Source: a virus | DNA length: 31,619 bases | Virus record (IMG/VR): IMGVR_UViG_3300034062_006018 | Location: 1 to 31,619 of that record | Strand: one strand, 5' to 3' | Shown here: one piece after another, positions 1 to 31,619 of the stretch | Layout: each line of letters opens with the position of its first letter | Position numbering within the stretch: position 1 is the stretch's first letter | The notes under the pieces: generated by a model | What the model was told of the DNA's origin: nothing | Database searches by the model: none | The model's input: the letters and a program-made list of their open reading frames with translations, nothing else | Position numbers and translations under genes: made by a program

Positions 1-189
1 AGTCGCCTGCCCACGGAGGCGCAGGCCGAGATGAGTGAGGTGAAACGCGAGTGGCTGTCTGGTGCTCTTCAAGGGGCGCCGATCGTCACCGTGTATCGAG
101 GAATCGTCGCCCGTTGCACGGAGGTTGGATGGCACGCTCCAGAAGCCGAACAAACAATCAGTCGGTGGCTGCGGTCGCCCGACAGGTAG
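1..189 (+). CDS. 3' end of an unidentified protein (5' truncated by window edge)
   Basis: Frame 1 is open from the first base to a TAG at 187-189, giving at least 62 residues of a protein that starts before the window. The visible part is charged and amphipathic and ends in TISRWLRSPDR, which resembles the recognition-helix end of a helix-turn-helix domain, as in small terminase subunits or phage regulators. That is only a resemblance. It overlaps the next gene by 61 bases, which is long but possible. Function unknown. Confidence 0.5.
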   Translation, partial: SRLPTEAQAEMSEVKREWLSGALQGAPIVTVYRGIVARCTEVGWHAPEAEQTISRWLRSPDR

Positions 190-1178
190 AGGTCGGCAGG
201 GACGCAGAGGCGGCGCGGCTCAAGAGCGAACTCGCCACGCTTCGCAAGAAGTACGACGCTGCGCTGCACCGGCTCGAAGCCGAGAGGGACGCCGTCGCGA
301 GCCTGACGGCCCTCGCCGACGTCAAGTCGAAGAAGATCGACCGCCGCCGGCCCCGCCAGGGAAAGCCGGAGGCCACGGCGATCCTCGTGCTCTCCGACTG
401 GCACGTCGAAGAGGAAGTGCGGCCTGAAACCTGCCGCAACTTAAACACGTTCACGCTGGAGATCGCCGACCGCCGAATCCAGCAGCTTGTCCAGCGTGCG
501 TCGATGCTTATCGAGCATGAGAAGCACCTGACGGGCATCCGACGGATCGTCGTGGCCGCGATTGGGGACTTCATAACTGGGCATATCCATGACGACCTCG
601 TCGAGGTGACGCAGCTCGCCCCGCTGGCCGCAACGCGTTGGGCCGGCGAGCGGCTGGGGGGCGTCATCGACGCGATGCAGGAAATCGCCCCAGTCCTTGT
701 GGCAACGTGCAGCGGCAATCACGGCCGCAGCACGAAGTTCCCACGAATGGCAACCGAGAACGACCACTCGTTTGAGCAGCATCTCTATTTGACGATGGCA
801 GGCCAGGAGAAGCGAAAGACCGTCGAGTGGCAGGTGGGCGAGGGTTATCTCAACAACATCAACCTCGACGGATTCATCGTTCGGGCGCATCACGGCCATG
901 CGATCCGATTTGGCGGCGGCGTCGGCGGCTTGACCATCCCGGCAAACAAGGCCATCGCGAACTGGAACCAGGCGCAGCGTGCCGATCTCGACATCTTCGG
1001 CCACTGGCACTGCTTTAGTTGGCTCCCGTATCGCTTTGTGGCGAACGGCTGCCTCATCGGCCACAACGCATTCGCCGACAGGATCAAGGCGGAATATCAG
1101 CCGCCATCGCAGTCCCTCGTCATCATCGACCACGAGCACGGGCGGGTCACGAAAGTGCTGCCCATCTTCCTCAAATGA
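129..1178 (+). CDS. Calcineurin-like metallophosphoesterase
   Basis: 349 residues from ATG 129, chosen because GGAGG lies about 5 bases upstream; an in-frame GTG at 51 is open but has no ribosome site. After a basic, coiled-coil-like N-terminus (about 1-75) come the dimetal phosphoesterase motifs in order: DWH (90-92), GD (146-147), GNHGR (196-200), HHGH (254-257) and GHWH (291-294). The family hydrolyses phosphoester bonds with two metal ions. The third motif is GNHGR rather than the commoner GNHD/E. Phage members occur near packaging and structural genes, but their substrate is generally unknown. Its stop overlaps the next start (ATGA). Confidence 0.88.
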   Translation: MARSRSRTNNQSVAAVARQVEVGRDAEAARLKSELATLRKKYDAALHRLEAERDAVASLTALADVKSKKIDRRRPRQGKPEATAILVLSDWHVEEEVRPETCRNLNTFTLEIADRRIQQLVQRASMLIEHEKHLTGIRRIVVAAIGDFITGHIHDDLVEVTQLAPLAATRWAGERLGGVIDAMQEIAPVLVATCSGNHGRSTKFPRMATENDHSFEQHLYLTMAGQEKRKTVEWQVGEGYLNNINLDGFIVRAHHGHAIRFGGGVGGLTIPANKAIANWNQAQRADLDIFGHWHCFSWLPYRFVANGCLIGHNAFADRIKAEYQPPSQSLVIIDHEHGRVTKVLPIFLK

Positions 1179-1366
1179 CCAACGACGAAATCCAACGAGC
1201 CTGGACGCTCGTCAACAAGTACGGCCCGCCTAACTCCTGGACGGCAGCGAACGGCACCCTCGCCGCGGCCTTGGGCCGGGCCTTGGAGGAGATCGAGCGG
1301 CTCAAGTACCGGGTCGCGATGATGGAAAACAACCCGCCACCGCAGTGGCTAGGAAGGGCCGACTAG
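1175..1366 (+). CDS. Small hypothetical protein (63 aa)
   Basis: Starts in an ATGA overlap with the phosphoesterase stop and ends in TAG directly abutting the ATG of the kinase gene, so it is probably translationally coupled on both sides. The protein is helical and charged (EEIERLKYRVAMMENN) with a proline-rich end, PPPQWLGRAD. No recognisable domain, signal peptide or membrane segment. The tight packing between two real genes is the main evidence that it is coding. Confidence 0.65.
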   Translation: MTNDEIQRAWTLVNKYGPPNSWTAANGTLAAALGRALEEIERLKYRVAMMENNPPPQWLGRAD

Positions 1367-1915
1367 ATGCTGATCGGCGTGTGCGGGGCGGCGGGAAGCG
1401 GCAAGGACACGATCGCGGGCATCTTGGGCTTCGACCGGGTGGCATTCGCGGACCCGCTCTACGAGATGGTCGCGATCGTCACCGGGATGACGCCCGACGA
1501 GATGCGCGACCGCGAGGCGAAGGAGCGGCCGATTGACTGGCTCGGGCAGTCGCCCAGGCAGCTTCTCCAGACCCTCGGCACTGAATGGGGCCGTGGCATG
1601 GTCAGCGAGACGATCTGGGTCGACACGGCTATGCGGCGCGTGCAGCGGCTGCTCGACGAGGGCCGAGACGTTGTCATCACAGATTGCAGGTTCGACAACG
1701 AGGCCGCAGCGATCAAGGCTGCCGGCGGGGTCGTCTGGCAGGTCGTCCGCGGGAGCGGAAGCATCCAGGGGCTCGCCGCTCGCCACGCCAGCGAGGCCGG
1801 CGTCTCGCCGATTCTGATCGACCGCGTGATCGGCAACTGGTCGACCATTGAGCGGCTTCGCCAGACCGTCGACGCCGCCATCGCGGCCTGCCCAAAGGCT
1901 ACAATACAACAATAG
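1367..1915 (+). CDS. Deoxynucleoside monophosphate kinase-like protein
   Basis: 182 residues. The N-terminus MLIGVCGAAGSGKDT contains a P-loop (residues 7-15, GAAGSGKDT) whose KDT ending is typical of phage dNMP kinases. A second family feature is VVITDCRFDNEA at about residues 104-115, followed by an Arg-rich stretch. Such enzymes phosphorylate dNMPs to dNDPs and feed phage DNA synthesis. Length fits the short phage forms. The ATG follows the previous stop directly, with no separate ribosome site, suggesting coupling. The last codons overlap a repeated leader motif (AGGCTAC ... ACAATAG). Confidence 0.85.
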   Translation: MLIGVCGAAGSGKDTIAGILGFDRVAFADPLYEMVAIVTGMTPDEMRDREAKERPIDWLGQSPRQLLQTLGTEWGRGMVSETIWVDTAMRRVQRLLDEGRDVVITDCRFDNEAAAIKAAGGVVWQVVRGSGSIQGLAARHASEAGVSPILIDRVIGNWSTIERLRQTVDAAIAACPKATIQQ

Positions 1916-1974
1916 CCCTGTGACACGCCACGAGCGGCCCATCGAGGCCCGCAACGCACAAGGAGGTGCGGAAT

Positions 1975-2331
1975 ATGTCCGAGCCGAAGATTCGTCGTAA
2001 GTTCAAGGCCGTTCCGATTACGCTCTCGACGTCGGTGGCCGCTGCCACGACGCTCCGATGGGATGACGTTGCCGGCGGCACGCTCGAAATGGGCACCGTC
2101 AGCACGGCGGCCACAACTGTCCAGGTCTGGGCATCGGACGCCACCACCGGCACATTTGGCCGCCTCTATAAGGTCGACGGCTCGGCGGCTGACCTGACCC
2201 TGGCCCCCTCGACGACCGAGGCTCGCGTCTATGCGCTGCCCGACGAGACGTATGGCTGCGGTGCCATTCGGCTTGTGGCCGCCCAGGCGGCTGCCACAGC
2301 GGCCTCGTGCATCGTGACGATGAAGTCGTGA
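1975..2331 (+). CDS. Small virion-like hypothetical protein (118 aa)
   Basis: Start ATG 1975 is set by a strong AAGGAGGTG six bases upstream; a GTG at 1966 lies inside that site and is rejected. The protein is rich in Ala, Thr and Val, with beta-strand-like alternation (VQVWASDATTGTF, RVYALPDETYGCGAI), a composition common in small tailed-phage surface or decoration proteins. It has no signal peptide, membrane segment or catalytic motif. Position just before a one-TM protein and a tail-fibre-like gene supports a structural role, but this is inference. Confidence 0.7.
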   Translation: MSEPKIRRKFKAVPITLSTSVAAATTLRWDDVAGGTLEMGTVSTAATTVQVWASDATTGTFGRLYKVDGSAADLTLAPSTTEARVYALPDETYGCGAIRLVAAQAAATAASCIVTMKS

Positions 2332-2342
2332 GGCTGGCGACG

Positions 2343-2663
2343 ATGACAGCCGACGAACTCAAGCAGGGCATTCTGGACTCGCTGTTGCGGGTCGCCGAAC
2401 GCTTCGGCGTTCCGGTGGTTCTCCTTGGCGTAGTGATCTGGCTGGGCCGCGAGGCGGCAATCACACTGCACGGAACGCTCGTTGAGCCGATGGTCGAGGC
2501 CCACGTCCAGTTCCTTGAGGCGACGAGCGAGACGCTCAAGGAGATTTCAGCGGCGCAGGGCCAGCAGGTTGAGACGCTGGAAGAACTGGCTCACGGACAG
2601 CGTGAACTCCGCGAGCAGGTCAGGACTGTGATCTCCGGACCAAAGCCGCCCGTGCAGAATTAG
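2343..2663 (+). CDS. One-TM coiled-coil protein, possibly holin-like
   Basis: 106 residues from ATG 2343, preceded by GAGG nine bases upstream; GTG 2328, overlapping the previous stop as GTGA, is an alternative start. A short amphipathic N-terminus is followed by one hydrophobic helix (about 22-36, FGVPVVLLGVVIWLG) and then a long charged coiled coil (about 45-95) rich in Glu and Gln. One-TM proteins with a cytoplasmic coil near tail-fibre genes are often holins or membrane anchors, but nothing here proves that. No lysozyme-type gene is adjacent. Confidence 0.7.
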   Translation: MTADELKQGILDSLLRVAERFGVPVVLLGVVIWLGREAAITLHGTLVEPMVEAHVQFLEATSETLKEISAAQGQQVETLEELAHGQRELREQVRTVISGPKPPVQN

Positions 2664-2692
2664 TCTCTCCATCACCACAATAGCGCACTCCC

Positions 2693-3565
2693 ATGAGCCC
2701 AATGTCACCGCGTTTGCTTCGCCCCCGCTCTACGGGCTTCCACCCGGAGGCTCAGGTGTGGCGGAACGCCGTCATCGCCAACGGCGGCACGGTGAGCGGA
2801 TCGACGCTGGCGGCGGTCAGCCAGTTCTGCTTGGCTATCGACGCGGCGGGTATCCGGGATCGGTTCTACCGATTGAACCTTTTCTGCGGCAATGGGCTTT
2901 CGGCCGCACTCGTTCCCCTGTATCGCGGGCCGAGTCGAACCAACACATTCGGGAACACGACGGACGTTGCTGTAGCGTTCGTTGGGCTTGGCACAGACTA
3001 TACCGAGTTGGGGTCGACGGGCGGGCTGACGGGCAACGGCAGCACCAAGTATTTGCAGACGGGACTCGCGCCTTCGGCGTGGATAGGGGCGTCCGCTGGC
3101 TCTCACCTTGCCGCGTACAAAAACACCTCTACTAACAGTGGCGTTCTGTTGTCGTCTCGGTTCAACCCAGCCGACTCAGCGCAGCATCAGAATTACGAAA
3201 TTGGGGCTGGCGGTAATCACGCAGGCGGAAATACGGGATCATATCCACCGCCGGGAACACATAACTCGTTGCTCGGAGTGACGCGAGAGCCGGGTGGCGC
3301 ATCTGCCCCAAATCGGGCATTTCGCAACACGTTGCTTACAGAAACCAACGCTGGCGGAAACGCACCGGCGGCTACCAGCGTGCCGATTGCAGTGTTTGCG
3401 CGGAACTCGCAATCGACTGACACCAATTCGTACTCCGGCATGGTTTTGTTTTCCAATCAACGTCTGTCGGCGTACAGCGTTGGCACGCACCTTAGTAGTG
3501 CTGCGCTAACGTCCTACAACACCGCGATGCAGGCGTTCCAGACCGCGCTCGGGAGGAACGTATGA
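2693..3565 (+). CDS. Tail-fibre-like / receptor-binding virion protein
   Basis: 290 residues. After an Arg-rich N-terminus comes a segment (about 18-80) with WRNAVIANGGTVS and IRDRFYRLNLFCGNGL, which I recognise from phage and prophage tail or appendage proteins. The remainder is Gly/Ser/Asn/Thr-rich and strand-like (GNTTDVAVAFVG, GNGSTKYLQTG), resembling a lectin-like jelly-roll that could bind host glycans. No signal peptide. No clear ribosome site precedes ATG 2693; instead a degenerate copy of the ACAATAG leader motif lies at 2677-2683. ATG 2702 is an alternative start. It is coupled to the next gene by an ATGA overlap. Confidence 0.78.
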   Translation: MSPMSPRLLRPRSTGFHPEAQVWRNAVIANGGTVSGSTLAAVSQFCLAIDAAGIRDRFYRLNLFCGNGLSAALVPLYRGPSRTNTFGNTTDVAVAFVGLGTDYTELGSTGGLTGNGSTKYLQTGLAPSAWIGASAGSHLAAYKNTSTNSGVLLSSRFNPADSAQHQNYEIGAGGNHAGGNTGSYPPPGTHNSLLGVTREPGGASAPNRAFRNTLLTETNAGGNAPAATSVPIAVFARNSQSTDTNSYSGMVLFSNQRLSAYSVGTHLSSAALTSYNTAMQAFQTALGRNV

Positions 3566-3906
3566 CGCTCTCGCAGTTCCTGTCGCATCCGCTTCCAGAC
3601 ACCGCAACGCTGCAAACTCTTGCCATCGTTTTTGACACAACTCTTGCCCAAAAAATGATCGACGCGCATGCGTGGTACGGCGACCAACGCTACGGCGTGC
3701 ATCCCGGCGCGACGGCTGACGGGCGGTGGTTTCATGTAGCGGACATTCTCACGCAGTGCATTGCGCCCGCAGGCATTTACGCAGCGGGTTTCTCAAGGCT
3801 GGACACCCAGAACTTCTCGCTGGTGCAGGTGGTGCCGCTGTCCAGTATTGAGATTGCGAGCCCGCCGCCAGTGCAGTTGTCGCCCAATCCGCAGCCTGTG
3901 GTGTGA
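3562..3906 (+). CDS. Hypothetical protein downstream of tail fibre (114 aa)
   Basis: ATG 3562 overlaps the tail-fibre stop (ATGA) and has its own GGGAGG at 3551-3556, so the start is secure. The protein contains aromatic and His-rich patches (DAHAWYGDQRYGVHPG, DGRWFHVAD) and ends in a proline-rich tail, VQLSPNPQPVV. No known catalytic motif, signal or membrane helix is seen. Pairing with the fibre gene suggests a fibre chaperone, adaptor or minor virion protein, but the sequence alone does not decide this. Confidence 0.72.
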   Translation: MTLSQFLSHPLPDTATLQTLAIVFDTTLAQKMIDAHAWYGDQRYGVHPGATADGRWFHVADILTQCIAPAGIYAAGFSRLDTQNFSLVQVVPLSSIEIASPPPVQLSPNPQPVV

Positions 3907-3929
3907 CGCTCTTCACCTTAGAGAGAGCC

Positions 3930-3996
3930 GGTGCGCTCTTGCACCAGAGGTGCGACCGTTACAGAACCTATGCCAAAAGAAAAACGGGCATAGGTT
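3930..3996 (+). promoter_or_regulatory. Leader with competing hairpins and a perfect 10-bp inverted repeat
   Basis: The gap 3907-4024 has no convincing gene. It contains GGTGC (3930-3934), GCACC (3941-3945) and GGTGC (3949-3953), so the middle arm can pair with either neighbour but not both. Next is a perfect inverted repeat, AACCTATGCC (3965-3974) and GGCATAGGTT (3987-3996), with an A-rich 12-base loop. A TAGAAT (4012-4017) sits seven bases before ATG 4025 and could be a -10 box, but I see no good -35. The arms could be an operator, a terminator without a T-tract, or a leader RNA switch. Confidence 0.4.
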
Positions 3997-4024
3997 TCTG
4001 GTCCGCACGGGTAGAATTTGAGCC

Positions 4025-4240
4025 ATGCCAACCGTCACCCTCCGATTCACGTTGCCCGACGAACAGAGCGAGTACGACGCCGCCCGGCTGGGCGGCGAGG
4101 CGTTGTCTACGCTGTGGCAGATCGACCAGCACTGCCGCAAGCGGATCAAGTATTGCGAGATTACGACCGACGAGGTTCACGCCCTGGAGTACGTTCGTGC
4201 GATGATCCCGGCAGAGTTGCTGGAAACTGGCACCGACTGA
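4025..4240 (+). CDS. Small conserved phage protein (71 aa)
   Basis: Begins MPTVTLRFTLPDEQSEYDAA and contains ALSTLWQIDQHCRKRIKY. This layout (short beta strand, LPDEQxEYxxA, then LWxxDQxxR) is familiar from small, frequently seen phage proteins of unknown function. No membrane segment or catalytic motif. There is no Shine-Dalgarno upstream; a possible TAGAAT -10 at 4012-4017 would place the transcript start at about the ATG. Function unknown. Confidence 0.78.
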   Translation: MPTVTLRFTLPDEQSEYDAARLGGEALSTLWQIDQHCRKRIKYCEITTDEVHALEYVRAMIPAELLETGTD

Positions 4241-4271
4241 CAGTTTCACTACACGCCGCAGAGAGGGACAT

Positions 4272-4514
4272 ATGACAAGCGAGTGGATTTCGGTGAGCGA
4301 CAGGATGCCGCAGGAAGGCGTCCGGTGCATCATTGCGACAAGGATTCCGGGCCGCCACGTTATCGACGGTGAGCCAAAGGACGGCCACGAAATAGATTTC
4401 GGTGAGTGGGCTGGCGACCGATGGAAGCGATTTGCGATCCCCTGCGTGTCCATCATGCACCCGTCGATGGTCAGCCATTGGCTGCCGCTGCCCGAGACGC
4501 CGGTGCGCTACTGA
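4272..4514 (+). CDS. DUF551-like protein
   Basis: 80 residues with the pattern of the DUF551 family (PF04448): SEWISVSDRMPQEGVRCIIAT at the start and VSHWLPLPETPV at the end, with a variable middle (about 27-60). The family is common in phages and prophages; its role is unknown, though its small SH3-like shape is often taken as protein-binding. AGAGAGGGA lies 4-12 bases upstream of the ATG. It is the last plus-strand gene before the integrase on the other strand. Confidence 0.88.
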   Translation: MTSEWISVSDRMPQEGVRCIIATRIPGRHVIDGEPKDGHEIDFGEWAGDRWKRFAIPCVSIMHPSMVSHWLPLPETPVRY

Positions 4515-4536
4515 AATCAGAGAGGGACGCCCCTTC

Positions 4537-4579
4537 CCATATAAGGAAAACGACGTTTCGTGTTGAGTTTCCAATATGG
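4537..4579. terminator. Inverted repeat between convergent genes (candidate bidirectional terminator)
   Basis: CCATATAAGGAAA (4537-4549) faces TTTCCAATATGG (4568-4579), complementary apart from a one-base slip and one mismatch. Inside it, AAACGACGTTT is a smaller palindrome. It lies in the 82-base gap between the DUF551 gene and the 3' end of the integrase. A terminator serving both strands is the simplest reading; an attachment or integrase arm site is the alternative. Confidence 0.4.
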
Positions 4580-4596
4580 TCGGTGACGCAGCGCTG

Positions 4597-5454
4597 TCAT
4601 CCCACCTTCGGAATGACATCAGGCGCCGCCCTTGGCTTTGCAATCCGAGGGTCGATGTATTTGCGAGTCACCGCAGGGCTGGAGTGATCCAGCAGCGCCT
4701 GCGCTGATTCGCCGGCCGCGTGGTAGTAGCTCGCGGTCGTTTTTCTGATTCTGTGAAATTTGCTTCGCCTGTCGCTCGAAAGCCCGGCTCGCTTCACGAT
4801 TCTTCCAAATCGCCCCCAGATGTGCGTATACGTCCTGTCCCATGGAAACACTAGGTCTTCAGCCGTTCGGGAGCCGCGAATTTCGCGCAGCGCGCAGGCA
4901 GTTGGCTGGGAAATCTGGCGAATTATGTCTCGCCTGCCGCCTTTTCGAGACTCGGCAACAAACAAAACGCTGTCGTCGCGAACGTGCTTCCACTTGAGCG
5001 ATAGCACCGCCCCGATGCGCTCCGCGGAGTCGTAGCAGAGCAGAATGATCGCGCGCCACCACATGGGGGCCGCAATGCCTGCTATTTCTCCAGGCTCCGT
5101 GGCGGCGGCAGCAAGAATCGCCGACACCTCGCTTGAAAACCAAGCCTCTGGGACTCGCTCCGGAACCCGCACGGTCGGCATCGTCGGCCATGTGTCGACA
5201 AGTTTTCTGCGGGCGGCGAATTCCCACAGCGCGCGAAGCTGGGCGCGGTCTTTTGCTGCAGTCGCCGGCTCGCGCTCGCGGACACGCTGGGCGAGAAATT
5301 TGGCGATCTTCAGTTCTTCGAGATCGGCAAGCTCGGGATCGCGCCCGAGATTCTTGGCGAAAGCAGATATGGTGAACCCATAGACTGCAATGGTTCGCTC
5401 TGAAATCGCCTTAATCGGAGCATAAAAGTCGTTCAGAAGTTCGTTGAGTGTCAC
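4597..5454 (-). CDS. int: Tyrosine-type site-specific integrase
   Basis: 285 residues from GTG 5454, chosen because AAAGGGAG lies nine bases upstream; GTG 5484 would add ten residues but abuts its ribosome site. A SAM-like core-binding domain (about 1-90) is followed by the catalytic domain with the full set: R146 (AERIGAVLSL), K171 (ESRKGG), H234 and R237 (FHRIRKT), H257 (LLDHSS) and nucleophile Y266 (RKYIDP). It integrates or excises DNA by strand exchange, so the phage or element is probably temperate. LDHSS replaces the more usual LGHSS. No attachment core is visible next to it. Confidence 0.95.
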   Translation of the reverse strand: MTLNELLNDFYAPIKAISERTIAVYGFTISAFAKNLGRDPELADLEELKIAKFLAQRVREREPATAAKDRAQLRALWEFAARRKLVDTWPTMPTVRVPERVPEAWFSSEVSAILAAAATEPGEIAGIAAPMWWRAIILLCYDSAERIGAVLSLKWKHVRDDSVLFVAESRKGGRRDIIRQISQPTACALREIRGSRTAEDLVFPWDRTYTHIWGRFGRIVKRAGLSSDRRSKFHRIRKTTASYYHAAGESAQALLDHSSPAVTRKYIDPRIAKPRAAPDVIPKVG

Positions 5455-5495
5455 GGTGGGGTACTCCCTTTGAGTAGGTGCCACCTCCCTGCGAT

Positions 5496-5705
5496 TCAGT
5501 CAAGCCCCCGCCGCCTTTCGGGAGTCAGTACGAAGAGCCTTTTGCTCCTACAATCCGGATACTCCTTTTCGATCAACTGTCTCCATTTTTTTCGCGCGAC
5601 GCTGGTGGCCCCGGCGCCGTTTGTCGCAACAACGGAAATTTCGTCACAATCCTCAACGTCGCCGTCCTGCCATTCGACGACGACCCTGAATCTGCGGCGC
5701 TTCAT
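5496..5705 (-). CDS. Small basic hypothetical protein upstream of integrase (69 aa)
   Basis: ATG 5705 is set by GGAGGAG about six bases upstream; longer in-frame starts lack a site. The sequence begins MKRRRFRVVVEWQDGD and has a basic C-terminal half (ARKKWRQLIEKEYPDCRSKR). It precedes the integrase on the same strand with a short gap, so the two are probably one transcript. Size, charge and position fit an excisionase or recombination accessory factor, but no winged-HTH motif is obvious, so the function is left open. Confidence 0.7.
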   Translation of the reverse strand: MKRRRFRVVVEWQDGDVEDCDEISVVATNGAGATSVARKKWRQLIEKEYPDCRSKRLFVLTPERRRGLD

Positions 5706-5719
5706 TCGTGCTCCTCCGT

Positions 5720-5781
5720 GAGACGATTGAAGTCTCCTATCCTCCATTCGACTTGTCAAGCCTGGGCAACTGCGGGATTAT
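5720..5781. promoter_or_regulatory. Divergent promoter/operator region of the lysogeny switch
   Basis: Between the minus-strand start at 5705 and the plus-strand start at 5789 lies an inverted repeat GAGAC (5720-5724) / GTCTC (5732-5736), then TTGTCA (5753-5758), a 17-base spacer and GATTAT (5776-5781) facing plus. The same element reads TTGACA on the minus strand, because CTTGTCAAG is nearly palindromic, so one -35 may serve both directions. The plus transcript would begin at about the ATG of the regulator. The inverted repeat is a plausible operator. Confidence 0.5.
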
Positions 5782-5788
5782 TAACGAC

Positions 5789-6313
5789 ATGAGGGATGAG
5801 GCAGTCGGGACATACGAGGCAGCCGGGCTTCTGGCGATGCACTTCTCGAAGCCAAAGAGGCTCGCGGAGCAGGGGGTTCTCTCGTCCAGGGCTGTCGGCG
5901 GGCAGGCTGGCCGCGAGTTTCTCGTGTATTCCTCCAGGGAATGCGACGAGAACTACAGGGACTACGAACGCAACCGACGCGATTCCGGGGGTGTCGGGAG
6001 ACCCCGCACAGCCGAAACGGCCCGCACAGAGGCTTTACGGAGGCTTGGCGCGAAAGACAGGGTGCGGATTAGCTTCGGCGACGCCATCGGTGTTGAGGGT
6101 GCGGCGAAGATACTAGGTGTCTACTGGACGCTCGTGCCGAGGCTTGCTGCGGAGGGGAAGATTTCCGGACGGATTCTGTGGTCAGAAAGAGCCTCTCGGT
6201 CTCGGCTCTGGATTTTCTCTCGCGAGTCGTGCGAGAAGCGGGCCGCAGAAGTTAAGCGGCAGGAAGAGGCCGGCACCAAACGTGGTCGCCCTCGCCTCGC
6301 CGCCAATCGCTGA
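5789..6313 (+). CDS. Regulator with two tandem winged-HTH-like units
   Basis: 174 residues from ATG 5789. Two similar halves can be seen: TYEAAGLLAMHF then KRLAEQGVLSSR and VYSSRECDEN (about 8-55), and GVEGAAKILGVYW then RLAAEGKISGR and IFSRESCEKR (about 112-160). Each matches the excisionase/MerR-type plan in which helix-turn-helix and wing select DNA. The middle and the tail are basic (GRPR motifs at both). It is transcribed away from the integrase operon, so a repressor or lysogeny regulator is likely. No Shine-Dalgarno is present and the predicted transcript starts at the ATG. Confidence 0.72.
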   Translation: MRDEAVGTYEAAGLLAMHFSKPKRLAEQGVLSSRAVGGQAGREFLVYSSRECDENYRDYERNRRDSGGVGRPRTAETARTEALRRLGAKDRVRISFGDAIGVEGAAKILGVYWTLVPRLAAEGKISGRILWSERASRSRLWIFSRESCEKRAAEVKRQEEAGTKRGRPRLAANR

Positions 6314-6324
6314 AATTCTTTTTG

Positions 6325-6353
6325 TTGACCTGTAGCGATGTCCAGCGTATGCT
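6325..6353 (+). promoter_or_regulatory. Sigma-70-like promoter for the replication block
   Basis: TTGACC (6325-6330), 17-base spacer, TATGCT (6348-6353), 24 bases before the helicase ATG, which has its own GGAGG. The -35 matches consensus at five of six bases; the -10 fits TAnnnT. Confidence 0.55.
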
Positions 6354-6377
6354 GCCTCCCTCACGGAGGAGCGGCGC

Positions 6378-7751
6378 ATGTGGCAGCACCAGCAGGAAGC
6401 GGTCGAATGGGCGAATGGGCGGCTTTGCGTCATTCTGCACATGGGGATGGGGACGGGAAAGTCGCGATGCCTGCTTGAAATCCTGAAGCGGGAGGGGCTG
6501 AAGCGAGTCCTCATTTGCTGCCCCAAGGCGGTAATTCCGGCCTGGAACAAGCAGGCCGGCCTGTGGCTGGACGGCTACAGGGTACTTCTGCTCACGAAGG
6601 GCAACTCGGCTCAAAAGGAACGCGCGCTCGCGTGCGCGTTGGCCGACTCGTCCCCGCTGATCGTGGTCGTGAACTACGAGGCGGCATGGCGGATTCCGCT
6701 GATCGAAAAGACCTCCTGGGACGCTCTTTGCTACGACGAGTGCCACCGACTCAAAGCCCCGAGCGGCACGACGAGCCGATGGGCTGCGAGGATGGGGAAG
6801 AAAAATCCAACTGCGAAGCGCGTCGGCCTGTCTGGCACGCTGCTTGCGCACAGCCCGCTCGACGCTTACGGAGTGTACCGGGCCATCGAATCGCCGGTCT
6901 GCCAGACGTTCGGAACGTCGTACACCACGTTCAAGGCGGCCTACGCGATCACGAATCCGCGAATTCCTGGCATGGTGGTTGGCTACAGAAACACAGAGCA
7001 GTTTGGCACGAAGATTGCAGACACGACATTCCATCGACGATCCGAGGACGTTTTGGATTTGCCGCCGGTCATGCACGACCAAATCGACGTAGAACTGAAT
7101 CCGCAGGAAGCGCGTCTCTACAAAGAGATTGAGCGCGATTTTTGTGCCGTCATGGAGGATGGCGAGGTCACGCCTGCGAACGTGCTCGTTCAGTTAATCC
7201 GCCTGCTCGAAGTCTGCGGCGGCAGCGTCCACAAGGACGGCAACAGGCAGGCGACGAAAATCAGCGACACTCCGAGCAAGGCCGCGGCGCTCCGAGAAAT
7301 TCTCGAGGACTTGCCGCCAAGCGAGCCGGTGGTCGTGTTCTGCAAATACAAGGCAGACCTCGAAGCGATTATGGAGGAGTGCCGCAAACTCGGCCGTGCA
7401 GCCAGCGAGTTGTCGGGCAGCAAGAACGAACTCGAAGACTGGCAGGCCGGCAAAACAACAGTCCTGGCGGCCAACACAGCCAGCGGCGGCATCGGAATAG
7501 ACCTGACGCGGGCCGCGTATTGCGTGTTCTACAGTTGCGGCCACAGCCTGTCGGAGTATTTGCAGGCGATTGCCCGCCTGCATCGCCCTGGTCAGACCAA
7601 GACAACGCACTTTTATTCGCTCGTCGCCACCGTGGACGGCGGGATGACCGTGGATGGGGGCGTCTACAAGGCGCTCTCGGAGAGAAAAGAGGTGATTGAT
7701 GCAATTATCGAACGCTACAGAGCAACACACAGAACTGTCGGCGCTGCTTGA
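6378..7751 (+). CDS. SNF2-like superfamily 2 DNA helicase/translocase
   Basis: 457 residues starting MWQHQQEAVEWA, the Q-motif-like beginning of SNF2 enzymes. Walker A is GMGTGKS (23-29), the DEAD-type box is DECH (120-123), motif III is SGTLL near 150, and motif VI is QAIARLHRPGQTK near 400. It should use ATP to translocate on duplex DNA and may remodel replication forks or host proteins on phage DNA. Phage copies of this compact form sit in replication modules, as here. GGAGGAGCG precedes the ATG and a promoter lies at 6325. The 3' end overlaps the next gene by 53 bases. Confidence 0.92.
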   Translation: MWQHQQEAVEWANGRLCVILHMGMGTGKSRCLLEILKREGLKRVLICCPKAVIPAWNKQAGLWLDGYRVLLLTKGNSAQKERALACALADSSPLIVVVNYEAAWRIPLIEKTSWDALCYDECHRLKAPSGTTSRWAARMGKKNPTAKRVGLSGTLLAHSPLDAYGVYRAIESPVCQTFGTSYTTFKAAYAITNPRIPGMVVGYRNTEQFGTKIADTTFHRRSEDVLDLPPVMHDQIDVELNPQEARLYKEIERDFCAVMEDGEVTPANVLVQLIRLLEVCGGSVHKDGNRQATKISDTPSKAAALREILEDLPPSEPVVVFCKYKADLEAIMEECRKLGRAASELSGSKNELEDWQAGKTTVLAANTASGGIGIDLTRAAYCVFYSCGHSLSEYLQAIARLHRPGQTKTTHFYSLVATVDGGMTVDGGVYKALSERKEVIDAIIERYRATHRTVGAA

Positions 7752-8148
7752 GCGCGTGACGGAATTAGACAAACAGATTGGCACGCTTTCTGCACAAGTC
7801 GAAGAACTGCAGCGACAGCGAGCGCAAATCGAAGGTCTGGCTGTGGAAGAAATGCGATCACAACGGCTCGACGGAGTTCGAGTCGCAGGGAGGAGTTGGC
7901 GGGTCGAGGAAGCCCTTCGCCTGTCAGTGCCGAAGGAACGGCGAGACGCGGTGCTGGAGGCAGCGCGTGCGGCCGGGATCGAGGATGCGATCACGACCGT
8001 GGCAACGCCGACCTTGAAAAGTTGGCTTGTGGAACGGGCGAAAGAGGCCGGAAGGGAAGCCGGCCGGCCCTTCTCCGCAGGGACTCCGTTCGAGGGTCTC
8101 GTCGGTGAGTTCGTGGAGTTGAAGTTGCGGCACCTCACTGTGGGGTGA
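7699..8148 (+). CDS. Coiled-coil protein of the replication block
   Basis: 149 residues from ATG 7699, with AAGAGGTG just upstream; a TTG at 7696 is rejected. Residues about 5-50 form a strong coiled coil (LLERVTELDKQIGTL, VEELQRQRAQIEGL), followed by a strand-like part (RSQRLDGVRVAGRSWRVEE) and a helical C-terminus. The coil-then-strand plan recalls the phage Gp157-like family often found beside recombination genes, but similarity is of layout only. It lies between the helicase and the acidic-tailed protein, suggesting a replication or recombination accessory role. Confidence 0.72.
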   Translation: MQLSNATEQHTELSALLERVTELDKQIGTLSAQVEELQRQRAQIEGLAVEEMRSQRLDGVRVAGRSWRVEEALRLSVPKERRDAVLEAARAAGIEDAITTVATPTLKSWLVERAKEAGREAGRPFSAGTPFEGLVGEFVELKLRHLTVG

Positions 8149-8186
8149 CGCTGGATCGGTGGTTTCTCAAGAAAGAGAGAGAACGA

Positions 8187-8972
8187 ATGGCAACTACTGC
8201 CCTGTCGACGGCCAAGGCCGTTGATTTCCCGGCGCTCGCGCCGAACAGCCGCCAGATGCAGATCATTGCATCGAATCTGGAAGGCGAACAGATGAGCGAG
8301 ACCGATCTCGTTCGCGTCAAGACGCCACTCGGCGGCGCGACGCAGTGGACGATCGACGTCGACGGCAACGTCGAGACGACCGACGAAATCGTCGGCCTGC
8401 TCGTCGGTGTCGGAAAGAAGGGACTCTTGTGGCCGCAAGAAGACCCGTCGGAGTCCAGGCCGGTGATCGTCTCGAACGATCTTCTGGTCGGGCACCGAGT
8501 CTCGGACGACCTCGGCTCGATCGACCCGGCGGTGCTTGAGCGCTACCGGATCGGCGATCGGAAGTACGACTGGGTCGCGCTCGCGAACTCGACTGAGTTC
8601 GGCTACGGCTCGGCTCGGTCTGGCAGCGGAAAGCGGTGCAAGGAGGCCCGCGTTCTGGCGATTCTTCGCCAGGGCGAAACGTGGCCGATCCTCGTGACGG
8701 TCGGCCCAGGCAGCCTGCGGAACATCATTCCGTTCCTCAAGCGCTTGCCATGCTTCCCGCACGAGGCTGTCGTCGGCCTGAAGTTGACGCGTGCGAAGGG
8801 CAAGGGCGGCCAGCCCTACAGCCAGATCGTGCCGCGGCTTGTCGGGCAGATCAGCGAGGAGCAGGGCGAGGTCGCCCGTCGCACCTACGCCGACCCGATT
8901 CGCACCATGTTCACGGCGCCGCCCCTTGGCGGTGCCGGCGGCGTGGAGGTCTCTGGCGACGACGACGAGTAG
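8187..8972 (+). CDS. Acidic-tailed protein, possible ssDNA-binding function
   Basis: 261 residues from ATG 8187, behind a purine-rich AAGAGAGAGAA; GTG 8145 would overlap the previous stop and is less likely. The body is mixed alpha/beta (RVKTPLGGATQWTIDVDGN, DRKYDWVALANSTEFGYGS, WPILVTVGPGSLRNIIPFL) and the end is EVSGDDDE. A short acidic C-terminus is typical of single-strand DNA-binding proteins that recruit partners, and the neighbours are helicases and a primase. I do not recognise the fold, so this role is inference. The gene is followed by a 190-base gap with a terminator. Confidence 0.75.
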   Translation: MATTALSTAKAVDFPALAPNSRQMQIIASNLEGEQMSETDLVRVKTPLGGATQWTIDVDGNVETTDEIVGLLVGVGKKGLLWPQEDPSESRPVIVSNDLLVGHRVSDDLGSIDPAVLERYRIGDRKYDWVALANSTEFGYGSARSGSGKRCKEARVLAILRQGETWPILVTVGPGSLRNIIPFLKRLPCFPHEAVVGLKLTRAKGKGGQPYSQIVPRLVGQISEEQGEVARRTYADPIRTMFTAPPLGGAGGVEVSGDDDE

Positions 8973-9105
8973 TCACAGCGGCTGTGGCGGCGGCCAAACC
9001 GGCGTAACTGCCGGCCGCCAGCCCAGCCGGCGGTGGCTTGGTAACACCGGAAGTCGACGTCTGCACAGCGACAATCTCCGCGCCGAGTGCATCCGTTGGC
9101 GTTTA

Positions 9106-9148
9106 GCCGCTGGAGGGCGACACACCACCGCCCTCCAGCGGCGCTTTT
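9106..9148 (+). terminator. Rho-independent-type hairpin before the prim-pol gene
   Basis: A perfect 13-bp stem, GCCGCTGGAGGGC (9106-9118) with GCCCTCCAGCGGC (9130-9142), has an 11-base loop and is followed by GCTTTTA. The T-run is short (four), so it may be leaky. It ends only 15 bases before the prim-pol ATG, so that gene depends on read-through or the hairpin acts as an attenuator. The rest of the gap 8973-9105 holds other GCCGGC-type palindromes and no gene. Confidence 0.7.
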
Positions 9149-9163
9149 ACGAAGGGATTCGGA

Positions 9164-10840
9164 ATGGAAGACATCTTCAAGGCATCAGCAGATTACGCAT
9201 CCCGCGGGTGGCGGGTAACGCCGATTCATGGGTTGCGAGACAACGATCGGTGCTCGTGCAAAAACCCAGACTGCGGAACACCAGGAAAGCATCCTGTTGT
9301 TTCTGGCTGGCAGAAGTCGGCCACGACCGACGAAGACACGATTGCCGAGTGGTTTGACGGCACGAACTACAACGTCGGCGTCGTGCTCGGCGAGGCGTCT
9401 GGCATTGTCGACATCGAGTGGGACGACGAGGGCGGCAAGGAAACCGCCAAGAGATACGGCCTCACAGACATCGAAACGCCGACATACACCTCGCACCGAA
9501 GCGAGCATCGAATCTTCAAGTTCGATGGCCGACTGCCGGCGCAGGCGGTCATTAAAGTCGGCGGCCTCGAAGTGCGCATCGGCGGCGGCGCCAAGGGGGC
9601 GCAGTCAGTGTTCCCGCCGTCGCTGCACGCCAGCGGCGTGCGGTATCGCTGGAAATACGGCTTCTCTCCAGACGAGGTCGACGTCGCGCCGATTCCGGAC
9701 GCGTTTCTGCAGGCGATCGTCAACGCGGGTTCCGGCGGCGAACTGTCTGTGCCGAAGCGGCCCGCCACGGAGATTCTGCACAAGGGGGCCGGCGAAGGCG
9801 AGCGGCACAGCGAAATGTGCAGGTACATCGCTCGGGCCTGCATTCAGATGCTCGACCCACACGACCCACGAGAGCAGCAAGACACGCTGGCGATGACGCG
9901 GGCGATCAATCAGACCATGTGCCGGCCGCCGCTTGGAGACAAGGAACTGACGTCCATCTGGCAGGGGCAGCTCAAGTGGGCGATCAAAGTTAGGGCTGCC
10001 GGAGAGGGGCCGGCGTTCCTCAAGGAAAAACTGGAGTCGCACCTGTCAGGCGAGGAGGAGCCTGCCGAGGAGTCGGCTGTCGACACGCCGTTTACGCTGA
10101 CCGGTCTCGAATACCGTGACGGCGAGTGGTTTCCGGGTCGGTGGCGGCTGCGGGTCATCCACAACGACCCGGTGATCTACGTCCTGGCGCTGCCAATTCA
10201 CACAAAAGGTGAAGACCGGGTCGTGGACGTCACGATGGACGCCGAGACGTATCGGTCGGCAGCCAAGGTGGCGCATGCTGTGCTGGAGGCCACCCACACG
10301 GTCATTCTGGACGAGGTTCCGGAGACCTGGGCGACCATTTGGTGCGGCAAGGGTGCCAGGAGGGGGCAGCCTGCCATTCGCGGCCTCAAGGCGAAACTCA
10401 TGGACTCGGCCGCCGAGGAGGAGCCGACCGTGGAGGGGCTTCGCTACGCTCGGGTCGCTGGGTGGCTTCTAGACGTCCTTTCAATCACACCGGAGCCTGG
10501 GGCCGAGGAAACCGACGACGGGGTTCCTGACGCCGGCGGGAGGCCGTCCTGGGTGCGTGCCTCCGACGGCGAGTGGGAACTGTGGTTCTCCTGGGGGCGG
10601 GCCTGGGAGGACGTAGACAGGGGCCGCAGGAAGCTTCTGGACGGAGATCAGCAGATGGTCAAGCGGCTGATTCTGGCCGAGACCGGCGAGGTCGAGTTCG
10701 TGGTCGGCCGGCACCGGGGGGACGGCGGCTCGTCGAAACGCTATATCCGCTTTACTGCCAAGCACTTGCGCGCACTGGAGCGAATCGCGACCGGCGAGGC
10801 GGCGAAAAGTCCTAGTTATATAGAGAATTTTGGGACATAG
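9164..10840 (+). CDS. Bifunctional DNA primase/polymerase (prim-pol) protein
   Basis: 558 residues. The N-terminal prim-pol pattern is clear: YASRGWRVTPIHG (11-23), a Cys cluster C30/C32/C37 in CSCKNPDCGTPGKHP, NVGVVLG and then IVDIEWDDEGG near 80-90 holding catalytic acidic residues. Residues about 210-240 (GERHSEMCRYIARA) resemble the helical PriCT region. The second half (about 290-558) is of unknown fold and ends in AEHLRAL-like helices (FTAKHLRALERIATGE). It should prime and perhaps extend phage DNA. There is no SF3/DnaB helicase domain; helicases are encoded separately. GAAGGGA lies before the ATG. Confidence 0.88.
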   Translation: MEDIFKASADYASRGWRVTPIHGLRDNDRCSCKNPDCGTPGKHPVVSGWQKSATTDEDTIAEWFDGTNYNVGVVLGEASGIVDIEWDDEGGKETAKRYGLTDIETPTYTSHRSEHRIFKFDGRLPAQAVIKVGGLEVRIGGGAKGAQSVFPPSLHASGVRYRWKYGFSPDEVDVAPIPDAFLQAIVNAGSGGELSVPKRPATEILHKGAGEGERHSEMCRYIARACIQMLDPHDPREQQDTLAMTRAINQTMCRPPLGDKELTSIWQGQLKWAIKVRAAGEGPAFLKEKLESHLSGEEEPAEESAVDTPFTLTGLEYRDGEWFPGRWRLRVIHNDPVIYVLALPIHTKGEDRVVDVTMDAETYRSAAKVAHAVLEATHTVILDEVPETWATIWCGKGARRGQPAIRGLKAKLMDSAAEEEPTVEGLRYARVAGWLLDVLSITPEPGAEETDDGVPDAGGRPSWVRASDGEWELWFSWGRAWEDVDRGRRKLLDGDQQMVKRLILAETGEVEFVVGRHRGDGGSSKRYIRFTAKHLRALERIATGEAAKSPSYIENFGT

Positions 10841-10960
10841 TGCCCCAAAAAGTCGTGGATTTCTGGAAAAGTGGTACAAACGCACTTAAGTTGAGTCCTG
10901 GCAAGGCTTTGCGTTGTACCAAAGTTTGGTCAACACCTGACACCTTTGTGGGAAAGTGGT
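10829..10960. other. Palindrome-rich gap between primase and helicase (candidate origin or control region)
   Basis: No gene fits in 10841-10960. It holds TTTTGGG/CCCAAAA around the primase stop; TGGTACAAACGCA (10872-10884) facing TGCGTTGTACCA (10910-10921), complementary but for one extra A; and a 13-bp palindrome ACCAAAGTTTGGT (10918-10930). AGTGGTA recurs at about 10870 and 10955. The stretch is visibly richer in A and T than its neighbours. Placement between primase and helicase fits an origin, but an operator or leader RNA would look similar. Confidence 0.45.
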
Positions 10961-12598
10961 ATGAAACAGGTCGCAAGGCTCGTCGGCGGGGCTGGAACCG
11001 GGAAGACCACGGAACTTCTCGGGGTCATGGAGGCCGCCAAGGCTGCGCTCGGCGGCAGCCCGTTCTCCATTGGGTTTGCCAGTTTCACCAGGGCGGCCAG
11101 GGCCGAGGCGGTCTCTCGGGCGAGCGCCGCCTGGGAGGTGCCGCCGGAAGTCCTGTCGAAGGACGGTTGGTTCAAGACCGTCCACGGAACCGCCCACAAG
11201 ATGCTCAAGATCGAGAAGGGGCAGTTGATCGACGACTCGAAGGCCAGCCAGCGGTGGGTGGCAGACGCCCTCCGCGTCGACGTCCGTGTTATCATGGATG
11301 ATGATAGTGGGTACTCTATCTACGCTGGGGATACTGCAGCCGCTGGTGCTCTGAACTGCTGGGAGATCAGCAGGGCGCGAGTCGAGCCGCTCAAAGAGAC
11401 CATCACCAGGATGGCTCGAACTGGGCAGAGTCCTCCGTCGTTCGCCGAGTGCAAGCAGTTCATCACGCGATACGAAGAGGCGAAGCGGCTCGAAGAGCGC
11501 TGTGATTTCTCCGACCTGCTCGCCCGCTACGCCGGAATCAAGTTTGACACCGACGGCTTCTACAGCGTCGATCCGCAGGGTGAACTCCCCCCGAGCGTGA
11601 AGGCGTGGATTTTCGACGAGGCCCAGGACGCCTCGAAGCTCGTCGACCTCGTGTGCAAGCGGCTGGCCGGCGGGCCGAATGTCGTGTGGGTCTATCTGGC
11701 CGGCGACCCTTTCCAGAGCATCTTTGGCTTCGGCGGCTCCGACTCGACGCATTTTATGGGATGGGCAGCCGACAAAGAGCGCGTCATGAAAAAGTCGTGG
11801 CGGTGCCCGAAGCCAGTGCTCGAACTCGGGGAACGGTGCCTGCGAAAGATGCGGCTCGGTTACTGGGACAGAGGGATTGCACCTGCAGATCACGACGGCG
11901 AAATACGCCACGACTCTGGCCCGACTTCAGTAGTCCCAAAACTCGACCCAACGCAGCCGACGCTCATCATTGCCCGCTGCAACTACACGCTCGACGACTG
12001 GTCGGACGTCATGAAGAAGCGAGGAGTCCCGTTTGCGAAACTCAAGGCCAAAGACGACACGGCGGTTCTGCGAGGAACAAGGGCGCTCTGGGACTTGGAG
12101 CACGGCACGGCAGTAAACGGCGAGGACTACGCCTGCGCCGTCGCCGAGATTCCAACGAGAGGCGCCGGCGGCCCACTCATGATGCGCGGTGCGAAAACGG
12201 CGTGGACGAAAGACGCCATGATCGAGCGCTGGGACAGGGTGTTTCCGAACCAGATCGAGGCCACCGGAATGACGCCGTATCTGGTGGAACGGATAAAAGA
12301 CGGAACATGGGCAGAGTTGATAACTGGCGGAGATCGCTGGAGGGCCGCAGCGCTCAAGTGGGGTGCCGAGTTGGCTACCCGGCCACAGATCAGAATTGGC
12401 ACGATTCATGCAGCGAAGGGCATGGAGGCCGACACCGTTTGCCTTGCAACCACCACGAGCCGCCGAGTTCACGAGGGTCAGGTGCTCGACCCGGCGCAGC
12501 ACGACGAGGAGCGGCGCGTCGAGTACGTCGGAGTGACGCGGGCGCGGAAGAAGCTGATTCTGTGTTCGGAGCCGGCTGATTACAGGATGATGATATGA
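10961..12598 (+). CDS. UvrD/PcrA-like superfamily 1 helicase
   Basis: 545 residues from ATG 10961; a TTG at 10946 is also open. Motif I is GGAGTGKTT (9-17), motif Ia-like FTRAARAEA follows, motif II is DEAQD near 214, motif III is GDPFQSIFGFGG, and the C-terminal RecA domain carries IGTIHAAKGMEADTV (motif V) and EYVGVTRARKKL (motif VI). It should unwind DNA 3' to 5' using ATP in replication or recombination. It is shorter than cellular UvrD (about 720), lacking much of the accessory domains. The upstream ribosome site is weak. Its stop overlaps the next start (ATGA). Confidence 0.92.
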   Translation: MKQVARLVGGAGTGKTTELLGVMEAAKAALGGSPFSIGFASFTRAARAEAVSRASAAWEVPPEVLSKDGWFKTVHGTAHKMLKIEKGQLIDDSKASQRWVADALRVDVRVIMDDDSGYSIYAGDTAAAGALNCWEISRARVEPLKETITRMARTGQSPPSFAECKQFITRYEEAKRLEERCDFSDLLARYAGIKFDTDGFYSVDPQGELPPSVKAWIFDEAQDASKLVDLVCKRLAGGPNVVWVYLAGDPFQSIFGFGGSDSTHFMGWAADKERVMKKSWRCPKPVLELGERCLRKMRLGYWDRGIAPADHDGEIRHDSGPTSVVPKLDPTQPTLIIARCNYTLDDWSDVMKKRGVPFAKLKAKDDTAVLRGTRALWDLEHGTAVNGEDYACAVAEIPTRGAGGPLMMRGAKTAWTKDAMIERWDRVFPNQIEATGMTPYLVERIKDGTWAELITGGDRWRAAALKWGAELATRPQIRIGTIHAAKGMEADTVCLATTTSRRVHEGQVLDPAQHDEERRVEYVGVTRARKKLILCSEPADYRMMI

Positions 12599-13065
12599 CG
12601 GCTGCCCTTCTGTTCGACATCTCGCCAGAGGAGCCGGAGCGCAAAAAAACGCGCCCTGCGCGTAAAAAGTCGCCAGAGCCGGCAAAGCAACATGAGCCGG
12701 AGTTCAGACCAGACCTGGACGCCGGTTTCTACGAAATTATGGGTCAGGTACACGGTTTGCATGAGTGTGCAGACGAGCGATGCAAATCGCGAAATTTCGA
12801 CATCATCGACGAGTGGCGCGGAGAATGGCGAATCGAGTGCATGGTCTGCGGAACAGGACAGCGAGTTCCAGTCGTGCCTGGAATTCTCAAGGAGGAGGAC
12901 GAGTTTCGCTTTCGCGACGGAATCTTCGCCGGCCTTTCAATCGACGAGGCGTCTCGCCAGGAGAACGGCCCGGAATACATCGCATGGGCTGCCGAATCCC
13001 ACAAACGCAAAGCCGTGAAAGAAGCGTGCGCTTCTTGGCTTGACTCTAAACGCAAACACTCATAG
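12595..13065 (+). CDS. Zinc-finger protein with ExoX-C-like domain
   Basis: 156 residues, coupled to the helicase by ATGA. The N-terminus (about 8-40) is basic and disordered. A Cys/His set follows (LHECADERC near 55-63 and CMVCGTG near 83-89), probably a metal site. The C-terminal part, EFRFRDGIFAGLSIDEAS, then PEYIAWAAES and KEACASWL, fits the small domain found at the end of exonuclease X-like proteins (and DUF3820-type phage proteins). No nuclease DEDD motifs are present, so it is probably a DNA-binding adaptor. A promoter for the next genes lies within its last codons. Confidence 0.7.
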   Translation: MTAALLFDISPEEPERKKTRPARKKSPEPAKQHEPEFRPDLDAGFYEIMGQVHGLHECADERCKSRNFDIIDEWRGEWRIECMVCGTGQRVPVVPGILKEEDEFRFRDGIFAGLSIDEASRQENGPEYIAWAAESHKRKAVKEACASWLDSKRKHS

Positions 13066-13068
13066 GCT
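13040..13068 (+). promoter_or_regulatory. Sigma-70-like promoter ahead of the csrA gene cluster
   Basis: TTGACT (13040-13045), 17-base spacer, TAGGCT (13063-13068). The start would fall about ten bases before ATG 13085, which has no Shine-Dalgarno. TAGGCT is part of a motif, AGGCTAC then ACAAT 15 bases on, also found at 16649 and 28373. Confidence 0.45.
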
Positions 13069-13084
13069 ACTCGGCACCACAATC

Positions 13085-13240
13085 ATGCCACTCAAGAAAA
13101 CCGGCGGAAAGAAAAACGTCTCGTCGAACATCAAGACACTCATGAAAGACGGCTACAAGCACAAGCAGGCCGTCGCTATCGCTCTGGACATCGCCAAGAA
13201 AGGAAGCAGGGATGCTGGTCGTAACAAGAAAAGTCGGTGA
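13085..13240 (+). CDS. Small basic phage protein (51 aa)
   Basis: Starts MPLKKTGGKKNVSSNIKTLM and continues KDGYKHKQAVAIALDIAKKG. This short Lys-rich pattern with NIKxLM and KQAVAIAL is a type I often see in phage genomes, annotated as hypothetical. It may bind nucleic acid through its charge, but that is inference. It has no ribosome site; a promoter at 13040 would give a very short leader. Its 3' end overlaps the csrA start by 29 bases. Confidence 0.75.
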   Translation: MPLKKTGGKKNVSSNIKTLMKDGYKHKQAVAIALDIAKKGSRDAGRNKKSR

Positions 13241-13385
13241 GAAGGTCGTTCTCCCGGACGCACAGATCGAGATCACTGTCTCGGCCGTCATGAAGAATGG
13301 GAGGGTTCGCCTCGGCATCAAAGCCCCGTCGACCGTGAGGGTATTCCGCGAGGAGTTGCTCACCGAGAAGGCGGCCAAGAAATGA
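13212..13385 (+). CDS. csrA: CsrA-family RNA-binding translational regulator
   Basis: 57 residues, beginning MLVVTRKVGEKVVL and containing RVRLGIKAPSTVRVFREEL, the diagnostic CsrA/RsmA pattern. CsrA dimers bind GGA in mRNA leaders and alter translation and decay. The RNA-contact arginines are kept: R6, and R46, which aligns with R44 of E. coli CsrA. Differences are V4 for the usual Leu, PD for GD at 15-16, and one extra residue in each of two loops. The C-terminus is short and basic (TEKAAKK). GGAAG lies upstream. It sits in a phage operon, so it probably acts on host or phage mRNAs. Confidence 0.93.
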   Translation: MLVVTRKVGEKVVLPDAQIEITVSAVMKNGRVRLGIKAPSTVRVFREELLTEKAAKK

Positions 13386-13477
13386 CCCACGACATTGCCA
13401 ACGGAGGGGCGATCCTGGCGCTGGCCGGCCTCGTGATTTACCTATCCATGTGGCCGTACATGACGGGTGACGAATGA
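13382..13477 (+). CDS. 31-aa membrane microprotein
   Basis: Starts in an ATGA overlap with the csrA stop (ATG 13382) and ends in an ATGA overlap with the methyltransferase start (13474). The peptide begins MTHDIANGGAILAL and has one hydrophobic helix at about 9-24 (GAILALAGLVIYLSMW), then a short polar tail. Two flanking 4-base overlaps make chance unlikely and suggest coupled translation. Function unknown; size and topology resemble phage membrane toxins, lysis or signalling peptides, without specific evidence. Confidence 0.65.
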   Translation: MTHDIANGGAILALAGLVIYLSMWPYMTGDE

Positions 13478-14337
13478 ACAGACACGTTCTCATCGGCGAT
13501 GCCTACGAAATCATGTCGGAAATGGCCCCGCAGTCAGTCGACTGCATCGTGACGTCGCCGCCGTACTACGGACTTCGGACGTACCTGCCGGAAGACCACC
13601 ACGACGCCGGCATGGAAATTGGCAGAGAGCCGACCGTCGACGACTACGTCCTTCGGCTGGCCCGAACCCTCGGGGTCGCCTGCAAGAGGGTGCTCCGCGA
13701 CTCCGGAACTCTATGGCTCAACATCGGTGACGTTATGGAGAGCGGATCGCTGGCGATGATTCCGTGGAAGATCGCCGAACGCATGAAGTCGCATGGGTGG
13801 TGTCTGCGGTCGGCCGCCCCGTGGATCAAGCGCTCTCCGATGCCGGAATCGGCCAGAAACAGGCCGTCAAACGGCCTGGAGTACGTCTTCATGTTCACGA
13901 AAGTTGCGTCTGGCTACTACTACGACATCGACGCGGTTCGCAAGCCGGTGGCGGCGACGACGCTGGCTCGCGACAAATACACGAGGATCACGGCCGGCAA
14001 AGACGGCCCATACGCCGTTCGGCACGACCATGAGACGCCGAGCAATCCGAAGGGGCGCAACCGCCGCAACACCGACTGGTGGGTCGAAACAGTCGACGAC
14101 GAGATCGTCGGATACGACTGCTCTGCGAAAGCGTTTCGCGGTCAGCACTTCGCGGTCATGCCGTCTGGGCTGATAGAGCCGTGTATTCTGGCCGGCTGCC
14201 CGGCCGGCGGCGTCGTGCTCGATCCCTTCTGCGGCTCCGGCACCGTGCTTGCGGTGGCAGAAAAACTCGGCCGCACCGCGATTGGGATCGACATCAACGA
14301 GCAGTTCGTCGGCCTCGCCCAGGAGCGCGTCGCGTGA
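13474..14337 (+). CDS. DNA methyltransferase, N4-cytosine/N6-adenine type (beta class)
   Basis: 287 residues. The catalytic motif TSPPY (27-31) comes before the SAM-binding motif DPFCGSGT (about 249-256), the order of beta-class amino-methyltransferases (Pfam N6_N4_Mtase). SPPY is commonest in N4-cytosine enzymes but does not settle the base. A middle region (about 90-230) would hold target recognition. No restriction gene adjoins it, so it is a solitary methylase, probably protecting phage DNA from host enzymes. It is coupled to the microprotein upstream (ATGA) and to the next gene (GTGA). Confidence 0.93.
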   Translation: MNRHVLIGDAYEIMSEMAPQSVDCIVTSPPYYGLRTYLPEDHHDAGMEIGREPTVDDYVLRLARTLGVACKRVLRDSGTLWLNIGDVMESGSLAMIPWKIAERMKSHGWCLRSAAPWIKRSPMPESARNRPSNGLEYVFMFTKVASGYYYDIDAVRKPVAATTLARDKYTRITAGKDGPYAVRHDHETPSNPKGRNRRNTDWWVETVDDEIVGYDCSAKAFRGQHFAVMPSGLIEPCILAGCPAGGVVLDPFCGSGTVLAVAEKLGRTAIGIDINEQFVGLAQERVA

Positions 14338-14585
14338 CCGACCTCCCCCGCAAACTCCGCGACAGCAAAACGCAGTGCAGGGCTGTGGACAGGTCGCTGC
14401 TTCTAGAAGAGGCGGCTCGAGAAATAGAAAGGATCGAACTGGAAAATGTCGAACTTCGGCTTGCCCTCGAAGCAATATCCGGCGCGTCGATGGAGTTGGC
14501 GAGCGCTGCCAGGATCAAGCACGTTACGCAAATGGTGGACAACATCAAGCAGATGGCTGCCCATTTTGAACGGATTCGCAAATGA
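14334..14585 (+). CDS. Small helical hypothetical protein (83 aa)
   Basis: GTG 14334 overlaps the methyltransferase stop (GTGA). The protein has a basic start (TDLPRKLRDSKTQCR) then a continuous amphipathic helix or coiled coil (about 22-50, LLEEAAREIERIELENVELR) and a Met-rich end. No domain recognised. The strict overlaps at both ends support coding. Possible dimeric accessory factor; role unknown. Confidence 0.65.
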   Translation: MTDLPRKLRDSKTQCRAVDRSLLLEEAAREIERIELENVELRLALEAISGASMELASAARIKHVTQMVDNIKQMAAHFERIRK

Positions 14586-14791
14586 AAAAGAAGGACGTCG
14601 ACACCGCCTACGCGATTCTCAACGAAATGGGTGTGGCCCTGGACGGGATGGTGCTGATGATGCAGCGAATGGCGCAGGCAGCACAGGACTGCGAAGCAAC
14701 GGGGCTTGCGTTCTCAGCGAACATGATGATCGAGGCTGTGGAAGCGTTTCACAAGGAAATGACCAAGTTTGTCAACGAAAGGATTTGCTGA
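14582..14791 (+). CDS. Small helical hypothetical protein (69 aa)
   Basis: ATG 14582 overlaps the previous stop (ATGA) and its TGA shares one base with the next ATG (TGATG). The protein is helical and rich in Met and Ala (MVLMMQRMAQAAQDC, SANMMIEAVEAFHKEM), with no signal peptide or clear membrane span. It resembles helix-hairpin phage accessory proteins only in general form. Function unknown. Confidence 0.65.
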   Translation: MKKKDVDTAYAILNEMGVALDGMVLMMQRMAQAAQDCEATGLAFSANMMIEAVEAFHKEMTKFVNERIC

Positions 14792-15336
14792 TGACAAGGC
14801 ACGAAAGAGCGCTGGCGGCGCGTGGTTGGATGACCGTTGCGGAACTCCAGTGGCTTGAGGAAATCGCGCGAGACAAATCGCTTGTTATCGAGCTTGGGTC
14901 GTGGTGCGGAAGATCGAGCATCGCCCTTTCCTCTGCGAAAAAACTGATTTGCGTCGACAACTGGATCGGCTCGAAGAACAACGCCGAGGGCACTCCAGAA
15001 ACCTGCATCTTGAGCGAGTTCACGGCGAACCTCGAAGAAGAGATCGCCGCCGGAACTGTGGAGACAGCCACTGGTTGCTTGTCGAACGAAGGTTTCATCG
15101 AAAGCAGTCTCATCGAGAGGTTCGCCGGCGAAGCAGACGTTGTGTTCATTGACGCCTGTCACGAGGAAGCCGAAGTCTCACGCGACATCGAGACTGCACT
15201 GGCGCTGCTGAAAGAAGGCGGAATCATCTGCGGCCACGACTACAGTTCCGCGTGGCCCGGCGTTGTCGCGGCTGTCACGAAGCGATTCGGCAATGTCGGC
15301 CGCGCCGCAGAGTCTATCTGGTGGGTGCAGCAATGA
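14791..15336 (+). CDS. Class I SAM-dependent methyltransferase
   Basis: 181 residues from ATG 14791. Motif I is VIELGSWCGRS (about 32-42), an acidic residue after strand 2 is D56 in CVDNWIG, and motif post-II/III includes DVVFIDACHEEAEVSRD (about 115-131) with GGIICGHDY following. This matches the Methyltransf_24-type group, which methylates small molecules or sugars rather than DNA. It is followed at once by a glycosyltransferase through ATGA, so a sugar or glycan substrate is plausible. Confidence 0.85.
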   Translation: MTRHERALAARGWMTVAELQWLEEIARDKSLVIELGSWCGRSSIALSSAKKLICVDNWIGSKNNAEGTPETCILSEFTANLEEEIAAGTVETATGCLSNEGFIESSLIERFAGEADVVFIDACHEEAEVSRDIETALALLKEGGIICGHDYSSAWPGVVAAVTKRFGNVGRAAESIWWVQQ

Positions 15337-15980
15337 GCAGGCTGTCCATTCTCACTGTGTCTCGATGCGAGCCGCACTCGCTTCGCTTCCTGACGCACTT
15401 CCGCGCAGTCGCCGACATACTCGACGCCCCATTTGTCCTGGCCTGCGACCGATGCGATCCACCGCCGTTCCCGACGGCCGACAAAACGCTGCTGGTCGAG
15501 TGTAAAACGACAATCGAAGACGTCCTGGCGGAAGTTCACCTGCAGTGCGAAACACCGTGGGTGCTGCGACTGGACGACGACGAGACTCTCACGGCACACG
15601 CTATTGAGTGGCTATCCCGCTGGATTCGTGTTGACGACCAAGCCTCCGCAAAGGCCATCGCATTCCCAAGAGCAAATCTTTGGGGCAGCCACAAAACGAG
15701 GCTCGACGAAGAAGGTCTATGGCCTGACTTTCAGGTTCGTCTCATTCGCAGAGAGTTTGAGACGAGGGACACGCTGCACCAGGGGCTTGGCGTAGACCTC
15801 GTGTCGCCGGCCGCGATTCTGCACCACAAGTTCCTCGTGAAAGGCCGCGAAGAACGCGAGTCGATTGCAGATCGCTACGAAGCGACCTGGGAGGGCGCTG
15901 GCCGCGGTGAGCACTACGTCCGGTTCACGCTTCCGGAAAACGTCTTTGGCGAAAATCCGAGGGTGGCCTCGGTGGTTTGA
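15333..15980 (+). CDS. GT-A fold glycosyltransferase
   Basis: 215 residues. The N-terminus MSRLSILTVSRCEPHSLRF matches the first strand of GT2-like enzymes; the metal/nucleotide-sugar motif is LRLDDDETL (D81-D83). Further family-like parts are FPRANLWG, DFQVRLIRR and the ILHHKF end. It should transfer a sugar from a nucleotide donor to an unknown acceptor. ATGA couples it to the methyltransferase before it. It is shorter than most GT2 enzymes and has no membrane segment, so it should be cytosolic. Confidence 0.85.
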   Translation: MSRLSILTVSRCEPHSLRFLTHFRAVADILDAPFVLACDRCDPPPFPTADKTLLVECKTTIEDVLAEVHLQCETPWVLRLDDDETLTAHAIEWLSRWIRVDDQASAKAIAFPRANLWGSHKTRLDEEGLWPDFQVRLIRREFETRDTLHQGLGVDLVSPAAILHHKFLVKGREERESIADRYEATWEGAGRGEHYVRFTLPENVFGENPRVASVV

Positions 15981-16010
15981 TCGGTTTCATCTCGAAAATG
16001 GAGTGAAAAG

Positions 16011-16310
16011 ATGAAGAAGTTGCTTTTGTCGATGGTTCTCGCCGCCTGCGCCGCAGCCGGCCACGCGGCACAGACAACCACAGTGATCGTGGTTGAGACG
16101 ACGGCGCAGCAAGACGCCGAGACGATGGCTCGCCGCGGATTTCTCGGCCACTGCGGCCGAAACGGCGGCCGGCGAGAGGGCGTCGGCTTCTCGGCGATTT
16201 CCGCCGACCACGCCATTCGCAGTTGCTGCTTCTGGGGCCGGTATCGCGTCCGCGAGATCGGCGTTGCCCGCGGCACCCGCGGCTGGTATGCGTGCGTGAG
16301 GTACGAATGA
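16011..16310 (+). CDS. Small secreted protein with signal peptide (99 aa)
   Basis: GGAGTG lies before the ATG. The N-terminus (MKKLLLSMVLAACAAAGHA) is a classic Sec signal peptide, with cleavage likely after residue 19 or 20. The mature part contains MARRGFLGHCGRNGG, EGVGFSAIS, SCCFWGRYR and GTRGWYACVRY, a Cys- and aromatic-rich compact domain. I have the impression of similar short secreted proteins in environmental phages, but no function is known. It may act in the periplasm during entry exclusion or lysis; this is speculation. Confidence 0.75.
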   Translation: MKKLLLSMVLAACAAAGHAAQTTTVIVVETTAQQDAETMARRGFLGHCGRNGGRREGVGFSAISADHAIRSCCFWGRYRVREIGVARGTRGWYACVRYE

Positions 16311-16642
16311 GACCGAAATGTGACGTCGATCGCGAAGAACTGCAGCGGCTCTGGTTCGACGACTCGCTGAACACCTGCGAGATCGCAGACAGACTTGGCG
16401 TGAGCATGAATACCATCTATCGGGAGCGCACCATTCTTGGTCTTCCGAAGCGGTATTCCGGCAAGCGACAGGACTGCGAACTCGACCCCACTCCGGAGCA
16501 GATTGAGGAGAGGGCGCTCGAAGTTCGGAGCCGATGGACTCCAGAGGAAGAGCGACGGAGAGGCGCTGGCGGCGCCAGCTCGCCGAGATGGAGGCCGCAG
16601 TCTTTCTCGATGGACTCAAGGGGTTTTGCAATTCAGCATTGA
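16307..16642 (+). CDS. HTH DNA-binding protein
   Basis: 111 residues, coupled by ATGA. Residues about 8-45 (LQRLWFDDSLNTCEIADRLG, then VSMNTIYRERTILGLPKR) form a helix-turn-helix of the sigma-4/GcrA-like sort. Then TPEQIEERALEVRSRWTPEEE matches a segment in the product of the gene at 17819, so the two are paralogues in this part. The last 25 residues are unlike that relative and low in complexity, and other frames are open there, so a frameshift or a shifted stop is possible. A promoter for the next gene lies at its end. Confidence 0.72.
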   Translation: MRPKCDVDREELQRLWFDDSLNTCEIADRLGVSMNTIYRERTILGLPKRYSGKRQDCELDPTPEQIEERALEVRSRWTPEEERRRGAGGASSPRWRPQSFSMDSRGFAIQH

Positions 16643-16668
16643 CCCCAAAGGCTACCGGCGCCCACAAT
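16639..16668 (+). promoter_or_regulatory. Candidate promoter before the VRR-NUC gene
   Basis: TTGACC (16639-16644), 18-base spacer and CACAAT (16663-16668) lie directly before ATG 16675, which has no Shine-Dalgarno; the transcript would start at about the ATG. A rival reading uses TTGCAA (16626-16631) with AAGGCT (16648-16653). AGGCTAC (16649) to ACAAT (16664) is the shared 15-base-spaced motif. Confidence 0.42.
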
Positions 16669-16674
16669 AGCCGG

Positions 16675-16971
16675 ATGACGAAGAGAAATGGGCCGCTTGA
16701 GCGAGTGATCGTGTCCAAGGTCATGGACACGGCGCGTTCGCTCGGGTGGTATCCGATAAAAATCCACGGCAACGCTTTTCAACTGGCCGGGCTTCCGGAC
16801 GTCCTTGTGCTCAAGGGCGGCCGGGCCGCCTGGATGGAGGCAAAGCGCCCTGGGCAGTCGCCGTCTGTGATCCAGAAGCGGCGAATCGGAGAACTGACGG
16901 CCACCGGATGCCCGGTGGCCGTTGTTTTTTCCGCAGCCGACGCCAAAAAGTTCCTGGAGGCACTTGCATGA
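16675..16971 (+). CDS. VRR-NUC domain nuclease
   Basis: 98 residues from ATG 16675; an in-frame ATG at 16534 is open but runs inside the upstream gene. The PD-(D/E)XK core is visible: E9 in LERVIVSKV, G39-L-P-D42 in LAGLPDVLVL, and E55-A-K57 in AWMEAKRPGQ, followed by IQKRRIGELTATG. Stand-alone VRR-NUC proteins are common in phages and cut branched or duplex DNA, probably during recombination or replication. The stop overlaps the next start (ATGA). Confidence 0.9.
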   Translation: MTKRNGPLERVIVSKVMDTARSLGWYPIKIHGNAFQLAGLPDVLVLKGGRAAWMEAKRPGQSPSVIQKRRIGELTATGCPVAVVFSAADAKKFLEALA

Positions 16972-17822
16972 GGCCGGAAGACCTTTGGGACATCGAGGAC
17001 GAGTACGAGGAGCAGTACGCAAAGTATGCGGCCGCTGGCTCGATGGCGGCAAAAACCCAGCGGCTTGCCGTTGTTTCCATCGCCAGAAACGCGATGCCCC
17101 ACCTGCCGAACACACTCGCGCTCGTCGAGGAGCTCGCCGGCCGGTTTTGTTCAACGCAGTTCTACTGCTTCGAGAACGACTCGAAAGACGAGACCGCAAA
17201 AACCCTTGATGACTTCGCTGAATTGCGCCAGTGGGTGACTGTCGAGCACGGTACGCTCGGAGGCGAGGACACAAGGGGGTTCGAACCAGACCGCACGCAC
17301 CGCCTCGCCCATTGCCGGAACAAGTGCCGCGACTGGGTCGAGGCCAATGCGGCTGACGCCAACTTTGTGGCCGTCCTCGACGTCGATCCGCACGGCGGAT
17401 TCTCTGTCGACGGAGTCCTGAACTCAGTCGGCTGGTTTTGCGACCTCCTTGGAAAGTCTTCGCCGACGTTCGCGCCTGGGGCGATGGCAAGTTACTCGCT
17501 TTACGTCCAGAACAAAGAAAACGCGAACGTCACCGTCGTTCACTACGACGCCTGGGCCGCCAGGTTGTCGTGGTGGGAGGACAGAAGGGAGAAAGAGGGC
17601 GGAAACTTGTGGTTTCACTACCTAATGCCGCCCGTTGGTTCTCAGCCAATCCCGATGAACTCGGCCTTCGGGGGCTTGTGTCTCTACACAAAGGATGCGT
17701 TTCTGTCTGGGAGATATGCCGGCGGCGATTGCGAGCACGTTTCTTTTCATAGGGCGATGCGACGCGCCGGCTATCAGTTGTATCTGAACCCAGGCTCAAG
17801 GTACGTCGCCATCCTCCCGTGA
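16968..17822 (+). CDS. Glycosyltransferase, Anp1/CAP59-like GT-A fold
   Basis: 284 residues. An acidic N-terminus (about 1-25) precedes QRLAVVSIARNAMPHLPNTL and a DXD motif, VLDVD (136-140). The later parts YSLYVQNKE, VVHYDAWAARLSWWED, MNSAFGGLCLYTKDAF and GGDCEHVSFHRAM match mannosyltransferase-like enzymes related to Anp1/CAP59. It should add a sugar to an unknown acceptor. It is the second glycosyltransferase of the operon. ATGA upstream and GTGA downstream tie it to neighbours. Confidence 0.85.
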   Translation: MRPEDLWDIEDEYEEQYAKYAAAGSMAAKTQRLAVVSIARNAMPHLPNTLALVEELAGRFCSTQFYCFENDSKDETAKTLDDFAELRQWVTVEHGTLGGEDTRGFEPDRTHRLAHCRNKCRDWVEANAADANFVAVLDVDPHGGFSVDGVLNSVGWFCDLLGKSSPTFAPGAMASYSLYVQNKENANVTVVHYDAWAARLSWWEDRREKEGGNLWFHYLMPPVGSQPIPMNSAFGGLCLYTKDAFLSGRYAGGDCEHVSFHRAMRRAGYQLYLNPGSRYVAILP

Positions 17823-18184
17823 AATTGACGCCGAACCAAAAACGCGCCATTCGTCGCCTGTGGCGAGGCGATTTGACGATGCCAGAAATCGCAGAAGAGC
17901 TGTCGATGGCCTCTGTTGATTTTGGCGACTGCGACGTCGTCGAGTTCAGCGTTGCGTCTGTTCTCGCCCTCGCCAAGCAGATGGGTCTACCAGAGCGCGA
18001 AGACCCGGAAGTCTATGTCCCGTCCCCAGAGACGATCCGCATCGAGTGCGCCATCATACGCGCCTCGTGGACTCAGGCCGAGCGCGAAGCACGCCTCGGC
18101 GGTGGCATCTTCTGTAGAATAGAGGAGGCGACTGGAGGACACAACGATGCTGGCGGAAGTGCGCCTCATGATCGGCGCTCGTGA
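17819..18184 (+). CDS. HTH protein, paralogue of the product at 16307
   Basis: 121 residues from GTG 17819 (GTGA overlap). The start KLTPNQKRAIRRLWRGDL then TMPEIAEELSM is helix-turn-helix-like, with an insertion (about 30-45) before SVASVLALAKQMGLPERE. Residues SPETIRIECAIIRASWTQAE match the other HTH protein's corresponding segment. The C-terminal 25 residues are Gly-rich and overlap the next gene by 38 bases. Probable transcription regulator; target unknown. Confidence 0.7.
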   Translation: MKLTPNQKRAIRRLWRGDLTMPEIAEELSMASVDFGDCDVVEFSVASVLALAKQMGLPEREDPEVYVPSPETIRIECAIIRASWTQAEREARLGGGIFCRIEEATGGHNDAGGSAPHDRRS

Positions 18185-18341
18185 AGCCCGCCTCATGCTC
18201 TACAACGGCGGCGAGGTGGTTGACGACGAGCTGTGGACGTTTGAGTCAAAGATGGCGAACTCCGAGGCCGCGCAGGCCGCGAGAGTCTCGTTTGACGACC
18301 TGTACGACTTCATGAACGGCATCTCTCATGAAACAGAATGA
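18147..18341 (+). CDS. Small hypothetical protein (64 aa)
   Basis: ATG 18147 has GGAGG eight bases upstream, which sets the start although it lies inside the preceding gene. The protein (MLAEVRLMIGAREARLMLY start; VSFDDLYDFMNGI near the end) is a mixed alpha/beta acidic peptide without recognised domain. Good ribosome site and dense packing support it. Function unknown. Confidence 0.68.
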   Translation: MLAEVRLMIGAREARLMLYNGGEVVDDELWTFESKMANSEAAQAARVSFDDLYDFMNGISHETE

Positions 18342-18522
18342 CCGTCTGTCGTATGGAAACGACGAGCCGACGCTTATGGACAAGGTTCCGGAGCCGCCCC
18401 CGAGCCACTGGGGCAAGGTGACGAGCCGAAACCGGCTGGACAGCGTGTCATATCTGTTGTTTCTGGAAGGCCACAAGCAGCGCAAGGAGGCGCAAAAAGA
18501 TGGAAGAGGAAAACTACGGTGA
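18328..18522 (+). CDS. Small basic hypothetical protein (64 aa)
   Basis: ATG 18328 lies within the last codons of the previous gene. The sequence has a proline stretch, KVPEPPPSHWGKV, then SRNRLDSVSYLLFLEGHKQR and a Lys/Arg-rich end. No domain, membrane span or strong ribosome site is seen. It overlaps the next start by 23 bases. Coding is supported mainly by packing and a plausible composition. Confidence 0.58.
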   Translation: MKQNDRLSYGNDEPTLMDKVPEPPPSHWGKVTSRNRLDSVSYLLFLEGHKQRKEAQKDGRGKLR

Positions 18523-18772
18523 TGGTCTCAGCTTTCTTGCCAAGATCAAGCTGCTGACCGAATGGGCGCCGCTGATCGCTCGCGTTCAGGTGATTCTGGA
18601 GTCAAAGACTCCTCACGAACGCGCCGTGGCAATCGTGGACGCTCTGCAGTGGGCGGCAGGAAAGTCGAACACGGAACTGGACGACGAGGCTCTGCTTCAC
18701 ATCGAGTCGGTCTTGAAGAGCGACGAGGGGAAGGCAGCGTTCGATTGGGTTCTGTCGAAGGTGAACCAATGA
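18500..18772 (+). CDS. Hypothetical helical protein (90 aa)
   Basis: AAGGAGG lies ten bases before ATG 18500. The protein is all-helical in appearance (LSFLAKIKLLTEWAPLIARV, KTPHERAVAIVDALQWAAG, LHIESVLKSDEGKAAFDWVL). No membrane span is long enough to be sure. It is coupled by ATGA to a membrane-anchored gene, so it may belong to the same membrane or lysis group. Function unknown. Confidence 0.72.
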   Translation: MEEENYGDGLSFLAKIKLLTEWAPLIARVQVILESKTPHERAVAIVDALQWAAGKSNTELDDEALLHIESVLKSDEGKAAFDWVLSKVNQ

Positions 18773-18987
18773 CCTGGCAGCAGATTGCGTCTCTTGCGGC
18801 GGCGGCCGTTGTTGGCCTCTGGCCGCAACTCAAGGTTCCGCGACTTGGCGGCCCGACGTACCAGCAAGCGATCGCGAATCTGGCCCTTGTTCGCAAGAGA
18901 CTCGTGGACACCGGCGTTCTCGGGGATGACCAAAAGGACGCTATCGACAAGTTGACGCTCGCGCTGGTCGAGGGTTCGGACAAATGA
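18769..18987 (+). CDS. Small protein with N-terminal hydrophobic segment (72 aa)
   Basis: ATGA overlap with the gene before and after. The N-terminus MTWQQIASLAAAAVVGLWP has a short hydrophobic helix (about 6-17) that could insert in the membrane; the rest is a soluble helical pair (QAIANLALVRKRLVDTG, DAIDKLTLALVEG). Candidate small membrane accessory of the protease/lysis group; not identified. Confidence 0.68.
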   Translation: MTWQQIASLAAAAVVGLWPQLKVPRLGGPTYQQAIANLALVRKRLVDTGVLGDDQKDAIDKLTLALVEGSDK

Positions 18988-19469
18988 ACGTAAAGTTGAG
19001 GTTTATCGTCGTGGCATTTCTCCTGTTTTTTGCATGGAAGGGGTCGGTTCTCGACTTCGAGTGGCCGATTACGACCAAGGCGAATCGCTCCATCCCAAAG
19101 CCAGGGCCAGAGGCGCTCCGGTTTGCAGCGCCGCTCCAGGGGGTGCTACCACGAATGACCCACATCGACAGGATTTACCTGTCGAACTTTTACGACGCCC
19201 TTGCGTACATCGTTTTTCGAGATTCGCAGCGCGATAAGCCTCTCATCACGGACACGGAAAAGTTCGCTGCTTTCCACGCCGGCAGCCTGCAGCTTGCCAT
19301 CGACCGCAAAGACGTTGGCAAGTACGACGGCCTCGGCGATGCCATCGACCAAGTTTTCGCCGCGGCCGTCGGCCCAGAAATCAAGCAGATGACCCCCGAG
19401 GTTCGGGACAAGATCGTCGGCGCCTGCGGCGTTCTCGCCTGGACTCTTGGAATCAACGGTGATGGATGA
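18984..19469 (+). CDS. Membrane-anchored protein (161 aa)
   Basis: The N-terminus MNVKLRFIVVAFLLFFAW is a signal anchor (hydrophobic about 7-18, basic before), leaving about 140 residues outside the cytoplasm. That part is helical, with MTHIDRIYLSNFYDALAYIV and AGSLQLAIDRKDVGKY. It is coupled upstream by ATGA and overlaps the next gene, a protease, by eight bases. A periplasm-facing partner of that protease or a spanin-like subunit is possible, but no motif proves either. Confidence 0.72.
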   Translation: MNVKLRFIVVAFLLFFAWKGSVLDFEWPITTKANRSIPKPGPEALRFAAPLQGVLPRMTHIDRIYLSNFYDALAYIVFRDSQRDKPLITDTEKFAAFHAGSLQLAIDRKDVGKYDGLGDAIDQVFAAAVGPEIKQMTPEVRDKIVGACGVLAWTLGINGDG

Positions 19470-20460
19470 CTTCAATCCAAAGGCCGCATACGACGCCGGC
19501 CTCGTCGGCTGCAGGAAAGACCCTCGCGCTGACGAACTGTTTGCCGACAGCGTTTTGCGCGCTGGGGGCAATCCAAACGGCGGAGAGGTTGCGCACGAGT
19601 GGGAGTTCGCGGGGGCTGGCGTCGGCGCGCTGACGATGCTCTGGCTTCATGTTGAGCACGTTTTCCCGGGGTGCTGGCCCGGCCCGCCGCAGTTATGGGG
19701 CGACTGTGTTGCGAAGGCCGCGGCAAACTGCCTTCTGACATCTCTCTGCTGCGAGATTGTCGAGGGCAAGCCAGACGAGGAGTCTGGCAAGGCTGAAGGC
19801 CCGCCGCAGCTTTCCACGGAAGGAGTCAAAAATATCCCGGTCGCAAGTGAGTCTCTTTGGGCGTGGAGGGGGTACGACCAAGACGGCTGGGTGTGCTCCG
19901 AGGCGGCGCAGGTTGCTACCGAAAAGGGCTTCCTTGTTCGCAGGGAGTACCCGGAACTTTCCATCGACCTCACCAAATACACCGATCGCACGATCCGCAT
20001 TGGCGGCGCTCGCAGGCCGAGCGACAAATGGCTCGCCGAGTCGAAGAAGCACCGCGCCAGAACCGCCACCGTCGTTCGAGGGCGCGAGCAGGTGCGCGAC
20101 TTCCTGGCAGCCGGATACGGCATCTTCAACTGCTCCAGCATGGGGTTCAGCGACTCCCGCAACGAGGACGGCGTTTCGTCGCAGCGCGGAACGTGGGCGC
20201 ACGCGCAGTCCTTCATTGGGTATGACGACCGAAAGGAAACCGTGCTCAAGTACGGGCAACCGCTCGTGGCGTGGCTCAATCAGTGGGGGAGCTGGAACTC
20301 CGGCCCGCGCCGCGTGATGGGCACAAACTACGACCTGCCGCACGGGGCGTACTGGGCGCTCGCGAGCACGATCGACAGGGCAAACTGCATCGCACTTTCG
20401 AGCGTTGCCGGCTGGCCGCTGCGTAGCCTTCCCTCCTACGGGGCAACTGGAAATGTATAA
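19462..20460 (+). CDS. Papain-like cysteine peptidase
   Basis: 332 residues from ATG 19462. A papain-type triad is visible: Q77 and C82 in GPPQLWGDCVAKAAANC, H247 in GTWAHAQSFIGYDD, and N273 in WLNQWGSWNSGP, in the usual order and spacing (Cys to His about 165 residues). No signal peptide is present. Between Cys and His lies a region with SLWAWRGYDQDGWVCSEAA. Phages could use such an enzyme for virion maturation, host-protein attack or peptidoglycan cleavage. The membrane-protein neighbours favour lysis, but this is inference. Q to C spacing is one residue shorter than in papain. Confidence 0.75.
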   Translation: MDDFNPKAAYDAGLVGCRKDPRADELFADSVLRAGGNPNGGEVAHEWEFAGAGVGALTMLWLHVEHVFPGCWPGPPQLWGDCVAKAAANCLLTSLCCEIVEGKPDEESGKAEGPPQLSTEGVKNIPVASESLWAWRGYDQDGWVCSEAAQVATEKGFLVRREYPELSIDLTKYTDRTIRIGGARRPSDKWLAESKKHRARTATVVRGREQVRDFLAAGYGIFNCSSMGFSDSRNEDGVSSQRGTWAHAQSFIGYDDRKETVLKYGQPLVAWLNQWGSWNSGPRRVMGTNYDLPHGAYWALASTIDRANCIALSSVAGWPLRSLPSYGATGNV

Positions 20461-20728
20461 GGCCGTTCTGTTTTCCACGTTGGTCGCTTTCCACGGATGC
20501 GACACGACGCCGAACCTGCAGCCGTGGATTTCTGTCACCGGCCACTACTCCTTGATTTGCCACGAACCCCCCCGCCCGCTTGCGGGCTGCGTCGAGGGTT
20601 GCAAGTGCAACGGCACTGGCAAGGAGAAAAGCGGCGACGGAATCACGATCGTGAATTGCCGATGCCCAGAGAACTGCCCGTGCAAGGCAAAGTCTGTTTG
20701 CAAGGATGGGAAATGTACCAGCCGCTGA
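20453..20728 (+). CDS. Cys-rich, lipoprotein-like small protein (91 aa)
   Basis: ATG 20453 overlaps the protease stop. The N-terminus MYKAVLFSTLVAFHGCDTTP resembles a lipoprotein signal, but the lipobox FHGC is imperfect. The second half holds CVEGCKCNGTGKE and NCRCPENCPCKAKSVC, a repeated CxC/CGTG-type array like DnaJ-style zinc clusters; I have seen similar CxCxGTG peptides in environmental phage genomes. It may bind metal or form disulfides outside the cytoplasm. An outer-membrane spanin-like role is conceivable. Confidence 0.72.
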   Translation: MYKAVLFSTLVAFHGCDTTPNLQPWISVTGHYSLICHEPPRPLAGCVEGCKCNGTGKEKSGDGITIVNCRCPENCPCKAKSVCKDGKCTSR

Positions 20729-21036
20729 AAAGCCGAGTCAGGCAACGCGGCGGTATGCGGCTTGCCATGCACGGGGCGTTGCGCGATCAACTTGTCGAGG
20801 CTGCAATCGAGGAGTGGCCCGCTGGATGCGAGGCTGGCAGAATCGAGGAAGTCCTCCGCGCCAGGCTCATGATCCGCGCCAGAAAGAAGTACGGCAGCGT
20901 CATCGCGATCATCCTGCTGTCTGCGTTCATCAACGCCCTGGTGCGAATCATCATCGACTGGTGGATGGAACGTGACTCTCATCGTGTTCTTATGACGGGA
21001 TGGAACCGCCGTGCCAAAGAGGCTAAAGGCGTATAG
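20713..21036 (+). CDS. One-TM small protein (107 aa)
   Basis: ATG 20713, after GGATGGGAA. A basic amphipathic N-terminal half (MRLAMHGALRDQLVEAA, EEVLRARLMIRARKKYGS) is followed by one membrane helix (about 61-80, SVIAIILLSAFINALVRIII) and IDWW, then a short charged tail. This arrangement recurs in small phage proteins near HNH nucleases and lysis genes. It could be a holin or anchor; not proven. Its 3' end overlaps the HNH start by 26 bases. Confidence 0.72.
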   Translation: MYQPLKSRVRQRGGMRLAMHGALRDQLVEAAIEEWPAGCEAGRIEEVLRARLMIRARKKYGSVIAIILLSAFINALVRIIIDWWMERDSHRVLMTGWNRRAKEAKGV

Positions 21037-21289
21037 GCCACAGGTTATTGCGCGGCCGAGCGCTGCCGAGCGCGGATACTGCTCCGCGGCGTGGCGGCGA
21101 ACGAGGCTGGCGGTGATCGCCAGGGACTTGTCGCAGTGCCAGCGGTGCAGGGAGATCGTGTCTGGCAGAGAAGCGCACGTCGACCACATCATCGAGAAGC
21201 CCCACGGCACCGATGAGTTGCACAATCTGCGGCTACTCTGCCGCTCGTGCCACTCGAAGCGTCACTCCGAGGAGCTCCACGGCCGGTAG
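21011..21289 (+). CDS. HNH endonuclease
   Basis: 92 residues from GTG 21011. The zinc and catalytic residues are present: C43-x2-C46, H56-V-D-H59, N72 in LHNLRLLC, then C77-x2-C80 and H85. Phage HNH proteins of this size nick DNA and often help the terminase cut at packaging; that gene would normally be close but no terminase is seen downstream. It is the last plus-strand gene of the operon and converges with the minus-strand operon, overlapping it by 28 bases. No terminator is visible at this junction. Confidence 0.9.
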   Translation: MPKRLKAYRPQVIARPSAAERGYCSAAWRRTRLAVIARDLSQCQRCREIVSGREAHVDHIIEKPHGTDELHNLRLLCRSCHSKRHSEELHGR

Positions 21290-21447
21290 CCGTCCCGAAA
21301 CCGCTTGAGGATAGACCTCGACACATCGACGACGCTATCCTTCCGAACAACTTTCATTTGCACGAGCAGCTCCAGCCACGACCGAATGTCGTATCTAGTC
21401 AGTCGATTTCCGCACTCGCCACAGTTTTCTAGCCATTCGTGACGCAT
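21262..21447 (-). CDS. Small hypothetical protein with CxxC (61 aa)
   Basis: ATG 21447 has GAGG four bases upstream. The sequence begins MRHEWLENCGECGNRLTRYD, with a CxxC pair, and ends FRDGYRPWSSSE. It overlaps the HTH gene by 53 bases and the convergent HNH gene by 28 bases, which lowers confidence, but the ribosome site and natural composition support it. Function unknown; it would be the last gene of the minus operon. Confidence 0.55.
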   Translation of the reverse strand: MRHEWLENCGECGNRLTRYDIRSWLELLVQMKVVRKDSVVDVSRSILKRFRDGYRPWSSSE

Positions 21448-21880
21448 GACGCCTCATTTCTTCTGGATCGTGAAACCGAAGCGGAAGCCCCGGCTTTAGG
21501 ATATTCGACTTTACATCGTCGAGATTTCTTTCGAGCACATAACGCCGCCCGCCGATGGCGACCCCGAGCCTCGTCCTGTCGAGCACGCGCATGACAGTCG
21601 ACCGAGAGCACCCGAGCCTTTTCGCCGCCTCCTGCAGCGTGATCGCATCGGAGATAGGCTTTTTGCCACGGACGGGTGATTGGGCTTTTGCCACGGACGG
21701 GTCATAGTGTTCGCCAAGCACTCTTTCGAGAGCCTTGCGTTGAACGAAATACTTGTTCCCGAGCCTGACGGCGGCCTTCTCGCGAAGCGCCCCACGCATG
21801 ACAGTCCGGCGACTCACTCCGCAGAGCGCAGCGATCTGGTCTGCGTCAACAATATCGCCCGTGTCAAGTGTTTTCTTCAT
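21395..21880 (-). CDS. Regulator with two tandem HTH domains
   Basis: 161 residues. Two similar DNA-binding units are seen: ADQIAALCGVSRRTVMRGAL with KYFVQRKALERVL (about 13-57), and TLQEAAKRLGCSRSTVMRVL with RRYVLERNLDDV (about 80-125), then a basic tail. Each is an excisionase/AlpA-type winged HTH. The linker between them (about 59-76, DPSVAKAQSPVRGKKP) is encoded by two direct copies of a dispersed DNA repeat. A role as repressor of phage genes is likely but unproven. The ATG overlaps the previous gene by 17 bases. Confidence 0.75.
   Translation of the reverse strand: MKKTLDTGDIVDADQIAALCGVSRRTVMRGALREKAAVRLGNKYFVQRKALERVLGEHYDPSVAKAQSPVRGKKPISDAITLQEAAKRLGCSRSTVMRVLDRTRLGVAIGGRRYVLERNLDDVKSNILKPGLPLRFHDPEEMRRHASRMARKLWRVRKSTD
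21661..21702 (-). repeat. Two intragenic copies of the 17-nt dispersed repeat
   Basis: TTTTGCCACGGACGGGT occurs at 21661-21677 and 21686-21702. It differs from the tandem unit at 27944-28028 at three or four positions. Further degenerate copies are at 22017-22034, 26833-26850 and 27279-27295. The pair encodes the linker of the tandem-HTH protein. Confidence 0.6.
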
Positions 21881-22025
21881 CGTCGCCCTCGAAGTAGAAA
21901 TCTGCTTTATTCTGCGCCATCGCCTCGTATGTGGCCACGACAGGCTCTCCGTAGTCGATGAGTTTGTTGAGGATGAGAAACTTGAGCCACTCGCCGCCGT
22001 CGTATCGAGCGATTCTGTTTGTCAT
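21864..22025 (-). CDS. Small acidic hypothetical protein (53 aa)
   Basis: ATG 22025 follows GAGG by eight bases. The peptide starts MTNRIARYDGGEWLKFLIL and ends in an acidic run, FEGDDEENT. Its 3' end overlaps the tandem-HTH start by 17 bases. A degenerate copy of the 17-nt repeat covers its start codon region (22017-22034). Function unknown. Confidence 0.68.
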   Translation of the reverse strand: MTNRIARYDGGEWLKFLILNKLIDYGEPVVATYEAMAQNKADFYFEGDDEENT

Positions 22026-22034
22026 GGACGGGCC

Positions 22035-22280
22035 TCACAGCATTTCGCATAGGGCATCGGCGATTGCATCGTAGTCATCGCCGCTGACCAGAGAAAGCAT
22101 CCGAAACCCCTCCGAGGCTGGCAGAACCTCAAGTTCAACCGGCCACCCTCGCCCAGAGACCGTGATTCGCCGAGTCTTTGGGTCATGCCCTGCGTCCCGC
22201 AACCTGCCGATCAGCGCATCGTCCAGCCAGAGACAGCCGGCCTCCTGTACCTCGATCATCGCATCTTTCACTGCGCCCAT
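22035..22280 (-). CDS. Hypothetical protein (81 aa)
   Basis: AAAGG lies about nine bases before ATG 22280. The product has an alpha-then-beta layout: VKDAMIEVQEAGCLWLDD, then RRITVSGRGWPVELEVLP and a helical, acidic end (SGDDYDAIADALCEML). No known family recognised. It overlaps the upstream gene by 13 bases. Confidence 0.68.
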   Translation of the reverse strand: MGAVKDAMIEVQEAGCLWLDDALIGRLRDAGHDPKTRRITVSGRGWPVELEVLPASEGFRMLSLVSGDDYDAIADALCEML

Positions 22281-22522
22281 GACTTCGCACCTTTCTTTGC
22301 ATTGTGGATCATTCTGTTCAAATGCGCCGCATCGAACCGCTCGTTCAGCCGAGGCAGTCGCACGCCGTTTTTCCGCAGACCGGCCGCGTAGACCAGCATC
22401 GTCTGCGGTGTTGTCTCCAGCCGCGCGGCGATTCTGGCCGCATCCTCGCCGGCTACGAAACCCGCCATGTATTCACGAACGAACGTCGTGAACGGCTTTT
22501 CATTCTGTGCACCCTTCTTCAT
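22268..22522 (-). CDS. Small HTH-type phage regulator (84 aa)
   Basis: ATG 22522 is set by GGGAG nine bases upstream; the longer open frame is rejected. Residues about 11-55 (FTTFVREYMAGFVAGEDAA, RIAARLETTPQTMLVYAAGL then RKNGVRLPRL) match a helix-turn-helix seen in many small phage proteins with an A-LRKKGV-LP ending. It probably binds DNA. The start overlaps the preceding gene by four bases, indicating coupling. Confidence 0.78.
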   Translation of the reverse strand: MKKGAQNEKPFTTFVREYMAGFVAGEDAARIAARLETTPQTMLVYAAGLRKNGVRLPRLNERFDAAHLNRMIHNAKKGAKSWAQ

Positions 22523-22833
22523 TTCCGAACTCCCTTTCTTACCCGCCCCTTGATTTTGTAGGGGCGGCATACCAAATCCGGCATATATTCGTTCCTGCGA
22601 CGGCCGGCAACGTGCAGCAGAACTGATCCGTCCTTGTTCGTGGCGTGTATGTGAATCCTCGAACCGACTCGCTCGGCACGCAGAAACGTACACACGCCAC
22701 GATACGCCATCGAAATCTTCTCGCCGGCAGCGCCGCGAAGATACGGCCCTCCGGAGACTCGAAACTTGTCGCCCTTGCGAAGCAGAACGCGAGGCGACAC
22801 GCGGAATTCGTGCAGAACCTCGGCCTTCTTCAT
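22519..22833 (-). CDS. Basic beta-rich hypothetical protein (104 aa)
   Basis: GGAG precedes ATG 22833. The middle (RKGDKFRVSGGPYL, YRGVCTFLRAERVGSRIHIH, GSVLLHVAG) reads as a small five-strand barrel of SH3/OB type, ending in a Lys/Arg-rich tail (KIKGRVRKGVRK). Nucleic-acid binding is therefore possible. No family was recognised. Part of the tightly packed minus operon. Confidence 0.72.
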   Translation of the reverse strand: MKKAEVLHEFRVSPRVLLRKGDKFRVSGGPYLRGAAGEKISMAYRGVCTFLRAERVGSRIHIHATNKDGSVLLHVAGRRRNEYMPDLVCRPYKIKGRVRKGVRK

Positions 22834-22835
22834 GT

Positions 22836-23024
22836 TCAGGACTCCAGAACGCCAAACTCGAACGCCTCGTCGATCTTCTGGATTGCCCGCCACAGCGCCT
22901 TGGCGCACTTCGGACACGAAGGCCCGCCTGGGTACTCCTCGAACAGAGTGTCGAGCGCACTAAAAAGCGCCTCGGCCTCCCGCTTCGTAAAGTGAACCGC
23001 CACCGTCTTTGCCTTTGTTTTCAC
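22836..23024 (-). CDS. Small CxxC protein (62 aa)
   Basis: GTG 23024 has AAGGAGAG about six bases upstream and overlaps the previous stop (GTGA). The protein contains FTKREAEALFSALDTLFEEY, GGPSCPKCAKALWRAI and an acidic end. One CxxC pair could bind metal as a dimer. Common style of phage accessory protein; function unknown. Confidence 0.72.
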   Translation of the reverse strand: MKTKAKTVAVHFTKREAEALFSALDTLFEEYPGGPSCPKCAKALWRAIQKIDEAFEFGVLES

Positions 23025-23191
23025 TGCTCTCTCCTTGCTTTCTGGTAGATCATCGCAATCCGTGCTGGCACAACGAGCCGATCGTTGCACTCTCCGCAGC
23101 ACCTATCCCCCGCGAACGGCGCGGGGTTGTGACCACCCTCCCAGCCGTTTGCATCCGGCAAAATCTCTTGCTCACACAGACAGCACTTCAT
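23021..23191 (-). CDS. Zinc-finger-like microprotein (56 aa)
   Basis: Starts MKCCLCEQEILPDANGW and continues RCCGECNDRLVVPARIAMI. The CxxC ... CCxxCN ... VxPARI pattern is familiar from many phages, where the protein is called hypothetical. Two Cys pairs suggest a treble-clef or ribbon zinc site. ATG 23191 is preferred to ATG 23194 because AGGAG is then seven bases away. Confidence 0.8.
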   Translation of the reverse strand: MKCCLCEQEILPDANGWEGGHNPAPFAGDRCCGECNDRLVVPARIAMIYQKARREQ

Positions 23192-23537
23192 CATGCAACT
23201 CCTGTTCCAACTTGACCGGCGGCTCGCCCATCCAGCGCTCCGGCCGTATGTTTTTGAACCAATCCTGCATGGATGGAATGAACCCTAAATCTTCCTTGAC
23301 GTGCTGCTCCCCGATGAACCGCACCGGCACGACACGCCCATCCGAGTTGGTGATCGTGTGGCCGAATATCGTCTCGGCCATAAAAATCCCCTCCGCGTGA
23401 TGGCGCAGCGCACGATGCCGGAAGTCGGCCATCATCATCTTGGACTCGTCGAACCAGTCGTGAATCGGCTGGTAGTCCTCGACTGAGCCGCCCCACTTTT
23501 TCTGCGAACTGACCGCGTGATGGTACGAGTGCGCCAT
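23172..23537 (-). CDS. DUF6915-like protein
   Basis: 121 residues from ATG 23537 with GAGGAG eight bases upstream. The start MAHSYHHAVSSQKKWGG and the segments IHDWFDESK, FRHRALRHHAEGIFMAE and RVVPVRFIGEQHVKEDLG fit the DUF6915 type, frequent in phages and plasmids. The His-rich core suggests metal binding; function unknown. Overlaps the next gene by about 20 bases. Confidence 0.85.
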   Translation of the reverse strand: MAHSYHHAVSSQKKWGGSVEDYQPIHDWFDESKMMMADFRHRALRHHAEGIFMAETIFGHTITNSDGRVVPVRFIGEQHVKEDLGFIPSMQDWFKNIRPERWMGEPPVKLEQELHDEVLSV

Positions 23538-23539
23538 AG

Positions 23540-23989
23540 TCAAAACTCCTCGTCGTAAGACTCGACGGACTCAATCCGCTGGTTGTATGACAGCGAAACC
23601 CTGTCGCGTGCCGGGTCAATCGAGAAGGTGCCGTAACTACCCTCGTTGATTTCCCAACCGCCGTGCTCGTTTGAAAGGATGCCATAGCACACTTCGTTGA
23701 GCAGTTCACCGATGGTGTAGTTGCGCACAACCAACCGCGAACCGCCGTCAAACCACTCTCGAACCTCGTGCGGCGTGTCGCCGACTTCTGTGCTGGTGTC
23801 GATCGGCGGATCGAGAACCGGCTTCTCCAGGCCGCCGCTGTCGCCATATCCATCGAAGTCAACGTGAACTGACTTCACGCCCGCGGCGCACAGTTCACGC
23901 ATGAGCACGCGCCTGCACTTGTCGAGTTTCTCTGCCCGCTCAACCCGCTCCTTCTGGAGAGCCTTCATGAAGTCGCTGTCTAATCGCAT
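23540..23989 (-). CDS. DUF6878-like protein
   Basis: 149 residues with a perfect AAGGAGAT upstream. After a helical, Lys/Arg-rich N-terminus (about 1-35) and a strand-rich centre come LLNEVCYGILSNEHGGWEIN and GSYGTFSIDPARDRVSLSYN, the pattern of DUF6878 proteins. Unknown function, found in phages and conjugative elements. It precedes the DUF6915-like gene with only two bases between, and these two families tend to co-occur. Confidence 0.82.
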   Translation of the reverse strand: MRLDSDFMKALQKERVERAEKLDKCRRVLMRELCAAGVKSVHVDFDGYGDSGGLEKPVLDPPIDTSTEVGDTPHEVREWFDGGSRLVVRNYTIGELLNEVCYGILSNEHGGWEINEGSYGTFSIDPARDRVSLSYNQRIESVESYDEEF

Positions 23990-24015
23990 GGTTGAAATCT
24001 CCTTTTGGTAAGTAC

Positions 24016-24486
24016 CTACACTGCAACTGCCGTGCCAACGGGCCAGACATATTCAAGATCGTTTGGCTCGCTCCATCCGAACTGGCCGTAGTGCTCCGGA
24101 AGTTTGCGGAGCAGATTGCTTCTGTGCGACGCATGAAAATCCTCGCACCCCAGCCACGGTGGCCTGCCGCAATCGTCGCGCCCTTGCTCGATGATGCACG
24201 CTGCAGCGTAGGAAAACTGATCGCGTAGTGTGTCTCTGTAGCCTCGACGCCGCCACTCAGCGCAGACTGTGATCGCATACAGGCACAGCGAATACTCGTA
24301 CCCTTGCCACATACGGGTCGCAGGGTGATTCCGCCAACTACTTGGCTTATCACGCAGGGGGCCACCGATCGGCACGCCGAGCGCCTGCAAAATCTGCTTG
24401 CACTCGACCCGCTGCTTGCCGAGCCTTCGGTAGTCCAGGCACATTGCAGAGTCGATGAAATTGTCGTAGGGGAGAAAGGTTTGCAT
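24016..24486 (-). CDS. MSMEG_6728-like / pyrimidine-dimer glycosylase-related protein
   Basis: 156 residues. MQTFLPYDNFIDSAMCLD, RRLGKQRVECKQILQAL, WRNHPATRMWQGYEYSLCLY and WRRRGYRDT match a phage and actinobacterial family annotated MSMEG_6728 or related to pyrimidine dimer DNA glycosylase (PF03013). RLGKQRVE is the hallmark. A DNA repair or DNA-modification role is plausible. GAGG lies seven bases before ATG 24486, which overlaps the previous stop by one base. Confidence 0.82.
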   Translation of the reverse strand: MQTFLPYDNFIDSAMCLDYRRLGKQRVECKQILQALGVPIGGPLRDKPSSWRNHPATRMWQGYEYSLCLYAITVCAEWRRRGYRDTLRDQFSYAAACIIEQGRDDCGRPPWLGCEDFHASHRSNLLRKLPEHYGQFGWSEPNDLEYVWPVGTAVAV

Positions 24487-24665
24487 CACCGCGCCTCTTT
24501 TTTGGTTGCGGCTTCAATTTTGTCCATCAGCACTTCGCACGACTCTGCTATTCGAGACTTGCGCTCGCGAAATGGATTGCGAGCCAGTTCCTCGGAATAC
24601 AGCGTCCAGACGGCCCGCCGCAGCGCTTTCAATTCGTGCGACTTGAGTTCAAGAGTCAGTTTCAT
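24486..24665 (-). CDS. Small basic helical protein (59 aa)
   Basis: ATG 24665 follows GGGGAG by seven bases. Starts MKLTLELKSHELKALRRAV and continues with Arg- and Glu-rich helices (FRERKSRIAESCEVLMDK). No domain recognised. It overlaps the previous gene by 17 bases and the next by one. Confidence 0.68.
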   Translation of the reverse strand: MKLTLELKSHELKALRRAVWTLYSEELARNPFRERKSRIAESCEVLMDKIEAATKKEAR

Positions 24666-24882
24666 CTTGCTTCTCCCCTTGTTGGTGCGATTCGTGCGAC
24701 AGCTCGATCCGATTGTGCACCGCGATTTCATTCACAAGCATCCTGGCGCGGTCGCCCGGATACTGCCCGCCCGCCAGTTCGCAGCGCCATTCCGGACAGT
24801 AGATGGAGTAGTTCCCAGTTTCCTTGTCGAGCCGAATCCGGAGCCAGAATTCCTCGTACAGACCTTCTGGATAGTCCTCCAT
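24649..24882 (-). CDS. Hypothetical protein (77 aa)
   Basis: GGAGG lies nine bases before ATG 24882. The N-terminal half contains LYEEFWLRIRLDKETGNYSI, then YCPEWRCELAGG and an acidic, Gln/His-rich tail. Cys residues CPEWRC may pair. No known family. Part of the minus operon. Confidence 0.68.
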   Translation of the reverse strand: MEDYPEGLYEEFWLRIRLDKETGNYSIYCPEWRCELAGGQYPGDRARMLVNEIAVHNRIELSHESHQQGEKQDETDS

Positions 24883-24883
24883 T

Positions 24884-25168
24884 TCAGTTCGCCTCCACGT
24901 TGACGCTTACGCGGCTCGCCACTTCCTTCCAGTCAACGTGCTCCATCAGAGCACGCGCCACGACTTGCTGAACAAACGGTGGCGTCTTGACCATGTATTC
25001 GGACAGCACACCCATGAGCGTTGTTTGCAAATACTGCGCGCGAACTTCAAGGTCGCCGCCGCGAGACTCGATTTGATTGAGTCCGTCGCGAACCGCGTCG
25101 GCTCCCTCTTTGCGAAGCGTGATAAGAGTCAAAACGTCACTCGTGAAACCGTCAACTACAGCAGTCAT
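24884..25168 (-). CDS. Helical hypothetical protein (94 aa)
   Basis: AAGGAG lies before ATG 25168, which overlaps the previous stop (ATGA). The protein is helical throughout (SDVLTLITLRKEGADAVRD, YLQTTLMGVLSEYMVK, PFVQQVVARALMEHVDW), with no membrane span long enough. Function unknown. Confidence 0.7.
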   Translation of the reverse strand: MTAVVDGFTSDVLTLITLRKEGADAVRDGLNQIESRGGDLEVRAQYLQTTLMGVLSEYMVKTPPFVQQVVARALMEHVDWKEVASRVSVNVEAN

Positions 25169-25485
25169 GCTTGGTTCTCCTTGTTGTTTTCATCACCATG
25201 CAACTGTCGTGCCGAACCTTCGGCCTTCGAGACAGCGGCAAGCGCGTTGAGCAAGACGCGATCCTGCAGTGCAATCCTGTCGGCGTTTTCGCCGAACTCG
25301 ATCGACTCCAGAACTGCGCAGCACAGTTTCAGTTCAGAAAGCAAGTCAGGGGCAGCAGCCATGAGCCTTGCGTCTGCGTCTGTGCAGTCAAACGGCTCCG
25401 TCGTTATGTCATTTCCGTTTGAAAGCAGAAGCCAGCCGCTCTCTGCTTTGTCAAGAACCCACGGCCCCGGTGTATGGCTACTCAT
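25165..25485 (-). CDS. HTPGPW-type phage protein (106 aa)
   Basis: Begins MSSHTPGPWVLDKAE, then ADARLMAAAPDLLSELK and an acidic end. This HTPGPW ... ARLxAAAPxLL pattern is one of the most widespread small phage protein types; no function is known. GGGAGG is eight bases upstream. It is a paralogue of the product of the next gene upstream on this strand (25485-25763). Confidence 0.85.
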   Translation of the reverse strand: MSSHTPGPWVLDKAESGWLLLSNGNDITTEPFDCTDADARLMAAAPDLLSELKLCCAVLESIEFGENADRIALQDRVLLNALAAVSKAEGSARQLHGDENNKENQA

Positions 25486-25763
25486 CACTCATCCCTCCCT
25501 TCTGCTTTGGCTATGACTGTTTTGCATCGACGCAGAACTTCGTATCCGTAAGACCCAGGCTCACTGCTGCCTTCGTCGTAGTGAACTAACTCCTTGAGTG
25601 CTGCAAGCAACTCAGGGGCTTCGGCAATGAGTTTCTCGTTAGCCTCTCCGTTGCCTCCGGCGTGGGTTACTTCCGCAACGTCGTAACTTGGTGAGCCGAT
25701 AAAGGAATTGCTAAACCCCTGTTTTCGGTAAGCAACCCACGGCCCGGGTGTATGTCCGCTCAT
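25485..25763 (-). CDS. HTPGPW-type phage protein (92 aa), paralogue of the adjacent gene
   Basis: Begins MSGHTPGPWVAYRKQG and contains EANEKLIAEAPELLAALK, the same pattern as the gene downstream, so the two are a tandem duplication or two acquired family members. The middle parts differ. AAAGGAG lies nine bases before ATG 25763. Unknown function. Confidence 0.85.
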   Translation of the reverse strand: MSGHTPGPWVAYRKQGFSNSFIGSPSYDVAEVTHAGGNGEANEKLIAEAPELLAALKELVHYDEGSSEPGSYGYEVLRRCKTVIAKAEGRDE

Positions 25764-26002
25764 TCTCTTGTCTCCTTTTCTGCGTAGTCCTCCCACAAAA
25801 CTTTCTCGATTTCTTCCCTCGTTCCGGTGTATTCGTTCGTGTAAAGAAGCGTGAAGAACTGACCGTCAGACAACTCGGCCACAACGCCTGGGTCGTAGAC
25901 GATTGCCGCAACGGCGTTTTCGACCTCGAACCCGAAAGCGTTCTCCAGAATCGAAAGATCAGTTTTTCGCTCCGCTGTTTTCACCCACTCTGCGAATGTC
26001 AT
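25760..26002 (-). CDS. Small acidic hypothetical protein (80 aa)
   Basis: ATG 26002 follows AGGAG by nine bases and overlaps the methyltransferase stop (ATGA). The sequence MTFAEWVKTAERKTDL, then FEVENAVAAIVYDP and an acidic tail (REEIEKVLWEDYAEKE) shows no known domain. The acidic charge would suit a DNA mimic, but that is speculation. Confidence 0.7.
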   Translation of the reverse strand: MTFAEWVKTAERKTDLSILENAFGFEVENAVAAIVYDPGVVAELSDGQFFTLLYTNEYTGTREEIEKVLWEDYAEKETRE

Positions 26003-26694
26003 GCCACTTGCTCCTGTTGTTGTTGAATCCACGCTGCAGCCTGCGCCCCAACGTGTGCCGTGTATGCCGGCGGGAAACCCTCTTTCAGTTCATTCCACGA
26101 AATCGGACGATCGACGCCCATCGCAAATCGACCTTCCTCGACTGTTCGTGCCGTCGATCCGCCAATCACTAACTTTCCGGTTTTTTTGCACACGCCTTTG
26201 CAGGTGTCGCCCATCGTGTGATACACGCCGATTGGCTTTCCCTGCTCCAGGTGTTTGCATCCAGACCCAACAAGCGGAAACGACGCCAGGAAGTATCGGT
26301 GCCGGCGAACTTTCAATCCATACGCCGACCCGCACTCAATCACTGCATTTTCCATGCCGGGCGCACCCTGTACGTTTTCGACAACCCACGGCACGCCGCA
26401 GTCGCGGAGTAGTTCGAGCGTCGGCGTCAGCAGGTCGCCGTATTTGCTTTTACCGCCCTGCGCATCCCGCAGGTGCTTCGCTCTCGTGTGTGCTTGGCAC
26501 GGAGGGGACGCATGAATCAGATCGAACTGACGCAGGTAGTCTCTGTCACGCAGAACGTCGAGCGCGCTGCCCTGGTGAAACTCGTATGGGTAGTTTGGCT
26601 GCGGGCGAATGTCCCAGCCAACAACGTCGAATAATGCGCGCCGGTAGCCTTCGCCCGCCATCCCTGCACCGCAATACAAATCGAGGACTCTCAT
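25999..26694 (-). CDS. C5-cytosine DNA methyltransferase-like protein (short form)
   Basis: 231 residues from ATG 26694, with AGGGGA seven bases upstream. Motif I is LDLYCGAGMAGEG (4-15), motif IV has the catalytic Cys in SPPCQ (63-67, C66), motif VI is VVENVQGAP, and motif VIII-like KVRRHRYFLAS follows. It is shorter than typical Dcm (over 300), lacking a clear target-recognition domain, a form common in phages. It may mark phage DNA or act in hypermodification. It is coupled by ATGA to both neighbours. Confidence 0.88.
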   Translation of the reverse strand: MRVLDLYCGAGMAGEGYRRALFDVVGWDIRPQPNYPYEFHQGSALDVLRDRDYLRQFDLIHASPPCQAHTRAKHLRDAQGGKSKYGDLLTPTLELLRDCGVPWVVENVQGAPGMENAVIECGSAYGLKVRRHRYFLASFPLVGSGCKHLEQGKPIGVYHTMGDTCKGVCKKTGKLVIGGSTARTVEEGRFAMGVDRPISWNELKEGFPPAYTAHVGAQAAAWIQQQQEQVA

Positions 26695-27059
26695 ATCTGT
26701 TCCCCTGTAGCCTCGTGGACAGTTCTGCCACTCGTTTTCAGAACTGCAAACTCCATGCCATCGGCCCGACAGCCCCGATAGAGCCAGTGCGGAGCAACTC
26801 GCGGATTGAACTGCACCGGCTCCCCGGCTTGTGTTTCGCACGGACGGGTCAAAACTGAATCGCACTCGATCCACGCACACGGCGTCTTGTTGGCTCCGTT
26901 GTGGATTCGCTTTGCCAGTACGGGTCTATTCACAAGCCGGCAGCCGCGAAGCTCTAGGCTTGCCTCGCGCGGGTCTACATATTCGACTCGCTCGCCGGTT
27001 CGTATCTGCCAGTGGCCGCAGTGCTCACCGGCCCCAAGGTGAAAGCGGACGCGATTCAC
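26691..27059 (-). CDS. Conserved phage hypothetical protein (122 aa)
   Basis: GTG 27059 has GGAGG five bases upstream and overlaps the upstream stop (GTGA). Starts MNRVRFHLGAGEHCGHWQIR, then VEYVDPREASLELRGCRLVN and IHNGANKTPCAWIECDSV. This pattern is familiar from phage genomes; the His/Cys pairs suggest a small metal-binding beta fold. Function unknown. One degenerate copy of the 17-nt repeat falls in it (26833-26850). Confidence 0.78.
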   Translation of the reverse strand: MNRVRFHLGAGEHCGHWQIRTGERVEYVDPREASLELRGCRLVNRPVLAKRIHNGANKTPCAWIECDSVLTRPCETQAGEPVQFNPRVAPHWLYRGCRADGMEFAVLKTSGRTVHEATGEQI

Positions 27060-27493
27060 TGTGGCCTCCGTTCGCCGAAACGATGAAGCATGGAGCGCAA
27101 AAGATCGGCGTCAGTTAGCGCGATTACAACGTCCGCTATGTTCCCCTGGTACATGGGATGCAGTCCGTTTTCCGGATACTTCCACACGAAAGGCACACGG
27201 TTGACCATGAGTCTGACTGTTGCCTCCAGCCTTCCGGCGAGTTCTCGAAAGCACGGCTGGCACTTTCGTAGTTCTGCCTTTGTCACAGGACGGTCGAAGT
27301 CGCGGACAACGGCGCGAAACAGGGCCGCCGCTACGTCGCTGATTTCCGGCATAGCCTCGAAGTAGGCGGCGCAGAACTCTGGCGCAATCTCGAATCGCTC
27401 GGGATAGCGCGACTCGCCGTGGCTCTTGTTGAAAACAAGCCCAATCCTGCGCTCTTCGATTTCGTGCTCGTCGCCGTCGAATATGGCTTTCAT
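27056..27493 (-). CDS. Hypothetical protein (145 aa)
   Basis: Starts MKAIFDGDEHEIEERRIGLV and contains AYFEAMPEISDVAAALFRAV, RKCQPCFRELAGRLEATVRL and LTDADLLRSMLHRFGE. No known domain; CQPC could be a metal pair. GAGG is about ten bases upstream. DRPVTKAEL in the middle is encoded by a degenerate copy of the 17-nt repeat (27279-27295). Confidence 0.72.
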   Translation of the reverse strand: MKAIFDGDEHEIEERRIGLVFNKSHGESRYPERFEIAPEFCAAYFEAMPEISDVAAALFRAVVRDFDRPVTKAELRKCQPCFRELAGRLEATVRLMVNRVPFVWKYPENGLHPMYQGNIADVVIALTDADLLRSMLHRFGERRPQ

Positions 27494-27876
27494 TACTCGT
27501 TGCCCTCGCTCAGTTCCTCAAAAATTGTTTCAGCGTTTTTCGCGTACCAGTCACCTACCTTTTGGTCGATGTAGCAGTAGATGGCCGCCATGCCGTTGTT
27601 GTCTCGCGAGTTTGTGCCGATACCGGCGTTTTCGTATGCCTCCTCCAAATCGGCGGCATGGAGAAACCATGCTGCCTCGATTTGGCTAGTCCAGATCGGA
27701 ACCGCGCCATCCACGATTTCGTGGATGGCTCCCGAGTAGTCCAGATCGTTTCGGAGGCACGGCACCTCGTCGGGCTTGTTCTCTTTGATGTAGGCCCGCA
27801 GTTCTTCCTCGACCTGCTCGATCGCACTATCCACACAGTCGGGCAGAACGTCGTCGATTTCGATTTGTCGTTTCAT
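27493..27876 (-). CDS. First gene of the minus operon, hypothetical (127 aa)
   Basis: ATG 27876 is chosen because GAAGGAG lies 11 bases upstream; a longer open frame to 27930 has no site. The protein is acidic (MKRQIEIDDVLPDCVDSAIE, VEEELRAYIKENKPDE, WYAKNAETIFEELSEG) and contains SQIEAAWFLHAADLEEAYE. No family recognised. It is closest to the iteron-like repeats, so its leader is the likely control point for the operon. Confidence 0.72.
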   Translation of the reverse strand: MKRQIEIDDVLPDCVDSAIEQVEEELRAYIKENKPDEVPCLRNDLDYSGAIHEIVDGAVPIWTSQIEAAWFLHAADLEEAYENAGIGTNSRDNNGMAAIYCYIDQKVGDWYAKNAETIFEELSEGNE

Positions 27877-27943
27877 GGTTTGTTTGCTCCTTCGGGTTAT
27901 GGATTTCACCTGCTGCACAAGTCGTGCCAAACCGAAAAACTTT

Positions 27944-28028
27944 TGGCGGGCGGGTCTTTGTCACGGGCGGGTCTTTGTCACGGGCGGGTCTTTGTCACGG
28001 GCGGGTCTTTGTCACGGGCGGGTCTTAT
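27944..28028. repeat. Five 17-nt tandem direct repeats (iteron-like)
   Basis: Unit TCACGGGCGGGTCTTTG is perfect at 27961-27977, 27978-27994 and 27995-28011. Edge copies at 27944-27960 and 28012-28028 are degenerate. There are no spacers, so it is not CRISPR. It lies upstream of the minus operon. Iterons of an origin, operator sites or a selfish short repeat are all possible. Bases 27877-27943 show no clear promoter. Confidence 0.75.
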
Positions 28029-28036
28029 TTATGGAT

Positions 28037-28104
<68 letters not shown>

Positions 28105-28243
28105 TGCGCGTGCGCCCGCCCGCGTGCGTGTGCGTGCGCCCGTGTGCGTGCGTGCGCCCGTGTGCGTGCGTGCGTGTGCGTGCGCCCGTGTGCGTGCGTG
28201 TGCGTGCGCCCGTGTGCGTGCGTGTGTGTGTGTGTGTGTGTGT
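28105..28243. repeat. Alternating purine-pyrimidine (GT/GC) tract
   Basis: GTGCGTGTGCGTGCGCCC-type units run to 28223 and end in an uninterrupted TG run (about 28222-28243). Such tracts can adopt Z-DNA. No gene is seen here or in the GC-rich stretch 28244-28347. Confidence 0.75.
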
Positions 28244-28347
28244 GCGGGCCGCCTGCGTGCCCCCAGGCGGCCGCCCGTTCCGTAAAGGGCCGGGGAGCCG
28301 GCCGCCCCCGCCATCGGCCGCCAGGCGGCCCGCCAGGTGGTCTAAAG

Positions 28348-28377
28348 TTGACAGGCCGGCCGGCCGATGAGTAGGCT
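28348..28377 (+). promoter_or_regulatory. Promoter for the right-hand segment
   Basis: TTGACA (28348-28353), 18-base spacer, TAGGCT (28372-28377), followed by ACAAT at 28388-28392. The combination matches the promoter at 13040, including AGGCTAC to ACAAT spacing of 15. Confidence 0.55.
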
Positions 28378-28420
28378 ACCGGGCCGCACAATGCCGCCCG
28401 CCACTCCAGGAGCCCTCCCG

Positions 28421-28633
28421 ATGATTCGCGACTTGTTCCGCGCCGCCCTCGCGGCGATCGTGCTCTGGCCCGCCGCGCCGTCCAGGCCGGCGGCCCCGCC
28501 CGTGCCGGCCCCGGCCCCCGTCATGCTGCCCGTGGCGGCCCCGTGGCCCGCCCAGCCGCCCCCGCCCGGCCCCGTGGCCCGCATCATCGGGGCGGCCGAT
28601 CGGGTCGCGGCCCGATGGCTCCCCCCACTGTAG
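28421..28633 (+). CDS. Small proline/alanine-rich protein with hydrophobic N-terminus (70 aa)
   Basis: ATG 28421 has AGGAG ten bases upstream; ATG 28391 in the same frame is an alternative near the promoter start. The N-terminus MIRDLFRAALAAIVLWPA is a short signal or anchor, followed by a Pro/Ala-rich stretch (about 18-52) and RIIGAADRVAARWLPPL. It may be a membrane-tethered linker peptide. The high GC content makes open frames common here, so coding is moderately supported, helped by the promoter. Confidence 0.5.
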   Translation: MIRDLFRAALAAIVLWPAAPSRPAAPPVPAPAPVMLPVAAPWPAQPPPPGPVARIIGAADRVAARWLPPL

Positions 28634-28656
28634 GGGAAAAATCGAGGCCGTTTTTT
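28622..28656 (+). terminator. Weak terminator after the proline-rich gene
   Basis: CCCC ... GGGG flanks the stop region (about 28622-28636), then AAAAATCGAGGCCGTTTTTT gives a second small stem and a six-T run (28651-28656). Plausible intrinsic terminator, short stems. Confidence 0.4.
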
Positions 28657-28659
28657 CAA

Positions 28660-28685
28660 TTCGCCCAAGTGTCCAGTGGGGCGAA
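28660..28685. promoter_or_regulatory. 7-bp inverted repeat upstream of the cassette promoter
   Basis: TTCGCCC (28660-28666) faces GGGCGAA (28679-28685) with a 12-base gap. It lies 44 bases before the -35 of the promoter at 28730, so it could be an operator. Confidence 0.35.
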
Positions 28686-28729
28686 AAACTACTGGCGCGG
28701 CCGTGAAACAGCAAAAACGGAAAAAACGC

Positions 28730-28759
28730 TTGACAGGACTTGACCGGCTAGCGTAGAAT
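28730..28759 (+). promoter_or_regulatory. Strong sigma-70-like promoter of the AAA-VWA cassette
   Basis: TTGACA (28730-28735), 18-base spacer, TAGAAT (28754-28759). The leader (about 28766-28836) holds GGCGAC/GTCGCC-type palindromes before the first ATG at 28837. A near copy of its -35 and spacer lies at 31272-31292 without the -10. Confidence 0.65.
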
Positions 28760-28836
28760 GGTGGTGAAGCGAGGGGCGACCGGCGGCAACGTGTCGCCGG
28801 CCCCCCGCCGGAATAGGCGACCGGGAGACAAAAACG

Positions 28837-29004
28837 ATGGAATACGACCCTTTCTCGTGGATTCTCGACGAAATCGACGACCCCGCCGGCATGAGTGATG
28901 CCGATTTCGACGCGGCTATCGTGGCCCGCCTCGAAGCGCTCGATGAGTGCATGGCCGGAGTGTACGCCGATATGGAAGCGCTGGAGCGATTGGTCGGCGA
29001 ATAG
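28837..29004 (+). CDS. Small acidic protein (55 aa), first gene of AAA-VWA cassette
   Basis: ATG 28837 has GGGAG ten bases upstream. The protein is strongly acidic: MEYDPFSWILDEIDDPAGM, then SDADFDAAIVARLEALDE and a helical end ADMEALERLVGE. No family recognised. It stands first behind a good promoter and ahead of a MoxR-like ATPase. GAATAGGCGACCG is present both just before the gene (28811-28823) and at its stop (28999-29011), as if an upstream copy had been lost. Confidence 0.68.
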   Translation: MEYDPFSWILDEIDDPAGMSDADFDAAIVARLEALDECMAGVYADMEALERLVGE

Positions 29005-29021
29005 GCGACCGTAGGACATAA

Positions 29022-29065
29022 CCCGCCGGCCGTGTTTCGGGGCGATCGCCCCGGCGGCCGGCGGG
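29022..29065. other. Nested perfect palindromes (large hairpin) in the intergenic region
   Basis: Outer arms CCCGCCGGCC (29022-29031) and GGCCGGCGGG (29056-29065) enclose a 14-bp perfect palindrome GGGGCGATCGCCCC (29039-29052). No T-run follows, so an attenuator, mRNA-stability element or protein site is more likely than a terminator. Confidence 0.65.
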
Positions 29066-29102
29066 GGGACAGGTGACGATTGACAACGGGAGACGATGAA
29101 TC

Positions 29103-29780
29103 ATGGCTAAGGTAGACTCTTGGAAAGTGGCTGAGGCGGTGGTCGGCTGCGGCACGGGCAATACGCTGCTCTACGGCCCGCCCGGCACCGGGAAATCCTA
29201 TGCGGCCCAGGGCGGGGCGGCCGACGTGTTCAACGTGACGCTCACGCCGGAGACGCCGGCGGCCGAATTGCGGGGGCATTACCACCCCCGCGGCGGTGAA
29301 TTCGTCTGGCAGGATGGCCCCGTCGTGATGGCGCTTCGTCGCGGTGCTCGAATCGTGCTCAACGAAATCGACCACGCCGGCGGCGATACGCTGTCGTTCC
29401 TCTTGGCGGCGCTCGACAACCCGGAATCGTGCCGGATCACGCTCCCGTCCGGGGAGACGGTGCGGCCCGCCCCCGGGTTCCATTGTGTCGCGACGATGAA
29501 TGGCCGGCCGGAGGACTTGCTCCCGGCGCTCCGCGATCGGTTCGCGGCGGCGGTTGAAATCACTGACGTTCACCCGTCAGCCATCGAGGCGCTGTCGGAT
29601 GATCTGCGGAACGCGGCCCGTGGCACCGTGAACGCCGGGGAAAGCGATCGCGTTACCCTGCGTTCGTGGCTGGCGTTTGATCGGCTGCGGCCGATGATCG
29701 GGCCAGAGTTGGCGGCCCAGGCGGTTTTCGGCGTCGACTGGCGGGCTACGCTCGACAGTCTGACCGTGGCGGCCGAATAG
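29103..29780 (+). CDS. MoxR/CobS-like AAA ATPase
   Basis: 225 residues. Walker A is GPPGTGKS (25-32), Walker B is RIVLNEID (83-90, with N87-E88, a variant of DE seen in some AAA_5 members), sensor 1 is N133 in CVATMNGRPEDLL, and arginines R144 and R146 follow in ALRDRF. The C-terminal lid region is short. MoxR ATPases remodel partner proteins, usually together with a VWA protein, which follows here. GGGAG is ten bases upstream. It is shorter than typical MoxR (over 300). Confidence 0.87.
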   Translation: MAKVDSWKVAEAVVGCGTGNTLLYGPPGTGKSYAAQGGAADVFNVTLTPETPAAELRGHYHPRGGEFVWQDGPVVMALRRGARIVLNEIDHAGGDTLSFLLAALDNPESCRITLPSGETVRPAPGFHCVATMNGRPEDLLPALRDRFAAAVEITDVHPSAIEALSDDLRNAARGTVNAGESDRVTLRSWLAFDRLRPMIGPELAAQAVFGVDWRATLDSLTVAAE

Positions 29781-29796
29781 GCTCCCGTTGCCAGTG

Positions 29797-29825
29797 GCCC
29801 CGGCCGGCGCGTTGCCGGCCGGGGC
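29797..29825. other. Perfect 12-bp hairpin between AAA and VWA genes
   Basis: GCCCCGGCCGGC (29797-29808) and GCCGGCCGGGGC (29814-29825) with a GCGTT loop. It is not followed by T residues, so it may be an attenuator or mRNA processing/stability element that adjusts the AAA to VWA ratio. Confidence 0.7.
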
Positions 29826-29860
29826 GGATCGGATCGACACACTTTCCGGAGGATTGAATC

Positions 29861-31111
29861 ATGCCAGTTCAAGATAGAAACCGCCCCGTTCCGGCGGCAA
29901 TCGACGGGCGAACGTGGACGGTGCGAGAAAGCGCCAACGGTGGCGGCGCGTGCGACACGAAAAAGGCGGATATGTTCGCCCCGTTGGGCGGATCGCCCAC
30001 GGCTCGAATGATTCGTAATCACGAGTTGATCCACGCCCGCATCACGCCCCGGGTGAACGCCGGCGCTGAGGCGACGAAGGCCGGTTTGACCGTCGAGGCG
30101 CTGCAGTGGTCGGAAGATTACCGGGTCGGACTGATTCAAGCGCGTCGCGGCCTTGTCGACCGCGACGCGCTGTCGCCCGTCGAGTGTCAACTGATGGCTG
30201 GCAACGTGGCGCATGATCGCCGGCTCGTTGCCGGCTCGTTGCTGTCGCTGCTCCCGTTGCATGATCAACGGGAGCGGATGGAAGCCGCGCTCGTGGCGGC
30301 CGGTTGGGATTCGGGCGACCTCGCCGATATCCGATCGACGCTCCACGAGATAACCGACATGGCATACGCTCCGTTCCGCGATCGGCGGAGGGCGTCGATG
30401 AAGCGGAAGCCTACCGGGTTCCGCAAAATCACCGTGCCGTTGGCATCGTACTTCGATCACGAGTTCCCCGTAGCGCCGCCCCCGTCGAAAGCCGGGGACG
30501 GCAAGGCCGATCCAAAGATCGTCGAGAAACTCGACGCAATTCGAGGCATCGGCAAGTGGGGGAAACTCACTGACGTTCACCGGCTGAAACTCACTCGCGC
30601 TGTCAAGCCGCGCCGCCCGTTGGGGCGACGGTTTGCCGATACCGGCGTGATACCGTCAGCCGTTCACCGGCTGCCCGTCGACGGCGCTATCTTCACGACG
30701 AAGCGCCGGCAGCGGGGCGGGTCGATCCTGTGCGACAATTCCGGCTCGATGTCATACGATGATTCGGACATAGAGCGCATCATCCGGAATGCGCCGGCCG
30801 CCATGATTGCGTTTTATGCCGGCGGCCGCCGGGGCGGGAAGCCTATGGGGCGGATCGTGATCGCGGCCGATCGTGGCCGGGCTGCGACTGTCGACGAAGT
30901 AGAGCGCGCCATGCCGGGCGGGGAGAATTACGTTGACGGGCCGGCGCTGCGCTGGCTGGCGCGGCAACCCGCCCCGCGCTACTGGGTGAGCGATGAGGGC
31001 GTCGGCGGTGTGAGCGATTTCGGCGTCGGCGGGCCTTGCTGGCACGAGTGCCGCGCAATCTGCAGGGCTGCGAATATCACAATCGTCCCCTCGATCGACG
31101 CGATTCGATAG
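29861..31111 (+). CDS. VWA-domain protein (CobT/CoxE-like)
   Basis: 416 residues, CGGAGGAT about eight bases upstream. The C-terminal VWA domain has a full MIDAS: DNSGSM (292-297), with later elements GRIVIAADRG, GGENYVDGPAL and YWVSDEGVGG. The N-terminal two thirds is helical and basic, with NHELIHARITPRVNAGAEA, resembling the metallopeptidase-like/CobT part of chelatase partners but not clearly identified. With the AAA gene it should form a MoxR-VWA pair that acts on another protein or cofactor. Confidence 0.85.
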   Translation: MPVQDRNRPVPAAIDGRTWTVRESANGGGACDTKKADMFAPLGGSPTARMIRNHELIHARITPRVNAGAEATKAGLTVEALQWSEDYRVGLIQARRGLVDRDALSPVECQLMAGNVAHDRRLVAGSLLSLLPLHDQRERMEAALVAAGWDSGDLADIRSTLHEITDMAYAPFRDRRRASMKRKPTGFRKITVPLASYFDHEFPVAPPPSKAGDGKADPKIVEKLDAIRGIGKWGKLTDVHRLKLTRAVKPRRPLGRRFADTGVIPSAVHRLPVDGAIFTTKRRQRGGSILCDNSGSMSYDDSDIERIIRNAPAAMIAFYAGGRRGGKPMGRIVIAADRGRAATVDEVERAMPGGENYVDGPALRWLARQPAPRYWVSDEGVGGVSDFGVGGPCWHECRAICRAANITIVPSIDAIR

Positions 31112-31128
31112 TGGCCGGGTGAGTGTGG

Positions 31129-31166
31129 CCGGCCGGCGCTCAATTCGAGCGCCGGCCGGTTTTTTT
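31129..31166 (+). terminator. Strong rho-independent terminator of the AAA-VWA cassette
   Basis: A perfect 13-bp stem, CCGGCCGGCGCTC (31129-31141) and GAGCGCCGGCCGG (31147-31159), with a 5-base loop and a seven-T run (31160-31166). It closes the cassette. The stretch 31167-31297 shows no gene. Confidence 0.93.
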
Positions 31167-31271
31167 GTGCGCCGAGCCGAAATCGACGCAATAGGATTGC
31201 GCCTCCCGGCCGATCGCCGGGGCGGCCGACCCTCGATACCCCCGGTTTGACGCCCCGGCCGCCGGCCTCGA

Positions 31272-31292
31272 GACAGGCCTTGACCGGCTCGC
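31272..31292 (+). repeat. 21-bp near-perfect copy of the cassette promoter region
   Basis: GACAGGCCTTGACCGGCTCG (31272-31291) matches 28732-28752 with only two mismatches over 21 bases. The two copies bracket the small acidic gene, AAA and VWA genes and their terminator. Confidence 0.6.
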
Positions 31293-31297
31293 ATGGC

Positions 31298-31541
31298 CGA
31301 TCGCCCAGGTGCGCCGGCCTCGATCGCCCAGGTGCGCCGGCCTCGATCGCCCAGGTGCGCCGGCCTCGATCGCCCAGGTGCGCCGGCCTCGATCGCCCAG
31401 GTGCGCCCAGGTGCGCCCAGGTGCGCCGGCCTCGATCGCCCAGGTGCGCCGGCCTCGATCGCCCAGGTGCGCCCAGGTGCGCCCAGGTGCGCCCAGGTGC
31501 GCCCAGGTGCGCCGGCCTCGATCGCCCAGGTGCGCCGGCCT
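31298..31541. repeat. Compound tandem repeat of 23-nt (A) and 10-nt (B) units
   Basis: Unit A (GCGCCGGCCTCGATCGCCC plus AGGT, 23 nt) and unit B (GCGCCCAGGT, 10 nt, a shortened A) are arranged: partial A, A x4, B x2, A x2, B x4, A, partial A. Copies are identical to sight. There are no spacers. Coding is unlikely since 23 and 10 shift the frame. Confidence 0.9.
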
Positions 31542-31561
31542 CCCCGCGTGCAGGATGGCGG

Positions 31562-31603
31562 GGAAAATTTGCGGGCGGGGAGGGGGGGGCGGGCAATTTT
31601 TCC
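31562..31603. other. G-quadruplex-like G-tracts inside an AT-rich inverted repeat
   Basis: G-tracts at 31573-31575, 31577-31580, 31582-31589 and 31591-31593 are one base apart. They are flanked by GGAAAATTTGC (31562-31572) and GCAATTTTTCC (31593-31603), complementary but for one mismatch. It lies at the end of the window. Confidence 0.5.
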
Positions 31604-31619
31604 GGCGGCCCCGGCAGAC

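Follow-up and report, generated by a model that had tools for sequence, protein, structure and literature searches.

The closest described counterparts of the locus analysed here are viral pairs of a MoxR AAA+ ATPase and a vWA protein. In group 2.2 jumbo phages, MoxR is paired with a vWA fused to a metallopeptidase domain (Iyer et al., 2021, PMC7824862). The Acidianus two-tailed virus also encodes a MoxR-vWA pair (cited in PMC7824862 and PMC7159879), and T4-like cyanophages carry CobS next to a 'peptidase', a couple regarded as a viral CobST. In cells, the MoxR plus VWA working principle is found in NorQ/NorD, CbbQ/CbbO and RavA/ViaA, and a MoxR-vWA core is part of the MoxR-vWA ternary conflict systems (Kaur et al., 2020, PMC7159879). 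Phage MoxR-VWA pairs had been called poorly understood in the original prediction for this DNA, and that description holds.

The source of the locus is a 31.6-kb record of an uncultivated bacterial virus (31,619 nt, referred to as the window). By its protein motifs, the pair in the window can be assigned to a type already described, the phage MoxR plus metallopeptidase-vWA pair. Likened by description to the jumbo-phage pair, it places a MoxR AAA+ protein beside a vWA protein with an N-terminal metallopeptidase. It differs in belonging to a phage lineage of ~59 kb, in its single-domain AAA protein of 225 aa with a Walker-B Asn, and in the promoter of its own, the repeats on either side and the two additional small genes that are conserved. 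The Acidianus pair, also likened by description, is a viral MoxR-vWA chaperone couple, but it is without a peptidase domain and belongs to an archaeal virus. In the cyanophage pair, part of the AAA protein shows 31-36% similarity, and HExxH...EDxR and MIDAS motifs and a profile match over the zincin motif are also shared. Its gene order is reversed, however (peptidase first in those checked), its proteins are larger, and no equivalent of the acidic gene was identified. The ternary conflict systems have the same MoxR-vWA core, but no third component was seen here and the bpMoxR Pfam score of the window AAA (25.9) is under the cut-off of 27. What is new is a compact clade with two small conserved partners, a Walker-B Asn and repeat borders.

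Organization of the Operon

A self-contained MoxR-VWA unit had been predicted, made of a promoter, three genes (acidic, AAA+ and VWA), hairpins between the genes and a strong terminator. All of these parts were recovered, including the three ORFs at their coordinates, and the unit sits in a phage with its own promoter and terminator. The features are as follows (positions in the window, strand, description).

27947-28026, no strand: 17-bp direct repeats, 4.7 copies, CGGGCGGGTCTTTGTCA, iteron-like
28037-28246, no strand: GC-rich tandem array of low complexity that borders the unit on the left, with counterpart arrays in relatives
28421-28633, +: 70-aa Pro/Ala-rich protein, with a homologous ORF in all eight genomes that have the acidic gene
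28665-28674, +: putative AAGTGTCC-type conserved element upstream of the promoter
28730-28759, +: sigma70-like promoter TTGACA-18-TAGAAT; its spacer has a CTTGACCG motif, unchanged in eight relatives
28837-29004, +: acidic 55-aa protein that ends in LERLVGE, or in LxRAIGE in several relatives
29022-29065, +: bulged hairpin in the acidic-AAA gap, pairing kept while the sequence varies
29103-29780, +: AAA+ ATPase, MoxR/CobS-like, 225 aa, PF07728 (AAA_5) E=4e-21
29175-29198, +: Walker A GPPGTGKS of the AAA+ ATPase
29361-29366, +: Walker B NE (not DE) of the AAA+ ATPase
29797-29825, +: 12-bp perfect hairpin in the AAA-VWA gap, conserved as a structure
29861-31111, +: metallopeptidase-VWA protein, 416 aa, phrog_33218 E=7e-16
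30020-30034, +: HExxH, N-terminal in the VWA protein
30113-30124, +: EDxR of the VWA protein
30734-30748, +: MIDAS DxSxS of the VWA protein
30992-30994, +: third MIDAS Asp of the VWA protein
31127-31168, +: intrinsic terminator, 15-bp stem and T7
31298-31542, no strand: 23/66-bp tandem array that borders the unit on the right
31580-31619, +: G-rich conserved block with GGCAGAC at its end; terS follows ~100 bp later in relative G001

The promoter has 11/12 matches, and shuffled sequence yields 0.5 sites per region. The stem of the terminator spans 31127-31161 and is joined to the T7 tract. The AAGTGTCC-type element occurs in one copy per genome in the window, G001, G003 and G004. The trio itself has to be corrected: a further small gene, also conserved, is the fourth of the unit and encodes the Pro/Ala-rich protein. 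This gene lies immediately upstream of the promoter, outside the coordinates first considered, and had not been listed.

Both intergenic hairpins were stronger than all 200 of their dinucleotide shuffles (z of -3.5 and -3.6), and both recur in relatives with a different sequence and the pairing kept. For the acidic-AAA hairpin, a structure-guided comparison of eight genomes found more than one pair type at 3/5 inner-stem positions and at the first seven outer-stem positions. A MAFFT-based consensus fold of the same gap gave poor structure because the stems misalign; pairing was shown by the structure-guided comparison. A search of 27900-31619 against Rfam returned just two sub-threshold matches, both taken as chance, and none at the hairpin at 29022-29065.

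The AAA+ ATPase and Its Metallopeptidase-VWA Partner

The AAA+ protein is of the MoxR/AAA_5 type, with Walker A GPPGTGK[ST], a sensor-1 N and DRF. In the PDB it matched chains of NorQ (E=2e-13) and CbbQ (E=5e-6). The Walker B Asp is replaced by Asn in 116 of 119 non-identical AAA family sequences, whereas more distant phage AAA proteins have Asp wherever the motif is readable.

A zincin-type motif, HExxH...EDxR, at the N-terminus of the VWA protein had been missed, and with it the 'MoxR-VWA' pair becomes a 'MoxR plus metallopeptidase-VWA' pair. HExxH and EDxR are invariant in the eight clade-A-type VWA proteins (the window's own clade) and mostly kept across the 30 aligned sequences, in all of which the MIDAS residues D292, S294, S296 and D378 are invariant. 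When the window VWA family was compared by hhalign with the cyanophage 'peptidase', the match (E=1.2e-6, 73 columns) fell exactly over the zincin motif. The predicted structure of the VWA protein (mean pLDDT 83.9) matches viral VWA proteins, including one labelled 'cobalamin biosynthesis protein'. The Pfam search gave no hit for the VWA protein, and the PDB search matched it to no solved structure; with zero hits in both, a reading as an ordinary VWA protein by Pfam or PDB was dropped.

Two types of VWA protein were distinguished. The N-terminal HExxH is present in clade A and the marine clade C; in clade B the N-terminus is longer and lacks it. The motif that follows HExxH is EDxR in clade A and EExR in most of clade C. 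In four of the 30 aligned sequences (L109, L137, L158 and L171, all clade C), the catalytic Glu of HExxH is Gln and a zinc ligand is also lost. Because of these losses, and because clade B has another N-terminus, proteolysis would not always be needed. A CxxCGxNH motif, possibly metal-binding, lies directly before HExxH in L107, L116, L144, L148 and other clade-C VWA proteins; the window clade does not have it.

Distribution and Genomic Neighborhoods

Highly similar AAA and/or VWA proteins occur in 11 viral records, the window included, which make up clade A, and likewise in one contig of a Pirellulales MAG (L014). Besides clade A, AAA was found directly upstream of VWA in 121 further non-identical viral loci of marine type. 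The two genes usually overlap, often by a few bases, or lie within about 90 bp of each other. In cellular genomes, a scan of 84,980 gave one match, and the order of that MAG gave one among 397 genomes. With more than 120 distinct viral loci carrying it, the pair is thus widespread in viruses and nearly absent from bacterial genomes. A tblastn search of 50,697 records with three queries found no named phage with the window VWA.

The pairing of AAA with an HExxH-VWA protein also occurs in cyanophages, Pelagibacter phage HTVC008M, and Gordonia, Brevibacterium and actinomycete phages. The motifs of the cyanophage 'peptidase' beside CobS follow in the same order (HEVGH, EDARIE, DWSGSM), and no such peptidase was found on plasmids. 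Genes of DNA metabolism are frequent neighbors. An SbcD-like exonuclease lies downstream of the pair in 64/66 clade-B loci and 41/55 clade-C loci, and a Rad52-like annealase lies near it in clade C. The loci of clade B, and likewise those of clade C, are syntenic groups of related viruses, so the nuclease linkage represents few independent events. In cyanophage P-RSM6, gp47/gp46 precede the pair and clamp/clamp-loader genes follow; in S-ShM2, gp46 lies about 3.6 kb before the pair and clamp genes follow. Clamp genes are also near the pair in HTVC008M, and in actinobacteriophages dNMP kinase, ThyX, MazG or dUTPase are close to it.

The gene content of the window is that of phage DNA metabolism (exonuclease, dNMP kinase, helicases, Prim-Pol and methyltransferases). 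The window represents part of a larger tailed-phage genome, and its setting is not a defence island. Relative G001 (58.9 kb) shows synteny with all of the window and has, beyond the window content, genes for neck proteins, the major capsid protein, the head protease and the portal, as well as terS and terL. Both G001 ends fall within one and the same tandem array; it therefore looks like a near-complete genome, assembled as a circle and then cut in that array. In G001 and G004, terS lies just downstream of the unit. When the G001 TerL was searched, terminases 43-44% identical were found in planctomycete genomes, a distance too great for naming a host.

Several other genes of the window stand out. 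A DNA methyltransferase ORF (25999-26880) has 98% amino-acid identity to G001; since most shared genes have 50-89%, a recent exchange is possible. A pyrimidine-dimer DNA glycosylase gene (24016-24489, minus strand; PF03013 E=4e-20) has 94% and 81% identity in two relatives. The product of the ORF at 27493-27930 (minus strand) weakly matches the ocr family of DNA-mimic anti-restriction proteins (PHROG E=3e-4; under the Pfam cut-off).

Possible Functions of the Pair

The operon of AAA+ and metallopeptidase-VWA genes probably encodes a phage ATP-driven protein-remodelling machine. In this mechanism, the AAA+ protein would form a ring, and the VWA domain would dock through its MIDAS site onto a chosen target and onto the ring. 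ATP hydrolysis would then remodel the target, and the HExxH domain would cleave it where its active site is intact. Such remodelling of a specific complex by a chaperone/peptidase would take place during lytic growth. More tentatively, the target may be a phage or host DNA replication/recombination complex, since the pair sits among such genes in several lineages.

A role in virion assembly has been proposed for the jumbo-phage pair of the same architecture (PMC7824862) and is the less likely reading here, if one to be taken seriously. In clade A, the unit is just upstream of the terS-terL-portal and head-protease genes, in the same direction and not adjoining recombination genes, a position that a packaging or virion role fits equally well. 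Against it stand the unit's own promoter and terminator and the neighborhoods in cyanophages, actinobacteriophages and clades B and C, where the pair is found among genes of DNA/nucleotide metabolism and not structural genes. A DNA-metabolism target is favored on this evidence, not decisively. A chelatase function would make AAA and VWA the cobaltochelatase subunits of a viral CobST, acting with host CobN and raising B12 for nucleotide synthesis. This function was suggested for archaeal tailed viruses (PMC8651126). Viral homologues carry CobS/CobT annotations, and the window AAA matches phrog_249 'porphyrin biosynthesis'. In a search of 28 viral records, the near-complete genome among them, CobN (PF02514) was found in none, nor was the ribonucleotide reductase large chain (PF02867), although the controls for both were detected; CobN may still come from the host. 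NCBIfam gave no match for the window AAA or VWA and Pfam no CobT match, even cyanophage CobS scores 69.8 vs. an NCBIfam cut-off of 558.6, and a chelatase would leave the HExxH unexplained. Cobalamin synthesis by the pair is not supported, and this reading is very unlikely. The pair had been described as chaperone- or chelatase-like; the first term stands by family, and the second does not in the sense of cobalamin synthesis.

A defence version of the pair had also been raised. The distribution of the pair is restricted to viruses and there is no PADLOC match above noise, the sole hit being TRIP13 (E=0.009, 27 residues). The defence reading was dropped on the PADLOC and genome scans. The converse would be an anti-host or counter-defence module: early in infection the pair would inactivate a host protein, aided by the acidic protein as an adaptor or a partner resembling a DNA mimic. 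Such a module would fit a separate promoter-driven unit that contains a small acidic protein and lies beside divergently transcribed genes, including the one with the ocr-like match. Typical host-takeover genes are patchy, however, whereas the pair has been retained in many phage lineages and hosts; it also has no relation to PADLOC families, and such a module is most improbable. The protein-remodelling machine would also have consequences for annotation. In hundreds of phage records, mostly cyanophages that also have the 'peptidase', the CobS-like AAA is annotated as cobalamin or porphyrin biosynthesis. The present analysis argues that these pairs may instead form a machine for protein remodelling and metallopeptidase action that is associated with genes of DNA metabolism. 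The window clade offers the pair in compact form (225 + 416 aa), perhaps with a small regulatory partner, which would suit biochemical work.

The Small Genes

The acidic protein has a pI of 4.05 and a charge of about -15. It had been expected to be conserved with the pair. This was the case in 8/9 clade-A viral records with upstream sequence (the window, L002, L003, L004, L005, L006, L021 and L024), but neither L007 nor the Pirellulales MAG contig has the ORF. In the marine clades, the genes upstream of the pair encode proteins different from the acidic one. The acidic gene is thus an accessory part of the unit, not universal with the pair in the loci compared. In two close pairs of relatives, its pN/pS was 0.25 and 0.36, vs. 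0.08 and 0.12 for the AAA gene; judged by these ratios, the ORF is a real coding gene under purifying selection that evolves faster than the AAA gene.

The AF2 model of the acidic protein is mostly one long helix (mean pLDDT 80.8). Its C-terminus is conserved. With regard to Pup/UBact-like conjugated tags, which are small, acidic and disordered and have a C-terminal Gly-Glu/Gln, the end is GE in 7/8 proteins and GR in L003, and the model is helical. The acidic protein, put forward earlier as a possible substrate or inhibitor, may act as an accessory co-factor (substrate, adaptor or regulator) in the window's own clade only. A far more speculative proposal, to which little probability is given, is that the AAA+/metallopeptidase machine would recognize the conserved C-terminus LxRAIGE of this protein, which would serve in trans as a degradation tag or adaptor. 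These phages would then encode an ATP-dependent protease of their own under adaptor control. The Pro/Ala-rich protein has a hydrophobic N-terminus, a proline spacer and a conserved C-terminal segment.

Flanking Repeats and a Candidate Genome End

The operon is flanked by tandem arrays of differing unit in the window, G001, G003, G004, L003, L006, L007, L021 and L024. At the left border, an array is present in the clade-A relatives with sequence there, and its unit sequence differs. In G001, arrays at the detection threshold occur only around the unit or inside the Pro/Ala-rich gene. The 17-bp repeats (GTCTTTG... type) lie beside a divergently transcribed gene and are iteron- or operator-like; the same period with a related unit is found in G001, L006, L021 and L024. 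The operon is absent from two 56-kb relatives (G430 and G431), probably an assembly effect, because contigs break at tandem arrays.

The contigs of the window and L006 end at the exact same base of a conserved motif, CGGCAGAC|CGCAYGC. This motif lies just upstream of terS and is spanned in other relatives. The conserved block at 31580-31619 is a candidate cos or packaging end.
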